Assembly: GCF_028331445.1 (NCBI RefSeq)
Contig: NZ_JAQMHX010000011.1
Span: 1 to 64,000, forward strand
DNA from: Candidatus Phyllobacterium onerii
Lineage (GTDB): Bacteria > Pseudomonadota > Alphaproteobacteria > Rhizobiales > Rhizobiaceae
Reading direction: 5' to 3'
DNA: 64,000 bases
The notes under the pieces are model-generated. The model had not been told where the DNA came from and ran no database searches. It worked only from the letters and a program-made list of their open reading frames with translations. Each line of letters begins with the position of its first letter. Within the stretch, counting starts at the first letter, position 1. Shown one piece after another: positions 1 through 64,000 of this stretch. A program made the translations under genes and the position numbers.

Positions 1-2
1 CT

Positions 3-433
3 CCGGGCGAAGCATTGATGCACAAGCTGCGCATGTTCGACAGGGAAGGTCCGCTTTCATTGCACGGATTTGCAGGCTCGGGTGCCGACTGGCTGCCGGA
101 ATACCGGGACACGACGACGGCGAAACGATCGTCTGCTCATCACACAAGATAGCGGGTCCCCAGACCAACGACGTCATCTTCCAGTTGCGGAAGAAGAAGA
201 TCGACAAGGTCATTCTTGCCGGGATGGCGGCCAATTTTTGTGTCGAATCGCACTTGCGCGATTTCGTTGAGCACGGTTTCGAAGTTGCCGTCGTTCGCGA
301 CGCCACCGCGGGTAGCAAACTGCCGGAGGGCGATGCCTACCGGGCTGCCCTGGTTAACTTCCGCTGGTTTGCCAACGCAGTCTGGACGACGGCAACCACG
401 GTGGAAAAGCTGAACAGCGCCCGAGACCGGTAA
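3..433 (+). pseudogene. Isochorismatase-like cysteine hydrolase, 5'-truncated by window and frameshifted
   Basis: This is the C-terminal part of a cysteine hydrolase of the isochorismatase-like family. One frame runs from the window edge and reads MHKLRMFDREG and GADWLPEYRD. Near position 112 the homologous reading moves to another frame (DDGETIVCS, then GMAANFCVESHLRDF) and continues to the stop at 431-433. The AANFCVES block carries the cysteine context typical of this family. The shift of one reading frame breaks the protein, so this is most likely a pseudogene unless it is a sequencing error. The 5' end lies outside the window, so the full length and the substrate cannot be judged. Confidence 0.72.
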
Positions 434-680
434 CGCGTCGCAACGAAAGGAGCAAAGGCATGCATGACATAGAGACCACCGACAAAGCAGTGTGGCAACT
501 GCGCCCATTTGGAGGAAGCGCAACGTTTTTCAGATGTCGTCGGACCTTTGCCATTGATTTTGAACGATCAGAGGTTTGGGATTTTGGTCAGATCGTCCAA
601 ACCCCGCTGCTTCGCTTCAATCCGGCAAATGACGCCAAGCGTTAACGTTGACCAGACGAATCAAATTCGGAACAGATGTC

Positions 681-1175
681 ATGCCGGATCCGATACCAGC
701 GCACTTGGTGAAATATGCAGTCACCGTCTCTTTCGGATTGTTGGCGGTCGCCACCTGCAACATCAGTCCGGCCAATGGAAATGATGCAATGGAGAATGCT
801 GTGAGATTGACAAGTTCCTTCAGCTATTCCGACACGGTCAGCAGGTTGGAGTCCGCCCTCAAAGGCAAGGGCTTCACGATTTTTGCGACAATCGACCACC
901 GCGCCGCCGCCCGATCCGTAGCGCTCGAGATGCCGCCGACAACGGTCATCATCTACGGTAATCCTCTGGGTGGCACTCCGATGATGCTTGCCGCCCCGGA
1001 CTTTGCACTGGAGCTTCCCCTCAGGGTTTTGGTCCGCGAAGGCGACGATGGCAAGACATACGTGACGTTCAATCCCTCCACGACGCTCGATGGGCGACAC
1101 GGCCTGCCTTCGGGTATGGCGGAGCGCTTTGCTCCGGCCGAAAAACTCATCGCCAGCGCGATCCGAGGCGAATAG
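681..1175 (+). CDS. DUF302 family secreted protein
   Basis: A 164-residue protein with an N-terminal hydrophobic segment (residues about 8-28, ending near a Cys), consistent with export. The body matches the DUF302 pattern: a segment starting FSYSDTVSRLESALKGKGFTI, an alternating strand/helix core, and VIIYGNP followed by ALELPLRVLVRE. DUF302 proteins are small alpha/beta proteins of unknown biochemical role, often found near thiol or heavy-metal genes. An upstream start at 648 is possible; I prefer 681 because it places the hydrophobic segment near the N-terminus. The gene sits just upstream of a broken sulfite-oxidase-type cytochrome gene, which hints at an old sulfur-related cluster (inference). 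Confidence 0.8.
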   Translation: MPDPIPAHLVKYAVTVSFGLLAVATCNISPANGNDAMENAVRLTSSFSYSDTVSRLESALKGKGFTIFATIDHRAAARSVALEMPPTTVIIYGNPLGGTPMMLAAPDFALELPLRVLVREGDDGKTYVTFNPSTTLDGRHGLPSGMAERFAPAEKLIASAIRGE

Positions 1176-1213
1176 GCGCGAGCCGATCTTCAACGCCGAG
1201 AGGATTAAATCAG

Positions 1214-1592
1214 TGACTCCAGCCGAGAAGGCAAGATCTCTCGCAGGAACTTCCTCATCGCCTCGGCAGGCGCGGCCGGTGCAGTCATTTCAGCCAATGC
1301 CGCCGCCGACAGTCTTGCCGATGTTCCTGCGAGGGCGGTCGGGCCGGTGTCCGGAGATGCGAGCGGTCGGAATATCCGGACGACACCGCAGAGTTCCGCC
1401 CCGGTCCGGGTATCAAGCCGCGCAGGATAATTGCACGGGATGTCACTCGGCAGACTACATCACCACACAGCCGCCAAAGATGGAAGAGACCTTCTGGCGT
1501 GCGGAGGTCACCAAAATGATAAAGGCCTACCACGCCCATTCAACAAAACCGACGTCGAAGCGATTTTCAACTATCTCAACGAAAGCAACTAA
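1214..1592 (+). pseudogene. Remnant of a SorAB-type sulfite dehydrogenase (Tat leader plus cytochrome c)
   Basis: Pieces of a redox system are readable in three frames. After a GTG at 1214 preceded by a GAGAGG ribosome site, a shifted frame gives a twin-arginine leader (SRRNFLIASAGAAGAVIS, from 1239). Near 1385 the homologous reading moves frame again into DDTAEFRPGPG and then a c-type heme site, NCTGCHSADY (Cys-X2-Cys-His). Near 1530 it shifts once more to PFNKTDVEAIFNYLNESN before the stop at 1590. The heme segment resembles the small cytochrome subunit (SorB) of periplasmic sulfite dehydrogenase, and the Tat leader resembles the molybdopterin subunit (SorA). The large catalytic domain is missing, so I read this as a deletion-fused and frameshifted relic. 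Confidence 0.6.
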
Positions 1593-1624
1593 GTGACTTC
1601 AAGCAACCGATATGCGGGGTCCAT

Positions 1625-2038
1625 ATGTCGAAATACACTTTCACGTTTCTCAGCATCACATTGTTTATGTTGCAACTTTCTCCTTCGTCTTCCCAAGAGA
1701 CACTTACCTCGATGAACCAGGTTTCCGTCGCGTTGCAAAGATGCTGGAGCAAAACGGCGTTCGCCCAGCATGACGCGTCGGTTACATTACGCTTCAGCTT
1801 CAAGAGAGATGGCACATTGATCGGTCGGCCGCAGCCTTCCGCTATCGTATTTAGCGGTAGTCCAGACCAAAGACGCGCGTTCGTCGACGCAGCGATCAGG
1901 GCAGTCAACCAATGTTTGCCTCTGGATTTTTCGCCCAAGATTGTCGACGGCGTTCCCGGCCGGGTTTTCTCGATGGAGTTCCGTTCCAACGGGGCATGTC
2001 TCGAGCAATGCAGCTACGACGAGTCCTTGGTGCCGTGA
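1625..2038 (+). CDS. Secreted protein with TonB/TolA C-terminal-like domain
   Basis: A 137-residue protein with a clear Sec-type signal peptide (residues 1-24, MSKYTFTFLSITLFMLQLSP, ending SSSQ). The mature part has the pattern seen in the periplasmic C-terminal domains of TolA/TonB-like proteins: an early LQRCW, then VTLRFSFKRDGTLIGRP, a helix with AFVDAAIRAVNQCLPL, and a final beta strand. Two Cys pairs suggest disulfides. It stands alone after the cytochrome relic and before a gene-poor stretch. Its function is unknown; assignment is to fold type only. Confidence 0.65.
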   Translation: MSKYTFTFLSITLFMLQLSPSSSQETLTSMNQVSVALQRCWSKTAFAQHDASVTLRFSFKRDGTLIGRPQPSAIVFSGSPDQRRAFVDAAIRAVNQCLPLDFSPKIVDGVPGRVFSMEFRSNGACLEQCSYDESLVP

Positions 2039-2305
2039 TTGGAACACCGCTCAGCTGCGCAGTGAGTTGCCGCGGTCGCAAAACGCGTCCTCGGCACTGA
2101 ACTATCTGATGCCGCACGACGTTTGGGAAAATGAGCGTCGGCCGTTTACGGCCAACTTCCGACGCGGAATAGAAAAATGGCACCTTTTCTACATAGAACG
2201 TCGTGCGGTCGGACTTATCCGCCCGACAGGGCCCCGGTGGTGTTCTGACAACGGCAAGCTCCTCTTATTCGTCACTGGCTGGCATCTCCCGTTCTGATAT
2301 CGTAA

Positions 2306-2509
2306 CTTCGGACGCAAGGTGCGACCGCGGTGGCGGGCTCGGACGACCTTTTGGATAGACGGCTGATAAAGGTCGGCGATAAACCTGTTGTCGTCGTGAC
2401 TGGAACGGGTATCAACTGCGCAAATACGATTGCAGACTATATGGCGAAACGAAGCGGTATTGCACAGGCCTGGAATTGGAGGATTAAAGTATGTCCCCAT
2501 CCATCTTAA
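2306..2509 (+). pseudogene. C-terminal fragment of a threonine-synthase-like PLP enzyme (tentative)
   Basis: An open frame of 67 codons preceded directly by an in-frame stop and with no credible start. It reads TAVAGSDDLLDRRLIKVGDKPVVVVTGTG in short blocks, which resembles the last helix and strand of fold-type II PLP enzymes such as threonine synthase, where a small helix is followed by a glycine-rich TGTG phosphate-loop neighbourhood. It then ends with MAKRSGIAQAWNWRIK. No upstream part of such an enzyme is visible nearby. I regard it as a gene relic; family identification is weak. The flanking 2039-2305 and 2510-2751 hold nothing I can assign. Confidence 0.35.
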
Positions 2510-2751
2510 ACAGCCCTGTCCTGCCCGCCCCCGGTGGTTATAATTCGCATGTTTGTGTATTCGGCAAACGGTCTATGTGTCCCGGTCTCGCCAGGGGCGG
2601 TTGCCGAAAGTCGAAACCTGGACCGGAGCCGATTTAGGAATTCGCGATGTATGTTCCGGCGATGCGCTTTGCGTCCAATAAGCGCTGGAGTGTATGATCC
2701 ATATTGCCCGAACTCGAAGTGAGTGTCTCGTTGTCCCGGAAGAAAACTCTC

Positions 2752-3207
2752 ATGCCGCTCGAACTGCAATGGCCTCCTCTCTCGCCGATCCGAACCGGCT
2801 GGCGGGGGCGATGCCCGCGCTGCGGAATGGGTCACCTTTTTCAGGGATTTCTGACCCTCAGACCCCAATGCGAGGTATGTGAACTCGACTACTCGTTCGC
2901 CGATCCGGCAGACGGTCCGGCGTTTTTCATCATGATGTTCGGTTGCCTTCCGAGCATGCTGTTCGCCGTCTGGCTGCAGACAGCCTACCAGCCGGCGCTC
3001 TGGATTCATCTGTTCACAAGCCTGCCGCTGCTGCTCGTGACGTGCCTTTTGCCGTTGCGGCCGGTGAAGGGATGGTTGGTGAACAGCCAATACTTCCACA
3101 AGGCACAGGAGGGTTCGATCGACAGGGACTGGCAAGGAAAGAAAGCGACAAAACATCCGCACGTTTTGCGGACTGATGCGCCGGAGATGCCGGGCGAAGA
3201 GCGTTGA
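2752..3207 (+). CDS. DUF983 family zinc-ribbon membrane protein
   Basis: A 151-residue DUF983 protein. Near the N-terminus it carries two Cys pairs (CPRCG and CEVCELDY, about residues 21-47) forming a zinc-ribbon-like motif, followed by the family signature FADPADGPAFF and two transmembrane helices (about 60-80 and 84-105). Family members are small inner-membrane proteins of unknown function, often near cytochrome oxidase genes. The start at 2752 matches the usual family N-terminus; an upstream ATG at 2704 is in frame but would add non-homologous residues. It opens a three-gene run (30 nt and 19 nt gaps). Two decayed copies of this gene lie at 17.7 and 21.0 kb. Confidence 0.82.
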   Translation: MPLELQWPPLSPIRTGWRGRCPRCGMGHLFQGFLTLRPQCEVCELDYSFADPADGPAFFIMMFGCLPSMLFAVWLQTAYQPALWIHLFTSLPLLLVTCLLPLRPVKGWLVNSQYFHKAQEGSIDRDWQGKKATKHPHVLRTDAPEMPGEER

Positions 3208-3237
3208 CGAACCAATTACACGGATAGGAAAACTGAG

Positions 3238-3702
3238 ATGACCGCCATCATAGCCCCTCCCTTCACGCTCGACAGCGCGATCCGAAAGGTTCGCCTTGCC
3301 GAAGACGGATGGAATTCACGCGACCCGCAGCGCGTGTCCCTCGCCTATACGGAAGACAGCAGATGGCGAAACCGCTCAGAATTCGCCACCGGCAGGGGCG
3401 AAATCGTCGCGTTCCTTGCCCGAAAATGGGCTATGGAACTCGACTACCGGCTGATCAAGGAACTGTGGGCATTCAACGAGAACCGGATTGCCGTCCGCTA
3501 TGCCTATGAATGGCATGACGACAGCGGCAACTGGCTGCGTTCCTACGGCAACGAGAACTGGGAATACGATGCAGCGGGCCTTATGCAACGGCGTTTTGCC
3601 TGCATCAATGATCTGCCCATAACCGAAACCGACCGCAAGTTTCGTTGGCCTCTCGGCCGTCGCCCGGACGATCATCCGGGATTGTCGGCGCTCGATCTTT
3701 GA
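3238..3702 (+). CDS. DUF1348 / SnoaL-like NTF2-fold protein
   Basis: A 154-residue protein of the DUF1348 family, an NTF2/SnoaL-like alpha+beta cone fold. Diagnostic blocks are the N-terminal helix [17 protein letters not shown], the [16 protein letters not shown] segment, [19 protein letters not shown], and the strands [16 protein letters not shown] and [13 protein letters not shown]. It ends with the typical [11 protein letters not shown] and [10 protein letters not shown]. Members are presumed small-molecule binding or catalytic proteins with no firmly established reaction. It has an ATG start after a GATAGGAAA region and is 19 nt from the next gene, so it is probably co-transcribed with the flavoprotein. 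Confidence 0.85.
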
Positions 3703-3721
3703 TCCCAATGAGAGGCCCCCC

Positions 3722-4912
3722 GTGATCGCCGAACCAGCCTCCGATCCTGTCGCCGTCGCTGCGTCGCTCATGCCGTTCCTCCGCTCGCAGATTGCCGAGA
3801 CGGACACCCTTGCGCGGCTTCCTGATGCGACGGTTGCAACACTTGAAGAACGCCATCTCTTCGACATGCTCGTTCCCAGGATTTACTGCGGCAGGCAAAT
3901 TCCGCTGACGACCTATATGGATGTTATCGTCGAATTGGGAAAAGGGGACGGTTCGGTCGCCTGGAACGTCGCCCTGCTCGCCATCGGCACATGGATGGCA
4001 ACCACATTCTACCCGAAGGAAGTCGTCGACGAAGTATTTGCCGCAGGCGGCAACTTTCGAACCGCGGCGGTTCTCAATCCCCGATCGGCAAAGGTGCGCA
4101 GCGCGGACGGCGGCGTCGTCATCGAGGAAGGACTGTGGGCTTTCAACAGCGGCGTCGAGCACGCAGGATGGGACGTGCTCGGCATCCCGTTCCATGACGA
4201 TGCAGGTAATGTTGTCGACCGCGGAGCGGCCCTGATTCCGGCATCGCAAGTTAAATTGGTCGATGATTGGGATACTATCGGCCTGCGCGGCAGTGGCAGC
4301 ACAACCGTCAGGGTGGCGGATGTCTTCGTTCCTACGGAGCGGATTGCACTCCTCAGCAAGGCCCGCCGCGAGAACTACGCATCGGCGTATCTGACGGGTG
4401 AACCCCTCTATCGTTTTCCGTTCGTCCCGTTTTTTGCAATCAATCTGGGCCTACCGGGTTTGGGAATGGCGAAGGCGGCGCTTGACCTCTTTCTCGAAAA
4501 ATCGCGCGGACGCGGGATCGCGTTCACGAAGTACCCTAAGCAGGACCAGGCGGCGGTCACCCACCTGCTGATAGGCGAAGTCAGCTCCAAGATCGATGCT
4601 GCGGAACTGATCTTGAAGCGTTCACTGGAAGAGCTGGAGACCACGGCGCTTTTGGGCAAGATGACGATGGAGCGCCGAACGCGCATATGGCGGGATGCCG
4701 GCTTTGCCAGCCAGCTTGTTTGGCAAGCAGTCGATCTCCTGGCGAGCGCATCCGGAGGTTCGTTCGCTCGGACGTCAGATCCCATGAACCGAATTTGGCG
4801 CGATGCGCGCGTCGCCACTCTCCACGGCGCACTCAACACCGATACGACCGACGAATTGTTCGGCCGGGTTGCAACGGGTCACGCGCCGAACAATCATCTT
4901 TTGGGCGAGTGA
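3722..4912 (+). CDS. Acyl-CoA dehydrogenase-type flavin-dependent monooxygenase
   Basis: A 396-residue protein of the acyl-CoA dehydrogenase superfamily, group D flavin monooxygenase type (relatives include HsaA and DszC oxygenase components). It shows the N-terminal helical domain (about 15-120, with GDGSVAWNVALLAIG), the central beta domain (about 125-225, with GLWAFNSGVEHAGW and GLRGSGSTTVRV), and a C-terminal helical type-2 domain. Such enzymes use reduced FMN/FAD from a separate reductase to hydroxylate aromatic or sulfur compounds; no reductase is encoded here. GTG start. Third gene of an apparent operon with the DUF983 and DUF1348 genes. The substrate cannot be told from sequence. Confidence 0.8.
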   Translation: MIAEPASDPVAVAASLMPFLRSQIAETDTLARLPDATVATLEERHLFDMLVPRIYCGRQIPLTTYMDVIVELGKGDGSVAWNVALLAIGTWMATTFYPKEVVDEVFAAGGNFRTAAVLNPRSAKVRSADGGVVIEEGLWAFNSGVEHAGWDVLGIPFHDDAGNVVDRGAALIPASQVKLVDDWDTIGLRGSGSTTVRVADVFVPTERIALLSKARRENYASAYLTGEPLYRFPFVPFFAINLGLPGLGMAKAALDLFLEKSRGRGIAFTKYPKQDQAAVTHLLIGEVSSKIDAAELILKRSLEELETTALLGKMTMERRTRIWRDAGFASQLVWQAVDLLASASGGSFARTSDPMNRIWRDARVATLHGALNTDTTDELFGRVATGHAPNNHLLGE

Positions 4913-5017
4913 TCGTGTTCGAAGAAGCGTGTCTAGTCCCAAAAATGTTCCCAAAATGATAGAAAAGCGCGTGTCCCACCATACGATAGTGATACCACCG
5001 TATAGAAGGAGCAGATC

Positions 5018-5113
5018 ATGAAGAAGACATGGACCAAACCGACAATGGGTCAGGTAGCAGCCGGTATGGAACTTTCACGTTACCTTCCAGCAGAACTTAA
5101 GGCCAAAAAGTAA
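5018..5113 (+). CDS. pqqA: Orphan PQQ precursor peptide PqqA
   Basis: A 31-residue open frame beginning MKKTWTKPT and ending RYLPAELKAKK. It contains the PqqA core GMELSRYLPAEL with the Glu and Tyr, separated by three residues, that are cross-linked by PqqE and become the PQQ cofactor skeleton. An AGGAG ribosome site sits 7 nt upstream. None of the processing genes pqqBCDEF is present in this window, so it is an extra or orphan precursor copy. It ends just before a hairpin terminator and is convergent with the cupin operon. The sequence identity is strong because start, length, motif and ribosome site all agree. Confidence 0.88.
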   Translation: MKKTWTKPTMGQVAAGMELSRYLPAELKAKK

Positions 5114-5121
5114 TTGGTACC

Positions 5122-5157
5122 GTCGCCTGAGTGATCAGTTGCGCGGGCGACTTCTTC
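5122..5157 (+). terminator. Candidate rho-independent terminator after pqqA
   Basis: The inverted repeat GTCGCC (5122-5127) and GGCGAC (5146-5151) is followed by a pyrimidine-rich run TTCTTCTGTTT. It lies between the convergent pqqA gene and the minus-strand cupin operon. The T-run is imperfect, so strength is uncertain. Confidence 0.5.
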
Positions 5158-5174
5158 TGTTTGAACAGGATCTT

Positions 5175-5519
5175 TCATCCACCCAGAATGATGTTTTCCA
5201 TCCCCTCTTCCACTTGGTCCAGGATGAGGATTTGCAACGGCTCCATTCCCGGGTTCGTTCCAGAGTGCCATTGCGCCATAGATTCGATGATGAATGCCCC
5301 GGACTGAAACGTCATCACTTTCCGTGTCTCGAGGTTTGTGACGCTCAGCGTTCCCGACAGGATGTATCCGTAGCGCGCAAACGGATGCTGGTGAGGAGGA
5401 AGTTTAGCACCCGGTTCAATTTCGAGGATTGAGACAACCACCTCAGGACTTTTCTGCGGAAGAGCGATCGGCTGGCCCGAGATGGTTTGTGTCGTTCGCA
5501 ATATCGTTCTGCTGTTCAT
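5175..5519 (-). CDS. Cupin domain protein
   Basis: A 114-residue single-domain cupin. Motif 1 is visible as PGAKLPPHQHPFARYGYILSG (two His, then the conserved G), with motif 2 near SGAFIIESMAQWHSGTN. The His-X-His pair and the later His suggest a metal site. Last gene of a minus-strand operon (SDR, MFS, GNAT, cupin) with a 19-nt gap to the GNAT gene. An upstream extension to 5657 exists in frame, but 5519 gives a normal cupin N-terminus. Small cupins of this type may act as isomerases, dioxygenases or ligand sensors; no specific reaction can be assigned. Confidence 0.82.
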   Translation of the reverse strand: MNSRTILRTTQTISGQPIALPQKSPEVVVSILEIEPGAKLPPHQHPFARYGYILSGTLSVTNLETRKVMTFQSGAFIIESMAQWHSGTNPGMEPLQILILDQVEEGMENIILGG

Positions 5520-5538
5520 CCGGTGCCCTTCTTGAACC

Positions 5539-6372
5539 CTATCTGTAATTCCAGCGGACATATGCCCGTACGAAACCCGCTTTGAGATAATTGCGGAACG
5601 AGATGTGCATATTTTCCTTGGTCGCCTCGGGTTGCCCGGTCTCCGCGGTGAATCCACCGACGCCGTTTGCGAGACCGTCCTGGATGCGCCGCGCTATCAA
5701 CGATGTCTGCGCCCCGCGGCCCCGATAGTCAGGCAGGGTCGCGTCTATCCCGAGCCAGGCCCAGTTGCCGTCGACAAAGAGTGCGCCGGCGGCCACGGGA
5801 AGAGTTCCCTCATAGGCGAGATATGTGGACCACTTTGGCCTAGCGACCAACCGGGCAAACCACGCGGAAGACGCCGATGGCAGGCCGAACCCTTTTTGCA
5901 CAACATCGCCAAAGCTCATGGCATCGTGCGGTTTAACGGACCGTACGGACAAATCACTGTTTCGCGGGGATATCGGCGTTGTCGAGTCGCGGTAAAATTT
6001 TGCCCAGCCATTGCCCTTTTTGGCCAGCCCCCTGTCGGCAGTCCAGGCGTGTATCTCTGCCGGTTGGGAGGCAGGAGAGATTTGCAGGGCCCATTGAGGA
6101 TCGGCATGGTTACGCAGCCACTCCAGCATCGCGTCGACGCTTTTTTCGCTCTCCGGTCTTTCCACTCCTATGCACATGCCTCGATTGAATTCGACGATCG
6201 GCACGCTTCGGTCGGCAAGGACAACACTGGCTCCCGATCGCTGGTACCGCAAATCAGCTGCGTCGGCATATTTCCGTGGTGCAGCGGCGAACAAATCGAG
6301 CCAGGCCTCGCGTTCGACTGTCTCAATCGATACAATGTCGATCGCGGAGATAAATCTGCTTCCACTATCCAT
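5539..6372 (-). CDS. GNAT-family N-acetyltransferase
   Basis: A 277-residue protein. The C-terminal half has GNAT features: AAGALFVDGNWAWLGIDATL (strand beta4/beta5), then the acetyl-CoA pyrophosphate-binding loop YRGRGAQTSLI (Q/RxxGxG/A form), followed by AETGQP and a final YLKAGF. The N-terminal half looks like a second, divergent GNAT domain (FNRGMCIGVE). The substrate is unknown. It is separated from the MFS gene by 16 nt and from the cupin gene by 19 nt, so it is operonic. The start at 6372 removes 37 non-homologous residues from the longest frame. Confidence 0.8.
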   Translation of the reverse strand: MDSGSRFISAIDIVSIETVEREAWLDLFAAAPRKYADAADLRYQRSGASVVLADRSVPIVEFNRGMCIGVERPESEKSVDAMLEWLRNHADPQWALQISPASQPAEIHAWTADRGLAKKGNGWAKFYRDSTTPISPRNSDLSVRSVKPHDAMSFGDVVQKGFGLPSASSAWFARLVARPKWSTYLAYEGTLPVAAGALFVDGNWAWLGIDATLPDYRGRGAQTSLIARRIQDGLANGVGGFTAETGQPEATKENMHISFRNYLKAGFVRAYVRWNYR

Positions 6373-6388
6373 AGCGAACTTTTTCCCT

Positions 6389-7636
6389 TCAGCGGTAGCG
6401 GGTCGGATCCATGTGCAAATGTTCAGGTATTTCAACCTTCGACCCATCCGGGACAAGCGGCATTTCGGACTTGAAGAGGGCAAACGCCGTCATTGCTGCG
6501 ACCAGCTCCACGAACGTGAAGACTGCGAACGCCGCTGCAAATCCGCAATTGATCAGCAGACCGAAAATCAGGCTGCCGAGGCCAAAGCCGACGAAGAGCG
6601 TGAAGACGTTCAGGCCCATGGCCTGCCCTGCCCGTTTTCCTGCAAGCGAAGTGACGATCCCCCCGAACAGTGGCTGTGTCATGTCATACCCGAGCGACAG
6701 TGTCATCGCGACGGCGGGAGCGAGCGCGAGGGGAAACTCAAAAATCAGAATGAGCCCAGCCCCGGCGCTAATACTCAGCCCCACGGGAATCAGTTTGGCC
6801 CTGCCCCAGCGGTCAGCTAATCGCCCGATCAGTGGGCCAAACAGGAATCCCGGCACACCATAGCCGAGTAGCGCCAAGCCGATTCCGACTGGCCCCAGTC
6901 CGTAGCGCCTTTCCAGATACACGCCGAGCCATGTGAAAACGCCGGAATGAAACATGGAGTTGACCAAAACATAGCCGTAAGTCCGCTTTCCGCGCGCCGA
7001 AGCCAGAAGTTGAGCGTAACCTTGGATGACGTCTCGCAACGTTCCGGAGACCCGAAGCTCCGTGGACTTCAGGATCGCTCTGTAAGGCAACAGACACAGG
7101 TGAACGACAGCACCGGCCCCGCCCACAAGGACGAACAATAGTTGCCATCCTGCATACTGGACGACCACCGCGCCTAGCGGCGATCCGAACGCCATACCGC
7201 CGGCCATTGCACCGAACAGCCAACCGAGCGCCCTACCCCGCTCTTCATACGGGTAAAGCCTGCCGACCAGTGCGAGCGCCATGGGAACGACGCCGCTAGC
7301 GCAAAGCCCCGTCACGATCCGCCATGCCGTGAGCTGTTCGATCGATCGCGACGTTGCCGTCAGCATCGTAAGAACCACGAATGCGCTCAAGGACATAAAT
7401 ACAATGCGCTGGATGCCAAATCTGTCTGCGAGAACTCCGTAGACGAGAGTGGCGATCCCATAGGGAACCAAATAGGCAGGAACAATCAAACCGACGGTTT
7501 GGACAGATGTGCCGAACACAGCGGAAAGCGCCGGGATGATCGGTGCAACCATATACCCTTGGAAAAATATGATAAACGTTGCCGCTGCAAGCACACGAAG
7601 CAACCGCTCTCGACTGTGATTGTCGATCAGATCCAA
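6389..7636 (-). CDS. MFS transporter
   Basis: A 12-helix major facilitator protein of about 415 residues. Recognisable parts are helix 1 (AAATFIIFFQGYMVAPIIPAL), the loop 2-3 motif YGVLADRFGIQR (MFS motif A), RIVTGLCASGVVPMA in helix 4, and the second-half repeat GRLADRWGRAKLIPVG. No ATG lies at the expected N-terminus. The best start is a TTG at 7636, 1 nt after the stop of the SDR gene, which implies translational coupling. An upstream ATG at 7822 would read through the SDR coding region and is unlikely. An efflux or uptake role is open; the neighbours (SDR, GNAT, cupin) suggest a small-molecule detoxification or modification operon. Confidence 0.85.
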   Translation of the reverse strand: MDLIDNHSRERLLRVLAAATFIIFFQGYMVAPIIPALSAVFGTSVQTVGLIVPAYLVPYGIATLVYGVLADRFGIQRIVFMSLSAFVVLTMLTATSRSIEQLTAWRIVTGLCASGVVPMALALVGRLYPYEERGRALGWLFGAMAGGMAFGSPLGAVVVQYAGWQLLFVLVGGAGAVVHLCLLPYRAILKSTELRVSGTLRDVIQGYAQLLASARGKRTYGYVLVNSMFHSGVFTWLGVYLERRYGLGPVGIGLALLGYGVPGFLFGPLIGRLADRWGRAKLIPVGLSISAGAGLILIFEFPLALAPAVAMTLSLGYDMTQPLFGGIVTSLAGKRAGQAMGLNVFTLFVGFGLGSLIFGLLINCGFAAAFAVFTFVELVAAMTAFALFKSEMPLVPDGSKVEIPEHLHMDPTRYR

Positions 7637-7637
7637 A

Positions 7638-8630
7638 CTACAACTCCAACGTCGTTCCGGACAGGCGTTCACTGAGATCCCAGAGCTTTTCGGCGTCTTG
7701 GGGGCTGACCGCCCACGGCAGTACGCCGCCGCGGTCGAGACCGCCGTTCGTTGACGGCTTTGAAGGGTCCGCAAGGTTGGCGACATCACAGTTTTCGCAG
7801 TAAACGCCGCCAATACCGTCAAGCTGGGGACTGGTCGCGCACCAGATAGTGGTCGCGGTACCCTGTTCGACAGTCTTTATGTCGTTAGCAGGATCGATAC
7901 GAACCTTGCCGATTTCATCGAAGATTCCGAAAGCGGCGATCTCATCGTGAGAGAGATGGCGGGCGAGTTCAGTAAGAATTCCGCCAGGATGTACCGCGAA
8001 CGCTGTGATGCCGTGGCTCTCCGCTTTGGCATTCAACGCCACGGCAAAAAGGATGTTTGCTGTCTTCGACTGCCCATAGGCGGTCCATTTATTGTACTCC
8101 CGGCGCTCAAAATTCGGATCTTCAAAATCGACTCCGGAAAGTTGGTAGCCGCGGGATGACAGCGATACCACCCTTGCAGTCTTTGCACGCGTTAGCCCCG
8201 GCCACAGCCGGTTGACCAGCTGGAAATGACCGAGATGGTTCGTCGAAAACTGCGCTTCATATCCTCGCCCGTCCCTCAACAACGGACTTGCCATGATGCC
8301 GGCATTGTTGATGAGAATGTGCAGGGGCCGTTCCGTCCTATTGAATCGGAAGGCAAAGATGTCGATCGAGGCGGGGTCCATTAGATCGAGCGGTTCGATT
8401 TCGACATTTGCAATGCCCTGCAGTGCTTCCCGCGCCTGCCCAACCCGCCGCGCCGGCACGAGGACGGTGGCCCCGGCGTTTGCCAGAACCCGGGTCGTCT
8501 CAAGCCCGAGACCGCTATAACCGCCGGTCACCACGGCGATCTTGCCGCGAAGGTCCGTGTCGCCGATCGCCTGGGTTGCCGTTGTTTCCGGCCCGAAGCC
8601 GGAGCCGACCGAAACCTGTTTGCTGGACAC
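7638..8630 (-). CDS. Short-chain dehydrogenase/reductase
   Basis: A 330-residue SDR of the oxidoreductase/retinol-dehydrogenase-like group. It shows the Rossmann glycine motif TGGYSGLG (about residues 35-42), LINNAGIM, the catalytic Ser in SLSSRGYQ and the YGQSK active-site Tyr/Lys. These are all the residues needed for NAD(P)-dependent alcohol/ketone conversion. First gene of the minus-strand operon. Its ATG lies 28 nt downstream of the last hairpin of a structured leader shared with the cbtBA locus, so its expression may be controlled by that leader. Substrate unknown. Confidence 0.88.
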   Translation of the reverse strand: MSSKQVSVGSGFGPETTATQAIGDTDLRGKIAVVTGGYSGLGLETTRVLANAGATVLVPARRVGQAREALQGIANVEIEPLDLMDPASIDIFAFRFNRTERPLHILINNAGIMASPLLRDGRGYEAQFSTNHLGHFQLVNRLWPGLTRAKTARVVSLSSRGYQLSGVDFEDPNFERREYNKWTAYGQSKTANILFAVALNAKAESHGITAFAVHPGGILTELARHLSHDEIAAFGIFDEIGKVRIDPANDIKTVEQGTATTIWCATSPQLDGIGGVYCENCDVANLADPSKPSTNGGLDRGGVLPWAVSPQDAEKLWDLSERLSGTTLEL

Positions 8631-8642
8631 GTTAATGGTCCT

Positions 8643-8870
8643 ATCCTGGGGTGGAAGTAGCGGCCCCCGCCCGTGGGAGGGGCGGTCGAACGGGAGCCGC
8701 TATACCGTGACATTCGCACGGATCGGCGATGCGTTTGGCAGGGAGGGGGTAACCTGAGGCATCGCCAATTCTGATAGGCATTTCTTAAATCCATCATCTC
8801 ACACGACGTCTGCGTGTGCTTGAACGCATGTCGCAGAATTGGAAGCATCGTCGCACAGAGATGAGCGATC
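8643..8870 (-). promoter_or_regulatory. Structured leader element, copy 1 (upstream of SDR operon)
   Basis: This segment is repeated, with divergence, at 22318-22545 in front of cbtB. Read on the minus strand the core forms three hairpins. Hairpin I pairs GGCGATGC with GCATCGCC (8759-8766 with 8725-8732). Hairpin II pairs CCGTG with CACGG (8717-8721 with 8705-8709). Hairpin III is GC-rich and pairs AGCGGC with GCCGCT (8696-8701 with 8659-8664). Between the copies loops differ while stems are kept, including an A-U to G-C exchange in stem I. That pattern suggests a cis-acting RNA rather than coding DNA. It does not show the conserved boxes of the cobalamin riboswitch. Its 5' half overlaps the end of the 8799-9593 gene. 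Confidence 0.6.
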
Positions 8871-9593
8871 TTCTGCCGCGCTGAAGCGAAGATCGCTGAG
8901 GTCGATGGAAACCAGAAGCGTATCTGTGGTCCGACCGTCCATTCCCCGATAGTAGGCGCGCCGCTTGGTTGGCAGACGGAGTCCCTGGACGTCAATGTAG
9001 TCGTAAACCAATTGCGCGGCCGTCAGACCATCCGCTATTTCGACGGTGTAATCATGTCTTTTCAGCAGGTAATCACCGCCGAAGTAAAAGTCCTGGACCT
9101 CGGAGTGGGTTGGGAGATTGGACGGAAAGGTTGCTCGTAGGACGCGCCAAACCTGGTCGGCTTCGATCCATGGTTTTATCTCCTCTAGCACTACGGCGGG
9201 CAGACTAAGAACGAAGGGCGTTGTCAGATAGGTCCATAGGGCATAACCGTTAAAATACGCCCTCTGCAGAGGGTCCCACGGGGTCAGCCTCCCGTGGCAC
9301 TCGAACGATGCGCGCGGGTTTCGCCGCTCCGCCACCACATTGCAATCGTCCGTCTCGATCGCGATCCGGTCCGGTGTGAAGTCCGTTCTTTGATTGGGAG
9401 CACCGAACGGTTTGACCGAAGCATGGACTTCATGCAGGGAAACGGTCATCCGCCGGGGAGTCGAATCTTGTATAAGTCCCTTCATGCCCCATAGGGTTCC
9501 ACCGGTCACTATCGTCGCCCCGACCGATGAAAACTCTTCCCAACGATTCAGCCCCCCGTGGGCGGCCAGGACCTCGTCCAACAGATTGCTCAT
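8799..9593 (-). CDS. Conserved hypothetical protein
   Basis: A 264-residue soluble protein I do not recognise. Visible blocks are LLDEVLAAHGGLNRWEEF near the N-terminus, GALWG-like VTGGTLWGMKG, TPWDPLQRAYFNGYALWTYLTTPF in the middle, and strand-rich HDYTVEIADGLTAAQLVYDY and DTLLVSIDLSDLRFS near the end. The pattern (an N-terminal helix with AHGG, then long antiparallel strands) recalls outer-membrane lipoprotein-sorting-like folds, but I cannot assign it. The last ~20 residues after LRFS fall inside the repeated leader element and look like non-family sequence, so the original 3' end may have been replaced when the element arrived. The start at 9593 is chosen at the AHGG-proximal ATG. Confidence 0.6.
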   Translation of the reverse strand: MSNLLDEVLAAHGGLNRWEEFSSVGATIVTGGTLWGMKGLIQDSTPRRMTVSLHEVHASVKPFGAPNQRTDFTPDRIAIETDDCNVVAERRNPRASFECHGRLTPWDPLQRAYFNGYALWTYLTTPFVLSLPAVVLEEIKPWIEADQVWRVLRATFPSNLPTHSEVQDFYFGGDYLLKRHDYTVEIADGLTAAQLVYDYIDVQGLRLPTKRRAYYRGMDGRTTDTLLVSIDLSDLRFSAAEDRSSLCDDASNSATCVQAHADVV

Positions 9594-9924
9594 ACGCCTA
9601 ATCTCACTTTTGATTTGAAGAGCGGTGCGCTCACGGGAACGGTCATCAACAAGTTGCCCCAGCAATGCCTGCGAAGATTGAATAATCGTTGCGCAATTTG
9701 AACGCGTGCTGCGTCGGATCCTGAGCCTTACCCCGCCCGTTCTGACAGTCGATCGAATTCCGAGAATTAATGGCATATTGAAGGCTGAGCTACGCAGAAC
9801 GTGCACCCTCATCCCGTTTGAAAGACTCTTAAACGTGGCCTTGGCAGAACGGCTTGCAGATGCAGCGCACTGCTTCCGCAAGAATCTTGCTACCCACTTC
9901 CTTGGAGATTTATTTATAAATCGT
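9594..9924. other. Gene-poor stretch
   Basis: I see no supported gene here. Longer open frames on both strands lack homology-like patterns and ribosome sites. It probably contains the promoter of the minus-strand gene ending at 8799. Confidence 0.4.
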
Positions 9925-10330
9925 CAGAATTCCCGCGTCATATGCGATTGATCGGCAAAACCCCATGCTAAAGCGATCTCTGCGAAACTCATTTGAGATG
10001 CTAGCTATGATTTCGGGGGCTCGACACGCTGTTTGATGAGATACATGTGCGTGGCCTGTCCGAAACTCTGCTTGAACGCTCCTTGAAACTGACTGGAGCT
10101 CAGTTCGACTAGGGATGCAAGCTCACAGACTGAGATCCTCTTGTCTAGATCTGAGTCAGCGAAAGTGACGACCTTCTGCTTGCGGCATATGCCATGTCGG
10201 GCAAAACTGACAACTCACCGCTTGTCTCTGTTATTGCTTGAACCTCTGGTCGCATCCATCGATCCCTTCTTGTAAACCCTCTAAGCAACGTACATCGCCA
10301 CCAGACCTCCATTGAAAGCGATTGGTAGCT
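9925..10330 (-). pseudogene. AraC-family regulator relic (minus strand)
   Basis: On the minus strand, fragments of an AraC-type DNA-binding domain read in successive frames: ISVCELASLVELSSSQFQGAFKQ, then FGQATHMYLIKQRVE, a stop, and in another frame MSFAEIALAWGFADQSHMTREF. These match in order the intact regulator at 22943-23530 (ISELASLVGLSSSQFQ, FGEATHMYLIKRRIE, FADIALACGFSDQSHMTRLF). The N-terminal extension toward 10330 is only faintly similar. Stops and frame changes make it non-functional. Confidence 0.7.
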
Positions 10331-10440
10331 TGCGAGCTTGAGTTTCAGCTGGTTCAGTCTCGTTCGCATCCACATCGACTCACAACGATAAATCCAGCCC
10401 TGGCTTGCAGGACCGTGCCTTCGTCCGATCAAAGGGGGAC

Positions 10441-10520
10441 ATCGAGCGTGCAAAAATCATGATGCTGTCGCCTCAAGTGAAATTTCCGGAGATCGCCCTC
10501 ACCCGCTTTTTTCGGAACAA
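10441..10520 (+). pseudogene. AraC-family fragment (plus strand)
   Basis: A short plus-strand segment reads IERAKIMMLSPQVKFPEIAL, matching IERAKTMMLSRNENFADIAL in the intact AraC gene at 23.4 kb. The frame runs into unrelated sequence at both ends. It is a second, separately oriented relic of the same gene family next to the minus-strand one. Confidence 0.6.
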
Positions 10521-10779
10521 TCCTTTATCTTGGAGCTGGAACGTGCAGTAAAAGCTGCACACTTTCTCCCTGCATTGAACCACCGTCTGCTACAAAACCT
10601 AAGACAAAACCGATACCTAAGTATCATCGACGTTCACATAAAAGTGGAACAAGATAACGTAGGTTCTGGCACATTTCATCAGGGGGAATGCTGTCATAAG
10701 GCGCTGCTTGTCCTGCGGATCGAAAAACGGTTCTGCGCCGATGCCGGTCAGAGCGGAACTTCGACGAGGGAATCCACGA

Positions 10780-13700
10780 ATGGCACAGTTTTCCGAGTAT
10801 TCGTTCGATGTTCTGCGGTCAGGAGGAGAGTTCACTCTGTACCGAGGGCGCGCATCAGGCCGCCGCCCGATCCTCGGCCTAGCTGCTAACGGACATCGGC
10901 CCTCTGATCGGCATATAGAGCGACTGGTGCACGAGCATGGTCTCGCGCCGGAACTCGATCCAGCGTGGGCGACACGGCCGTTGGGCCTTATGAGGCACAA
11001 AGGCCAGGATGTCCTTGTGCTCGAGGACAGTGGCGGCGAGCCGCTGGATTTGGTTCTCGGCCGGTTGGATCAGCGGTGGGAACTTGGACGTGCGCTGGCC
11101 ATAGCAATCGATTTGACCAGTGCCGTGGGTCAAATGCATCGGCAAGGGCTCATCCACAAAGATATCAAGCCTGCGAACGTGCTTCTGGATGACGAAGAAC
11201 GGACACGGCTTATGGGATTTGGTCTGGCTTCGCGTCTCAGAAGCGAACGGCGGGCCCCGGCTCCGCCTGAAGTCATCGCCGGGACGTTTGCGTACATGGC
11301 TCCAGAGCAGACCGGACGAATGAACCGTTCAGTAGACACTCGCAGCGACCTCTACTCATTGGGAGTTACATTTTACGAACTGTTTACCGGAAATTTGCCA
11401 TTCACTGCTTCGGACCCGATGGAATGGATTCACTGTCATATAGCGATGAAGCCATTGCCGCCGAGCGAACACGTCGATGGCCTGCCCAATGTGTTGGATA
11501 GCATCATCCTGAAGCTGCTCTCCAAAAACCCCGAAGACAGATATCAAACAGCATCCGGCCTCGAATATGACCTTCGCAAGTGTCTGACAAGCTGGACAGC
11601 CAAAGGTTCCATCGCGGATTTTCCAGTCGGCCAACACGACGTCTCCGATCGGCTGCTAATACCGGAAAAGCTATACGGCCGCGACTCCGAGATCGCGGCT
11701 TTGCTCGCGGCTGCCCGCCGATCCATGATAGAGGGCACGTGTGAGCTGGTTCTGGTGTCGGGCTATGCGGGCATTGGAAAGTCGTCCATCGTCAATGAAT
11801 TGCATAAGGTCCTTGTCCCGCAACGGGGTCTCTTTGCCGTAGGCAAGTTCGACCAGTATAAGCGCGATATTCCTTACGCAACATTGGCCCAGGCGTTTCA
11901 AGGACTTGTGCGCCAACTGCTCAGCAAAAGTGATGCGGAACTTGCCGGGTGGCGCAAAGAGCTGTTGGCTGCGTTGGGTGCGAATGGGCAACTCATGATC
12001 TATCTGATACCTGAGCTTGCCCTCATCATAGGCGAACAGCCTCCCATACCGCCGGTTGATCCTCAAACCGCACAGGCTCGCTTCCATTTGGTGTTCCGCA
12101 ACTTGCTTGAAGTTTTTGCCAAGCCCGAACATCCGCTCGTTATTTTTATCGACGATCTTCAATGGTTGGATACGGCAACGCTGGAGCTTCTGGAGCGCCT
12201 CATCACAGATCCGGAAGTACGTCACCTGATGATCATAGGAGCCTATCGGGACAATGAAGTTGGCGAGAAGCATCCGCTCTATAGTACGCTGGCATCGATA
12301 CGACGATCGCGAGGGGTAATTTCCGAGATCACGCTGGGTCCGCTGAAGGCGGTCCATTTGGCGCAACTCTGTGCCGATGCCCTTGTTGCTGACACTCAAA
12401 AAACGCGACCACTTGCCAAGCTGTTGCTCGACAAGACGGGCGGCAATCCGTTCTTCGCCATTCAATTCATCACGGCTCTGGCCGACGAGCGGCTGATTAC
12501 ATTCGATCCCGAAAGCTCGAGCTGGCATTGGGACATCCGCATGGTTCGAGCCAAGGGCATCACCGACAATGTGGCGCAGCTGATGTTGGCGAAGCTCAAT
12601 CGTCTTCCCCTCGCTACACAGAAGGCATTGGGAGTGCTGGCGTGTCTTGGGAGTGCTGCAAAGGAAGGTACGGTTGCGCTCGTGCTGGTATATTCGAAGG
12701 ACCTGCTTTATGCAACATTCCAGGATGCCGTAGAGGCCGGGCTGCTCTTCCACGGAGGGTCTACGTTTGCATTCACTCATGACCGCGTTCAGGAAGCCAG
12801 CTATGCATTGATCCCGCACGCCGAGCGAGATGCCACGCACCTTCAGATCGGCAGAATACTCCTGGCGCAGACACCATCCGCCGAACTTGAAGACAATATT
12901 TTCGAGATCGTCAACCAGTTCAACAGATCGGGTGAAGCCATCGATGAGCTATCCGAACGGGAGCGAGTGGCGGAATTAAATTTGATCGCTGGAAAGCGCG
13001 CCAAATCCTCGGGCGCTTATGCTGCTGCGCAAAGCTATTTTGCCGTTGGGCGTGTCTTACAGGGGGAAGATAGCTGGGAGCAGCAGTACGACCTGACGCT
13101 AGACCTCGAACTACAGCAGGCAGAATGCGAGATTGTAGGAGGAGAACTCGTTACGGCGGAGCAACGGCTGAACGCTCTCTCCCACCACACACGCAGCCTC
13201 ACCGACCAAGCCAACGGTGTTTGCCTGTGCCTTCTGCTGTATTTCACCACCGGAAGGAATGAGCGAGCTGTCGAGGTTGCACTCGGGTTTTTATCAAGGG
13301 TTGGCATCATGTGGTCCTCGCGACCGACTGAGGATGAAGTTCGTCAAGAATATATCGAAATGCGCCGCAAGCTGGCACTCCGGCCCATCGGGGACCTCAT
13401 TGACCTGCCTGCTATGAGCGATCCTAATTGTATCGCCACCATGTCCGTGCTGACGGAGCTTTTCCCCGCAGCCTATGCGGTGGACAGGTACCTCTTGGAA
13501 CTCGTGCTTCTGCGTATGACCAATCTCAGCCTCGAATACGGTAATTGTGACAGCTCGAGTGTCGCCTATTCTGCGTTGAACATGGCACTGGGTTCGCATT
13601 TCACCGACTACACCACCGCATACGGCCTTGGAAAACTTGCTTGTCAATTGGTGGAGCGCCGTGGGGCGGACCGTTACAAGGCACGCGTCTATTCTTGCTT

Positions 13701-16320
13701 TGCCGCGTTCACGATGCCTTGGATCGAGCATCTGCCATTGTGTCAGCCTATGATGACGCAAGCCTTCCAGATCGGCAAGTCCATGGGTGACATGGCCTTC
13801 GCCGCCTACAACGCCAGAAATTTAATTACGCATCTTCTGGCTTCAGGGGCTCCACTGACCCAGGTCCAACGCGAGGCCGAGTATTTTTTTGCCTTCGCTA
13901 AGGGGCTGCAGCTCGGCCTTCCGTCCGAACGGTTCATAGGTCAACTTGGTTTGGTCAAAATGCTGCGCGGCATACCCGCCGAATATACGCTCGCCGATGA
14001 AGAATGGGGCACTCAGAATGTCGAAGGAGCGCCCGGCTTGGCCATGATGGTCTGCTACCATTGGGTATTTAGGTTGCAGGAACGGTATTTTGCGGCTGAT
14101 ATTCCGGCGGCATCGGAGGCGGCTGCCCATGTACGCGGGATCGAGTGGTCAATGCGCTCTTCAATTGAGGAGGCGGAATTCAACTTCTATGCTGCCCTGA
14201 CATGCGCAGCTGCTGTGGATACCACATTTGGAGAAGATCGAGACCGCCATTTGCTCGCCCTCTCCGAACATTTTGATCGGATCGATATCTGGTCCCAGAA
14301 TTGTCCAGAAAATTTCGCCAACCGCAGAGCATTGATTGCTGCGGAAATGGCGCGAATTGAAGGGAGGGAGCTTGAAGCCCAGAAACTTTTTGAAGAAGCG
14401 GTTCGTCTCGCACGATTACACGGGTTCGTCCAGAACGAGGGGCTCGCAAACGAGCTGGCGGGCCGATTTTACCAGGAGCTTGGTCTTGAGACCGTGGGCT
14501 ATGCCTACCTTTCCAATGCTCGCGACTGCTTTGAGCGGTGGGGCGGTTTGGCCAAAGTAAAGCAACTGGACCAGCGTTATCCAGATCTGCGAGCACGTGC
14601 CTTGCGAGTGTCTTCGACCGCAACGATCGACACACCTGTCACACAACTCGATGTCGCGACTGTAGACAAGGCGTCGCAGACGCTTTCGAGCGAAATGATT
14701 TTGCCGAGTTTGCTAGAAAAGCTGATGCGCCTTGCTGTGGAGCACGCCGGAGCGGAACGTGGGCTTCTCATTCTATTGGATGGAGACGAGCCGCATATCG
14801 AAGCCAAAGCGACGACAGGACGCGGCCGGGTTGAAGTAACCGTGCGAAGGTTTCCTGTAACCCCTTCGGACCTTTCCCAATCGGCGCTGCAATATGTGCT
14901 GAGAACACGGGAGCGTCTGGTGCTGAATGACGCTTCGGCCGAGTCTCTCGATTTCGAAGACGAGTATGTTCGCCAAAACCGGACCAGATCGGTTCTCTGT
15001 CTTCCTATTTTCAAGCAGACGAAGGTGATCGGGGCACTCTATCTCGAAAACAACTTAACCACCTTTGTATTCACCCCGGACCGCGTCGCAGTACTCGATT
15101 TTCTCGCATCCCAGGCAGCAATCTGGCTCGAAAATGCCCGGCTCTATTCCGACCTCAGACGGAGTGAGGCTTGGCTGCGCGAGGCACAACATCTCAGTCT
15201 GACCGGGAGTTTCTACTGGCGCGTTGATTTAGACACCGTTGAGTTTTCAGAGCAAACATTTCGCATTTACGAACTTGATCCGAGCGTTACAGTTACGAGC
15301 GCCCTGATCGCCTCTCGTATTCACCCTGAAGACCTTCCGCTCGTGCAAGAAATGGTCGACATTGCGCGCGGGCCCGGAACCGACCTTGACTACGTATACA
15401 GGGCGCGTATGCCCGACAAATCCGTCAAGCACCTTCATCTGGTGGCTCACGGTACGCGCGACAGAGATGGTCAGTTGGCTTATATCGGTTCGATCCAGGA
15501 CGTCACCCGAGGATATCAGACGGAAGAGGCTCTCAGCAAAGCCCGATCGGAGCTCGCCCACGTCGCACGCATAACCACCCTTGGCGTTCTGACCGCGTCT
15601 ATTGCGCACGAAGTCAATCAACCACTTATGGGCATCGTGACCAATGCCAGTACGTGCCTGCGGATGCTGGCGGCAGACCCTCCAAACCTCGAAGGCGCGC
15701 GTAGAACAGCTGAACGATCGATCCGGGACGGGCACCGTGCGGCCGACGTCATCAAGCGATTGCGCTCACTCTTTGGAAAGAAAGATACAACGACCGAAAC
15801 CGTCGATTTGAATGAAGCGGCACGAGAAGTAATTGCGCTCTCATCCAGTGAGCTTCAGAGAAACAGGGTGAATGTCCAGACCGATTTGGACAACACTCTT
15901 CCTCTTGTCAGGGGTGATCGCGTTCAGCTTCAGCAGGTTATACTGAACCTCCTCCTCAACGCGTCCGACGCGATGAGAGACGTTCACGATCGTCCGAGGA
16001 AATTGGTGATTCGAACCAAATTGGATGAAAGCGTCGGCGTGTGCCTCTCGGTTCAGGATACAGGACCCGGTCTTGGTCCCCAAAGTGTTGAACGACTTTT
16101 CGAAGCTTTCTACACAACCAAGGATGGTGGGATGGGAATGGGACTATCCGTCAGCCGCTACATCATTGAAAGCCATCGTGGCCGCCTCTGGGCCAACTCC
16201 AACGACGGGCAAGGAGCTATTTTCGTATTTAGTATTCCCCAAACAGCCGGCACTCCGGCTCCTGATCCCGGCCATTCCGCCCAACTCTCTTCTTTAACGC
16301 ATGCAGAGCAGCAGCCATAA
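10780..16320 (+). CDS. Giant hybrid sensor: kinase-like, AAA/ATPase, TPR-like, GAF, PAS and histidine kinase
   Basis: An 1846-residue multidomain sensor. Order: a Ser/Thr-kinase-like domain (about 1-270; HKDIKPANVLLD and a GTFAYMAPEQ activation-segment motif, but the DFG Asp is replaced, reading MGFGLAS); an AAA-type ATPase (about 300-560; Walker A GYAGIGKSS, Walker B VIFIDDLQWLD); a long helical repeat region (about 600-1270); GAF (about 1290-1430); PAS (about 1460-1570, with PAC-like IGSIQDVT); and HisKA with H-box SIAHEVNQPL (His near 1611) plus HATPase_c (NLLLNASDAM, DTGPGLG, GMGMGLSVS). The lost DFG Asp suggests a pseudokinase. The partner regulators follow immediately. The start at 10780 follows the family N-terminus. 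Confidence 0.9.
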   Translation: MAQFSEYSFDVLRSGGEFTLYRGRASGRRPILGLAANGHRPSDRHIERLVHEHGLAPELDPAWATRPLGLMRHKGQDVLVLEDSGGEPLDLVLGRLDQRWELGRALAIAIDLTSAVGQMHRQGLIHKDIKPANVLLDDEERTRLMGFGLASRLRSERRAPAPPEVIAGTFAYMAPEQTGRMNRSVDTRSDLYSLGVTFYELFTGNLPFTASDPMEWIHCHIAMKPLPPSEHVDGLPNVLDSIILKLLSKNPEDRYQTASGLEYDLRKCLTSWTAKGSIADFPVGQHDVSDRLLIPEKLYGRDSEIAALLAAARRSMIEGTCELVLVSGYAGIGKSSIVNELHKVLVPQRGLFAVGKFDQYKRDIPYATLAQAFQGLVRQLLSKSDAELAGWRKELLAALGANGQLMIYLIPELALIIGEQPPIPPVDPQTAQARFHLVFRNLLEVFAKPEHPLVIFIDDLQWLDTATLELLERLITDPEVRHLMIIGAYRDNEVGEKHPLYSTLASIRRSRGVISEITLGPLKAVHLAQLCADALVADTQKTRPLAKLLLDKTGGNPFFAIQFITALADERLITFDPESSSWHWDIRMVRAKGITDNVAQLMLAKLNRLPLATQKALGVLACLGSAAKEGTVALVLVYSKDLLYATFQDAVEAGLLFHGGSTFAFTHDRVQEASYALIPHAERDATHLQIGRILLAQTPSAELEDNIFEIVNQFNRSGEAIDELSERERVAELNLIAGKRAKSSGAYAAAQSYFAVGRVLQGEDSWEQQYDLTLDLELQQAECEIVGGELVTAEQRLNALSHHTRSLTDQANGVCLCLLLYFTTGRNERAVEVALGFLSRVGIMWSSRPTEDEVRQEYIEMRRKLALRPIGDLIDLPAMSDPNCIATMSVLTELFPAAYAVDRYLLELVLLRMTNLSLEYGNCDSSSVAYSALNMALGSHFTDYTTAYGLGKLACQLVERRGADRYKARVYSCFAAFTMPWIEHLPLCQPMMTQAFQIGKSMGDMAFAAYNARNLITHLLASGAPLTQVQREAEYFFAFAKGLQLGLPSERFIGQLGLVKMLRGIPAEYTLADEEWGTQNVEGAPGLAMMVCYHWVFRLQERYFAADIPAASEAAAHVRGIEWSMRSSIEEAEFNFYAALTCAAAVDTTFGEDRDRHLLALSEHFDRIDIWSQNCPENFANRRALIAAEMARIEGRELEAQKLFEEAVRLARLHGFVQNEGLANELAGRFYQELGLETVGYAYLSNARDCFERWGGLAKVKQLDQRYPDLRARALRVSSTATIDTPVTQLDVATVDKASQTLSSEMILPSLLEKLMRLAVEHAGAERGLLILLDGDEPHIEAKATTGRGRVEVTVRRFPVTPSDLSQSALQYVLRTRERLVLNDASAESLDFEDEYVRQNRTRSVLCLPIFKQTKVIGALYLENNLTTFVFTPDRVAVLDFLASQAAIWLENARLYSDLRRSEAWLREAQHLSLTGSFYWRVDLDTVEFSEQTFRIYELDPSVTVTSALIASRIHPEDLPLVQEMVDIARGPGTDLDYVYRARMPDKSVKHLHLVAHGTRDRDGQLAYIGSIQDVTRGYQTEEALSKARSELAHVARITTLGVLTASIAHEVNQPLMGIVTNASTCLRMLAADPPNLEGARRTAERSIRDGHRAADVIKRLRSLFGKKDTTTETVDLNEAAREVIALSSSELQRNRVNVQTDLDNTLPLVRGDRVQLQQVILNLLLNASDAMRDVHDRPRKLVIRTKLDESVGVCLSVQDTGPGLGPQSVERLFEAFYTTKDGGMGMGLSVSRYIIESHRGRLWANSNDGQGAIFVFSIPQTAGTPAPDPGHSAQLSSLTHAEQQP

Positions 16321-16330
16321 GGCGTCGATG

Positions 16331-16702
16331 ATGACTGAACGTTCCCTTGTCTCGATCGTCGACGACGATCAATCCGTACGTGAATCGTTGCCCGACTTAC
16401 TTGATGAGCTGGGCTTTGCGGTCCAGGTATTTTCTTCGGGCGAAGAGTTCCTGGCGTCCTCCTGGGTCGACAAGACCAAGTGCCTCATTCTCGATATCGC
16501 CATGCCGGGCATGTCTGGTCCTGATCTCCAGCAGATACTGAAGCGTCGCGGCTCGAATATTCCCGTCATATTCGTCACGGCGCATGGCGATGACGCCGTT
16601 CGTCCGCAAATGTTGAAACTCGGTGCGGTCGAATGTCTTTTCAAACCATTCAGCGACACGGCACTGCTCAGTGCTATCAACGCCGCTTTACCGTCGGGGT
16701 AA
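16331..16702 (+). CDS. Single-domain response regulator receiver (FixJ-type)
   Basis: A 123-residue stand-alone CheY-like receiver domain. It has the acidic pair in VDDDQS, phospho-acceptor Asp in LILDIAMPGMSG, Thr in FVTAHGD and Lys in FKPF. There is no output domain. It begins 10 nt after the sensor kinase stop (ATG at 16328 or 16331), so it is probably co-transcribed. Such receivers can act as phosphate sinks or as relays in phosphorelays (family knowledge); the pairing with the giant kinase is inferred from context. Confidence 0.88.
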   Translation: MTERSLVSIVDDDQSVRESLPDLLDELGFAVQVFSSGEEFLASSWVDKTKCLILDIAMPGMSGPDLQQILKRRGSNIPVIFVTAHGDDAVRPQMLKLGAVECLFKPFSDTALLSAINAALPSG

Positions 16703-16770
16703 TGAACATGTTGCGCCAAATGTATTTGCATGTTCATATCGGCCAAAATGACGGGCTGGGGGCACTGTCA

Positions 16771-17394
16771 ATGTCCAATATCGTACCAACGGTATACATT
16801 GTCGATGACGACATTTCGGTGCGGGAATCACTGGAGGAATTGGTCAGCCACGAAGGGTGGCATCCTGAAATATTTGGCTCGGCGGAAGCGTTTCTCTCGC
16901 ATCCCAGAACACCTGTCCCAAGTTGTCTCATCCTGGATGTCAATCTTCCGGACCTTAGCGGACTGGATTTGCAAAGGCGTTTTGCCTTTGATCAGATCGA
17001 TATTCCCATCATATTCATTACCGGCTACGGCGACATTCCGATGAGCGTTCAGGCCATGAAAGCAGGTGCTGTCGAGTTCTTGACGAAACCATTTCATGAC
17101 GAGGTGTTGTTGACTGCCATCAGTCAGGCTATCGAGCGCAGCCGCTCCGTCCTGCATGACGAATCGGAGACGCGCACGCTGCGCGGCTGTTATGCATCGC
17201 TCAGCCCCCGCGAGCAGGAGGTCATGGCGCTCGTCGTTCGCGGACTGATGAACAAGCAGATAGGCGGGGAACTTGGCATCAGCGAGATCACCGTGAAAGC
17301 GCACCGTGGTAAGATGATGCGGAAGATGAAAGCGAGCTCAGTCGCAGACCTTGTAAACATGAACGCCAAACTTGACCCTAAGTCGCGTGGCTAG
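16771..17394 (+). CDS. FixJ/LuxR-family response regulator
   Basis: A 207-residue two-domain regulator. Residues about 1-125 form a receiver (YIVDDDISVRE, acceptor Asp in LILDVNLPDLSG, Thr in FITGYGD, Lys in LTKPF). Residues about 140-200 form a LuxR-type helix-turn-helix (LSPREQEVMALVVRGLMNKQI, then GISEITVKAHR). The architecture is that of FixJ/TodT-type transcription activators. The start at 16771 gives a standard receiver N-terminus; the longer frame back to 16633 would overlap the preceding gene. It is the likely DNA-binding output of the upstream kinase/receiver pair. Confidence 0.9.
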   Translation: MSNIVPTVYIVDDDISVRESLEELVSHEGWHPEIFGSAEAFLSHPRTPVPSCLILDVNLPDLSGLDLQRRFAFDQIDIPIIFITGYGDIPMSVQAMKAGAVEFLTKPFHDEVLLTAISQAIERSRSVLHDESETRTLRGCYASLSPREQEVMALVVRGLMNKQIGGELGISEITVKAHRGKMMRKMKASSVADLVNMNAKLDPKSRG

Positions 17395-17699
17395 CCCGAG
17401 GAGCGCCATTCGACTGGAACCTTCCAAGGAAACTGGGCGGTACAAGCTTTGCGACGTATCTTATGGACCCGGCGCTCCGTCGACTCGCTTATCCCAGCCA
17501 CGTCGCGGCGTTCATCAGTTAAAACGGCGAAGCCTATGAAGGGGGCTGAAGAAATTCAGGGATCCCATACGCATACGCGAACAGCTTTAGTTCTATCACT
17601 TCTTCAGAAGCGCGGCTTTCGGACGCTTGAAGCGTGCCCAAGAGCTATCAAGCCGATGAGCACCACAGGTAACGACCTCGCTGGCGACCGCGAAGCGGC
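17395..17699. other. Intergenic stretch without recognised gene
   Basis: Nothing in this ~300 bp can be supported as a gene. A frame spanning 17449-17766 has no recognisable domain, and its 3' end overlaps the DUF983-associated leader relic. Confidence 0.4.
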
Positions 17700-17905
17700 C
17701 ATGCATCAAGACAGTGTCTTTGTTCTGACCATGCGCTTTTCGTCCAATCAAAGAGCTGCCGAATGACGTATTGTTCAGAAACGACTTGCGTAGGAGAACA
17801 GTTTGGACCTACCTCTCAACCGCGGGCTGTTGAGGGATGGCTGGCTGCCAATCAACACTTCCAAGGCACGGAAGGTACTTCCGACTGGTTGGTATGAAGA
17901 GATTC
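17700..17905 (+). pseudogene. DUF983 relic A (leader plus C-terminus)
   Basis: Two pieces of a decayed DUF983 copy. At about 17713-17743 the segment translating QDSVFVLTMR is shared with relic B at about 20985. At 17831-17890 the frame reads VEGWLAANQHFQGTEGTSDW, which aligns with VKGWLVNSQYFHKAQEGSID at the C-terminus of the intact gene (2752-3207). Nucleotide similarity is also plain (GGCTGGC/GGTTGGT, CCAAGGCAC/ACAAGGCAC). The zinc-ribbon and membrane part is deleted. Confidence 0.6.
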
Positions 17906-18157
17906 CCTAATGGCTGGCAGATTGATGGGATGCTTTGCTTCGTCAAAGCATCGTTTTGCTTTTCACCTGTCTGCCCCGGCCGATACTACTGGCAAGGGCA
18001 CGCCGTGTCACGGTGGTCATCCATCTTGTAAAGGCTTACTTTGGAATGGCAGGAGCAGGTTAGTTGGCAAGGAGATTAAAGCCACGATATAAACGTCCTG
18101 CCTGCGCTCGTTGCCAACCTATCGCAGCGACTAAACGAACTTATCGAGGGGACAAAG

Positions 18158-19294
18158 TTGGAAAGTGGACAGCCAGCAGCTCCGGAAATGACTGCGAATG
18201 AGAAGCGCCGACGATGGCTTTTTCCCTTGCTACGTGTTCTTTTCGTATTCGTGGTCGCCTTGCTGGCATGGCTCGTTGCAGCCAACTGGAATAAATGGAT
18301 TGGCAACGCCCGTTTCCAGGCAACACAGGACGCCTTCGTTGCAGGAGACGTTACTCCGCTTTCTGCAAAGGTCTCCGGCTATGTGGCTACTGTCGCGGTG
18401 GGAGATTATCAAGCCGTTCGCAAGGGCGACCTCATCGTCGAAATTGAACCTTCCGATTACCGCGCACAGCTTGCCTTTGCTGAAGCGAACCTCGCTTCGG
18501 CGCGCGCTTCACTTGCCAATCTGGCGCATCAGCGCGATGAACAACGCGCTCTCGTGAGACAGGCCGAGGCGACGATCGTGGCTGCGAATGCAGACCTTGT
18601 ACGGTCGTCCCTCGAGCTGACCCGCCAGCACAGGCTTCTCGATACGCGGATTGCGAGCACCGAACAATTGGTTGAGCAAGCGGACGCAACCGAAAAGCGC
18701 GCCAATGCCCAGCTCGAATTGAGCAAGGCGCAGCTCGATCAGCAGAACGCACTGCTCGCCGGGCTCGACGTGCAGGAGCAATTGCTTGCCGCGCAGGTGA
18801 AAGCTTCGGAGGCGCAGGTCGGTCTCGCCGAGAACAATCTTCGTTACACACGCATTCTGGCACCGGCCGACGGCCTTGTCGGTCAACGTCAGGTTCGGCC
18901 CGGTCAATTCGTCAATGTCGGGACACAGGTCATCGCCGTTGTTCCCATGCCGAATTTATGGGTAACGGCGAACTACAAAGAGACCCAACTGACGAATATC
19001 AGGATGGGTCAACTCGCCAAAGTAACGGTCGATGCCTTTCCCGGCGTCGTGCTGACCGGCCATGTGGACAGCTGGTCACCAGGTACGGGTTCGACCTTCG
19101 CACTACTGCCGCCTGACAACGCAACGGGCAACTTTACGAAAGTCGTGCAGCGGGTGCCGGTAAAGATTGTGCTCGATGCCAACCCGGCCCTTGGCGAGCT
19201 TGTACGGCCGGGAATGTCGGTACAAGCGACAGTCGACACGAGGTCCGCTACAGAGCCACACCCCAGTTTAGCCAAAGCCTCGCCACAGCCATGA
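18158..19294 (+). CDS. HlyD/EmrA-family membrane fusion protein
   Basis: A 378-residue periplasmic adaptor. It has one N-terminal membrane helix (about 22-42), a biotinyl-lipoyl-like domain (VSGYVATVAVGDYQAVRKGDLIVEIEPSDY), a long alpha-hairpin coiled coil (about 100-220, rich in A, E and Q), and the second lipoyl half plus beta-barrel (RILAPADGLVGQRQVRPGQFVNVG, VTANYKETQL). A TTG start with a GAGGGG ribosome site 7 nt upstream is preferred; ATG 18188 is possible. It overlaps by 4 nt (ATGA) the EmrB-like transporter, so together they would form an inner-membrane part of a tripartite drug efflux pump; no outer-membrane channel gene is present here. Confidence 0.9.
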   Translation: MESGQPAAPEMTANEKRRRWLFPLLRVLFVFVVALLAWLVAANWNKWIGNARFQATQDAFVAGDVTPLSAKVSGYVATVAVGDYQAVRKGDLIVEIEPSDYRAQLAFAEANLASARASLANLAHQRDEQRALVRQAEATIVAANADLVRSSLELTRQHRLLDTRIASTEQLVEQADATEKRANAQLELSKAQLDQQNALLAGLDVQEQLLAAQVKASEAQVGLAENNLRYTRILAPADGLVGQRQVRPGQFVNVGTQVIAVVPMPNLWVTANYKETQLTNIRMGQLAKVTVDAFPGVVLTGHVDSWSPGTGSTFALLPPDNATGNFTKVVQRVPVKIVLDANPALGELVRPGMSVQATVDTRSATEPHPSLAKASPQP

Positions 19295-20895
19295 GTCTCC
19301 AAGCAGGGCCCTTCAGCTCGGCGGGAATTGCCCTCCATCCGGTTTCGGAACAGCATCCCCGACTTTCGATCGATTCGTACCGCCCGTATATCGGTCTTGT
19401 CGGCGTAATGTTGGGTGCGGTCATGGCCACGTTGGGCAGCCGTGTGACAAGTTTTGGCCTTGCGGATCTGCGCGGGGCGCTTGGCGCAGGCTATGACGAA
19501 GGGGCTTGGATCACCACCAGTTTCGCAGTCGGCCAGATGCTGATCGGTGTCACATCGCCATATCTCGGCGCGGTACTCGGTGTTCGCCGAATTCTGCTTC
19601 TCGGGATCATCCTGTTTTTCGTCGCGAGCCTTCTGGGTCCATTCTCTCCCAACCTAGCCGCATTCCTGACCATGCAGTTTCTGGCAGGCGTAGGATCTGG
19701 AACGTTCATTCCACTCACGATCAGTTTCATAGTGCGGAGCCTCCCCGCAACCATGGTCATCTACGGGATCGCCATCTATGCGATGAATATCGAGTTATCC
19801 CTTAATGTAGCAGCATCTCTGGAGGGCTGGTATTCCGACAATTGGTCGTGGGCATGGATATCCTGGCAGTACTGCGTGATGCTGCCGGTCATGGCGGTGT
19901 GTGTTTGGCATGGCGTCCCCCGGGAGGAAATCAAAATTGATCTTCTGCGCCGGTTCGACTGGCCAGGTGTGGCCTATGCCGCCATCGGGTTCAGTTTGTT
20001 GTATGCGGGTCTGGATCAGGGCAATCGACTGGATTGGATCAATAATGGCATGATCAACGCGTTGCTGGCATCCGGTTTTTTGCTGACCATTGCGTTCATT
20101 GTCCGCGAACTTGTTACGGACCACCCTTTCATAAACATCCGTCTGATTTTCCGCGAGAATCTGGTCTTGCTGCTGCTCCTGCTCGCGGGCTTTCGGTTCA
20201 TAATTCTATCAACGGCGTACATCATTCCCACTTACCTTCAGACAGTCCAGAATTTTCGCGAGCTTCAGGTGGGCTCGGTCCTGCTCTGGATTGCGCTTCC
20301 ACAACTTCTCATCGTGATTCCCCTTGGAGCGCTGCTCAAACGTGTCGATGGGAGATGGGTTCTTGCCATTGGTGCCGCGCTGGTTGGCACAGCCTGTCTG
20401 ATGGCTACCAACCTGACAAGCCAATGGGCAACAAGCGATTTCCTTCCCTCGCAGATTTTGCAGGCTTTAGGTCAATCCTTTGCACTGACCGCTTTGGTGG
20501 TGTTGATCGTGAGATCGATCAACCCTGCCGAGGCGCTCACGATCGGCGCCCTCATTCAGGTCAGCCGCCTGTTCGGGGGGGAAATCGGCACTGCGTTCAT
20601 GCAGACCTATGTACGCATACGCGAACAACTTCATTCGAACCTCATTGGCCTTCACATCGACGGGATCGCCGGATTGACACTCGACAGGATAGCGGCTTTC
20701 CGGAGTGCATTGGGAGTGCACACAAGCGATCCAGCAGCTGCGACCGCACAGGCGACTGCCTTGCTGGCCGCCGCTGTCGCGCGTCAAGCAGCGGTACTGT
20801 CATTTATTGACGGTTTTTCAGTTGCGGCGTTAGGCGCCCTTGCCTGCGTTTTCCTTGTGGCAATGATGCGAAAGGCAAAGCCGTCTCCGTTTTGA
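19291..20895 (+). CDS. EmrB/QacA (DHA2) family MFS drug transporter
   Basis: A 534-residue, 14-helix DHA2 family proton-coupled antiporter. Signature features are the N-terminal YIGLVGVMLGAVMATL, the helix 1-2 region with GYDEGAWITTSFAVGQM (motif D1-like), RRILLLGIILFFVASLLGPF, and the late motif around VSRLFGGEIGTAFMQTYV. The start overlaps the HlyD gene stop, which indicates translational coupling. Substrates of DHA2-HlyD pairs are typically hydrophobic toxic compounds; none is indicated here. Confidence 0.9.
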   Translation: MSLQAGPFSSAGIALHPVSEQHPRLSIDSYRPYIGLVGVMLGAVMATLGSRVTSFGLADLRGALGAGYDEGAWITTSFAVGQMLIGVTSPYLGAVLGVRRILLLGIILFFVASLLGPFSPNLAAFLTMQFLAGVGSGTFIPLTISFIVRSLPATMVIYGIAIYAMNIELSLNVAASLEGWYSDNWSWAWISWQYCVMLPVMAVCVWHGVPREEIKIDLLRRFDWPGVAYAAIGFSLLYAGLDQGNRLDWINNGMINALLASGFLLTIAFIVRELVTDHPFINIRLIFRENLVLLLLLLAGFRFIILSTAYIIPTYLQTVQNFRELQVGSVLLWIALPQLLIVIPLGALLKRVDGRWVLAIGAALVGTACLMATNLTSQWATSDFLPSQILQALGQSFALTALVVLIVRSINPAEALTIGALIQVSRLFGGEIGTAFMQTYVRIREQLHSNLIGLHIDGIAGLTLDRIAAFRSALGVHTSDPAAATAQATALLAAAVARQAAVLSFIDGFSVAALGALACVFLVAMMRKAKPSPF

Positions 20896-20979
20896 TAGGG
20901 ATATCGGCATTGGCCAATCGAGCGCGACCAACAGGCCGCGGCTTGAACCTTGTGACGCGAAAAAATTTTAATGCTGAAG

Positions 20980-21290
20980 CCCAAGACAGTGTCTTTGTAC
21001 TGACAATGCGAAGTGGGCGTCTTCCCATCGGCCCCAGGTCTCTCATACTCCCAATAACTTCCTTCGCTGAACCAGACTGATTTGCCTCGGCGTTACCCGC
21101 GCTGCGGGATGGACACCACTTTCGGGGGATTTCCGATAACGCCGCAATGCAAGTTTTGTGAACCATATTACTCTTTGCGATTCGTCCAATGGTCCGGAGT
21201 CATTCATCAGGATGTTCGGCTGCCTGCCGAGCATCCTGTTCGCCGTGTAGCTTCAGACAAACGTGCCAGCCGGCTATCTAGGACTACTGC
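20980..21290 (+). pseudogene. DUF983 relic B (leader, zinc ribbon and middle)
   Basis: The QDSVFVLTMR leader segment (about 20985-21015) is followed from 21085 by RYPRCGMDTTFGGFPITPQCKFCEPYYS, matching RCPRCGMGHLFQGFLTLRPQCEVCELDYS of the intact copy. Further on, in shifted frames, MFGCLPSILFAV matches MFGCLPSMLFAV, followed by a stop. Homology ends where the cbtA 3' end begins (21295). Several frame changes and the missing C-terminus make it a pseudogene. Confidence 0.75.
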
Positions 21291-21294
21291 GAGA

Positions 21295-22077
21295 TTATCT
21301 TGGCTTGCTGTTCGTATTCAACGCCCGAGGCAGGCTATCCTGTCGATCGCGATGTTCGACTTCGGCGTATGTTTGAAGGAAAAATCCAAGGGTGGGGCCG
21401 AGAATCATCCAGAAAAACATATTTGTCACTAGCGTCGACACGGCAAATTCCGAGGCGAGCGTCGGCGGGACGCCCGATTTAAGATCAGCTATTCGGGGTG
21501 CGCCGTAGAGGTGGGGGGCAAAAATCAAAACTACCCCCCAAACCTTCGCGACAAATTCCCGGCGAAGAACGCTAAGATAGAGGCCTCCCGCTGCCAGCAT
21601 CACGGTCACCAACCACCATGCCTGCCTGGATGCCAAGTCGGCGGCGGGCATGGCAGGCAGCTCCGGCGCCAAACTGATCGAAGGCGAGAGGTTGAAGATG
21701 AAAAAACCCGCAAGACCCCAGTAGATTCCGTTCGCAAACTTGATTTTGAGTCCAAGGAATAAAGCGGCGGCCCCCGTGACCAAGGCGAAACCTGCACCAG
21801 CAACAAGATTGACGAGCAGCGTGTTGGTGAGGCGACCAAACGGCAAGGCTTGGTCGTCTTCTTCAATAGCGTTGTGCGGCAATTTTGCAGGAAAAGTGTT
21901 GCCCGCTCCTGCATCGACAGCGGTGATTGCGTTCAAGTGATCGTGGCCATATGCAGCGTTTTCATATCGCTCGGCTTCAAGAATGAGGGGCACAGTTCGC
22001 ACGTACATCGCCGGTGTCAAAAGCATGCCAGCGAACAATCCAGCTGCAATTGTCGCGAGAAGATATTTCATCAACAT
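21295..22077 (-). CDS. cbtA: CbtA family predicted cobalt transporter
   Basis: A 260-residue membrane protein of the CbtA family. It shows an N-terminal helix (LLATIAAGLFAGMLLTPA), the conserved TVPLILEAERYE segment, and four further hydrophobic segments (about residues 80-105, 115-135, 150-170 and 220-240). CbtA/CbtB pairs are predicted cobalt transporters associated with B12 genes; experimental proof is sparse. It lies 27 nt after cbtB on the minus strand. Start is at 22077 or the second Met at 22071. The 3' end abuts a DUF983 relic on the opposite strand, so the last residues may not be ancestral. Confidence 0.85.
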   Translation of the reverse strand: MLMKYLLATIAAGLFAGMLLTPAMYVRTVPLILEAERYENAAYGHDHLNAITAVDAGAGNTFPAKLPHNAIEEDDQALPFGRLTNTLLVNLVAGAGFALVTGAAALFLGLKIKFANGIYWGLAGFFIFNLSPSISLAPELPAMPAADLASRQAWWLVTVMLAAGGLYLSVLRREFVAKVWGVVLIFAPHLYGAPRIADLKSGVPPTLASEFAVSTLVTNMFFWMILGPTLGFFLQTYAEVEHRDRQDSLPRALNTNSKPR

Positions 22078-22104
22078 AGTCGCTGCTCCGCTGCTACTGT
22101 GGTT

Positions 22105-22284
22105 TTAATGACAAGGGAAGCCATACGAATGGCGCGTGTCATGTGCCGTGTCGTGCAACGTTACTGAATGCGACAACCCCACGCCGAATATTATAAACGC
22201 GCCCAATAACAGCGAGAACACGGCTGTGGTCAGGCGGGATGCAAGCGGCAGATCAATCGTATTCGACGTTAGAATTCTAGCCAT
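22105..22284 (-). CDS. cbtB: CbtB family predicted cobalt transporter subunit
   Basis: A 59-residue single-helix protein. Helix: about residues 20-42 (AVFSLLLGAFIIFGVGL). The short tail carries the His pattern HSVTLHDTAHDTRHSYGFPCH, typical of CbtB and presumably metal-binding. The start at 22284 follows a GGAGGT ribosome site. It precedes cbtA, and its 5' side is occupied by copy 2 of a structured leader element. Confidence 0.88.
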   Translation of the reverse strand: MARILTSNTIDLPLASRLTTAVFSLLLGAFIIFGVGLSHSVTLHDTAHDTRHSYGFPCH

Positions 22285-22317
22285 TGTGACCTCCGGAAAA
22301 GGGGTAGTTGAAGCGCC

Positions 22318-22545
22318 GTGGGAAAGTAGCGGCCCCCGCCCGTGGGGGGGAACGGGTCGAACGGGAGCCGCTTGCCGTGACGAACGCACGGATCAACGAT
22401 GCTGTTCACCAGGGAGGGGGACCCGTGGCATCGTCAATTCTTGTCAAATTTCCTCCCTTTCGTTTCGTCGCAGCGTCTCACATGGAATTCTGTGCGGCTT
22501 GAACGGATGCCGCATCATTGGGAGCATCGGCGCAAAAGCGAAGGC
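22318..22545 (-). promoter_or_regulatory. Structured leader element, copy 2 (upstream of cbtBA)
   Basis: Homologous to the element at 8643-8870. On the minus strand, hairpin I pairs GACGATGC (22428-22435) with GCATCGTT (22395-22402), hairpin II pairs CCGTG (22387-22391) with CACGG (22375-22379), and hairpin III pairs AGCGGC (22367-22372) with GCCGCT (22328-22333). The last stem ends 43 nt before the cbtB start. The upstream arm also shares GATGC(T/C)CCAAT and CGTTCAAGC blocks with copy 1. A metal- or cobalamin-related signal would fit the downstream genes, but no known riboswitch consensus is recognisable. Confidence 0.6.
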
Positions 22546-22942
22546 ATCTTTGGCCCCATTCTGTTGGCTCGTAGATCGCCGTATCAATGGGTTTACTTCA
22601 AGCTAGCAATCCACGTTTGCAACACGAACGCTCCGGTACTGAGAAACGGGAAGGCCACTGTCCATCCCTTTCTTTTGCCCGTCATCCGCTTGAATAGCGC
22701 GTCCGGGATCGATACCTATGTACAATTGCGTCAAGTTCGTTCTGGGGCCAGTCTTCGCCAACCATCGGGATACTGAGATGGTGATCAAGGCAGATTGACC
22801 GGCATGACACTCCTGCAACGCAGGTTGGATTGCGGTCCTTAAGGATACGGTGCACGGCGGGCGCGAAACGGCGTCCTTCGCATGATGAACTTTTGCGCGA
22901 CGGTGTCCTTCAACTCACTTCCACAACGCGGAGGATGGTTCA
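22546..22942. other. Intergenic stretch between leader element and AraC gene
   Basis: About 400 bp with no supported gene. It should contain the divergent promoters for cbtBA (minus) and the AraC-type gene (plus). Confidence 0.4.
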
Positions 22943-23530
22943 GTGCGGTCAGAGATACAAGCGACTGGTGCAAATGGCACTACCGATCTAGCCGTCATGC
23001 CCAGCTTGCCCCCCCATTCCGAGTTTCTGAGACATTCTACAGGGCTTGAGCTTTTTACGAGGTTGCGCGAATTCATCTCGACGACTTGGGGTATCGACAC
23101 CAGGACGTCGATGTTATGCGCGAATGAAGCAGTGCTTTCAATCGAAGCACAGTTACAACGGCGAACTTCGGTCATCTGTCATCGAAAATGTCAGGGCGGC
23201 TTGGGAATGTGCCGAAAGCAGAAGGTTGAGAAATTCATCGATGCCCATCTAGATCAACGCATCACGATTTCCGAACTCGCTTCCTTGGTGGGCCTGAGCT
23301 CAAGCCAGTTCCAGCGGGCTTTCAAGCAAAGTTTTGGCGAGGCAACGCACATGTATCTCATCAAACGTCGGATCGAGCGCGCGAAAACAATGATGCTGTC
23401 TCGTAACGAGAATTTTGCGGATATCGCCCTCGCGTGCGGTTTCTCCGACCAGTCGCACATGACGCGTCTGTTCACCCGGCTAGTTGGCGAGCCGCCCAAC
23501 AGTTGGCGGCGCAACAGGGTCTATGCCTAG
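22943..23530 (+). CDS. AraC-family transcriptional regulator, probably N-terminally shortened
   Basis: The C-terminal ~100 residues form a complete AraC/XylS double helix-turn-helix: KVEKFIDAHLDQRITISELASLVGLS, FQRAFKQSFGEATHMYLIKRRIERAK, FADIALACGFSDQSHMTRLF and a terminal PNSWRR. The first ~95 residues have low-complexity mixed sequence. The total of 195 residues is shorter than usual AraC proteins (about 290), so the N-terminal effector domain is reduced or frameshifted. It lies divergent from the cbtBA leader. Two relics of the same type lie at 9.9-10.5 kb. Confidence 0.78.
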   Translation: MRSEIQATGANGTTDLAVMPSLPPHSEFLRHSTGLELFTRLREFISTTWGIDTRTSMLCANEAVLSIEAQLQRRTSVICHRKCQGGLGMCRKQKVEKFIDAHLDQRITISELASLVGLSSSQFQRAFKQSFGEATHMYLIKRRIERAKTMMLSRNENFADIALACGFSDQSHMTRLFTRLVGEPPNSWRRNRVYA

Positions 23531-23949
23531 CATGTTCGAGGTTCAATCTTGCACGGATGGCAAATGGCTGAAGGCGAAAATTCCCCAGGCACGTCATGGG
23601 CGAACCAGTGGACGACGAAGGGCTTGGGTTCTGCCGCATCAGGATCGTCCGCAGCTTCCGAGTGGAGTGTCTGGCCATCCAGCTACTGAGCCATTGAGCG
23701 GTCGAACTGTTTTTGTTGTTCCTGACGATGATCATTTTTGTCAGGCCCGACAAGACTAAGTAAGGGGCGCAACAGCCGCGGAGGTACTGCTCGAGTCTAT
23801 CATCAGGCTCTGTCTCAGCAGTTTCATGTCCCGGATGTCACTGAACCGACATTGGCGGGGACTAAGCATTCGTCGCCCCCCCGGCGCGATAGTCAAAGTT
23901 TTAATTGCGAAAAAACGGCATCATTTGTTGGGTCAGGCCCATTTATTCA
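23531..23949. other. Intergenic stretch upstream of the Pho-box array
   Basis: No gene supported. A 101-codon plus-strand frame at 23738-24043 has no recognisable domain and overlaps the promoter region of the next operon. Confidence 0.4.
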
Positions 23950-23989
23950 CAGTCATCGAACTGTCATGGAACTGACAAGCCGTTGTCAC
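23950..23989 (+). promoter_or_regulatory. Pho-box array (four phased half-sites)
   Basis: Four 7-mers start at exact 11-bp steps: CAGTCAT (23950), CTGTCAT (23961), CTGACAA (23972), TTGTCAC (23983), each separated by 4 nt. This is the arrangement of PhoB-binding half-sites (consensus close to CTGTCAT with 4-nt spacers). The array ends 69 nt before the binding-protein gene start, so phosphate-starvation activation of the ugp-like operon is likely. Confidence 0.8.
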
Positions 23990-24058
23990 GGGAGATCACC
24001 AGAATCCGCGCAAGTCGGATTCGTTGAATCCGGAAGTGATTAGAACCGGAGATATCAA

Positions 24059-25300
24059 GTGACATCCCTCAAAACCCTGGCTATCGGTGCGGCTCTTACC
24101 GTTTTCTCGCTACCCGCATGGGCCGAGACCGACATCACCTTCTGGCATTCGTTCGGCGGCGGAAACGGCAAGGCGCTCGAACAGATTATCAGCGACTTCG
24201 AAAAGAAGCGCCCGGATATCAAGGTGACCGCACAGGAAATCGGCGACTACAATGACATCGTCACCAAGCTGCAAGCTGCAATACCAGCCAAACGATATCC
24301 GGACGTGGTCTTGCTGGAAATCACGCGCTACGGCCTGTTTGCCGAAAAGGGGATCCTTGAGAACCTTACGCCATACCTCGACAAGGATCCGCTGAAGGAA
24401 CAGCTCTACAATTTTGCCCTCGATGTCGGGAAGTACAAAGGCTCCAACTACGTTATTCCGTTTAATTCCTCGACGCCCGTCACATACTACAACAAAGCCC
24501 TTCTCAGAGCGGCTGGGCTGCCTGATACGGTGCCCCTCAAGAACTTCAATGATCTGTTGGGTGCCGCAAAAACCGTGCAGGAGAAACTCGGGGCCCAAGG
24601 CAAGTTCGGCATCACTCCTATGGGTCAGTTCGCTCGCTGGGGCATCGTCATGAGCAACGATTCCGATCTGATCGATCCTGTGTCGAACGACGTGATTGTC
24701 GACTCGCCAAAAACAGTTGCCGCCTATGAGTGGATGGCCGACCTCGTGCGTAAGTACAAAGTCGCATCGGTGGACGGCATCACAGACGAGGATGCTGCAA
24801 AAGCGCAATTCACCGCCGGAAACGTCGCTATCAACCTGGACTCTACTGGGGTTTTCGGCGGTTTCAAAAAAGCCCTCGGAGACGATCTCGGCGTAGCGCC
24901 GTTCCCCTGTGAGGCGGTCTGCCGGGTGCCGATCGGAGGCGCGGGCATCGGTATCGTCAGCATGATCGACGCCGAGAAGAAGAAGGCCGCCTACGACTTC
25001 ATCAGTTACATGGCGAGCCCCGAAGCCAATGCGATCTGGTTTGCGGCCACAGGCTACCTGCCGATCAACAAGAAGACGCTTGACGTCAAGGTCGCTGCCG
25101 ACGCCGCGAACAAGGACGAGGGCATCACCGTGTCGATCAAGCAGATTGACTACGCCCGTGGCCGGCCGCGCCCGCCTGTCGTCACCTGGATGCGCAAGAT
25201 GGAATACGGCGTATGGGAAAGCGTCGCACTTGGGCAAAAACAGGTCCCGGATGCCCTCAAGGAACTTGCTGCCCAGACCAGAGCCCAGACCACCAACTGA
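24059..25300 (+). CDS. ABC transporter substrate-binding protein (UgpB-like)
   Basis: A 413-residue periplasmic sugar-phosphate-type (cluster B) binding protein with a Sec signal peptide (cleavage probably after LPAWA, residues 1-21). The ITFWHSFGGGNGKALEQII opening and the VIPFNSSTPVTYYNKALL hinge segment are typical of UgpB-like proteins for sn-glycerol-3-phosphate or glycerophosphodiesters. GTG start. First gene of a five-gene operon with two permeases, a glycerophosphodiester phosphodiesterase and an ATPase, placed behind a Pho-box array. The substrate is inferred from that context. Confidence 0.87.
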   Translation: MTSLKTLAIGAALTVFSLPAWAETDITFWHSFGGGNGKALEQIISDFEKKRPDIKVTAQEIGDYNDIVTKLQAAIPAKRYPDVVLLEITRYGLFAEKGILENLTPYLDKDPLKEQLYNFALDVGKYKGSNYVIPFNSSTPVTYYNKALLRAAGLPDTVPLKNFNDLLGAAKTVQEKLGAQGKFGITPMGQFARWGIVMSNDSDLIDPVSNDVIVDSPKTVAAYEWMADLVRKYKVASVDGITDEDAAKAQFTAGNVAINLDSTGVFGGFKKALGDDLGVAPFPCEAVCRVPIGGAGIGIVSMIDAEKKKAAYDFISYMASPEANAIWFAATGYLPINKKTLDVKVAADAANKDEGITVSIKQIDYARGRPRPPVVTWMRKMEYGVWESVALGQKQVPDALKELAAQTRAQTTN

Positions 25301-25350
25301 CATTGCCGCAAAGAGAAAGGGACGGCTCCAGGCCGTCCTTCGGATATTAG

Positions 25351-26220
25351 ATGCTTGTTCGCTTCACGCCTTATGCGATGGTTTTACCCATCGTCCTGTG
25401 CATTTTGGCATTCACCTATTGGCCCATACTCGTCAGTTTCGATCTGAGTTTCCGTCATTGGGATTTCATGTCGTCCGACAAGCCGTTCGTTGGCTTGTCG
25501 AACTACAGCGAACTGGTGCGCTCGGATGAGTTTTGGAATTCAGTCACCATCACGCTGATATTCACCGCCATTTCAGTACCCTTGCGGCTGGCCCTTGCCA
25601 TAGCCATCGCGCGCTACCTGACCACCGAGAGCAAGACCGTGCGTGCGCTGCGAGGGGCATTCTTCCTGCCCGCCGTCACGTCCAGCGTCGCCATTGCCGT
25701 CATATGGTCATGGATATTTTCCACCGACGCGGGCGTCGCGAATGCGCTGCTTAACAATCTCGGCATCGCCAAAGTGCCGTGGTTGCAGACGCCTTCGCTT
25801 GCCCTTTGGGTGATCATCATCGTCAACACCTGGAAGCAATTGGGTTACGATATCGTCATCTACGTCGCAGGCCTGCAGGCAATTCCAGAAGACCTGTATG
25901 AAGCCGCAAAGATGGATGGCGGCAAGAGGTGGCATACGTTCCGGAGGGTGACGTTTCCGCTCGTCATGCCGACCACATATTTTTTGCTCATCGTCTCCGT
26001 TATCGAGTCCTTCCAGATTTTCACCATTGTCGACGTGATGACGCAGGGCGGGCCCGCGATGTCCACCGATATGATGGTGAACATGCTCTACCGGACCGGA
26101 TTCACGCTGTTCGATGTCGGTAAGGGCTCGGCGCTTGCAGTGTTGCTGTTCGTATTCCTGGTTGTTTTGACGGTCTTGAAGTCCCGGATATTGGGCAAGC
26201 GGGTGCATTATGAACACTAG
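25351..26220 (+). CDS. ABC transporter permease (UgpA-like)
   Basis: A 289-residue inner-membrane permease with six predicted helices. The MalF/UgpA-type EAA loop is visible as YEAAKMDGGKRWHTFRRVTFP. It begins with FTPYAMVLPIVLCILAFTYWP. It is 50 nt downstream of the binding-protein gene and overlaps the next permease by 11 nt, so translation is coupled. It should form the heterodimeric channel with the 26210 product. Confidence 0.9.
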   Translation: MLVRFTPYAMVLPIVLCILAFTYWPILVSFDLSFRHWDFMSSDKPFVGLSNYSELVRSDEFWNSVTITLIFTAISVPLRLALAIAIARYLTTESKTVRALRGAFFLPAVTSSVAIAVIWSWIFSTDAGVANALLNNLGIAKVPWLQTPSLALWVIIIVNTWKQLGYDIVIYVAGLQAIPEDLYEAAKMDGGKRWHTFRRVTFPLVMPTTYFLLIVSVIESFQIFTIVDVMTQGGPAMSTDMMVNMLYRTGFTLFDVGKGSALAVLLFVFLVVLTVLKSRILGKRVHYEH

Positions 26221-27022
26221 CGGCGGCGTTGTCCTGAGGAGCACTGCTGTCGCGGTCGGTCTGTTGTTCCTCTCCCCCCTCCTCTACGGCATCTGGATCT
26301 CGTTTCAGACGGCCAATCGCTTTTTTTCCGGCAACGGCGAAATGACACTTCAGAACTATGTCGATGCGGTGGAGAAGATGAATTTTCTCCGCTACCTCTT
26401 CAACAGCCTGATTGTGTCGGGCGGGGTAACCATCCTCAGCCTGGCCACGTCGATCATGGCTGCATACGCATTTTCGCGTTTCGAGTTCCGCGGCAGGGAT
26501 TTGATCTTCGGGCTTGTAGTTGCAACCCTGATGATCCCCGGTCATATCACGCTGATACCCAACTACCTGAATTTTGCCAGAGTGGGCCTGCTCGACACCT
26601 ATGCAGGATTGATTTTGCCCGCTGTGGCCAACGGTTTTGCGACATTCTTCCTGCGCCAGTATTTCCGCGGCATACCCCGCTCCCTCGACGAGGCGGCCTG
26701 GATGGATGGCGCGAACGCCTGGAAAGTGCTCTACCGCGTCATCATCCCCATGTCGAAACCTGCCATTTACGCGATGGGGCTGTTCATCTTCTTGGGAGAG
26801 TGGAACAGTTACGTCTGGCCGCTGATTGCTACCGACAGTCCGGACATGCTGACACTGCAGATTGGCCTCGCCCGGCTTTACAAGATGGATGCGCAGGAAG
26901 GCCTGGTGAACTGGCCACTGGTCATGGCGGCCGCCACACTGACGATGCTTCCTGTGTTACTCGGATTTGCCCTCGTTGAGCGCCACCTCGTCCGCGGCAT
27001 CTCCATGGGCGCAATCAAATGA
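26210..27022 (+). CDS. ABC transporter permease (UgpE-like)
   Basis: A 270-residue permease of the MalG/UgpE type. Hydrophobic segments near 10-30, 65-90, 100-125, 130-150, 180-200 and 235-260; EAA loop DEAAWMDGANAWKVLYRVIIP. It starts within the previous gene and ends just before the phosphodiesterase start region. Partner of the UgpA-like protein. Confidence 0.9.
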   Translation: MNTSGGVVLRSTAVAVGLLFLSPLLYGIWISFQTANRFFSGNGEMTLQNYVDAVEKMNFLRYLFNSLIVSGGVTILSLATSIMAAYAFSRFEFRGRDLIFGLVVATLMIPGHITLIPNYLNFARVGLLDTYAGLILPAVANGFATFFLRQYFRGIPRSLDEAAWMDGANAWKVLYRVIIPMSKPAIYAMGLFIFLGEWNSYVWPLIATDSPDMLTLQIGLARLYKMDAQEGLVNWPLVMAAATLTMLPVLLGFALVERHLVRGISMGAIK

Positions 27023-27039
27023 CCACTGAAGGAAATATA

Positions 27040-27795
27040 ATGAAAACGATGATAGCGTCCCATCGGGGCGGCACCCTCGAGTATGGCGACTCCACACCCT
27101 CTGGCTTTCGCGCGACGTCCGGCATGCCACTGGAGCAAGTGGAGTTCGATGTGCATCCGACGGCGGACGGGCACATCGTGGTGCATCATGATGCCAACAT
27201 GGATCGCACCACGGACAGTGTCGGAGCGCTCGCTGATTTGACATTGCATGAGATCAAAGCCGCGCGCATCAACTATTCGAAGGGCGAAAGCCCCCTCACC
27301 CTCGAAGAGCTTTGCAACATCTATCGCGACGGGTCAGTTGGCTTTCGCTGTGAGATCAAAGCCGACAAGAATGGCATTCCCTACAAGTCATTCATTCCAC
27401 AAGTGGCCGAAACATTGGCGCGAGAGGGGATGCTGGAGAAGACAGTGTTCTCTGCCTTTTATTTGGAAATCCTGCAGGAGCTTAAGCGGACGCAGGAACG
27501 CCCTGTTCTTTGGTTGATCAGCCCGCAGCTCCTTAGGCAGCTTGGCATTCCGGAGATAATTTCCATTGCCCGAACGAACGCCATTCCCGAGATCGGCGTC
27601 AATATCGAACTGCTCGATGAACGGGTCGCGGAAATGTGCGGTCAATCAGCGATTGAGATTGGTTGCTGGGCCGCCCATAGCGTGCCCCAGATGACAAAAG
27701 CTTTTGCGTTGGGTGCCAAAGTCATGACCACCGACCGGCCGTCAGTTGCTCTACGCGTTCGTGATGAATTCTATCGGGATACACGAGCGTCATGA
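27040..27795 (+). CDS. Glycerophosphodiester phosphodiesterase (UgpQ-like)
   Basis: A 251-residue GDPD-domain protein without a signal peptide. Catalytic motifs are present: SHRGG (His, Arg), VEFDVHPTADG (Glu/Asp metal ligands), VVHHDANMDRTT (second His) and CEIKAD. It would hydrolyse glycerophosphodiesters to sn-glycerol-3-phosphate plus an alcohol in the cytoplasm after uptake. The start at 27040 has a GAAGGA ribosome site; an in-frame ATG at 27019 overlaps the permease stop. The 3' end overlaps the ATPase gene by 4 nt. Its position inside the transporter operon supports uptake of phosphodiesters. Confidence 0.9.
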   Translation: MKTMIASHRGGTLEYGDSTPSGFRATSGMPLEQVEFDVHPTADGHIVVHHDANMDRTTDSVGALADLTLHEIKAARINYSKGESPLTLEELCNIYRDGSVGFRCEIKADKNGIPYKSFIPQVAETLAREGMLEKTVFSAFYLEILQELKRTQERPVLWLISPQLLRQLGIPEIISIARTNAIPEIGVNIELLDERVAEMCGQSAIEIGCWAAHSVPQMTKAFALGAKVMTTDRPSVALRVRDEFYRDTRAS

Positions 27796-28871
27796 TTTCG
27801 ATTGCGCTCGAAAATGTCAGCAAGTCGTACCAAGCCGATACTCCCGTTGTTAAGAACGTGGATCTCGATATCGAGCCGGGCGAGTTTGTCGTAATTGTAG
27901 GTCCCTCAGGTTGCGGCAAATCAACGATGATGCGCATGATTGCTGGTTTGGAGCGGATCTCATCGGGAACTCTCAGAATAGGCGGCAGGGTAGCCAACGA
28001 TATCCCGCCGCAGCACCGCGACATCGCGATGGTCTTTCAGAATTATGCGCTCTACCCCCACCTCACAGTCGCAGAGAACATCGGCTTCAGTTTGGAAATG
28101 CGCGGCGTCTCCAAAACCGAAAGGCTAAGGCGCGTCGAAGTGGTCGCGCATCTCTTGCAGCTTTCGGACTATCTCCACAAAAAGCCCAAGGACCTGTCCG
28201 GCGGCCAACGCCAGCGCGTCGCCATGGGACGGGCGATCGCCCGTGACGCCAAGACGTATTTGATGGATGAGCCTTTATCCAATCTCGACGCTGAGTTGAG
28301 GAGCAGTATGCGGGCAGAGATAAAGCATCTGCACAGGCAATTGAAGGCAACGATGATCTACGTCACACACGATCAGGTGGAGGCGTTGACATTGGCTGAC
28401 CGGATCGCCGTCATGAACAAGGGTGTGCTTCAGCAATTCGACACCCCAGAAAAAATTTACGACGATCCGGCAAGTCTGTTCGTGGCTGGGTTCATCGGAT
28501 CGCCCCCGATGAATTTTATCGATGCCGTCTGTAAGGAAGGTTTAGTCAAGACCATTGAGGGAATCCGCATTCCGATAACTTGCCCTCCAGAGCTTGAAGG
28601 ATCACAAGTTGTAATTGGTTTGCGGCCCGAAAACGGCGTTCTGTCAACGGGCGACAAAAGGATGGCGATCGAATTCCCGGGCGAAGTGATGCTTATCGAG
28701 ACTACGGGCAGCAATCGCAACATTCACGCCAAGACGGCGACTGGTCCACTTATCGTCGTGGCACCTCGGTCAGCAGCCATCGGATTGGGAGATAACGTTT
28801 CTATCGGTTACAGGACCGAGGACGTATTCCTTTTTGAGAAAAACACGGGGAAGCGCATCCATCTGTTATAG
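27792..28871 (+). CDS. ABC transporter ATPase (UgpC-like, with TOBE domain)
   Basis: A 359-residue ATPase of the MalK/UgpC group. Walker A GPSGCGKST, Q-loop MVFQNYALYPHL, signature LSGGQRQRVAMGRA, Walker B YLMDEPLSNLD and switch His YVTHDQVEA are all present. Residues about 240-355 form the regulatory TOBE/OB domain. ATGA overlap with the phosphodiesterase. Last gene of the Pho-box-headed operon. Confidence 0.92.
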   Translation: MISIALENVSKSYQADTPVVKNVDLDIEPGEFVVIVGPSGCGKSTMMRMIAGLERISSGTLRIGGRVANDIPPQHRDIAMVFQNYALYPHLTVAENIGFSLEMRGVSKTERLRRVEVVAHLLQLSDYLHKKPKDLSGGQRQRVAMGRAIARDAKTYLMDEPLSNLDAELRSSMRAEIKHLHRQLKATMIYVTHDQVEALTLADRIAVMNKGVLQQFDTPEKIYDDPASLFVAGFIGSPPMNFIDAVCKEGLVKTIEGIRIPITCPPELEGSQVVIGLRPENGVLSTGDKRMAIEFPGEVMLIETTGSNRNIHAKTATGPLIVVAPRSAAIGLGDNVSIGYRTEDVFLFEKNTGKRIHLL

Positions 28872-29260
28872 GTTTTTGTGTTGCATTGAGTATGACCGCG
28901 CGGCCGAGCAAAAGGCAAAGGCAGCAGAGAAATCTCGGAAGTGGCGGCGGGAGAATAAATAGCGGTGCTATGCATATACTAAAGCTTGGCGCGATGCTGA
29001 TCGCGAACGATCCGCCGACGCTGACGACTGAAATGATGGCATAAGGCCAAGGGTTGCCAGCATTTGCATGCACTCCCCGCCAACGGTGCGATTTCCATGG
29101 TTGGTAAAATGCCATCTTTGCTCGAAGAACAGATGATGCGACAGCTCCAGGAAAATCCCATGAAAGTCCTCGTCGCGCGCTAAGTCATGTCGTTGCCCAC
29201 TAGAGGCCTCAGGCGGCCGTTCGTTGCAATCGCGGCCGCCAAGTTGTGCCATGCAATCTT
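28872..29260. other. Gene-poor stretch after the ugp-like operon
   Basis: No gene is supported in these ~390 bp; open frames here have no recognisable motif. A transcription terminator for the operon is expected, but I see no clear strong hairpin with a T-run. Confidence 0.4.
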
Positions 29261-29722
29261 TTAGTTCTCGCCATTGCCGTTTTCGCGATGTTGCTGATGG
29301 CCGCGGCGTTCACGTCCCTTGTGGGTGTTCTTGCCGTGGCGGAGTTTGCTTTGTTCCAACTTCCCATCGTCATTGCGATCCATCAATGCAAACCGCTTTT
29401 CTTTCTGCTTTTCGACTTCTGCGATCGTCACCACACCGTCGCTGTTAATATCGAGGCGATTGGTCATTCGCCGCGCCGGACCATGCGTTTCATCACCATC
29501 GCCTTAATTTCATCCTGCGACAGCGCCCCGTCGCCGTTGGTGTCGGCTTGCTTCAAACGCCATGTTGGTGAACTCAGATAGGTCCACAGTGCCCTCATCG
29601 TTCTTGTCCATTTTCCGTTGCATCGGCTTCGCAGCATTGCTGTCGGAAGCGGGTCTAGTTTGCGCGTCGGCGGGCGCAGGTGTCTGGTTCTGTGCTGGCG
29701 TTTCCGTTTGTATGAACACGCT
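29261..29722 (-). pseudogene. EF-hand calcium-binding protein, frameshifted
   Basis: Minus-strand fragments of a secreted EF-hand protein lie in three frames. The first reads KMDKNDEGTVDLSEF (degenerate loop). After a shift near 29555, DTNGDGALSQDEIKAM gives a full EF-hand loop. After a second shift near 29470, DINSDGVVTIAEVEK and MDRNDDGKLEQSK give two more. Together they would encode about four loops. Two frameshifts mean it is inactive. The upstream part runs into a transglutaminase relic on the other strand at about 29720, which marks a rearrangement junction. Confidence 0.65.
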
Positions 29723-29990
29723 GCTTTCAGGATATTGCACGGGGTATCTTGGCGACATCGGCGTCCTATTCAATCCGGATCCCATGGACCTCAGCGCATG
29801 GTTCGAAGTATATCTTGGCGGTCACTGGCACACCGTCGACGCCAGCCACAACACGGCGCGCATAGGGCGCATACTCATGGCCACCGGGCGTGAGGCAACC
29901 GACGTGGCCATATCGACCAGTTTTGGTGCCTCGTTATTAACTCGCTTCGAGGTAATTACCGAGGAAGTAACGTCGGCCAATCCGACTTGA
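29712..29990 (+). pseudogene. C-terminal relic of a transglutaminase-like protein
   Basis: The plus-strand frame reads YCTGYLGDIG, PMDLSAWFEVYLGGHWHTVDASHN, RIGRILMATGREATDVAISTSFG and RFEVITEEV. This is the C-terminal half of bacterial transglutaminase-like cysteine peptidases (the AWFEVYL...H.FDARHN block that holds the His/Asp of the catalytic triad). The N-terminal half with the active-site Cys is absent and replaced by the EF-hand relic, so it is a truncated pseudogene. Confidence 0.7.
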
Positions 29991-30312
29991 CCGCGCTCGC
30001 CTCCCCGGCCCGTGCTGGCGGCACACTTTGCGCAGTTCCATAATAATCAAGACCCCGTGGCAGGCCATATCCGTCTACGCCACGGGTCGCGCCGGGCCCT
30101 GCAGCATACGCAACCAGTGATTGGATCAAGACCGCCAGCAGCCGTACCGCTGCCATCGCTGGCGGACATCTGATTGAAGTTGAGTGTTCCGCCGCCAGCG
30201 TCAACATGTGACGCTCGGCGCACTGAGTGTGCCTGGGGGGCCGCCGGATCGTCCGCTCCCGCGCCGATGTTTAGTTCCAACCCCACCCGCATTCGTCGCG
30301 ATCACAGTGGGT
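29991..30312. other. Intergenic stretch
   Basis: About 320 bp with no gene I can support. A minus-strand frame at 29956-30207 with a hydrophobic start (MAAVRLLAVLIQSLVAYA) could encode a very small secreted peptide, but nothing else favours it. Confidence 0.35.
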
Positions 30313-32262
30313 CTACGCTACACGATTGATCCGGTACGTGATGTCATAGCGCGTGTCCTCATCCTGATCCACGTAGTCGTGCCGCACTCGATATTGCAGG
30401 GGTATCTTGTCGACGAATTGCGGATTGACCGTGATTTTTCCCGCAGTGACATAGCTTGCAGTCGACGGCGCGGGATAGTTCTCGCTCGTCAGCGCGGTAA
30501 GGTCAGCCGTCGAATACCCCAAGCTGTCCTCGATGATCAGATCGGCGGGAGCCCATAGCGCGATGATCAGATCGATGCCCGCTGTGACCAGTGCACCTAT
30601 TCCGATGGCGATCCAAGCGTAGGGTCCGAGCTTGGCGATAGCAGCAATCCCACCCGCCGCCGATAGGCCGGCGGTGATGTACTTCCATTGATCCTTGACA
30701 AGATCGACGAAGATGTCCTTCCAGTCGGTGATCATGTTGTCATAGGCATCTTGGCCGTCCACCTCGTGCCCGAGGGCCGTGACGACGACTGCGGCGATCG
30801 GTTGCTGCTGGTCAAAGAGCACCCGGTTCAAGGTGCGGTTTTCCGCGGAATCGACGTCTCCGAATATCGGGAACTTGTTGGAGACGGCTTCGCTCATGGT
30901 AAGGTCGGGGAAAAGCGCGATCGTCAGGAACGTCAGTCCGACCTCGTCGGAGCCGGCCCAAGTGGGCGACGATTCCTTTCGGCACCCAAGACGTTCCGCA
31001 GTTATCTGGAACCTTGCCGTCGATGCCGGCAATACGTTGATGAACTCGGTATTGGAGATCATGAACGGTCCCAACGACGCGATGCCGGTGACATTGGGGA
31101 CAACGACCTGTATCTCGTAAATCGCGGGCGGCAGGTCATCAGGGAGCCGGAATGTAATCCTGTCGTCAACGCGGCAATCATTGATCAGCACTGACTCGCC
31201 GTTTACAGTTTCTCTGACAGGCGTTGTGACGTCGCCGAAAACATGGGCGTCCACTTCGCGGACGACTGTGGCAGGGGGCCGCGATGTCAATCTTACCTTT
31301 GCGTCGGTGCTGAAGTAGTTCACGCCCCGCAGGACTACCGAGTTGCCCGCCTCGATATCGAGAACGCGCAAACAGACTTCCTCGTTGAAACGGTGACCGG
31401 GACAATCGTCGGTTCGAACCTGGCAAACGACCTGAACCGTGCCGTCGACGATTTGAGACGAGCAGTCGTGCTGCACTTCATCGGGAAGAAGGTCTCCCGG
31501 AGTAAGGGATGGAATGTAATTTGCGGTTCTCAGGTCATTGATCCGGCAGATTCGTACTTGGGTGAAGAAATCTTCCCCCACAGGTTCGTAGACGCGGATT
31601 TGTCCCGGGCGTTCCTGTTCGAGCCCGTCCGGATCATTGAATATCACGAGTCCGGTGCGACGGGTCAGCTCCTGCAGCACAGCCGTCGCCAACAAGTCTG
31701 GGTCGACCGGCTGATCGTCTCCCAAAGCTAGCGACGTGTCGAACAGTTGCTTCCGTTGTTCTTTCGGCAGTCCGTCGTAGGACGAAACGGCACAGGACAT
31801 CACCTCGCGCATCTCAGGCGTCATTCTGGATAAAATGGCAAAAGACGAGGTTTCCAGGGCATTTGCTGGAGTTTTGTTGAGAAGGTACCGCCGAATTGTG
31901 TGAAGCGTGCTTGCCGCCAACGCGCTTGGCACGGGCGTGCCCTGGCTCCATTTGTTAAGCCGTTGCTCCCGGCTGAGCTTGTGTTTTCGTCCGGGTGGTA
32001 CGGCAAGGCAAGAACCGGCAGGTTTGGCAGGTCCGCGGTCTTTCGGTGTCCTGTCCTTGGGTTCGCAAGGGCTGGAGCAGTTATAGATATTGATGGTTCC
32101 GGTGCTTTTGATATGGATGTTAATGTTGCAGCTGGCGGCAGCATTCGATGAGCAAGGTTCCTTGTCCGGTTTCTTATCTGGTTCGTTGCTGGTCCCACCT
32201 GGTGATCGAGGTTCCTCCACGGCTTTCTTCGATCCGTTTGATTTGACGTCGGAGTTACTCAT
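30313..32262 (-). CDS. Large uncharacterised protein with C-terminal membrane segment
   Basis: A 649-residue protein that I do not recognise. Residues 1-110 are polar, Lys/Pro/Ser-rich and low in complexity, with an odd Cys/Asn/Ile segment (SCNINIHIKSTGTINIYNC). Residues 110-200 are helical. Residues 230-480 appear strand-rich with several Cys (for example CSSQIVDGTVQVVCQVRTDDC) and an IPT/TIG-like strand VLRGVNYFSTDAKVRL. Around 540-590 there is one strong hydrophobic stretch (ITAGLSAAGGIAAIAKLGPYAWIAIGIGALVTAGIDLIIALW in parts). The tail is beta-rich. No signal peptide. The ATG has a GAGGGG-like site (minus strand). It stands alone, with relics on both sides. Secretion or surface attachment is a guess only. 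Confidence 0.75.
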   Translation of the reverse strand: MSNSDVKSNGSKKAVEEPRSPGGTSNEPDKKPDKEPCSSNAAASCNINIHIKSTGTINIYNCSSPCEPKDRTPKDRGPAKPAGSCLAVPPGRKHKLSREQRLNKWSQGTPVPSALAASTLHTIRRYLLNKTPANALETSSFAILSRMTPEMREVMSCAVSSYDGLPKEQRKQLFDTSLALGDDQPVDPDLLATAVLQELTRRTGLVIFNDPDGLEQERPGQIRVYEPVGEDFFTQVRICRINDLRTANYIPSLTPGDLLPDEVQHDCSSQIVDGTVQVVCQVRTDDCPGHRFNEEVCLRVLDIEAGNSVVLRGVNYFSTDAKVRLTSRPPATVVREVDAHVFGDVTTPVRETVNGESVLINDCRVDDRITFRLPDDLPPAIYEIQVVVPNVTGIASLGPFMISNTEFINVLPASTARFQITAERLGCRKESSPTWAGSDEVGLTFLTIALFPDLTMSEAVSNKFPIFGDVDSAENRTLNRVLFDQQQPIAAVVVTALGHEVDGQDAYDNMITDWKDIFVDLVKDQWKYITAGLSAAGGIAAIAKLGPYAWIAIGIGALVTAGIDLIIALWAPADLIIEDSLGYSTADLTALTSENYPAPSTASYVTAGKITVNPQFVDKIPLQYRVRHDYVDQDEDTRYDITYRINRVA

Positions 32263-32884
32263 GGTGGTCCCCTCCCTTCACGCGTTCTACACGTTCTGCC
32301 ATTGACGATATTTCGTCGTTGATACCGACAACCGGAACTGGCGGTGATTTCCAGATCAGGGCGAGACCCCTGACCGTTCTGGATTTCGAGGAACCGCAAT
32401 TTGCGGCCTACACGCACGCCACTCTTGGGTGGCTTTAGTTTATTTCTGATCGATCGACCATTGAGACCAAAGCCGCGAAGTCGGATGCGAAGCAATCGGA
32501 AAATCCGCGTTGCTTGATAACTGCTGAAACGTCCATCAAGTGATGCGCACGGACGACACACTGGAGACTAATACTGGAGGGGTGCATTTCTAAGTACGTA
32601 ACAGTTACAAAGTGAAGCGGCACGGTCGATTCCATGGTGGGGTGAGCCATGGCTACTGCCGAGATAAAATTCCCGAACTTCAATAAGGATATATTTTCCA
32701 GAGGTTTAGCCCGGGTCATTCCAGGCTTGTTTATGTTTGAGTAGCATTTGAGGCGGGTTAATGAGTCTGCGATGAGGCACCTAATGAGGTATGTACCCAT
32801 TTTTTTGAGCCAACCTATGAAAAATTACCGAACAATAACAATAAGTCGCAGATCGTTGAGGCAACTTATCGAGTTCCTGACACC
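32263..32884. other. AT-richer stretch without gene
   Basis: About 620 bp, clearly richer in A/T than its surroundings between 32560 and 32880. No gene can be supported on either strand. It ends exactly where the truncated ADH duplicate begins (about 32885), so the boundary is probably a recombination junction. Confidence 0.4.
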
Positions 32885-33467
32885 CGTTAATGTGTGCAGG
32901 CGTCACTGCCTATTCCGCCATTCGCCGGGCTGAACTGAAAGCTGGCATGCGCTGCGCTATATTCGGTTGCGGCGGCCTCGGTCCCTACGCTATTCAGATC
33001 GCAGTGCGGTCCGGAGCTTTCGTCGTTGCGCTCGACGTCTCCGAAAATAAACTCAAGCTTGCAAGAGCTGCGGGTGCACAAGCGACATTGATCGCGAACG
33101 ATACGGCGATCGAGAAGTTGGGAAGCCTTGGAGGGATGCACGCATGCATCAACTTTGCCCCAACAGCAGCAACCTGGCCTATGAGGATTGGAGGCATTCG
33201 TCCCCGTGGGAGAATTGTCGCCACGGCGATGGTATCAGCACTGGTGCCAGTGAGCCAAGAATGGCTTACAGGCACAGGGGTGTGATCACCGGAACGAGTG
33301 TGGGCACACGGCTCGAAATGCGCGAGCTGCTGCATATGCACAGCGACAAACCTTTCGCAATGGAAATGCGGGAAATATCGCTTGCAGGCATTGAAACCGC
33401 ACTTGAAGACCTTGCAGCGGGACAGGTCGATGGGCGCATCGTCATCCGTCACGAATTAACTCCTTAA
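32885..33467 (+). pseudogene. Truncated and frameshifted duplicate of the alcohol dehydrogenase at 39809-40858
   Basis: Starting at MCAGVTAYSAIRRAEL, this copies the C-terminal half (Rossmann domain, GCGGLG) of the ADH at 39809-40858. I count 13 differences over 131 aligned residues. A 1-nt deletion near 33283 breaks the frame right after WLTGTGV. The rest (ITGTSVGTRLEMREL, MEMREISLAGIETALEDLAAGQ) continues in another frame to the stop at 33465. The catalytic zinc domain is missing entirely, so it is a partial duplication that has since decayed. Confidence 0.92.
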
Positions 33468-33539
33468 TCCGCGCTTCTTCGAACTCATCAGCGGCATCAA
33501 TGCCCTGCAATTGTCAACTGGGGACAAACGCTGAAGACA

Positions 33540-33821
33540 CTAGCCCCGCCGATGTTCATGATAGCGGTGGTGACCGTGCCAATGGCCGCGACGATCATGG
33601 CGTTGGTCGAAGCGGTGATGACGTCGATCATGACGATGCCAGTGTTTCTTGTGATAATGCTTATGTTCATACTGCCTTTGATTGTTCTTCTTTATCTGAA
33701 CCATATTTACATCTGTTGCAGCTGCCTGGGCGCGTATACTCGCAGCTGTTGCACTGAGTGACGTCAGAGTCATGAAGACGGCCATAAGTCCAGCAATGAC
33801 AATCCAAAAGAAGTTTTTCAT
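33540..33821 (-). CDS. Histidine-rich secreted small protein
   Basis: A 93-residue protein with a signal peptide (MKNFFWIVIAGLMAVFMTLT... cleaved near SATAAS, about residue 28). The C-terminal ~45 residues are dominated by His, Arg and Lys (HKHYHKKHWHRHD and RGHWHGHHRYHEHRRG). The composition suggests a periplasmic metal-binding or nickel/copper/zinc-buffering protein; similar His-rich small proteins are common in rhizobia. The start at 33821 has a GGAGAT-like site (minus strand). An in-frame extension upstream to 34001 would add residues that do not look like a leader. Confidence 0.72.
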   Translation of the reverse strand: MKNFFWIVIAGLMAVFMTLTSLSATAASIRAQAAATDVNMVQIKKNNQRQYEHKHYHKKHWHRHDRRHHRFDQRHDRRGHWHGHHRYHEHRRG

Positions 33822-34193
33822 GGTATCTCCTGTAATGGTAATCGAGAGGGCAAATTTGCACATCTCGCCCGACCATGAACGATATCTAACGAGGTGAATT
33901 GGATGGTTGGACGTTGTTTTGAAGGGAAATGTCATATAGTGACGGTACCGTTCAGAGGCTCTAAAAAGAGATCTAACGAAACACGCTTTTTTGTGAAGCA
34001 ACCTTGAGCTGAACGCTAGTCGCGAATTTGCGGCACGTGGCGCATTTGGCGGTGCTGCGGCAATTCGCGAGGCTGCCCTTGACCTTTCGATCCGGCCTCA
34101 CGATCTCCAATTAGACCGGCCTTAGATCTGCATTCGGTCGGAATGCTCCGCATAGCTTCAAAATGGCTTTCCTCGACAGTTGAGACGACTTTC

Positions 34194-35249
34194 ATGAAAC
34201 ATGCACTCATAGCAGGCGTTACCGGCATCGTCGGCGGCCATCTTGCCGAACATCTTCTCGACGTGGGAGGTTGGACGGTCTCCGGTCTGTCTCGATCCCC
34301 ATCCCGACTGAACGGCGTCAATTCGCTGAGTGCGGATCTGAACGATCCTGTCAGCCTGAAGTCCGTTTTGACCGACCTGCAGCCAAGCCATGTCTTCATC
34401 ACCACTTGGTCGCGGCAGGCAACGGAAGTCGAGAATATCCGTGTTAACGGCGGCATGGTGCGCAACCTTCTGAAAGCGGTGGAAGGCCAAGGCGTTGAGC
34501 ACACCGCTTTGGTCACGGGAACCAAGCACTATCTTGGACCCTTCGATGCCTACGCCAAGTTCAAGCCTGAAACGCCCTTCCGCGAGGATCAGCCGCGGCT
34601 TCCTTTCGACAATTTCTACTATGTTCAGGAGGACGAGGTTTTCGCTGCGGCCAAGCGGGATGGATTCAGTTGGTCCGTGCACCGGCCTCATACCCTGATT
34701 GGATATGCAGTAGGCAATGTCATGAACATGGCGGCCACACTCGGCGTTTACGCTTCGATCTGCCGGGAAACAGGTCGTCCATTTGTATTTCCAGGTTCAC
34801 CACAACAATGGGAAGCGGCCATCGACGTGACAGACGGCCGAATTCTTGCCAAGCATCTGCTGTGGGCGAGCACGACTCCCCAGGCCAAGGACTTGGCGTT
34901 TAATGTGGTCAACGGCGAGATTTTCCGGTGGAATTGGCTGTGGCCGCGATTGGCCGCTTACTTCGGAATCGAGGCAGCGCCCTATCCCGGCAAGGCGGGG
35001 CCATTGGAGACAAGCATGGCCGATGCGGCACCGATCTGGGATGGCATTGTTGCCAAGTACGGACTTGAGCCAAATCATCTTTCCAAGGTTGCATCCTTCT
35101 GGCATACGGACGCCGACCTTGGTCGCGAAGTCGAAACTTTCAATGACATGACCCTCAGTCGAAAGCTCGGTTTCCTCGACTATCAGGATACGGTTGCGTC
35201 GTTCACCGACGCCTTCGATCGATTGCGAGCCGATCGCGTGATTCCCTGA
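34194..35249 (+). CDS. NAD(P)-dependent reductase of the PRISE/epimerase SDR group
   Basis: A 351-residue extended/atypical SDR resembling progesterone 5-beta-reductase/iridoid synthase-like (PRISE) enzymes. It has the glycine-rich GVTGIVGGHL, HVFITTWSR, ALVTGTKHYLGPF and NFYYVQEDEVF, the PRISE version of the active-site Tyr block. It then carries WSVHRPHTLIGYAVGNVMNM. The family reduces activated C=C bonds with NADPH. The start at 34194 is the ATG directly before HALIAGVTG; an upstream ATG at 34143 is less likely. It stands alone between gene-poor flanks. Confidence 0.88.
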   Translation: MKHALIAGVTGIVGGHLAEHLLDVGGWTVSGLSRSPSRLNGVNSLSADLNDPVSLKSVLTDLQPSHVFITTWSRQATEVENIRVNGGMVRNLLKAVEGQGVEHTALVTGTKHYLGPFDAYAKFKPETPFREDQPRLPFDNFYYVQEDEVFAAAKRDGFSWSVHRPHTLIGYAVGNVMNMAATLGVYASICRETGRPFVFPGSPQQWEAAIDVTDGRILAKHLLWASTTPQAKDLAFNVVNGEIFRWNWLWPRLAAYFGIEAAPYPGKAGPLETSMADAAPIWDGIVAKYGLEPNHLSKVASFWHTDADLGREVETFNDMTLSRKLGFLDYQDTVASFTDAFDRLRADRVIP

Positions 35250-35782
35250 TCTAACCGACAAGACTCCAGCTATTGTCTTCTACAAGAATTCGCCGAGGAC
35301 CGCCGCCGCTTCGTCCGAATGGCAAAATCCTATTGGTCGCTCTACGACAGGATTTGAAATTGAGCTCGGTTCTGAGCCGGCCGTCATTCCAGTCGGTGAG
35401 ATATCTCAGTTGCCTGCGTCACAAGGGCGTAGAGAGCGCAGTGCTATGAGCGGCAGCGGAACGTGGTGCTCACTTTTGTGCGGGCGCAATTCCCGCGGGT
35501 GTCGCTGTGCTTGTACACAAGTGTTAAAGATCGTCTTGGTAAGCCATTAAACGCTTAAGGCAGCGCTTCTCTTCTAAATCCGAGGCCAGCGTTCAAGATT
35601 TAGGAGCAAAACTGACGCAACCTGCCGCAATGCATTGGAGCGACTAAAGGTAGGAGCGCGGTGCCTCGGCTTACAGTCTCCGACGGTTTTCCATAAATCT
35701 GACCGGTGGTCAGATGGGTAAGAACGAGCTTGGACTTTAATTTACCCCGAAGGTCAGTCGACGGCATCCAGTCGAATACTTC
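35250..35782. other. Gene-poor stretch
   Basis: About 530 bp with no supported coding sequence, RNA gene or clear repeat. A long minus-strand frame (35600-35938) is antisense to the next gene. Confidence 0.4.
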
Positions 35783-36013
35783 ATGCTGGACGCTCCTCAA
35801 CCCGAGGGCGACATCATTGGCTACTTCGACGGAATGCCGATATCGGGCGCCGTGACCGACCGTACTGGAAAGCGCTATGAGTACGCGGCTGTGGTTCCAC
35901 GCAGCAGCGACGGCAGCCTCGACGTCCAGACACTGCATTTCGGCGAATGGGTGGTTGAACCCGGATTGAAGTACCTTCTGAGGAAAACGGCAAAAGCTGC
36001 GAGAGGCATATGA
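35783..36013 (+). CDS. Small conserved hypothetical protein
   Basis: A 76-residue open frame with a balanced composition: GDIIGYFDGMPISGAV, RYEYAAVVPR, LDVQTLHFGEWVVEPGLKYLL and a basic end. It looks like a genuine small soluble protein, strand-rich with a C-terminal helix, but no family is recognised. No strong ribosome site is visible, so the start is uncertain. Confidence 0.5.
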   Translation: MLDAPQPEGDIIGYFDGMPISGAVTDRTGKRYEYAAVVPRSSDGSLDVQTLHFGEWVVEPGLKYLLRKTAKAARGI

Positions 36014-36157
36014 ATTGAAACTGAGTATCTGCGCATCTCGTGAAATTGAAGTGCGGCATGATCGTGATTGGACATCAAATCATGACCTACCCACGATCAT
36101 TGGTGGGCTGAATTGCGAGCATGGGCGGACCAACTAACATTGACATAGGAGGCCACT

Positions 36158-36595
36158 GTGAAACATGCACTACCCGAAGAACTGAACGTCCTTGACAGAA
36201 CCGATCCCGATTATCCACGCCGCACTTTGTCGCGCATTGAGCGCCTGGAACGCTGGATACAACTTCTAGAACGTGATCCCAAGCGGCGGCTTTCGACCTT
36301 CCATCAGACGGAGTTCCAGGCCCCCGCGGTACGCGATGTTATGCGTGCCGAAGGTTCTGCGCTGGCAGTCGCCTTTGAAGACCCGTATCTGCGCGCATCA
36401 GGTTTGGCGAATGACTCCTATGGCGAAGCCAAACGCTACTTCGAAATCACAGACCTTCAGCTGCACCGGATGGTCTGCTACTGTCATCTCGGGGCCGACG
36501 TGAGCTCCGGTAGAACAGCACGTTTTGTCAGAAAATTGCTCGCCCCGAAACAGGCGGCAAGGTTTGGCTGGCTACGAAACCTGCTTGCGCTATAA
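36158..36595 (+). CDS. Hypothetical protein
   Basis: A 145-residue basic, helical protein: LSRIERLERWIQLLERDPKRRL near the N-terminus, then ALAVAFEDPYLRASGLANDSYGEAKRYFEITDLQLHRMVCYCHLG. An AGGAGG ribosome site lies just before the ATG, which supports expression. I do not recognise the family. It lies upstream and antiparallel to a LysR relic, with no operon partner. Confidence 0.65.
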   Translation: MKHALPEELNVLDRTDPDYPRRTLSRIERLERWIQLLERDPKRRLSTFHQTEFQAPAVRDVMRAEGSALAVAFEDPYLRASGLANDSYGEAKRYFEITDLQLHRMVCYCHLGADVSSGRTARFVRKLLAPKQAARFGWLRNLLAL

Positions 36596-36604
36596 CTCGC
36601 TTGG

Positions 36605-36985
36605 CTAAGCCAGCAGTTTATTCAAACTGATGGAATCCTTGAATGACAGGGGATGTCCCTTTCGTGCGACGACACAAAGGTCGATAGATGTCAGGACCTC
36701 TACATCGAGGTCACTGGCATTCTGCGACCATGGTGTTTCCGACACCACGAAGTCAACTTCCACCCGGCGCAACTTTCGAAAAAGGGCTTCATCGAAACCT
36801 TCGGAGATGAAGATCTTCAACTCCGGCCGCGTTGAGATCGCCCGAGCGATGGCCTCCGGCAAATGGCTGCGCAACCAAGCTGGTCCAGCCCCAATAGTCA
36901 CTGTGCCGCTATCGCCTTTTTGCAGCGCATTGAGTTCCGAACGCGCTTCCGCCATCCACAACGCTTGGCGAAAGCATTTATAGTC
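36605..36985 (-). pseudogene. LysR-family regulator relic (central part)
   Basis: The minus-strand frame begins in the linker helix (ALWMAEARSELNALQKGDSG) and continues into the effector domain (TVTIGAGPAWLRSHLPEAIARAI, VDFVVSETPW, LCVVARKGHPLS) before a premature stop. The DNA-binding domain is absent and the C-terminal half of the effector domain is cut off. Its upstream end abuts an enolase-superfamily relic. Confidence 0.75.
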
Positions 36986-36989
36986 GGCA

Positions 36990-37320
36990 GCGATTTCTGG
37001 AGTACCTTCGAGCCGACGCGTCGATGGCGTTCAGGCCGATGTCGCCTTTGTCGGCGGCATAATCGAATGGCACAAGATTGCGCACTTGGCCGCTGCTTTC
37101 GGCAGAAAGGTTGCCCCGCTATATGACTCTCTCTTCAGCTCTTATGTGGAGTCCAAAATAGCTACATGCTCGAGAACGTGGTCGGCGGTAGTTTTACCGA
37201 ACTCGGCCTGCTCGAAGAGCCAATTGCCGAAGGATGGCATCGGGATCCCATCTCACCGTCCAGGTCGGTCTCATCGTTAACAGGACCGCACTCGAATTGC
37301 ATGAGTTGAACTCAGACAAA
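36990..37320 (+). pseudogene. Enolase-superfamily (mandelate racemase type) C-terminal relic
   Basis: The reading VDGVQADVAFVGGIIEWHKIAHLAAAFGRKVAP matches the barrel strand/loop (QPDVTxVGGITEWxKIAxLAxAFG) of mandelate racemase/muconate lactonizing enzymes. Further on, in shifted frames, LLEEPIAEGWH and GLIVNRTALELHELN resemble the family C-terminus. Internal shifts and the missing capping domain and N-terminal barrel show it is a relic. Confidence 0.65.
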
Positions 37321-37518
37321 ATTAAAAGCGGTTTCTCCGGTGGAAGCAAATGAGATTCAGTGCCAGCATCTGGTTCGTCCGCATTGCTTCGTGATCTGGA
37401 ACTAATTTCCAAATTCCTTGGGTTGAATCTCCGACAACACAGAGCAACATCGTTGCCCCGGCAGCAATGCCCGACAATCCTTGAATGGCATCCCGCCACC
37501 AAGAGGAATTAGACCGCA

Positions 37519-37880
37519 ATGAAAAACCCGCAAGCCCGAAGGCGACTATATCATCCACGTAGCGGAGGCTTATTACCTCAAAGCAGATTGGACGCCGTCG
37601 CGCCGCTTTTATTCTGGAAGAGTCCTGTTCAAGGAGCCGGGAGGCAAGACGCACATGACTGAGGTCAACGCCGTCCCTTGAAGTTAAGAAAGCTGCATTA
37701 CTGCGTACCAGATGATGCAACTGCCGACGCCCAGGCCAAGGCTTCCGAGTACAAGCGGTATGTCCGGGCGTTGGAATTGCACCGGGAGTTCTATCAGCGG
37801 ACCGGAGAGCGTTACGAGGCCTGCGCGAAGCGGACCGGTCCTTGCCGTACCTGCCGGTCGGTCTGGGCGCTGATACGGCT
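37519..37880 (+). pseudogene. Decayed paralogue of the 125-aa protein at 59431
   Basis: Nucleotide and codon-level similarity to 59431-59808 is plain: KGDYIIHV/KGDYVIYV, DWTPSRRFYSGRVLF/DWMPTPRYHSGTVLF, LRKLHYCVPDDATADAQAKASEYKRYVRALEL. Frame changes near 37545 and 37675 and a late shift make it non-functional. Similarity also covers the ~40 bp upstream of the start (TCCTTGAATGG). Confidence 0.8.
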
Positions 37881-37920
37881 CATGTCCGACCCGGTCAGTA
37901 GGACGTGTAGTGTCGGTGCG

Positions 37921-38017
37921 AATGTCCGATTCGCGCCCCCGTACCGGACATACAGGCAAATTTTGCTGTGCCCGGAAGCAGACATCGCCACAGACATGAC
38001 AGAGTCGTGATCGCGCC
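37921..38017. repeat. Direct repeat copy 1 (~95 bp)
   Basis: About 95 bp, centred on GTACCGGACATACAGGCAA and GAAGCAGACATCGCCA, is repeated in the same orientation at 40898-40992. The two copies enclose the betI-choX-adh module. This looks like a dispersed rhizobial intergenic repeat. Confidence 0.8.
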
Positions 38018-38126
38018 ACGAGCGGCCATTCCATAATGTCCGCTTCGCGCCTGAAGCTGCGCTTCGCTTGGTTCAAGGGAATTTATTGCGAAGTATTCAC
38101 GACTCTCGTTGCAGAACAAATTTTGC

Positions 38127-38732
38127 TTATTTTATCCTCTTCATCTCAACCATTTTAGCGGTTCCCAGCGCATGTTCGATTTGAGTTTTGATCAGGTCGA
38201 TCGCCTCGACACTGGATGTTTTGGTGTGTGCTGCGGCGCGATGCAGCCAGCTGCCGTCGATGAGGATTGCCACCGTCGCAACGAAGCGCGGCACGCTTTC
38301 ATCATCCATGATCTGGTCGACGCAGCTGGTGATGTTAGAAGCCAGGCGTCGATGAAAAAGCCGTTGCAACCGTTGAAGTTGCGGGTCTCGTGCGCTCGCG
38401 ACATAGAACGACAGCCAGGCGTTGGCGATATTCTGTTCAAACAGAGTCTCAGGGAAGTTGCCTTCAATGATGGCCAGGAGGCGATCCCAGCGATTGGAGG
38501 CGCGTTTCATGCGCTCCACCACCTCATCCATGATAACGCGGTTGGCATGCCGTACCATCCAGAACAAAACTTCGTCCTTGTTTTTGAAATAGTAGGACAG
38601 GATACCAGGTGACATGCCGGCCTCCTTGCAGATCCGTGCGGTGGTCAACCCGTCCATTCCAAACTGCAAAAACGCCCTGTAAGCGCCCTCGATCAGCTCC
38701 TGCCGTCTTATGTCTTCGATTGAACGTTTCAT
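38127..38732 (-). CDS. betI: TetR-family regulator, BetI-like
   Basis: A 201-residue TetR/BetI protein. N-terminal helix-turn-helix: QELIEGAYRAFLQFGMDGLTTARICKEAGMSPGILSYYFKNKDEVL. The C-terminal ligand domain matches BetI, including NIANAWLSFYVASARDPQL and ILIDGSWLHRAA. BetI represses choline/glycine betaine genes and is relieved by choline (family knowledge). It is divergent from the choline-type binding protein, with a palindromic candidate operator between. The start is MKRSIEDIRR; the in-frame ATG 9 nt upstream is less conserved. Confidence 0.85.
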   Translation of the reverse strand: MKRSIEDIRRQELIEGAYRAFLQFGMDGLTTARICKEAGMSPGILSYYFKNKDEVLFWMVRHANRVIMDEVVERMKRASNRWDRLLAIIEGNFPETLFEQNIANAWLSFYVASARDPQLQRLQRLFHRRLASNITSCVDQIMDDESVPRFVATVAILIDGSWLHRAAAHTKTSSVEAIDLIKTQIEHALGTAKMVEMKRIK

Positions 38733-38773
38733 GTGCCCCAAATCAACTACCAGCTATCCTTGTAACTATAGCG

Positions 38774-38807
38774 TTCAAAATTTTGTACGCTCATACAATT
38801 TTTTGAA
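38774..38807. promoter_or_regulatory. Candidate BetI-type operator palindrome
   Basis: An imperfect palindrome TTCAAAATTTTGTAC / ...TACAATTTTTTGAA with its centre at about 38790. I count 13 of 17 half-site positions paired. The inner core TTGTA-N6-TACAA is perfect. It lies in the intergenic region between betI (minus) and the binding protein (plus), where a TetR-type dimer would control both. Confidence 0.55.
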
Positions 38808-38876
38808 TTGACAAAAAAATAAACGGTGCGAAGCTCCCGCCATTGTCTCACGTTAGAAAACCAAAGGGGAAACGGC

Positions 38877-39812
38877 ATGAGAAAGCGTCTGTCAGCTATG
38901 CTTGTCGCAGGTCTGTTACTTGCAAATATGAAAACGGCGTTGGCGGATGATGCTTCTTGCGAAACGATCAAAGCCGCGGATCTTGGATGGACGGATATCG
39001 CGCTGACGACGGCGACGGCAACCATCGTTCTCAATGCCATGAAATACGAGATGAAGAGCAATCTCCTCGGTCTCAGCGTCACATATGCAAGTCTGAAAGA
39101 CGGACAGACCGACGTTTTTCTCGGCAACTGGCGTCCCGCGCAGAATATCGAGTTCAAGGAATTCTTCGACAAAAAGTGGGTGGACGTACTCACCACCAAT
39201 CTTTCCGGAGCAAAATATACCCTGGCGGTTCCTGACTATGTGGCCGCGGCGGGCGTCAAATCATTCGACGATCTGGCCAGGTTTCCGGATGAATTCAGCA
39301 AGAAGATCTATGGTATCGAGCCGGGCACCAACCAGCCCTTAATCGACATGGTTGCCAAGGGTGCCCATGGGCTCAGCGGGTGGACAATCGTTGAATCCAG
39401 CGAGCAAGCAATGCTTGCACAGGTCAAACGAGCCGTGGATCGTAAGGACTGGATCGTCTTTCTTGGCTGGCAACCACACCCGATGAACCTCAATCTGAAA
39501 ATGGACTATCTGTCGGGTGGCGACGAAGAATTCGGCCCTGAATTTGGCGGCTCGACCGTTTGGACACTCACACGGCCGGGCTATGCCTCCACCTGCCCGA
39601 ATGTCGCGAAGTTCTTCAAGAATCTTGTGTTTTCCGTCGATCAGGAAAACGAAGGAATGAAATCGATGCTCGACGACGGCGCGACAGGCGAAGAGGCGGC
39701 AATGGCCATGATCCGCAAGAATCCGCAAAACCTGGACAAATGGCTGGACGGCGTGACCATGCTCGACGGATCTCCTGCTCTGGCAAAGGTCAAGGAAGAG
39801 CTTCTAAAATGA
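38877..39812 (+). CDS. Choline/glycine betaine-type ABC substrate-binding protein (ChoX-like)
   Basis: A 311-residue exported OpuAC-domain protein with a signal peptide (residues 1-22, ending KTALA). Family blocks are ADLGWTDIALTTATA, DVFLGNWRPAQN and VFLGWQPHPMNLNLKMDYL, with the aromatic residues expected for a quaternary-ammonium box. It is linked by ATGA to an alcohol dehydrogenase. No permease or ATPase gene lies nearby, so it must use a system elsewhere or have another role. Controlled by the adjacent BetI-like repressor by position. Confidence 0.88.
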   Translation: MRKRLSAMLVAGLLLANMKTALADDASCETIKAADLGWTDIALTTATATIVLNAMKYEMKSNLLGLSVTYASLKDGQTDVFLGNWRPAQNIEFKEFFDKKWVDVLTTNLSGAKYTLAVPDYVAAAGVKSFDDLARFPDEFSKKIYGIEPGTNQPLIDMVAKGAHGLSGWTIVESSEQAMLAQVKRAVDRKDWIVFLGWQPHPMNLNLKMDYLSGGDEEFGPEFGGSTVWTLTRPGYASTCPNVAKFFKNLVFSVDQENEGMKSMLDDGATGEEAAMAMIRKNPQNLDKWLDGVTMLDGSPALAKVKEELLK

Positions 39813-40858
39813 GCCTGGTCGATGGCCTCGACATGCGTGCAGCTGTTCTCGAGGGAAACGCGGGTGGATCATTCACAATCCGCTGTTTGCCAGTTCCGCA
39901 ATCCGCGCATGGCGAGATGCTGGTGAAGCTGGAAGCTTGCGGCGTATGTCACACGGATCTGCATGTATGGAAAGGCACAGTGCGGCCAGGCAGCGGCAAG
40001 CCTCCGGCGCAGATCCTCGGACATGAAGGCATAGGTCGCGTCGTAGCGACGGGACCAGGCGTTGATCGTTTCGTAACTGGCGACCGTGTGGGGGTGCCTT
40101 GGCTGCACGACACCTGTGGCACCTGCGATGAATGCCTGGCAGGTCAGGAGTCCTTTTGTCAACGCCAGCGCGCCCATGGTTTTGATGTAGATGGCGGATT
40201 TGCGGAATATGTTATCGTTGACGCGAATTTCGCAATTCCCCTCCCTGATGGATCCGATGCTGTTTCGCTTGCCCCGTTGATGTGTGCAGGCGTCACCGCC
40301 TATTCCGCCATTCGGCGGGCTGAACTGAGACCTGGCATGCGCTGCGCTATATTCGGTTGCGGGGGCCTCGGTCTCTACGCTATCCAGATCGCAGTGCGGT
40401 CAGGAGCTTTCGTCGTTGCCCTCGACATCTCCGAAGATAAACTCGAGCTTGCAAGAGCTGTGGGTGCCCAGGCGACATTGATCGCGGACGATACAGCGAT
40501 CGAGAAGTTGGGAAGCCTTGGAGGGATGCATGCATGCATCAACTTTGCCCCGACTGCAGCAACCTGGCCCATGATGATTGGAAGCATTCGCCCACGCGGG
40601 AGAATTGTCGCCACAGCGATGGTATCAACGCCCGTTCCAGTTAATCAGGAATGGCTGACTGGCACAGGCGTCGTGATCACCGGGACAAGTGTCGGCACAC
40701 GCCTTGAAATGCGCGAGCTGCTGCGCATGCACACGGACAAACCTTTCGCAATGGAGATGCGGGAAATATCGCTTGCAGGCGTTGAAAGCGCACTCGAAGA
40801 ACTTGCTGCCGGACAAGTCGAGGGGCGAATCGTCGTTCGCTATGATGTAACGCCCTAA
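39809..40858 (+). CDS. Zinc-dependent alcohol dehydrogenase
   Basis: A 349-residue medium-chain dehydrogenase. Catalytic zinc: Cys in GVCHTDLH and His in GHEGIG. Structural zinc: four Cys in CGTCDECLAGQESFC. NAD site: GCGGLG in the Rossmann domain. It starts inside the stop of the binding-protein gene (ATGA overlap), so translation is coupled. An inner start at 39833 (MRAAVLEG) is the usual family N-terminus. By context it may act on choline-derived or related alcohols/aldehydes (inference). A truncated copy lies at 32885. Confidence 0.9.
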   Translation: MSLVDGLDMRAAVLEGNAGGSFTIRCLPVPQSAHGEMLVKLEACGVCHTDLHVWKGTVRPGSGKPPAQILGHEGIGRVVATGPGVDRFVTGDRVGVPWLHDTCGTCDECLAGQESFCQRQRAHGFDVDGGFAEYVIVDANFAIPLPDGSDAVSLAPLMCAGVTAYSAIRRAELRPGMRCAIFGCGGLGLYAIQIAVRSGAFVVALDISEDKLELARAVGAQATLIADDTAIEKLGSLGGMHACINFAPTAATWPMMIGSIRPRGRIVATAMVSTPVPVNQEWLTGTGVVITGTSVGTRLEMRELLRMHTDKPFAMEMREISLAGVESALEELAAGQVEGRIVVRYDVTP

Positions 40859-40897
40859 CGTCAAGACAAGGCAGGCTTTGGGGTTCGGCAGACGTCT

Positions 40898-40992
40898 ATG
40901 TCCGCTGTGCGCCCGCGTACCGGACATACAGGCAATTTCGCTGTGCCCTGAAGCAGACATCGCCAGTGACATGACAGAGCCCTGATCGCGCC
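40898..40992. repeat. Direct repeat copy 2 (~95 bp)
   Basis: Second copy of the 37921-38017 repeat, same strand, just downstream of the ADH gene. Translated on the minus strand, it gives the phrase MSASGHSE found in many rhizobial intergenic repeats. Confidence 0.8.
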
Positions 40993-41229
40993 AAAAAGTA
41001 GCCATCGTCCAATCGCCATCAAAGACCGAGATGGTGCCGAAAGCGGGCTTTCCCATGCGCTTCGGGGTAAGACCCCGACGAGACAGTGGCTGCTTCTGGC
41101 CTACAAAGCGGACGCTCGTCCAATCCCCGTTACGGGCATTGCTGACCTTAACGAAGGACCATTCATCGCGATGCGTGTCCAACGCATTGGACACTATGTT
41201 CAATCGTTAAAGACAAGTATTCTGAAAAG

Positions 41230-41469
41230 ATGAATCTCAAACAGCACTTCCACGCACTCATGGCCGTAGTCAAAGCTTCGATCAAACTCGGATCGATGGA
41301 ACCAAACGAAGTCGACCGGAGGCAGGGTGTCCCTTATAACAATGGGCTGAGAGACGCTCGCTGCTCCAGAGAAACTGGCGTCAAGCTGGACAATCCCTAC
41401 CGAGAAAACTCACGTCACTGGAAGCAATGGAACGAAGGCTTCGAGCGGGCTAACAGACATAAAACCTGA
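41230..41469 (+). CDS. Small basic protein with RMF/CrpP-like pattern
   Basis: A 79-residue protein. The second half, GLRDARCSRETGVKLDNPYRENSRHWKQWNEGFERA, follows the spacing of small ribosome modulation factor/CrpP-like proteins (G...A...G then NPY then W..G). The N-terminal part is polar. The identification rests on this short pattern only. No operon partner. Confidence 0.45.
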   Translation: MNLKQHFHALMAVVKASIKLGSMEPNEVDRRQGVPYNNGLRDARCSRETGVKLDNPYRENSRHWKQWNEGFERANRHKT

Positions 41470-41601
41470 GGATCAATCCCAATCGCCGCGCGGGCCCAGC
41501 GTAGCTTGCTCTTGCTGCTGCTTGTTAGTGTCGCGACAATCTTTTCAGACGCACTGGAGGTTACGCACATTCCAGATTGGCGATTGCCTAACAGATTTAG
41601 C

Positions 41602-42084
41602 CTATTGGTGCAGATGAGCATTTTCGCTCCAGCGGTACAAAAGTGTCCGCGCACCATCGGCGATATGGGACCAATTGGAAATTTCCGATTGCGGAAAACG
41701 GATCGACAAACCTAGCCTATCGTTGCGCCACAAGAACTCACCAAGACACGGTGGATTTAGAAATTCTTGAGGTTCGCGCCAGCAACGAATAGAGACCTCA
41801 GGATCCCCGCCTGCTTTGGCTCCATAAAGAATGAACGGACCACCGGTTGGTCTTCTTAATCCAAATTCGGCAGTCAACTTCATATCACCGTTCTGCCAAG
41901 CAATCCGCTTGTTGAAACTTTGCGCGGGGAACTGCAAGCCAGTTGTATCGAGGGGCAGGCATGGAAAACTGAGCGAAGCTTCGACGATATACTTTCCATC
42001 TTGCGGTACTGTTCGCCCCTTTTCGCAAGGCCGATACCAAGGCGTGTTGAATCTATCAAGTTGCGAATAGCGCAGATTCGGCAT
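41602..42084 (-). CDS. Hypothetical protein, possibly N-terminally truncated
   Basis: A 160-residue frame with coherent composition (AEFGLRRPTGGPFILYGAKAGGDPEVSIRCW, SIRFPQSEISNWSHIADGARTLLYRW). It is not recognised. The first ~20 residues look disordered and no ribosome site is evident, so the true N-terminus may have been lost at the rearranged region near 42090-42310, which contains only uncertain coding fragments. Confidence 0.45.
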   Translation of the reverse strand: MPNLRYSQLDRFNTPWYRPCEKGRTVPQDGKYIVEASLSFPCLPLDTTGLQFPAQSFNKRIAWQNGDMKLTAEFGLRRPTGGPFILYGAKAGGDPEVSIRCWREPQEFLNPPCLGEFLWRNDRLGLSIRFPQSEISNWSHIADGARTLLYRWSENAHLHQ

Positions 42085-42445
42085 CCAGAATGCAAAAGCA
42101 AGTCAAGGAATTTTGAGGGTCGCGTCCCCGTTCTTGGGGTTTGCGGCAATCCTTTCCAGATGGGTACTGGGCCAAGGATTTAGATACCCGCATACAACGC
42201 AAGAGCGTGTCGCCTGCCCCACCAATCTCGCCGGAACAGGCGGCCAAGGTAGAGATGCTGGAGCAGCTTATTGTCCGAGCCCGCATTCTAACAAATGTCG
42301 GTAAAGTCTTTTAGGGCGCATCGGGTCGAAAACGGCGTGGATATTCGATGATCTTAAGATTTTAGGGAGACTTGCAACGGTTCCTCAATAAATGCAAGTG
42401 CGCGGCCGTAGTTTAGCGCAGGCCAATGTCTGTTGGGTGCGTTTA

Positions 42446-42973
42446 ATGAACAGAAAACATGATCCGAAAAAGCCTTTACAAACTGATTTCAACGTAGAGG
42501 TATCCGTTTTGGCTCTTTTCGTATTACTCGTCTTCAGCCTGTTGTTTGCCTACCATTTTTGGTTTCTTCTCGACGATCCGCGAATGAGAACACGCATCTC
42601 CGCCTGGTGCGCTATCCTTGTCCTCTCACCGCTATGCGTTTTCGGATCTTTATGGGGGATGCTGAACCGGCGGTCACTCTACACGCTGACTTCAGAGGGC
42701 TTAGTGTGCAAATCTCCACTCAGCAAGGTTTTCATTCCCTGGTAGTATATTCAGTCTGTATACATCGCGGACCGCTTTCAGGACCGTATCGGAACTCTGA
42801 TGGTTAACGTTCGCCCCGAGTATTTCGAAGGCGAAGGCAGACGGCTGAAGGGCACACTGACCGGATTGAATAAAAGATTGCGCATATCCACAGCAATACT
42901 GAAACTCAGTAATGTGGAGTTGCGTGACGTGATGAGCAATTACCTTAAGACTTACACTACACCGCTCGTTTAA
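42446..42973 (+). pseudogene. Two-helix PH-like membrane protein with in-frame amber stop
   Basis: A single frame from MNRKHDPKKPL carries two membrane helices (SVLALFVLLVFSLLFAYHFWF and ISAWCAILVLSPLCVFGSLWGM). It then has YTLTSEGLVCKSPLSKVFIPW, an in-frame TAG at 42743-42745, and continues without shift as YIQSVYIADRFQDRIGTLMVN to TAA at 42971. The architecture resembles small membrane proteins with a PH-like (bPH/YcxB) tail. Only the one internal amber codon disrupts it, so decay is recent, or the base is a sequencing error. Confidence 0.65.
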
Positions 42974-43348
42974 GCCCAGCCACGTTTGCACTGAAACGGT
43001 ATTACGAGGAACTTAACAAAGCGGCGTAGTGAGCTCGCAGACATCCGGAAGGTGCTGATCAACGTAGCAGCGAACATGCGGCCCCACTTGCTGGGCAATG
43101 CTGATGTCGACCGCATAACACCCAAGCCTCCAACGAGCCTCCGTTGCGTTTTCTTTGCGAGCATTTTGGTGGTGCAGTCGCGCCGGATGATCTCGATTAC
43201 GAGTTTGTTATTTTGGCATTCTCAAACAAGTTTTACTGGCAGATTTTCGGGTTAGGCAACTGCCTGGATTCGGGTTCGGCATGTCCCTTTTTGCAGATGG
43301 TGTAAGGGGACGAACGTCAACAGTAGGGTTGAGATTCTGCAGTTAGGT
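42974..43348. other. Gene-poor stretch
   Basis: About 375 bp with nothing supportable as a gene. Confidence 0.4.
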
Positions 43349-43577
43349 TGACCAGACTGAGGGAGCTTTTGGGAGCATAGAGGGTGCGTTCCTGTCGGTC
43401 CGCGGTCTCGACTGCCTCGATGGCACGCCGCTGCTCGACATCAAACCCGACAGGACTTTGTTCAAGCCGATCGCGCCACCGCAAGCTGGCGATTTCGACA
43501 TAGGTGATGGCCCGACTGAGGGCTACTGCCACGGCTTGATCGAGCTGCCGTCAGTCGATGGCGACCATCACGTCTGA
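43349..43577 (+). pseudogene. C-terminal relic of TrmO/TsaA-like tRNA methyltransferase
   Basis: The plus-strand frame reads [31 protein letters not shown], the C-terminal signature of the TsaA-like/TrmO family that methylates N6-threonylcarbamoyladenosine in tRNA. The N-terminal catalytic barrel is missing and the end overlaps the next gene on the opposite strand. Confidence 0.7.
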
Positions 43578-43757
43578 AGCCTTCACCACGGCATAGGCCG
43601 TATTTCCAACCTTCAGGCCGAGTTCGTCCACCGCTTCATTGGTGATTGAAGACGTGACGATGGATCCGCCGATATCGATGCGAACGTGCGCAGTTGTTGT
43701 GCCCTTGACGACTTCGACAATCTTGCCCTTGAGGCGATTGCGTGCACTGATTTTCAT
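43551..43757 (-). CDS. Mop-domain molybdate-binding protein (molbindin)
   Basis: A 68-residue single TOBE/Mop domain: [21 protein letters not shown]-like [28 protein letters not shown] and [15 protein letters not shown]. Molbindins of this size assemble as hexamers that store molybdate (family knowledge). A GGAGGA-like site precedes the start. It is divergent from the ABC binding protein at 43911. Confidence 0.9.
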
Positions 43758-43910
43758 GTTGGTCCTCCCTTGGTTAGCTGGACCGCATAAAATCAGTCCT
43801 GAAGGCGCGGGTAAAGTGCAGATTGGCGCAGTGGAATCCATCTGCGTTGTATCCCCAAAACTATAATGATACTCTCAATTATTATGTTCAATATTGCGCG
43901 CCAATATTCC

Positions 43911-44948
43911 ATGTCCCGTATCGCCGTTCTTCTCGCCTGCCTGATCATCGCGACGCCTACCTGGGCCAACAGAATTATAACCGACCAAGTGGGGAAGCAG
44001 GTAAGCGTACCGGACGTGGTCAATCGGGCAGTGATCCTGCAGCATCAGACACTGAATATAGCAGTACAGCTCGACGCGATGGACAAGGTCGTCGGTGTAC
44101 TCGACGAATGGAAGAAGCAACTCGGCGCAAACTATCTTAGGCTAGCGCCGCAGCTTGCCAATATGCCGATGCCAGGCGGCCTTACCAAGGTGAACATCGA
44201 GGAGTTGCTTAAACTGAAGCCCGACGTCGTGTTTGTCACCAGCTATGCGCCTGCAGATATGATCAGTCAGATCGAAGGTGTCGGCGTTCCCGTTATCGCG
44301 ATATCCTTCCTCGCCGTCCCGCCGCAGGAAGCCTCCAAGCTTAACCCTTCCGTCAAGGACGAACCCGCCGCCTACGACGAAGGTTTTGCTCAAGCGATCC
44401 GCATCATTGCCGACGTTTTCGAGAAAAAGCCACAGGGTGACGAATTGATCGCCTACGCCATGAAGAACTGCAAGCTGGTCGCCGACCGGCTGACCGGTCT
44501 TACTGGCGCCGAGCGCGTGTCGCTTTACATGGCCAATCCCGACCTGACGACATATGGCCATGGCAAATATACCGGCCTGATGATGGCGAAAGCTGGCGGA
44601 CGCAATGTTGCCGATAGCGTCGCGGGTTTCAAGCAGGTGACGATGGAGGACGTACTTGCGTGGAATCCCTCCGTGATCTTCGTGCAGGAGCGCTATCCCG
44701 CCGTTGTCGATGAGATCAGGAAATCCGATGCCTGGCAGACAATCGACGCGGTAAAGAACAACCGCATCTATCTGATGCCCGAATATGCCAAGGCATGGGG
44801 ACATCCCATGCCCGAGGCGCTGGCGCTTGGCGAATTATGGCTGGCGAAGCAGCTTTATCCCGAGCGCTTCAAGGATATCGACATGCAAGCAGAGGCCGAC
44901 GCCTATTATCGCAAGTTCTACCGCACCGACTATCACCCTGCCCAGTGA
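43911..44948 (+). CDS. ABC substrate-binding protein (FecB/BtuF-like, periplasmic_binding_2)
   Basis: A 345-residue exported binding protein with a signal peptide (IAVLLACLIIATPTWA, residues about 4-19). It begins RIITDQVGKQVSVPDVVNRAVI, then NIEELLKLKPDVVFV, GHGKYTGLMMAKAGGRNVAD and an AWGHPMPEALALGELWLAKQLYP end typical of Fe(III)-siderophore, heme or cobalamin helical-backbone receptors. It is followed (4-nt overlap) by a permease broken by frameshifts and a truncated ATPase. The intact receptor could work with transporters elsewhere. The start at 43911 gives the best signal peptide. Confidence 0.87.
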   Translation: MSRIAVLLACLIIATPTWANRIITDQVGKQVSVPDVVNRAVILQHQTLNIAVQLDAMDKVVGVLDEWKKQLGANYLRLAPQLANMPMPGGLTKVNIEELLKLKPDVVFVTSYAPADMISQIEGVGVPVIAISFLAVPPQEASKLNPSVKDEPAAYDEGFAQAIRIIADVFEKKPQGDELIAYAMKNCKLVADRLTGLTGAERVSLYMANPDLTTYGHGKYTGLMMAKAGGRNVADSVAGFKQVTMEDVLAWNPSVIFVQERYPAVVDEIRKSDAWQTIDAVKNNRIYLMPEYAKAWGHPMPEALALGELWLAKQLYPERFKDIDMQAEADAYYRKFYRTDYHPAQ

Positions 44949-45966
44949 CGGGTAAGGCCATCCTGTCAACACGCTCTCCGAGGACGACCCTTTTTGTCCT
45001 GGCCTGTTTACTGTTGCTTGTGGCGATCACCTCGCTCGGCATCGCCCGCTTCGATATTCCAGTAAGGCGCGTCATTGAAGTTCTGCTCGATCCGCTGCTG
45101 CCGGCAACGGTTCTGGTTTCGGCCGTCGAACAGAATGTGATCTTCGCATTCTGCTTGCGATGTTTGCCGGGTCCGGTCTCGCCCTTGCAGGTGCAGCCCT
45201 GCAAGGTGTCTTCCGCAATCCGCTCGTCGGCCCGCAAATCATGGGAGTCTCGTCGGGTGCAGCGTTCGGTGGCACGCTCGCCATCCTCTTGAGCCTGCCG
45301 CGAACAGGCCTGCTTGGTACATCCTTCGTCTTCGGCCTTTTTGCCCTTATCCTGGTTTATGGCCTGAATTCCCTGGTGGCGCGCCGCAACATCCTTGCGC
45401 TTGTTCTCGCCGGCGTCATGATTAGCGGTTTTTTCGGCGCGCTGGTTAGTCTGGTCCAGTATCTTGCCGACACCGAAGACAAGCTCCAACCATAGTGTTC
45501 TGGCTGCTTGGTAGCTTTGCCACCGCAAATCATGAAAAAATCACCCTCATCGCGCCGCCGGTGCTGATCGCAGGCGGCTTGCTATTGGCATTGCGCTGGC
45601 GGATCAATCTGTTGTCCGTCGGTGACGAGGATGCGAGGGCGCTCGGCGTGAAAGTGGAGCGGCTGCGCTGGCTCATCCTGACGCTGGTTGCGTGCATCGT
45701 TGCCGCTCAGGTTGCGGTCAGCGGTATTATCGGCTGGGTCGGATTGGTCGTACCGCACATCGCCCGTATGCTCATTGGTCCGGATCATCGCGTCATGATG
45801 CCCGCCTCGGTTTTGCTCGGTGGACTGTACCTCATCATCATCGACGACGTTGCGCGAACACTCACCGGCACTGAAATCCCGCTTGGCATCTTACCGCATT
45901 GATCGGCACGCCGGTCTTTGCGATCCTGTTGCGCCATAGTCAGGCAGGAGGCGGGAGTCGTGGTTG
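44945..45966 (+). pseudogene. FecCD-family ABC permease broken by three frameshifts
   Basis: Four in-order pieces of one FecCD permease: LFVLACLLLLVAITSLGIARFDIP (44945 frame); after a shift near 45150, RILLAMFAGSGLALAGAALQGVFRNPLVGPQ; after a shift near 45490, IVFWLLGSFATANHEKITL and NLLSVGDEDARALGVKVERLRW, SGIIGWVGLVVPHIARMLIGPDH; after a shift near 45895, ALIGTPVFAILLRHS to TGA 45966. All expected segments, including RNPLVGPQ and GFVGLVVPH-like motifs, are present but unreadable as one protein. Confidence 0.92.
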
Positions 45967-46313
45967 AATCCGTCGTGACCATTCGCAATGCCGGGCATAG
46001 CTATGACGGTCGGCACTGGCAGTTTCGCGATCTCGATCTCGACATGAAACGTGGTGACATACTCGCTATCCTCGGCCCCAACGGCCGTGGGAAATCAACG
46101 CTGCTGCGCGCCATGGCACACCTGCTCAAGCTGAACAGGGGCATGATCGAGGTCCTGCACACGGTCGGCTTCGTACCCCAGGATTTTGCAGGTTCTTTTC
46201 CCTATTCCGTCCTCGACATTGTGTTGATGGGACGGGCCCGGCACGTGCCGATTTTCCGCAATCCAACCAAGACTGACACGGCGATAGCAATGGATGCATC
46301 CTGGCTTACCTGA
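45960..46313 (+). pseudogene. FecE-like ABC ATPase, truncated
   Basis: Starts with GTG. Contains Walker A GPNGRGKST, QDFAGSFPYSVLDIVLMGRARHVPIF (Q-loop region), then stops at 117 residues, before the signature and Walker B motifs. A full ATPase would be about 250 residues. Position 2 of the Walker A GKS region reads GRGKS, within tolerance. The unrelated sequence after 46285 indicates a deletion junction. Confidence 0.88.
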
Positions 46314-46783
46314 GGGATCGGCAGAACTCCAACAAACGCAGCTCCGCCAAATCCGGTTAGCCGCCGATCGCCTTCCGGATCGCGCGCAGTGGTGGGCCAC
46401 ACTCGACCTGAAATCTTCAACAGCAATCGTGGATTTGGAAGATACGTGCTGCCCGTGTCCGGAGGCGCGGCGTGGCGGATCGCCGGGCGATAAAATCCCT
46501 GAGAAGGCAATTATAATATCTTCGTTCAACGAACGCCCTTTTGCTGCAATCCAAAATGCAGCCGTACGTCACATAATTCCAACAGCGTTTATCCTGCAGT
46601 GTCTGCAACAAATCTGATGCGGTCGCGGCCTCAAGGAAGTGTCAAGTTCTGCAAGAGAAAGCCGAATTCGTATGTGTCGCCGGCAAATCCTTGCCTGTTA
46701 GAGAAAGCTGCCGCCCGAAGGGATTGGGATGCACTGCGACGTGCCCCTTTTCCAGTTCATGCGCAGGCCGAAAGGATATCCCT
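46314..46783. other. Rearranged stretch without supported gene
   Basis: About 470 bp beyond the truncated ATPase. Open frames on both strands show no family pattern. One plus-strand reading (VLPVSGGAAWRIAGR) is coding-like but unassignable. Confidence 0.35.
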
Positions 46784-47233
46784 ATGCCCCATTCGCGTCC
46801 CCGCGCAACGGCCAGAATTGCCGGAATTCCGCTCCGCGCCGTGTTTGCGCAATTCCCTCTTGTCTGCTTCATCGGCGCATTTTTGTCCGACATTACCTAC
46901 TCGCGAACCGCCGACATGATGTGGGCGGACTTTTCCGCCTGGCTCGTCACCGTCGGCCTGATCATGGGTGGTCTCGGCTTCATAGCAGGACTGATCGATT
47001 TTCTCGGCGACCCCGGCCTCGGCAGTGAGCTGATCGCCCGGATTCATCTCATCGGCAGCGTGATCCTGCTGGTCATGGCAGCGTTCAACATGTTTATTCA
47101 CACCCATCATGCGTGGACCTCGATGATTCCCTTGGGCCTGACCTTGTCGGCGGGCATCGTGGTCGTCGCCTTGGTCACCGAGTGGATGGGCTTCTCGTTG
47201 GTCTTCCGTCTTGGTGTAGGAGTATCAGAATAA
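46784..47233 (+). CDS. DUF2231 membrane protein
   Basis: A 149-residue protein with four predicted helices (QFPLVCFIGAFLSDI, AWLVTVGLIMGGLGFIAGLIDFL, LIARIHLIGSVILLVMAAFNMFIH, SAGIVVVALVTEWMGFSLVF). The conserved VFAQFPLVCFIGAF and GLIDFL blocks are typical of DUF2231. It shares a TAATG stop/start with the sorbosone-dehydrogenase-type gene; this pairing is common in Rhizobiales, where the membrane protein may anchor or serve the dehydrogenase (inference). Confidence 0.85.
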   Translation: MPHSRPRATARIAGIPLRAVFAQFPLVCFIGAFLSDITYSRTADMMWADFSAWLVTVGLIMGGLGFIAGLIDFLGDPGLGSELIARIHLIGSVILLVMAAFNMFIHTHHAWTSMIPLGLTLSAGIVVVALVTEWMGFSLVFRLGVGVSE

Positions 47234-48471
47234 TGTCTTACCATTTTTCATTGATCAGCGCTGGCCGCGCTACGGCACTGACGCTTGTTTTCACCTTGGC
47301 TTCGGCATCCGGTTTCGCTGCGGACACCTTTGACGTCCAGAGCCAGATCGGCCCCAATCCGGTGCTGCCCGAACCGCAGCAATATCTGTACCCGCCCATA
47401 CATCTTGCACCCGTCGTCGGATGGAAGGACGGTGAAAAGCCGACTGTCGCCGCAGGACTCAAGATCGAGGCGCTCGCCACCGAGCTAGAGCACCCAAGGT
47501 CGGTCTATGCGCTTCCGAACGGCGACATCTTCGTTGTCGAATCCCGCGACCCGAAAATAGACAGCGCAAAGCGTCCAAAGGATATAGTCAGGAGCTGGGT
47601 AGAATCGTATGTGACGTCAGATGGCAAAGCAGTAAAGAGCAACCGCATCACCTTGCTGCGCGATACCAATTCCGACGGGAAACCCGAGACGCGTTCCGTT
47701 TTCCTTGACAACCTGTTTTCTCCCTTTGGAGTGGCATTGGTCGGCAGCGATCTTTACGTCGCCAATACTGATGCGATCATGCGCTACCCGTATGATGGCG
47801 GCACGCAGATCACCGCATCCGGCACCGAGCTCACGCCCTTGCCGGGAGGACCCATTGACCACCATTGGACAAAGAGCCTGCTCGCGAGCGCCGACGGTTC
47901 GCTGCTCTATGTCGGGGTTGGCTCCAATAGCAATATCACCGAGAACGGCATGGAGGCCGAGAAGAACCGGGCCGCCATCTGTGAAGTCGACAGGGCGACC
48001 GGTCGCTGGCGGATATTTGCCAGCGGGCTGCGCAATCCGAATGGCCTGAGCTTCGAGCCGCAGACCGGAGAGATAGCTGCCGCTTTTGCCTCCCTTGCGA
48101 TCGCCCCGGCAATGGCGGCGGCTGCGCATGGCAAGGGAGAAACCGTCACTCCAAACTTCCGGCAGGCGATCCCCAACATCCCGGGCAAATCGCTTGTGAC
48201 GGCGGTCGTCGATTATGCGCCGGGCGGATCATCGCCTGCACACACCCATCCGAAGTCGGCATTCATTTTCGCTTACGTCGTCTCCGGAGAAATCGAGTCG
48301 AAGGTGAATGACGAACCGACCAAGGTCTACCGCGCAGGCGAGAGTTGGTCGGAGGCACCGGGCGCAATCCACTCCATCAGCCGGAACGCGAGCAAGACCA
48401 AGCCAGCCAAGCTGCTCGCGGTATTCGTGGTTGACGCCGACGACAAGGAACTCGTTACCCCCATCAAATGA
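47233..48471 (+). CDS. Chimera: sorbosone dehydrogenase-type N-terminus fused to a cupin
   Basis: A 412-residue in-frame product. Residues 1-275 are the first blades of a secreted L-sorbosone/glucose dehydrogenase-type (PQQ-superfamily) beta-propeller: signal peptide (1-28), PRSVYALPNGDIFVVESRD, ITLLRDTNSDGKPE, SPFGVALVGSDLYVAN, HHWTKSLLASADGSLLYVGVGSNSNI and ASGLRNPNGLSFEPQTG. The rest of the propeller is missing. From about residue 276 it becomes a second protein: a leader-like AAAFASLAIAPAMAAAAHGKGE, then a cupin (SSPAHTHPKSAFIFAYVVSGEIESKV with HTH). The join keeps the frame. It looks like a deletion fusion of two exported proteins; whether it is active is unknown. Confidence 0.8.
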   Translation: MSYHFSLISAGRATALTLVFTLASASGFAADTFDVQSQIGPNPVLPEPQQYLYPPIHLAPVVGWKDGEKPTVAAGLKIEALATELEHPRSVYALPNGDIFVVESRDPKIDSAKRPKDIVRSWVESYVTSDGKAVKSNRITLLRDTNSDGKPETRSVFLDNLFSPFGVALVGSDLYVANTDAIMRYPYDGGTQITASGTELTPLPGGPIDHHWTKSLLASADGSLLYVGVGSNSNITENGMEAEKNRAAICEVDRATGRWRIFASGLRNPNGLSFEPQTGEIAAAFASLAIAPAMAAAAHGKGETVTPNFRQAIPNIPGKSLVTAVVDYAPGGSSPAHTHPKSAFIFAYVVSGEIESKVNDEPTKVYRAGESWSEAPGAIHSISRNASKTKPAKLLAVFVVDADDKELVTPIK

Positions 48472-48489
48472 TAAGGAATGAATGAAGCA

Positions 48490-48717
48490 ATGTCAGATAA
48501 ACTCAAAATGACCGCCTGCCGTGTGCATGAATTTGGTCCACCGGAAATAATCCGGACCGAACAGATAGTTCGACCGGTGCCTGGCGAAGGGGAGGTCTTG
48601 ATCAAGGTTAAGGCCGCGGGTGTCGGACCTTGGGATGGCTGGATTCGTTCCGGCAAGAGTGCCCTGCCGCAACCTTTACCACTGACGCTCGGTTCGGATC
48701 TCGCGGGCATCGGTAGG
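48490..48717 (+). pseudogene. N-terminal fragment of a quinone/alcohol oxidoreductase (MDR type)
   Basis: MSDKLKMTACRVHEFGPPEIIRTEQI, PGEGEVLIKVKAAGVGPWDGWIRSG and LPLTLGSDLAGIG are the first ~75 residues of a zinc-independent medium-chain quinone oxidoreductase. After about 48717 the frame runs antisense through the psiF-like gene, so the gene was cut by a rearrangement. Confidence 0.82.
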
Positions 48718-49125
48718 GCTTGCCGGAGCTGCAGCAGCAGAATCCGCGCTGCATTGGGCTTTACGGAAATCATTCCACTTCAGACCACCCAATGTCCCGG
48801 CACTCTTGGCAGCCTGATATTTGGCACTGCATTCCTTCATCGTCAAACCATCAGCTCCATCGGTGCCGCCGGCGGCTGTGGGTGTTGTTGCGGTATCGGA
48901 TTTTGTCTTGCTCGCCGGCTTTTTCGTCTCCGTTGCCGGCGCGGCATCAGAAGCGCATTCAGCTTTGCGGAAATCATTCCATTTCAAACCACCAAGCGTT
49001 CCTGCCTCCTTTGCCGCCTGATATTTGACGCTGCATTCCTTCGCTGTGAGCGCATAGGCTGGTGCAACGGCAAATGATGCCGCCGCAAACATGCCCGCGA
49101 ATACGAGATTTCGGATCATCGACAT
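48676..49125 (-). CDS. PsiF-repeat secreted protein
   Basis: A 149-residue exported protein with a signal peptide (FAGMFAAASFAVAPAYA). It carries two copies of a PsiF-like repeat: LTAKECSVKYQAAKEAGTLGG-LKWNDFRKAECAS and MKECSAKYQAAKSAGTLGG-LKWNDFRKAQCSA, joined by a Lys/Thr/Pro linker. Each repeat has two Cys, probably a disulfide. PsiF is a phosphate-starvation protein in enterics; its function is unknown. The last ~15 residues (after about 48718) lie over the broken oxidoreductase and are likely not native. Confidence 0.85.
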   Translation of the reverse strand: MSMIRNLVFAGMFAAASFAVAPAYALTAKECSVKYQAAKEAGTLGGLKWNDFRKAECASDAAPATETKKPASKTKSDTATTPTAAGGTDGADGLTMKECSAKYQAAKSAGTLGGLKWNDFRKAQCSADSAAAAPASPTDAREIRTERQW

Positions 49126-49275
49126 TGTAAACTCCCTCAGGTGGCCGGAAACGTCTGAACTCGCAACTTTATTGTCCGTTACGAGACGATGCATGGAAAT
49201 TTACCAAGGCACGTCTGTTTGTTCTTGCGAAAACTATACTTTCGTATAACAAAATGTATCGGGGGACTATAAAGC

Positions 49276-49545
49276 GTGAACAAGCAAACTTTGGGCCCAC
49301 AAGGCCTGACAATCGACTTACCGCCGCTGTTTATAAAATATCTCGATGCTGCAATTGTGCGCCTTCGGATGCACTATCCAGCTTTGGTTTTTTCTGGGAA
49401 TGACCGCGGTATTATCGTTACTGGTGACACCGACATCGATCCCGAGATATTGCGCTCGGCTGTCCTTCACATCGTCTATCGCGAAAAAATCTATGCGGAG
49501 ACGCTTACCATGCGTCAAAGCCTGCTGACGGCCGTTATGCGATGA
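49276..49545 (+). CDS. hxsD: His-Xaa-Ser system protein HxsD
   Basis: An 89-residue protein matching HxsD of the His-Xaa-Ser system: IDLPPLFIKYLDAAIVRLRMHYPALVF, GNDRGIIVTGDTD and ILRSAVLHIVYREKIYAETLTMRQSLLTAV. HxsD has no known enzymatic motif and is presumed to be an accessory or precursor-recognition protein for the two radical-SAM maturases. GTG start with a GGGGGAC site. Its TGA overlaps the hxsB ATG by 4 nt. A small inverted repeat TATAC-N4-GTATA (49235-49248) lies upstream. Confidence 0.85.
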   Translation: MNKQTLGPQGLTIDLPPLFIKYLDAAIVRLRMHYPALVFSGNDRGIIVTGDTDIDPEILRSAVLHIVYREKIYAETLTMRQSLLTAVMR

Positions 49546-50954
49546 ACCAGATCTGGCCCCTGAAATTTCGCTCACTTGACGCTTCGTCGCTGCTGTTTGC
49601 CGACGATGCCGGCGGCTACTTCAGATCGGACAATGAATTCCTGGACCGCTATGCCAGCGATGTTCTCTTCCAGAGTGATCATGTCTTCCTTTCCGACAAT
49701 GGGCACAGTTATTCGACAGAAGATGATCTTGCTTTCACGTCATTTGCGTTCCGATGGACAAGAAGACAATCGGTACAAAAGAAGCTCTCCTACATCATTC
49801 TTGTCCCAACCCTCCGTTGCAATTTGACCTGCACCTATTGTCAGGTTTCTCGCGCCCCGGAGGCAGCCAAGGGCTTTGATTGGAGCGATGAAACACTTGC
49901 CGGCACGATCTCTTTCCTGGACGCACTCGAGACTGCCGACATCAAAATCGAGTTTCAGGGAGGTGAACCCCTGCTTCGGCTCGACTTGCTCGATAAGATA
50001 AGAGCCTTCTGTCGCTCTCGCTTCAAACAATCCCAATTCGTCGTCTGCACCAACCTGCAACGCCTCGGGCCCAACGAGTGGAATTTTCTGGACGCTGACG
50101 ACACATTCGTCAGCACCTCACTCGACGGTGATTTCGCGACGCATCAGCGCCAACGAACCAGTGATGCCGACAAGACCAAGACCTTTTTTGCCAATCTGGA
50201 AGAAGCAGTTCGTCGCCTCGGAAGCAACAAAGTGTCGGCTCTCCCCACCATTGATGTCGACGACCCACCTGACGTCGAAATGCTGCTGGACAATTTTGAA
50301 CACTTCGGCCTTCGCTCGATCTACCTTCGCCCTATCAATCATCACGGCTTTGCCCGCAAGCTGAAACCGCAAGGCGACGTTGCGGCGCGTTGGAACAGTT
50401 TTCACGCACAGTTCATCGAGACCCTGATCAAGAGAAACGCACGCACTGGCAATTTCATGGAGGAGTACTATTTCAGCCAGTGCCTGAAGCGGGTGCTGCG
50501 GTCCGGCGCCGACAATCATGTTGACCTTCGAAATCCCAATTTCTTTGCTTCGGACTATATCGTGGTCGACCATGATGGCGTCTTCTATCCGACGGATGAA
50601 GCAAGGATGCTGTCGCGGATCGGCCGCGTTGATTTATCGGTCGGTAGGGTTGCAACTGGGATTGATCAGGAAAAGGTCGCAATGTTGAACGGTTCATCCC
50701 TCAACAATTTCGATCCAGACTGCATCCATTGCGCCTATCAACCTTTCTGTGGTTCTGACGTCGTCGACGACATATCGCGTTATGGACGAGTTGATATCCC
50801 ACGACACGAGACCTGGTTCTGCCGACGGCAGACATCGATCTTCGACAAGGTGTTTGAACTTATCTATCGCGACGACCCAGCCACGCAAAAATCATTGGTG
50901 CATTGGATCGGGCTTCCAGCGTGGCCGCAAGAGCTGGCGATGGTGCACCGATGA
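49542..50954 (+). CDS. hxsB: His-Xaa-Ser system radical SAM maturase HxsB
   Basis: A 470-residue radical SAM protein. The [4Fe-4S] motif is LRCNLTCTYCQVS (Cys 93, 97, 100, CX3CX2C). EFQGGEPLL is the GGE motif that binds the methionyl group. The C-terminal extension has extra Cys (PDCIHCAYQPFCGSD and WFCRRQ) as in SPASM/twitch-type maturases that hold additional clusters and modify ribosomal peptides. In the HXS system it is predicted to modify HxsA. Coupled by ATGA overlaps to hxsD and hxsC. Confidence 0.9.
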   Translation: MNQIWPLKFRSLDASSLLFADDAGGYFRSDNEFLDRYASDVLFQSDHVFLSDNGHSYSTEDDLAFTSFAFRWTRRQSVQKKLSYIILVPTLRCNLTCTYCQVSRAPEAAKGFDWSDETLAGTISFLDALETADIKIEFQGGEPLLRLDLLDKIRAFCRSRFKQSQFVVCTNLQRLGPNEWNFLDADDTFVSTSLDGDFATHQRQRTSDADKTKTFFANLEEAVRRLGSNKVSALPTIDVDDPPDVEMLLDNFEHFGLRSIYLRPINHHGFARKLKPQGDVAARWNSFHAQFIETLIKRNARTGNFMEEYYFSQCLKRVLRSGADNHVDLRNPNFFASDYIVVDHDGVFYPTDEARMLSRIGRVDLSVGRVATGIDQEKVAMLNGSSLNNFDPDCIHCAYQPFCGSDVVDDISRYGRVDIPRHETWFCRRQTSIFDKVFELIYRDDPATQKSLVHWIGLPAWPQELAMVHR

Positions 50955-52054
50955 TTCCGCTCAGACTGAAGATTGCTACCCAACGCGGCGAGCCTTTCAT
51001 CGTCCGCCTCAATGATGACCGGCATTTTCTCGACGCGACCTATGGCAGGATGACAGCCTTTGACGCTCAGCTCGAGGACGTGACGGCGAACGCAGCGCTA
51101 TACGCGACTAACCACGGACCTCTGCATATTTATGATACTGACCCGACGGAAACCCACGGCGATGTTTTGTTTGTCGTTCCCGACCGGAAGATTGCGCACC
51201 GATTTATCAGAGCCAATTCACGGCACAATACGTTTCTTGTAACGGAGCGGTGCGATCAGCTTTGTGTCATGTGTTCGCAGCCGCCAAAAGAAAATCACAC
51301 CGATATGTTTCCGCATTTCGAGGCGGCCGCACTGTTGACCGAAACGGGCAAGACAATTGGTATCTCCGGCGGTGAGCCCCTGCTTTATAAAGATGAGTTG
51401 TTCGGCCTGCTGGAGCGCGTCCTAACGGCAAGGCCGGATCTGAGATTCCACATCCTGACCAATGGCCAGCACTTTTGCGAAGAAGATGCCGGAGCCCTCT
51501 CGGCTTTGCCGAGGGACAGCATCCTTTGGGGCATACCACTTTATTCTCACAAATCCGCGACGCATGATGAGATCGTTGGCAAGCAAGGCGCCCACGGTCG
51601 CCTAATGCAATCCCTCGCCATCCTTGCCCGAACCGGCTCTGCCATTGAACTGCGAACGGTTGTCATGCAACCTAACGCAGCACAGCTTCCGTCGCTGGCG
51701 CGGTTCATTTCCAGTCACGTGCCATTTATTTCCGTCTGGGCCATCATGCAGCTCGAAAACATCGGTTACGGGCGACAAAACTGGGACCAATTGTTCTTCG
51801 ACAACTCTGTTGATTTTGCGCCGATCGCATCAGCGATGAATCTCGTGCGCGCTCGCGGCATCGAGGCACGGCTTTATAATTTTCCACTTTGCACGGTGCC
51901 TTTCGAATACAGGGAACTGGCACCACAGACAATTTCCGATTGGAAACGCGCATATCCCGACATATGCGAACCCTGTAGCATGAAAACGGAGTGCAGCGGC
52001 TTCTTCGAATGGCATCCGCACAATAAAAGCTATGAGGGAGTTAGGCCGATATGA
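50951..52054 (+). CDS. hxsC: His-Xaa-Ser system radical SAM maturase HxsC
   Basis: A 367-residue second radical SAM enzyme. Cluster motif TERCDQLCVMCSQ (Cys 101, 105, 108, CX3CX2C), SAM motif IGISGGEPLLY, and a C-terminal Cys group CEPCSMKTECSGFF suggest a further cluster. Proposed to act together with HxsB on the peptide encoded by hxsA (family knowledge). Starts inside the hxsB stop and ends inside the hxsA start (ATGA in each case). An in-frame upstream start at 50903 would overlap hxsB by more and is not favoured. Confidence 0.88.
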   Translation: MIPLRLKIATQRGEPFIVRLNDDRHFLDATYGRMTAFDAQLEDVTANAALYATNHGPLHIYDTDPTETHGDVLFVVPDRKIAHRFIRANSRHNTFLVTERCDQLCVMCSQPPKENHTDMFPHFEAAALLTETGKTIGISGGEPLLYKDELFGLLERVLTARPDLRFHILTNGQHFCEEDAGALSALPRDSILWGIPLYSHKSATHDEIVGKQGAHGRLMQSLAILARTGSAIELRTVVMQPNAAQLPSLARFISSHVPFISVWAIMQLENIGYGRQNWDQLFFDNSVDFAPIASAMNLVRARGIEARLYNFPLCTVPFEYRELAPQTISDWKRAYPDICEPCSMKTECSGFFEWHPHNKSYEGVRPI

Positions 52055-52641
52055 AACGAAAGCTGTTCGCAATCCCCTCTTTGCTCGCCGCGGGATTTCT
52101 CCCCTTTCAATCGCAGGCGCTGCCGCTCTTAAAAATTCCAGACGGTCCGCGCGCGGATTCGAAGTCAATTTTCGATGTTTTTCGGCTAACACACCATTTC
52201 ATTCTTGCCGGGCATCGAAGCCATAGTTCGCACAGCTCGCACAGCAGCCATGTCTCTCATCGTTCCTCAACCGGCGGCTATGCCGCACCACGATATGCGG
52301 CGCCGTCGCCGACCTATCTCGATCCTCTTTATAGTGCGCCCGCGCCACGAAGTGTTCCGCCAGCGCCCGACTACACGGCGCCGGCTCAACCGCAATATCC
52401 GGCACTAACACAGCCCGTTGTGCCGCGGACGCTGCGCGGCAACACAGAAAAATTCAAAGAAATCGTTGAGGAAGTCCAGTTCGCCATGATGGCGTTCGGC
52501 TACTACCAAGGTCCGATAGATGGCGTTTTCGGCAATGAATTGCGCGCAAGCCTGCGAAAAATGCAGGAAGACTATGGGCTAAAAGTAACAGGGACAATCA
52601 CACCGCAAACGCTGGATGCGCTCAAGATTGTCGCGCGCTAG
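52051..52641 (+). CDS. hxsA: His-Xaa-Ser repeat protein HxsA (putative modified precursor)
   Basis: A 196-residue exported protein. Signal peptide about residues 1-23 (LFAIPSLLAAGFLPFQSQA). Residues 55-72 carry six consecutive His-Xaa-Ser triplets (HRS HSS HSS HSS HVS HRS). Then a Pro/Tyr/Ala-rich linker (75-125), and a peptidoglycan-binding domain of the PG_binding_1 type (about 130-196, AMMAFGYYQGPIDGVFGNELRASLRKMQ). It is the presumed substrate of HxsB/HxsC, the repeat being modified and the tail tethering it to the cell wall. ATGA overlap with hxsC. Confidence 0.88.
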   Translation: MKRKLFAIPSLLAAGFLPFQSQALPLLKIPDGPRADSKSIFDVFRLTHHFILAGHRSHSSHSSHSSHVSHRSSTGGYAAPRYAAPSPTYLDPLYSAPAPRSVPPAPDYTAPAQPQYPALTQPVVPRTLRGNTEKFKEIVEEVQFAMMAFGYYQGPIDGVFGNELRASLRKMQEDYGLKVTGTITPQTLDALKIVAR

Positions 52642-52714
52642 CAACGACCGTACTGAAGCGTCCGCTTCCGGTATCTCAACACATTACAATTTTGCTTTTG
52701 AAGAGCGAGGGGAC

Positions 52715-54187
52715 ATGTCTCGTATTTGGGATGCGGTATGGACTGCATTGGCTCGATCGGTTCTCGTCGTAATCTGTTGCCTGGCGTTTACCAGCCCAAG
52801 CCTTGCAGCACAGGAGGACCGAACCGGTCCGGACTGGCAGCCAATGCGGATCAAGCTCGTGCGGGGCGACCTTCCGGCTTGCGAGCCCCTTTGTCCGGAA
52901 TGGATCTCGATGGAAGGGCAGATCACCGAAACGACACCAGCGTTGTTTTCGGCGGTGTTGAAGCACCTCGGCGCGCGCCGTCTTCCGATCGTCGTCAATT
53001 CGTTTGGCGGCAGCGTCGAAGGCGCGATCAAATTGGGCCGCATGATCCGGAAGAATGGACTTGACGTCGTCGTGGCGACAACACGTCTGTCAGGTTGCCC
53101 GACCGCCAAGGAGAACTGCCTGCCGCCCAAAAACGCAGATGGGACCTATCCCGGATTTGCTTATGACTACCAGGCACAATGCAACTCATCTTGCGGATAC
53201 ATGATGGCAGGCGGCGTGCGGCGGTTTGCTGGAGGGTGGGCCCAGGTTGGCGTGCACCAAATCACGACGACCTATTTTCGTCGCGAGCCTATTTACCGCA
53301 ACGACTACAAATCCGTCGGAGGCAAAAAGCGTGTGATTGATAGAAAGGTCGTGGGGCACAAGCAGGTGACAACGCGCACGACCACAAAACTGACCGCGTC
53401 GCATCGTGGCAATCTGACCGCCTATTTTAATGAAATGGGAATCGGTCCGGCGCTTTTGCAAAAAGCGCTTTCGATACCCGCTGCTGATATGTACACGCTT
53501 TCCCGCGACGAAATGAAGGCGATGAAAATCATCACGGGCGACAGCGCTGTTCGCGATTTTGTGTCCTTTCGAGTTTGTGAGGCGCTGCCAGCGCCACCAC
53601 ACTGTATCGCTCTTGCGGACAGCAAGCCTACCGTCGTTGCTGCTGCACCGCCAATGCAGCAAAAACCATCAGTGGAAATCAGCCAGATCAGCACATCAGA
53701 GGCCATCAGCAACACTGCATGCGACGACCTTGACGCTGCCAACGAAAAGACGCGCAATACGGGCAGATATCAGGACATCATCCACGACATTGCTTCGAAC
53801 AGATACCCAGCGAAACTCATCTTAAGCGAAAATCGCTTTGATGGGTCTTTTGTCTATGAAAACCAGCGGAATGCGGGCTGGAAGAAATATCGCCGACCGA
53901 TGATTGAAAGTCAGCAAAATGGTGAGCCGATCTTCGAGAACTGTTCCAGGCTAGCGGACGAGATCATTGGAACGATGAAAGCGATCGTGATTGCCGCCGA
54001 TTGGCACCGGGGTGCCAATCGAGCCAAAGGCAAGGTCTGGATATCGGCGGACACAGGCAAGTTGCTCCGAACAGAGCGGATTTTCACCGCTGTTGCACTT
54101 GGATACGGTCCGCAGGTTGGAGCAACGGCCGTTGAGATATTCACTTACGACCGTACCATCGAGCCTCCACCGCCGTTCGACCAATGA
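52715..54187 (+). CDS. Exported ClpP/crotonase-fold (Ser-protease-like) protein
   Basis: A 490-residue secreted protein (signal peptide residues 1-32, ending SPSLAAQ). The middle carries ClpP-type features: PIVVNSFGGSVEGAIKLGRMIRK (oxyanion/substrate loop), CNSSCGYMMAGGVRRF (candidate nucleophile Ser next to Cys, GxSxxG-like) and VGVHQIT (candidate His). The second half is unassigned and contains a Cys-bearing segment and a basic tail. It lies 73 nt after hxsA on the same strand and may process or export the HXS product (inference). The start at 52715 is chosen because it opens directly into the signal peptide. Confidence 0.75.
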   Translation: MSRIWDAVWTALARSVLVVICCLAFTSPSLAAQEDRTGPDWQPMRIKLVRGDLPACEPLCPEWISMEGQITETTPALFSAVLKHLGARRLPIVVNSFGGSVEGAIKLGRMIRKNGLDVVVATTRLSGCPTAKENCLPPKNADGTYPGFAYDYQAQCNSSCGYMMAGGVRRFAGGWAQVGVHQITTTYFRREPIYRNDYKSVGGKKRVIDRKVVGHKQVTTRTTTKLTASHRGNLTAYFNEMGIGPALLQKALSIPAADMYTLSRDEMKAMKIITGDSAVRDFVSFRVCEALPAPPHCIALADSKPTVVAAAPPMQQKPSVEISQISTSEAISNTACDDLDAANEKTRNTGRYQDIIHDIASNRYPAKLILSENRFDGSFVYENQRNAGWKKYRRPMIESQQNGEPIFENCSRLADEIIGTMKAIVIAADWHRGANRAKGKVWISADTGKLLRTERIFTAVALGYGPQVGATAVEIFTYDRTIEPPPPFDQ

Positions 54188-54257
54188 TCGATCTGGAGCA
54201 GTCGAAAAAAAGTTGCGCCACACCGCTTTCAGCAACTTGAGCCAAAAGGTTTCATCC

Positions 54258-54758
54258 ATGAAGAAGCATCTACTCATCATCGTCGCAGCGCTAACGGTGC
54301 TCAGCCATAGAGCCACCGCTGCGGAAAAGTTCCCCGCATCATGGCGAAAGACGATGACAAACGATCCAGCGACAAATCCCTATCTCACCGAATATTCTCT
54401 TGATCTGCAAAATCCGCTGCAGACGGGCGCGAGGAATTTCATCGTGGCCCGACTTGTCGGTTCTTACTGTCAGGGCGCCAAGATCAATAGGTCCAAGCTA
54501 CTGGCCTATCTTGCCAGCACGGGTATGGGCAATGCGGCTTTGTCCGCACAGCGGGACGCATATGATGCTGCCCGCATGACCTTCACCCATTTTGACTATC
54601 GGGCCCTCGCCCATTTATGCGCCGGCGCAGAATACATGCTCGGGGCAAAGGGAAAATTAGCTCAAGATATCGGCGAGCCCGGAAAGGGAGAGCCACGGGA
54701 CGCCTATGATCCGCTGAATCCGATGATCATGGTCGCCCGCCTGGTTCCCCGAGCGTGA
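54258..54758 (+). CDS. Small secreted hypothetical protein
   Basis: A 166-residue protein with a signal peptide (LLIIVAALTVLSHRATA). The mature part is helical with two Cys (GSYCQGAKIN and LAHLCAGAEYML), which could pair. It recalls small periplasmic proteins of DUF-type families, but none is recognised. Gap of 70 nt from the ClpP-like gene and about 110 nt to the aspartic protease gene, all on one strand. Confidence 0.7.
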   Translation: MKKHLLIIVAALTVLSHRATAAEKFPASWRKTMTNDPATNPYLTEYSLDLQNPLQTGARNFIVARLVGSYCQGAKINRSKLLAYLASTGMGNAALSAQRDAYDAARMTFTHFDYRALAHLCAGAEYMLGAKGKLAQDIGEPGKGEPRDAYDPLNPMIMVARLVPRA

Positions 54759-54868
54759 AGCAACGGACGTCGATCGCCCGACGAAATTTTTAGAAAGGGA
54801 CTGCTGCACCAGTAGCTTTGATTTGCAGGCCGACCGACACTACTGCGTGATTTATGGGAGATCGATAC

Positions 54869-56035
54869 ATGCTCAAGGCTGATTGGGAAGACAGAAACGG
54901 TGGCATGGTTCCTCCTAGCGTGTGGAAGGAGTATATCATTATCGGCTTAATTCTATGCATTGTGCTGGGAGGTGGTGTCTCGGCATATGTCGGGTTAGAC
55001 ATGGTCTCCGATAAGTTCAGGCAAATCATGGGCATCAATCCGGCCGCGGTGCCCAAAGATTTTTATTCCCGTCTTGAGTTCGAGCCATTGCCGGGGGCGG
55101 TGGTGAATCGCAATCCAATGGCGGGTCACATCGCTGCTTTGCTGCGTGAGCCGTGCGATTGGAATTCATCCTATGCCTTTGCCGGCGACCTGCAGCAAGC
55201 TGGCTATCCGCGCGAAGCGGCAAAGGTATTTCTGGCATTTTCGGCCAAATGCAGGGCATCGGATGTAGCTCTCTATTCGGCCGCCGATATTCTCTATGGG
55301 TTGAGCGATCTTCCTGCCGCACTAGCGGTGTCGGAGGATCTTTTAGCCATGTCGCCTGATCTGCCTCAATCCTACTACTTGCGAGGTCGGATACTGCACG
55401 ACGCGAAACGCTACAAGGAAGCGATCAATGCCTACGATTCAGTCCTAGGTTTGACCGAGGATCTAGCTTTACTCAACAATGAAGTCTTTCGGCGAATGTC
55501 GTTAACCTATGTTGCACTGGCTGATTATTGCGAAGCAATGACCCCCATCCAGACATGGGTCTCCATCGACCCATCGAAGAACGACACGCCGGCCGCGCAG
55601 GCGATGATTAAGGATTATAGCACCAGAGGAAAATGCGAAGGATCCTATGCGACGGGCAAGGATCGTTTTCCCACGCAAGGCAAGGACGTTATTACAGCCA
55701 AAGTGAGCATCAACGGTGTGTCCGGCATATTCGTCGTCGATACGGGCGCGAGCTTTGTCTCGCTGACACGACGCTTTGCAGAGCGGGCAAAGGTGCCGCT
55801 ATCCGGCGACCTTTCGGTACGCATGCAGTCCGCAAACGGCATTTCCCTCGCCCAACGCAGTTCTGCAAAACAAATACGAATCGGACGCGTCGAGGCGAAG
55901 GACGTTGCGGCAATTGTGCTTGCCGACAGTGACAAGCCACTCGGCGATGGTATCGACGGGCTTTTGGGCCGTTCCTTTTTATCCCGTTTTGATGTGAGTT
56001 TCGGCGCGAGGGATTGGCGTATTGAAAGCAAGTAG
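54869..56035 (+). CDS. TPR protein with C-terminal retropepsin-like aspartic protease
   Basis: A 388-residue membrane-anchored protein. One helix near the N-terminus (YIIIGLILCIVLGGGVSAYVGL, about 21-42), a TPR-like helical region (about 85-250: FAGDLQQAGYPREAAKVFLAF, YYLRGRILHDAKRYKEAINAYDSVLGL), then a retropepsin-like domain with FVVDTGASFVSLTRRFA (catalytic Asp in DTGA) and GIDGLLGRSFLSRFDV (second family block). Similar clan AA proteases are predicted to act in the periplasm. ATG 54869 has a GGGAG site; 54854 is an alternative. Possible peptidase for the modified HxsA (inference). Confidence 0.82.
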   Translation: MLKADWEDRNGGMVPPSVWKEYIIIGLILCIVLGGGVSAYVGLDMVSDKFRQIMGINPAAVPKDFYSRLEFEPLPGAVVNRNPMAGHIAALLREPCDWNSSYAFAGDLQQAGYPREAAKVFLAFSAKCRASDVALYSAADILYGLSDLPAALAVSEDLLAMSPDLPQSYYLRGRILHDAKRYKEAINAYDSVLGLTEDLALLNNEVFRRMSLTYVALADYCEAMTPIQTWVSIDPSKNDTPAAQAMIKDYSTRGKCEGSYATGKDRFPTQGKDVITAKVSINGVSGIFVVDTGASFVSLTRRFAERAKVPLSGDLSVRMQSANGISLAQRSSAKQIRIGRVEAKDVAAIVLADSDKPLGDGIDGLLGRSFLSRFDVSFGARDWRIESK

Positions 56036-56140
56036 TCAGCGTGTGACAACGACTTCGATTTGCAAAGCGTCGTTTGGCAGTGCGTCAGCAATCGACGTGT
56101 CGGCTCTCATCATCACGGTTAGTGCCGCTAAATGTTTTGT

Positions 56141-56300
56141 TTACCGCTCCTGCATGGCTTGCGATGAAATCTCCGCAAGCGGCGAAAACAGATATTCCAG
56201 GATCCGCCGTTTCCCGGTTTTAACCTCGACGGTTACAGACATGCCCGGCGACAGCAGCATTTTCCTGCCGTCGACGTCGATGCTGGTGATGCCGGGTTCC
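56141..56300 (-). pseudogene. C-terminal relic of a type I secretion HlyD adaptor
   Basis: On the minus strand, ITSIDVDGRKMLLSPGMSVTVEVKTGKRRILEYLFSPL matches the conserved C-terminal beta-barrel and RxxxYLLSPL-like end of HlyD/PrtE family adaptors. The rest of the protein is absent; upstream (toward 56524) the frame runs antisense into another gene. Confidence 0.75.
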
Positions 56301-57058
56301 CGATCAAAATCGCTCCCGTGGCCATTGAATACGCCCGTAACCTTTTCCCGAAAGAACCAATCACCGCCGTCGAAGGTGGGCGCTTCGATACCAGATTCGA
56401 GGGCGCGCTTGTTCCGAAGGGGAACGGCGAGTGGGGCATCTTCTACAATGCGGCCATCACCTCGAAGGGGCGTATCAACTTTTCGCTGGCACACGAATTC
56501 GGACACTACCTGCTCCACCGCCATTTGAGCGGGGATCCGATCTACTGCTCGCGCCGCGACATGTGGGGCTGAGATTCCGACTACGCAAAGATGGAAGCTG
56601 AGGCGAACCGTTTCGCTTCGCTCGTGTTGATGCCGCCAGACGACTTCCGAATTCAGACCGCAGAATTTCGCAAGCCGAAGCTCGTCGATTTCGAACCGTT
56701 GCGTGATCGCTACGAGGTCTCGATGACCGCTGCCGTCCTCAAATGGCTCGGAACGACGCCGAGACGGGCGATGCTCGTCGTCAGCAACAATGGATTCATT
56801 GACTGGGCGCGTGGCAGCGATCCGCTGTTTAAGTCGGGCGTGTTTTTCCGCGCGAAACAGGAGACGATCCCGTTGCCGGCGTTGTCACTGGCCGCCCTTG
56901 GCCCCGCGTGGGGGTTGACTGAAGTCGATCATCCGCCTGGCGTCTGGAACAAGGTCGAAGCGGTACAGGAATCGGTTTTGTTCGATGAGTATCACGACCT
57001 CGCGTTGTCCCTCTTGCTCTTTCCAAATGATCCTCCGAATAAATGGGATCGCGAGTAG
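56297..57058 (+). pseudogene. ImmA/IrrE-type metallopeptidase, 5'-truncated and with in-frame TGA
   Basis: The frame reads APVAIEYARNLFPKEPI, WGIFYNAAITSKGRINFSLAHEFGHYLLH (HEXXH-type zinc site HEFGH), then RRDMWG, an in-frame TGA at 56570-56572, and continues in the same frame with KMEAEANRFASLVLMPPDDFR (third ligand region) and a C-terminal domain ending at 57058. ImmA/IrrE peptidases cleave phage or stress repressors. The 5' end is missing at the HlyD junction, and the in-frame stop interrupts it. Confidence 0.8.
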
Positions 57059-57426
57059 CAATTGCTTTTGCGAAGGCACATCTTTGCGAACAACGGCGAA
57101 TGGGAGTACGCGCCCACCCTGCACATGTCGCAGGCTCTGGCCGATTTCGGTCGATGGAGAGGCCGACATGCGGATCGTCCGCTTCTCCGTTAGCTAACCT
57201 GAAAGCCGTCGTGCCGCTTCCGGCCCCGAATCTAGCGTTTGGCGATTGTGACGCGACTGACCGCTTCGCGCCCGCATTTCAGCCGTTGAACTAATCATGG
57301 CGGCCGCTCGAAAACGGACACCCTACAACTGGGCCACGCGGCACCACTGCGCCCAAAAGCGGAACAAAGGACTTTGCCTGGAGAAGTGGCCGTTTTGGGG
57401 GGCGAAGCAGTGAGCTCACCTCTCGT
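57059..57426. other. Gene-poor stretch
   Basis: About 370 bp with no supported gene or repeat between the metallopeptidase relic and the convergent cyclase gene. Confidence 0.4.
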
Positions 57427-59157
57427 TCAATCTGGCAGGCCTGCTTTGCGATATCCGTCGATGAAATGGTCACATGTGGCCTGATCTCGAAAGGGCTGTG
57501 AAGCGACCCAATGGCTGATTGTGAAATGTGGATTGCTCGCCATGAACAGCTCGCCTTCCTGATGGGCCTCGTCCGTTCGTCCCAGTTGTGCAAGGCTCGC
57601 TGCAAGCACGCGCCGCGAAATTGTTTGGTAGGTAGCCTCATTGCGTAGCGTGACGACTGCCGCCTTATACTGGCAAGCGGCGTACTGCGCGAACCCCAGA
57701 TCCCAATAGTACCATTTGGGGGGATGTGGGTTCAGGCGGAGCGCCTTTTGGACCTGTTCAACCGCGGTGGCCGGCTTACCGCTCAACACCGAAAAGTCCG
57801 ACATGTCCGCCCAGGCGTCGGCGTAATTCGGGTCAATCTCGAGCGCGGTCGCGAACTCGGCATCCGACTCGGGCCAGCGCCGTTCATACGCCAGCAAGTG
57901 ACCAAGGACGAAGCGGCAGCCGGCATCGTTCGGGTCGAGCTTCACCGCTTTTTCAGCCATGGCAACGGCCACAAGCCGGGTGGGTACTTCTGGCTCGCCC
58001 CACTGCGCCCAAGCCTGCCAGAGATGAAATGCCAGGAGCCGATGCGCCTCCGCATAATCCGGGTCGAGAGTGATCGCCCGCTGCAACAGAACGCGCGATT
58101 CGCGCGCCGCCGCCGGCGAAATCCCGATCAGCCCACGCCCGCGCACGCAAAGATCATAGGCCTCCATGCTGTTTGGCCGGCTACGGGGCGGCTGTGTCAC
58201 CAGGCGGCCGATCAGAGCCTCGACGATCCTGGCCGTCACCTTGTCCTGCACAGCGAAAATATCTTCAAGATCGCGGTCAAAGCGGTCCGCCCAAAGATGA
58301 TTTCCGCTGGTGGCATCGATCAACTGAACGTTGATGCGCACACGACCGGCAGCGCGGCGGGCGCTGCCTTCCAGCAAATAGCGGACGCCAAGATCACGGG
58401 CAATCAGCCGGATATCGATCGACTTTCCCTTGTAGGCAAAGGTCGAATGGCGGGCGATCACGAACAGGCTGGCGTTCCGCGACAGATCGGTGATGAGATC
58501 TTCAGTCAACCCGTCTGTGAACACATCCTGTTCGGCGTCGCCGCTCATGTTGGTGAAAGGCAGTACGGCGATCGATGGTTCAGACGGCAGAGGCAGCGGC
58601 TCAGGTTCGCCTTTCCGGTCTGCAATTGCCGAATGCCGCACCCGGTAGACGCGCACTGGCTCAGCTATGTTCTTCAACGACTTCTGGCCTAGATCGTCAA
58701 AATCGGTCTCCACCTTCCGCTTGACCTGATCGTAAACGCTGCCCGATATGCAGATGTCTCCAGGTTCGCCCAATGCCTCCAGCCGAGCGGCAACGTTGAC
58801 GCCGTCGCCATAGAGATCGCTACCATCTACGATGATATCACCGAGATTGATGCCGATGCGCAGGATTACCCGCCGCGAGTCCGGCAAGCTATGGTTGGCC
58901 TCGGCCGTGCCATACTGGAGATCGACTGCGCACTGGACGGCATCGACCGCACTGGCGAACTCGACTAAAACGCCGTCACCCATGACCTTGACCAAGCGAC
59001 CTCTATATCGCGTGATCAGTGGAGCCAGAATATCGCGCCGTCGGGCCTTCAGGACCTTCAGGGTTCCTTGCTCGTCCGCTTCCATGAGACGGCTGTAGCC
59101 GACCACGTCAGCGGCCAGGATGGCGGCAAGACGGCGCTGGATGCGTTCTTCGACCAT
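57427..59157 (-). CDS. Class III adenylate/guanylate cyclase with TolB-like and TPR domains
   Basis: A 576-residue protein. Class III cyclase domain (about 8-175): metal Asp in DVVGYSRLM, KVMGDGVLVEFAS (second Asp), and GDGVNVAARLE (transition-state Asn/Arg). Then a TolB-like N-terminal domain (about 205-310; AVLPFTNMSGD...FTDGLTEDLITDLS, GVRYLLEGSARRAAG, NHLWADRFDRDLEDIF). Then TPR repeats (about 320-560). Architecture typical of the many such rhizobial proteins. Catalytic residues look intact, so cAMP production is plausible. Start at 59157 opens directly at VEERIQRRLAAILAADVVG. Confidence 0.92.
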   Translation of the reverse strand: MVEERIQRRLAAILAADVVGYSRLMEADEQGTLKVLKARRRDILAPLITRYRGRLVKVMGDGVLVEFASAVDAVQCAVDLQYGTAEANHSLPDSRRVILRIGINLGDIIVDGSDLYGDGVNVAARLEALGEPGDICISGSVYDQVKRKVETDFDDLGQKSLKNIAEPVRVYRVRHSAIADRKGEPEPLPLPSEPSIAVLPFTNMSGDAEQDVFTDGLTEDLITDLSRNASLFVIARHSTFAYKGKSIDIRLIARDLGVRYLLEGSARRAAGRVRINVQLIDATSGNHLWADRFDRDLEDIFAVQDKVTARIVEALIGRLVTQPPRSRPNSMEAYDLCVRGRGLIGISPAAARESRVLLQRAITLDPDYAEAHRLLAFHLWQAWAQWGEPEVPTRLVAVAMAEKAVKLDPNDAGCRFVLGHLLAYERRWPESDAEFATALEIDPNYADAWADMSDFSVLSGKPATAVEQVQKALRLNPHPPKWYYWDLGFAQYAACQYKAAVVTLRNEATYQTISRRVLAASLAQLGRTDEAHQEGELFMASNPHFTISHWVASQPFRDQATCDHFIDGYRKAGLPD

Positions 59158-59430
59158 TGAGGTAGGTGCCTCAGAAAATTCACTCGCACATATGTTATTG
59201 GGACCATCCGGAGATGTCCATCGCAGGGCCCCGGATCCCAGTCTTGTTCTGGACTGTTGGAGATTGGCGCACCGGACCAGATTCGAACCGCACGTGATAG
59301 GTCGAGACGCGTTAAGCATGTCCGCTTTTCCTGCCGGTCTCAGAGTCAGAGATATATGTGGTTGCGCCGGCGGTGTTGTGGAGCAATCCTTGAATGGTAC
59401 CCGCTACCACCAGAGAACACAGAGACCGCA

Positions 59431-59808
59431 ATGGCAAACACCACCTCGCGACAAACCCGCAAACCCAAAGGCGACTACGTCATCTACGTAAGGGAAGCAT
59501 ATAGCCTCAATTCAGATTGGATGCCGACTCCCCGCTACCATTCTGGGACGGTCTTGTTTGAGGAAGGGAGCGGCAAAATACACTACACTCACCTGAACCA
59601 CGTCACGCTGAAGCTGAGAAAGCGGCATTTCTGTGTACCCGACGATGCAACCGCCGACGCCAAAGCCCGCGCTGCCGAATACAAGCGCTATGTTCGAGCG
59701 CTGGAATTGTACCGGGAGTTCTACCGACAAACGGGGCAACGTTACGAACTCGTACGCGAAGCGGACCGGTCCCTGCCCTATCTACCGGAAGGTCTTAGCC
59801 GCATCTAG
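59431..59808 (+). CDS. Conserved hypothetical protein (intact member of a duplicated family)
   Basis: A 125-residue protein: DYVIYVREAYSLNSDWMP, RYHSGTVLFEEGSGKIHYTHLNHVTLKLRKRHFCVPDDATAD, then a helical tail (KARAAEYKRYVRALELYREFY). It has no recognised domain. A decayed paralogue lies at 37519. A GAGAACAC stretch upstream is a weak ribosome site. It has no operon partner. Confidence 0.65.
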   Translation: MANTTSRQTRKPKGDYVIYVREAYSLNSDWMPTPRYHSGTVLFEEGSGKIHYTHLNHVTLKLRKRHFCVPDDATADAKARAAEYKRYVRALELYREFYRQTGQRYELVREADRSLPYLPEGLSRI

Positions 59809-60096
59809 GTCGGCCGACGTCAGGGTGCTGTTTTCCTGCACGCATATATCAGCACTTTCGTTGGCCCGCTCCGCCTCGCAATCCGCGGAATGGTGTTTGC
59901 CCGGCCGGGGGGCTGCCCAGCTTTCTGTCTCATCTTCGCTTCCCTTATCGAGCAAAGATGAACCGGAAATCCATTCTTCTCAATCGCACCTGATTTGCCT
60001 CCGGCCCCGAGACCCCTGTGACTCACGTGAGAAATGGTTTAATATCAGATCAAATGATTTGATTTTAAGGCAATTGCATTTTTGTGACGGGGAACC

Positions 60097-60780
60097 ATGG
60101 CAAGGTCAAGACCTCAGAGTGCGATCCGCAATCCGCTGACACGCATTTTTGGTGTGGATTCCAATGTCGCTGTCCTGCGGGAACTCGTCAGGCATGGTGG
60201 GTATTTGTCGAGTTCCACCGTCCAGAGCCGATCCGGGCTGTCCAAAAGCAGCGTCCGGCTCGGACTGATCTCACTGGAACAATCAGGCATTGTCATCACT
60301 GAGGGGACTCGATTCACGAAGCTCCATCGCTTCAATCCGGGACATTTTCTCGCTCCACAGATAGCCGCTCTGTTCGATGTCGAGGCAAACAGATTTTCCG
60401 CGATCGTCGACGCAGTTCGAAACAGCGCCGGAGATCGACGCTCGATGGTCAGAAGTCTTTGGATATATGGAAGCGTTGCCAGGAAGGAGGACGGTTCGGA
60501 GAGCGACCTTGATGTTGGCCTCATCGTTGACAGAGACCATCTCTCGGAGATCGTGGAGGCAGTCCGGGAAAACCTTCGGGAGCAGTCCCAAAGACTCAGC
60601 TTCGTTCCGAATGTTGTCGGGCTCGACCTAGAGGATGTAGTTCGCCTCGCCGCAGATTCCGACCCTTGGTGGACGACCACAATAGTGGATGCAGTCGTCC
60701 TTATCGGTGATCGCCCAGAAAATGTCCCAGGCAGCCATGGTGCAGGCGGCGAAAACATCGTTAGGAAGGACCGAGATTGA
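60097..60780 (+). CDS. Winged-helix / nucleotidyltransferase fusion protein (MNT-like)
   Basis: A 227-residue protein. N-terminal winged helix (about 20-75: LRELVRHGGYLSSSTVQSRSGLSKSSVRLGLISLEQSGIV). C-terminal minimal nucleotidyltransferase core (about 115-165) with WIYGSVARKEDGSESDLDVGLIV, the GSxxRG-like and SDxD signature of DNA polymerase beta-type NTases. Such wHTH-NTase proteins occur in toxin-antitoxin-like or abortive systems (family knowledge) and may AMPylate or otherwise modify a partner. A second small gene follows 122 nt downstream. Confidence 0.75.
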   Translation: MARSRPQSAIRNPLTRIFGVDSNVAVLRELVRHGGYLSSSTVQSRSGLSKSSVRLGLISLEQSGIVITEGTRFTKLHRFNPGHFLAPQIAALFDVEANRFSAIVDAVRNSAGDRRSMVRSLWIYGSVARKEDGSESDLDVGLIVDRDHLSEIVEAVRENLREQSQRLSFVPNVVGLDLEDVVRLAADSDPWWTTTIVDAVVLIGDRPENVPGSHGAGGENIVRKDRD

Positions 60781-60902
60781 TGGCCCAGAAATTCGTTAAA
60801 GCATTTTGAGGTTTTTTCTCTCAGTACTGCCCTGGTAAACCGCCCGACCCTCCTGTCCGATCTCGACAGCCTGTTAACAGGATTATGTGATACGGCTTTG
60901 CA

Positions 60903-61208
60903 ATGAAAACGACAGTCAACAGCAGGGCGATCTGGCGAGCGCTGACCACTGTCAATTCGCCATTGCCCATCCACATCGACGCCGACACCCTTCTTGCTTG
61001 TCTGCTGCTCCGCAACACCCAAAGGCAGTGGCGTCCACATGTCCGCGCATTTTTTCGGGAGGTCCAAGCGGAGGTGATGATGGATATGGTGATTGAAGGC
61101 ACCATCTCCTTCGAAGAACTTTCTCAAGCAATCCGTTTTTGGGATGTCGAGGAGGATATCGAGAACGTCCGATGGGTTCGAGAGATGACTCCGCGGCAAA
61201 ACGGGTAA
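60903..61208 (+). CDS. Hypothetical protein downstream of the wHTH-NTase gene
   Basis: A 101-residue helical protein: IHIDADTLLACLLLRNTQRQWRPHVRAFFREVQAEVMMDMVIEGTISFEELSQAIRFWDVEEDIENVRWV. Not recognised. It could be an NTase partner, because it is close and on the same strand, but nothing in its sequence resembles HEPN or a known antitoxin. Confidence 0.55.
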   Translation: MKTTVNSRAIWRALTTVNSPLPIHIDADTLLACLLLRNTQRQWRPHVRAFFREVQAEVMMDMVIEGTISFEELSQAIRFWDVEEDIENVRWVREMTPRQNG

Positions 61209-61344
61209 TCATGAGGGTCACGCGCCAGAGATCGCGGGTTCGTAATCATTGACGCAAACCGCCAACAGGATATGTGACACCGCTCGATCGTGCTCAGGAC
61301 ATCGGACAAGTCCGTACAAGTGGTGTGAGGACTGACTTCTTCAC

Positions 61345-61674
61345 TCAAGCATGGCCAAAAACCGACATGGCCAAAGCCGCTTCCGTCGGCGAGACGACCT
61401 GAACATCTTCCCGGTTCAAGTCCCACCTTCTTGCAACACAGTCCCGAAGCCGTGTGTTCTCGTAGTCAGGGTCACCTTGAAGACGGTAGATCCGTCCGCT
61501 TTGCGTCCTGCCCGTCATTGTCGACAGACTGAAGGCGATGATCCGGGTGGAGAACCTCCCAATCCCGCTGCTTTTCATACCGATGAAATGGTAGTGGCCG
61601 CTGTCAGCCGCCCGGATGATGGCCCATTTGGTCAGGGCCACCTCGGGTTCCTCGACAACAGGAGCAGCACTCAT
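61345..61674 (-). CDS. Small hypothetical protein, last in split-FtsH operon
   Basis: A 109-residue protein: WAIIRAADSGHYHFIGMKSSGIGRFSTRIIAFSLSTMTGRTQSGRIYRLQGDPDYENTRLRDCVARRWDL. Strand-rich, no recognised family. It overlaps the preceding gene by 4 nt (start within its stop), so the two are translationally coupled and presumably act together with the peptidase/ATPase genes. Confidence 0.6.
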   Translation of the reverse strand: MSAAPVVEEPEVALTKWAIIRAADSGHYHFIGMKSSGIGRFSTRIIAFSLSTMTGRTQSGRIYRLQGDPDYENTRLRDCVARRWDLNREDVQVVSPTEAALAMSVFGHA

Positions 61675-61970
61675 GCGGTATTGTGGAGATGTGAGATCAT
61701 CTCTTCGAGACTGGATTCAACCATGTCTACTTGGCGTTTGTTGTCCCCCTCCCCGAACCAGTGCCATGACACCCCTTTACCGGTCCGTTGAGGATCCGTG
61801 TCACCGACAAGCTTGAACACGAGACCATCGACATCAACGCCGATTTTGGTATCGCTATCAAAAGTAACGATGGCATTTGTGTAGTTTTGGATCGTGTATG
61901 GCTTGACGAAAAATTGCCCGGCCGCCGCACCGGTTCCTTCAAATACGACCCAATCCTTGATCTCGATCAT
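61671..61970 (-). CDS. Small hypothetical protein in split-FtsH operon
   Basis: A 99-residue protein: MIEIKDWVVFEGTGAAAGQFFVKPYTIQNYTNAIVTFDSDTKIGVDVDGLVFKLVGDTD, acidic toward the end (VESSLEEMISHL). No family recognised. An in-frame upstream start (62072) would overlap the M41 gene. Coupled to the next gene by a 4-nt overlap and about 100 nt after the peptidase gene. Confidence 0.6.
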   Translation of the reverse strand: MIEIKDWVVFEGTGAAAGQFFVKPYTIQNYTNAIVTFDSDTKIGVDVDGLVFKLVGDTDPQRTGKGVSWHWFGEGDNKRQVDMVESSLEEMISHLHNTA

Positions 61971-62068
61971 GAGCTTCTCTCCTCTTCTCGTCAGAAAATA
62001 TTCAGGGCATGCTTCAAGTTCTCTACGATGCTGAACGGAGGCTGGATTTGGATGAAACCCGCCACTGT

Positions 62069-62851
62069 TCAAGCGGAGCTGGCGGGACTGGGGCAGCGCC
62101 GTCCTGCCTTTGACAAATCCAGATGATCAATGGCCTGCTGCAGCGAACTCCCCTCCAATGTGGTTTCCTCGATCAGGATTGTGGCTAGGTGTTCTACATT
62201 AGCTTTTGCTGTGGTGATGATCGCCCTGGCGCGGGCATAAGCATCCACGAGCCGCTCATGGACGGCTGACGCCAGCATCGGCCGCAAGCCAAGGATGCTT
62301 GCTTCCACGTCTTTGTCGAAAAAGAGCAACGGCTGGTGTTCGCCGAAACCGAAGGAGCATTCGAGCGTGAATGCTAGTGTCGTCGCCTTGGCGAGGTCGC
62401 TGTCGGCCGTTCCTCCGGAGCCAGCCGAGATAGAACCGATTATCACCTCCTCGGCCGCACGTCCCGCCAGGATGCAGGCCAACTCCGCTTCAAGATCGGT
62501 TTCCATCGTATCTGCGAGCGGTTTACTCCTCCCCGTATTGAAGGCTCTGCCATCGTGGGTATTGATGCTGATGACATCAATCGTCCCTTGCTGCAGCACC
62601 AGCCGCGCCACCGCGTGACCCGCTTCGTGGATCGCGATCCTCTTTAGCGTCTCCGGACTCCCGTTTGATTTGTCGGCGAGGAGCAAACGCTCAAGATCCT
62701 CATATGTTATGGTTCTGCCGTCCCGGCGGGCCTCAAGTCGGGCAATCCGCACAAGCCTTTCAACGTCAGCCCCGCTCATGCCCGCTGCCTGCGCTGCCAG
62801 ACGGCGCAGCACGCTTGAGGCATCGCCAGCGGCGGTTTCTCTTTCCATCAC
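62069..62851 (-). CDS. FtsH-type M41 peptidase with AAA lid, separate from its ATPase
   Basis: A 260-residue protein. Residues about 14-58 (LRRLAAQAAGMSGADVERLVRIARLEARRDGRTITYEDLERLL) are the C-terminal lid of an AAA+ module. Residues 66-245 are an M41 zinc peptidase with HEAGH (His 75, Glu 76, His 79) and a later Asp in GGTADSDLAKAT as the probable third ligand. The AAA core is missing here and is encoded by the next upstream gene, whose stop overlaps this start (ATGA). The pair would rebuild a split FtsH-like protease. Confidence 0.85.
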   Translation of the reverse strand: MMERETAAGDASSVLRRLAAQAAGMSGADVERLVRIARLEARRDGRTITYEDLERLLLADKSNGSPETLKRIAIHEAGHAVARLVLQQGTIDVISINTHDGRAFNTGRSKPLADTMETDLEAELACILAGRAAEEVIIGSISAGSGGTADSDLAKATTLAFTLECSFGFGEHQPLLFFDKDVEASILGLRPMLASAVHERLVDAYARARAIITTAKANVEHLATILIEETTLEGSSLQQAIDHLDLSKAGRRCPSPASSA

Positions 62852-64000
62852 TGGCTCCTTCCGTGTTGACCGGTTCGAGGGGAAGTCTCTGGTGGCGGTA
62901 CCGGGCGGGTAGCGACGACATGATCGAGATCAGAAGCGAGGTGAAAGCGCAGAATATCTGACAGCGTCCTGATATCGGGAAGTTTGACCGCGAGATGCTT
63001 CTCCAGCCTGCCTGAACGGATGATAGCTCTGTCGACGCTGTCGACGCGGTTGGTGGCAGCGAGAACAACGACCCCCGGCAAATCGGAAATGCCTTGCAAA
63101 AGCTCAAGCATGCGATTGACAGCGGAATTCCAGAAACCGGAGGAATGACCCGACTCCTGGCGTGTGCCGAGCCCATCAATCTCGTCAATGAAAAGGATTG
63201 CGGGTCGAAGCTGGCGTGCTTCTTCAAATGCCGCTTCCATATCCCTGATCAGGTCATCGAGACTTCCGGCCCCGGCCCATGCTGCGACAGACGTGGCAAC
63301 CAAGGGAATTCGCGCCGAATTGCAAAGAGCTTCGGCAAATGTCGTCTTGCCGGTGCCCGGGGGACCGAAGAGCAAGGCTTTGCTTGCAAGTTCATTCCAC
63401 TGCATCGATCCGTTTTTCCACTCCCCGAGACCAAACAGAAGATTTTCCGTCCACGCTCGCGCCTCATCGAATCCTGGCAAGGTTTCCACAGTCGGGACAG
63501 GAACGAGTCCTTGCGGATCGCCGACAGCCTGCGGTTCAATGACTTTGTGGGAGCGCCGCTTGCCCAGGGATTTGGATGCTCTGCGTCCAAAGACCGGGTG
63601 TGGATCGGTTTCATCGTCCTCGGCAATGAATTCTGTCCTTGCGATCGCGAAGCGGTGCAGTTTCTCGAGGGCCTCGTCTGCGGTGTTCCCGGTTCTGATC
63701 GCCGTCGACATGTCGAACAGTGTCAACAATTCGCACAGGTCCTCAGGAATTTTCCCGTCCGGCTCTTCGTCGAGCACAACGCGCATCGTCATTCTGATGA
63801 TTTCCATTGATATCGTTGGCGTTACCAGATTGACCTTTGCCGAAATCTCCATCCATTCCGGCAATGGATCCGGTTTGCTTGCCACCCCAAGAATCGGCAA
63901 CCGGGACTTTACCGCGTTTGCAAGTTTCCACTGCAAGTGCTCGGCCTTTTGCGAGCCCCACTTCGAGCCCTGGAAAACGATCATCTCCCGGGTGGCAATC
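62848..64000 (-). CDS. AAA+ ATPase of split FtsH-like protease (5' end beyond window)
   Basis: The frame is open to the window edge, so the start is outside. The visible part has an N-terminal regulatory region (about 180 residues), then an AAA core: Walker A FGPPGTGKTT, Walker B ILFIDEIDGLG, ATNR (sensor 1), and arginine finger RSGRLEKHL. It ends shortly after the core, before any lid or peptidase domain. The M41 gene follows with a 4-nt overlap. FtsH normally carries both on one chain (family knowledge). No membrane helix is seen in this part, so anchoring, if any, is upstream or absent. Confidence 0.85.
   Translation of the reverse strand, partial: IATREMIVFQGSKWGSQKAEHLQWKLANAVKSRLPILGVASKPDPLPEWMEISAKVNLVTPTISMEIIRMTMRVVLDEEPDGKIPEDLCELLTLFDMSTAIRTGNTADEALEKLHRFAIARTEFIAEDDETDPHPVFGRRASKSLGKRRSHKVIEPQAVGDPQGLVPVPTVETLPGFDEARAWTENLLFGLGEWKNGSMQWNELASKALLFGPPGTGKTTFAEALCNSARIPLVATSVAAWAGAGSLDDLIRDMEAAFEEARQLRPAILFIDEIDGLGTRQESGHSSGFWNSAVNRMLELLQGISDLPGVVVLAATNRVDSVDRAIIRSGRLEKHLAVKLPDIRTLSDILRFHLASDLDHVVATRPVPPPETSPRTGQHGRSQ

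Follow-up and report, generated by a model that had tools for sequence, protein, structure and literature searches.

The window, a 64,000-nt stretch of contig NZ_JAQMHX010000011.1 of Candidatus Phyllobacterium onerii, almost certainly carries a His-Xaa-Ser (HXS) system: HxsA, HxsB and HxsC score above the HXS cut-offs and HxsD is recognized by profile comparison, which together mark this as a locus of known kind. The HXS gene system itself is already known; the HxsB of this locus belongs to a divergent clade. The system of HxsA/B/C/D reportedly goes back to Haft and Basu 2011. An excerpt of PMC9062424 cites that work for the HXS system. In line with the initial annotation, which had named no established modified product, the passages on HXS in the open-licence literature report none, and neither a chemistry nor a role was found in them. 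We consider it very probable that the HXS triplets of HxsA are modified by HxsB/C. Our best overall explanation, to which we give slightly less than an even chance, is a divergent-clade HXS system in which HxsA would be presented by HxsD, cyclised by HxsB/C, exported and held at the wall.

Read directly in the window, hxsD, hxsB, hxsC and hxsA follow one another on the + strand with all four frames intact, and the three junctions between them are ATGA overlaps (49542-49545, 50951-50954 and 52051-52054), just as the initial annotation had it. The features are as follows.

49202-49275, + strand: region 5′ of hxsD, presumed promoter, conserved in sister genome G1429
49276-49545, + strand: hxsD, GTG start at 49276, 89 aa; divergent HxsD by profile-profile comparison and position
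49542-50954, + strand: hxsB, 470 aa; radical SAM maturase, TIGR03978 402.7 bits
50951-52054, + strand: hxsC, 367 aa; second radical SAM maturase, TIGR03977 315.3 bits
52051-52641, + strand: hxsA, 196 aa; putative HXS-repeat substrate, TIGR03979 156 bits, PF01471
52213-52266, + strand: DNA coding for the six HXS triplets, HxsA residues 55-72

The segment 49202-49275 is presumed to be the promoter of the hxs genes; the match to G1429, 89% over 200 columns, covers it and the 5′ end of hxsD (49202-49400). The earlier placing of all four proteins in HXS families was borne out for HxsB, HxsC and HxsA, which exceed the curated NCBIfam cut-offs of 370, 267.9 and 121.65 bits, respectively, and not for HxsD, which matches no model. 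The locus resembles other HXS systems in these three proteins, in its HXS array and in its adjacent genes, but differs in its divergent HxsB, which lies near the cut-off, and in an HxsD that the models miss.

HxsD found no NCBIfam family even at E 10, and no Pfam family. Aligned by hhalign with an HxsD profile of the other clade, of whose eight rows two are named HxsD in records and six were taken by position, it reached a Prob of 90.9 (E 1.2e-6 over 52 columns), as against at most 0.9 in all 10 column-shuffled controls. In set A1, L010 and L011 were likewise included by position only, their HxsD having been missed by phmmer. The profile alignment supports a divergent HxsD in the window; we put its miss down to limited sensitivity of the model and still count the locus as an HXS system on its other features. 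Its role is presumed to be that of a substrate carrier or scaffold. The AlphaFold model (pLDDT 91.9) predicts strands at 4-14, 37-41 and 45-52 and helices at 17-33 and 56-88, that is, a beta-alpha-beta-beta-alpha order. An identity as RRE, the winged-helix leader binder of many such systems, is unsupported by the model, given that the modelled topology is not winged-helix and that no PDB entry matches HxsD at E ≤0.001.

In HxsA, residues 55-72 read HRSHSSHSSHSSHVSHRS, six in-phase His-Xaa-Ser triplets, and a PG_binding_1 domain (PF01471; Pfam, E 1e-15) covers 138-191; these two features, and a signal peptide assigned by eye, agree with what had been noticed from the sequence before. Arrays of 4 to 8 triplets occur in 46/46 tree loci (44 from ORFs of at least 90 aa, with L046 and L081 found separately in shorter ORFs), a count that presupposes both His and Ser, as the triplet pattern itself fixes them. 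Eight His/Ser positions are invariant in an alignment of 17 HxsA, most of which also have a conserved stretch ending in TLAGH ahead of the array. Neither Cys nor Trp occurs in the window HxsA. Of 44 arrays checked, 43 are free of Cys and 42 free of Trp to a distance of 10 residues; a Cys lies inside or next to the arrays of L046 and L050. Since most arrays have neither residue in or near them, the likely target of modification is His, Ser or the backbone. For the window HxsA, its own lack of Cys and Trp rules out a thioether (sactionine or ranthionine) as well as a Trp cross-link.

Both maturases have the CX3CX2C motif (Cys93/97/100 in HxsB, Cys101/105/108 in HxsC) and, as seen earlier, extra C-terminal cysteines, four in each. 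These residues (394/397/403/427 in HxsB and 314/339/342/348 in HxsC) are invariant along with the radical SAM cysteines, making seven across an alignment of 12 HxsB drawn from the two clades, and are equally so in 11 HxsC sequences. Judged by sequence, four C-terminal cysteines are enough for one extra cluster in each enzyme, and C394, C397, C403 and C427 of HxsB are a putative auxiliary cluster site of the SPASM type; the remaining cysteines that would complete a SPASM domain are absent from HxsB in 12 of 12 sequences. The best non-HXS model for HxsB in NCBIfam is PapB (E 1.5e-25), a ranthipeptide (thioether) maturase whose type of chemistry is impossible on a Cys-free HxsA. NCBIfam models of cyclophane formers match HxsB weakly (YhhB 1.3e-12, FxsB 1.1e-10) and far below cut-off (YhhB 47.3/445 bits, FxsB 41.2/370, AmcB 34.1/425). 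For HxsC, the best PDB fold match is SkfB (6efn, E 3.7e-8); the structure model of HxsC has a mean pLDDT of 70, falling below 50 at residues 96-116 and 310-367, and its N-terminal region is mostly beta in prediction.

In all six window triplets, His at i and Ser at i+2 reproduce the spacing of aromatic and acceptor residues in triceptide precursors. According to excerpts of PMC11002830, HaaB makes a C2(His)-Cbeta(Ala) link, YhhB a C2(His)-Cbeta(Arg) link and MscB a C4(Phe)-Cbeta(Ser) link, so that His and Ser each have a precedent, albeit separately, in systems that likewise combine a radical SAM enzyme and an auxiliary cluster site with an aromatic residue at i and a target at i+2. Cross-linking at the HXS triplets is plausible by analogy with such bonds, which other radical SAM enzymes form between His(i) and C-beta(i+2) and between Phe and the C-beta of Ser. 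HXS differs from the triceptide systems in that its repeats stand in tandem on a protein of larger size that is probably bound to the wall, in its two radical SAM enzymes and in its having only one set of auxiliary-cluster cysteines.

We propose that HxsD would present HxsA to HxsB and HxsC ahead of export, and that the two enzymes would make 5′-deoxyadenosyl radicals and modify the tandem triplets, the imidazole of each His(i) becoming C-C bonded to the C-beta of Ser(i+2). Modified HxsA would then leave via Sec and be held at peptidoglycan by its C-terminal domain. The outcome would be a stiff ladder of imidazole-rich three-residue cyclophanes, able to bind metal or a cell-envelope partner. 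Taken on its own, the His(i)-Ser(i+2) C-C cyclophane chemistry is a tentative assignment, to be held with a little less assurance than the overall explanation, and it leaves the need for two radical SAM enzymes unaccounted for.

Two other readings of the array seem to us unlikely, and about equally so. In one, HxsB/HxsC would act on each triplet without any cross-link, either by oxidising its Ser to a formylglycine-like aldehyde or by epimerising or hydroxylating a residue. Anaerobic sulfatase maturases (anSMEs) oxidise Ser or Cys at a single residue of a sulfatase and carry the full SPASM set. HxsB shares their radical SAM core and C-terminal cysteines, its profile aligning with a solved anSME (PDB 4k36, 6e-11) over positions 90-438, and it matches their model TIGR03942 at 3.8e-17, albeit with 62.4 bits, far under the cut-off of 349.45, and with four SPASM-type C-terminal cysteines as against the full anSME set. 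Ser is indeed the fixed third residue of every triplet, yet His is just as fixed, which Ser oxidation alone leaves unexplained. The other reading takes HxsA mainly as a metal- or haem-binding wall protein, with the His array as ligands, a radical SAM step that only tunes or rigidifies it and, in some members of the family, a di-haem enzyme of MauG-like type that acts on it in the periplasm. A His-rich array joined to a peptidoglycan-binding tail would suit such a protein, as would the neighbourhood of some relatives: in 5 of the 27 divergent-clade tree rows, hxsA is directly followed by genes for a TIGR03982-like and a CCP_MauG protein, that of L011 having the di-heme enzyme 6e1c as its closest solved sequence. 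The TIGR03982-like profile matches 3 of 379 family genomes, always at an HXS locus, with three of its five rows derived from the genomes found. The window has a FecCD-type ABC transporter upstream of the hxs genes, but it looks broken; the window genome has no match to the TIGR03982-like profile, and the gene after hxsA belongs to no Pfam family and is not MauG-like. Besides the TIGR03982-like and CCP_MauG pair, no metal gene family recurs next to hxsDBCA in clustering. The system had been called complete, which holds for its four-gene core but not for the TIGR03982 family and MauG-like genes, neither of which follows hxsA here. A metal or haem function is compatible with the cyclophane explanation, the two not being exclusive. 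A small membrane protein and a di-haem enzyme encoded beside hxsA were considered as new HXS partners and dropped; in plasmid records, proteins related to them already bear the names "TIGR03982 family His-Xaa-Ser system protein" and "His-Xaa-Ser system-associated MauG-like protein". As a separate observation, a VWA-PP2C-kinase trio adjoins HXS in five loci; the label counts on the tree, which compare only 10 labelled rows, say little.

On a tree of 46 HxsB rows, some of them near-copies (L060/L084, L054/L083), the window protein falls in a divergent clade of Alphaproteobacteria plus one genome, G420, placed to the same phylum only; two long branches, L084 and L060, join this clade and call for caution. 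HxsB of the other clade reaches 539-639 bits on TIGR03978. Across divergent-clade loci, the hxsDBCA block recurs while its neighbours vary. HXS loci are patchy and often plasmid-borne. At E 1e-30, the window HxsB has matches in 415 plasmid records, of which 316 are from Klebsiella and many are near-copies.

Two further readings are both of lower probability. It is improbable, in our view, that HXS, carried on mobile islands, serves in defence or competition at the level of the envelope. At E ≤1e-30, PADLOC found 43 families in 142 flank ORFs of 18 loci (set A5; up to 8 nearest ORFs of at least 120 aa per locus) and 41 families in 132 ORFs of 20 other loci (set A8; up to 7 per locus, several Mesorhizobium loci being close kin), as against 1 family in the 125 ORFs of a random-site control, which used 125 of 142 ORFs; 17 long ones, though not strictly the longest, were omitted to keep the total below 50,000 residues, and this may lower the control count. 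In addition, CBASS lies immediately upstream of HXS in the Aminobacter plasmid pAA02, and L003 has a QatA match at E 8.8e-205. However, a control of transposase flanks gave 25 families in 137 ORFs (16 of 18 genomes, G525, with no hit, and G687 being left out), so island location alone may account for much, and the defence association is weakened. The counts are of families and not of proteins or loci, since many models may be matched by a single protein, and families are itemised without members (25 of the 43 in A5, 25 of the 41 in A8). Flank ORFs were chosen longest-first, not by a gene caller, and some in A5 and A8 overlap hxsD or look spurious; ORFs of at least 1100 aa were kept in A5 and excluded from A8 and the transposase control, L055 is missing from the flank set, and the window's own flanks are in neither set. 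Two window neighbours tested against PADLOC gave no match, nor did HxsA or HxsD; HxsB and HxsC match only pVip models, weakly (3e-9 to 1.2e-6). Very unlikely, finally, is that the window locus is non-functional, intact-looking but unused. There are signs of decay around it and in relatives: some of the genes nearby appear to be truncated or fused, sister genome G1429 keeps only a 5′ remnant of hxsD, HxsB is present in one of eight genomes listed for the genus with no match in the seven others, and the relative locus of G346 (L038) has a stop within HxsB and a split HxsC. The window, by contrast, keeps four intact frames, intact overlaps and the full set of radical SAM cysteines. We had also considered G1429 as an empty insertion site and dropped this, the truncated hxsD start there being a deletion relic.

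The broadest proposal remains a long shot: that HXS arrays may be ladders of three-residue His-Ser cyclophanes and that the protein bearing them, anchored to peptidoglycan, may represent a new class of cell-wall protein built post-translationally. Mobile islands would carry it for defence at the envelope or as a metal/redox device, and HxsD would be a substrate carrier of beta-alpha-beta-beta-alpha fold and not an RRE. HXS is widespread on plasmids, yet its chemistry and role are absent from the open-licence passages, and the window offers a compact four-gene cassette whose Cys- and Trp-free substrate leaves His, Ser or the backbone as the site of that chemistry. Should the triplets be cross-linked, a wall-binding protein, and not a small peptide, would carry a repeated cyclophane.

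The four genes lie in the order given by the initial annotation, each consecutive pair overlapping through an ATGA junction in the window sequence:

49276-49545, + strand, hxsD, with a GTG start
49542-50954, + strand, hxsB, matching its TIGR model over cut-off
50951-52054, + strand, hxsC, matching its TIGR model over cut-off
52051-52641, + strand, hxsA, matching its TIGR model over cut-off

The proposed check against the His-Xaa-Ser (HXS) family models came out positive for HxsB (402.7 bits, curated NCBIfam cut-off 370), HxsC (315.3 bits, cut-off 267.9) and HxsA (156 bits, cut-off 121.65). For HxsD it failed, with zero NCBIfam families at an E threshold as loose as 10 and zero Pfam families. 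The locus is an HXS system, of an already-known kind.

HxsB scores against the HMM form two sets, 539-639 bits versus about 360-480, with the window's HxsB in the latter, and a maximum-likelihood tree built from 46 HxsB sequences, which comes with a warning on two long branches, places 19 rows in one clade and 27 in the other, the split being fully supported. Within the 27-row clade, which is alphaproteobacterial wherever a name, class or nearer rank is given (one genome, G420, is placed only as same phylum), the window's HxsB clusters with Mesorhizobium and Aminobacter, its top identity being 66% to a row from the same family (locus L075).

The identity of hxsD is supported by profile comparison. 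A profile of the window's HxsD plus the upstream proteins of 10 relatives (two, at loci L010 and L011, taken by position only) matched a profile of eight upstream or HxsD proteins from the other clade, two of which carry the HxsD name in their records, with probability 90.9 and an E-value of 1.2e-6 over 52 columns; column-shuffled controls (n=10) reached a probability of at most 0.9. The matched columns are the C-terminal part, around a common R-x-x-I..E/x-T..R motif. The structure model of the window's HxsD (pLDDT 91.9) runs strand, helix, strand, strand, long helix, and retrieved no PDB match in Foldseek at E ≤0.001. This predicted fold does not look like that of the RRE, the leader binder of many RiPP pathways, whose topology is a winged helix. 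From position and size, we infer that HxsD is a putative carrier.

HxsA indeed carries six triplets (residues 55-72) and a peptidoglycan-binding tail (PG_binding_1, residues 138-191); of the signal peptide, the hydrophobic N-terminal stretch is present, its assignment as a putative Sec signal being by eye. Such a tail is not universal, since several other-clade relatives have a short HXS protein (~85-120 aa) that stops at or just past the array. An HXS array lies near hxsB in all 46 tree loci: 44 hold 4-7 triplets each, X being mostly S, R, A or Y, and the remaining two, L046 (five triplets) and L081 (eight), have theirs in short ORFs. His and Ser are built into the pattern used for this search, but an alignment of 17 HxsA proteins shows H61, S63, H64, S66, H67, S69, H70 and S72 to be invariant independently of it. 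The window's HxsA has neither Cys nor Trp, and within 10 residues of the array Cys is missing in 43/44 loci and Trp in 42/44; L046, outside those 44, has one Cys inside its array. Given the array and the scarcity of Cys and Trp, modification in the window's HxsA is likely to fall on His, Ser or the backbone.

The CX3CX2C motif and extra C-terminal cysteines noted earlier in both enzymes proved conserved. In HxsB the motif and C394, C397, C403 and C427 are invariant in 12/12 aligned proteins of both clades, among which the other cysteines of the SPASM motif were not seen; because these are missing, we read HxsB as probably holding one auxiliary cluster. In HxsC, C101, C105, C108, C314, C339, C342 and C348 are invariant in 11/11 proteins of the divergent clade to which the window belongs. 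The HxsC model is reliable in part only (mean pLDDT 70, and <50 over residues 96-116 and 310-367, where the cluster cysteines lie); among solved folds it is closest to SkfB, a RiPP maturase. Profile relatives of HxsB among solved structures include anaerobic sulfatase maturases and the radical SAM domain of a ChlB.

As to the chemistry, PMC11002830 describes other radical SAM enzymes whose links run from i to i+2, from His to the C-beta of Ala or of Arg and from Phe to that of Ser. The simplest step beyond these known links would be to join His to Ser within each triplet. Two observations count against such joining: HxsB scores far under the cut-offs of models for cyclophane formers, and its strongest non-HXS model is a thioether maturase. 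The main rival to a His-Ser link would be oxidation of Ser in the triplets.

In a first set of loci, the widely recurring genes were hxsD, hxsB, hxsC and hxsA only. In a wider set, hxsA is followed at five loci by a small membrane protein and then, in the same order each time, by a CCP_MauG-like protein (PF03150 matching 4/4 tested of the five MauG-like proteins). Relatives of both are already named HXS-associated in plasmid records. The small membrane protein occurs in 3/379 family genomes, each time at an HXS locus, with 3/5 of the profile rows coming from those same genomes. At one relative's locus (L078, 2715-6241; genome G1428, contig C32), the two genes beside hxsA each occur in two copies, the second copies being divergent. 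A trio of VWA protein, PP2C phosphatase and protein kinase adjoins hxsDBCA at five loci (L039, L058, L059, L076 and L079).

Elsewhere in the window, the ORF at 47113-48471 begins as a DUF7133/sorbosone-dehydrogenase-like protein, continues as the C-terminal part of a cupin and looks like a deletion fusion. A FecCD-type permease, adjoined by a periplasmic binding protein (43866-44948), seems to be divided between two ORFs (45160-45902), the second matching FecCD from position 163, and this transporter looks broken. Two adjoining ORFs (56318-57058) make up a putative split ImmA/IrrE-type peptidase with an HEFGH motif (by eye). A TPR protein that also carries an aspartyl protease domain of gag type (54854-56035) found no match in PADLOC, a collection of defence models.

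At E≤1e-30, we found 43 PADLOC families among 142 ORFs flanking HXS at 18 loci and, at 20 further loci, 41 among 132 (these are counts of families and not of proteins, as one protein can match many models), versus one (mad3) in 125 ORFs at random sites of the same 18 genomes and 25 in 137 ORFs flanking transposases in 16 of them. The matches listed include PDC-S65, AbiLi, AbiEi, ThsB, AriA, reverse transcriptase and Qat near HXS, and Zorya, DpdE, DrmD and mad3 near transposases. A CBASS cluster also sits beside HXS on pAA02 of Aminobacter aminovorans. We read this proximity as island company rather than proof of a defence role.

HxsB is sparsely distributed, being present, in overlapping draws, in 12/397 genomes of the order, 12/394 of the family, 15/398 of the phylum (14 over cut-off) and 5/369 of the class of genome G659; in the window's genus, 1/8 genomes listed has it. 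Among plasmid records, 415 contain a match to the window's HxsB at E 1e-30, Klebsiella accounting for 316, and an HxsB of the other clade matches two phage records. One genus-mate (G1429) has a stretch with 89% identity to window 49202-49400 that passes directly into sequence matching that from 53880 onward, so the operon once existed in this genome and has been lost. At that site (L123, C17:66399-67127), a remnant of the hxsD start runs into the last part of the gene that follows hxsA. Another relative's locus (L038; genome G346, contig C202) has an HxsB with an internal stop and a split HxsC. According to two published reports, an HXS system varies between Vibrio parahaemolyticus strains (PMC6537148) and figures in a P. 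aeruginosa listing (PMC8446631). The window's operon is a compact and good test case for the product and the role of HXS systems.
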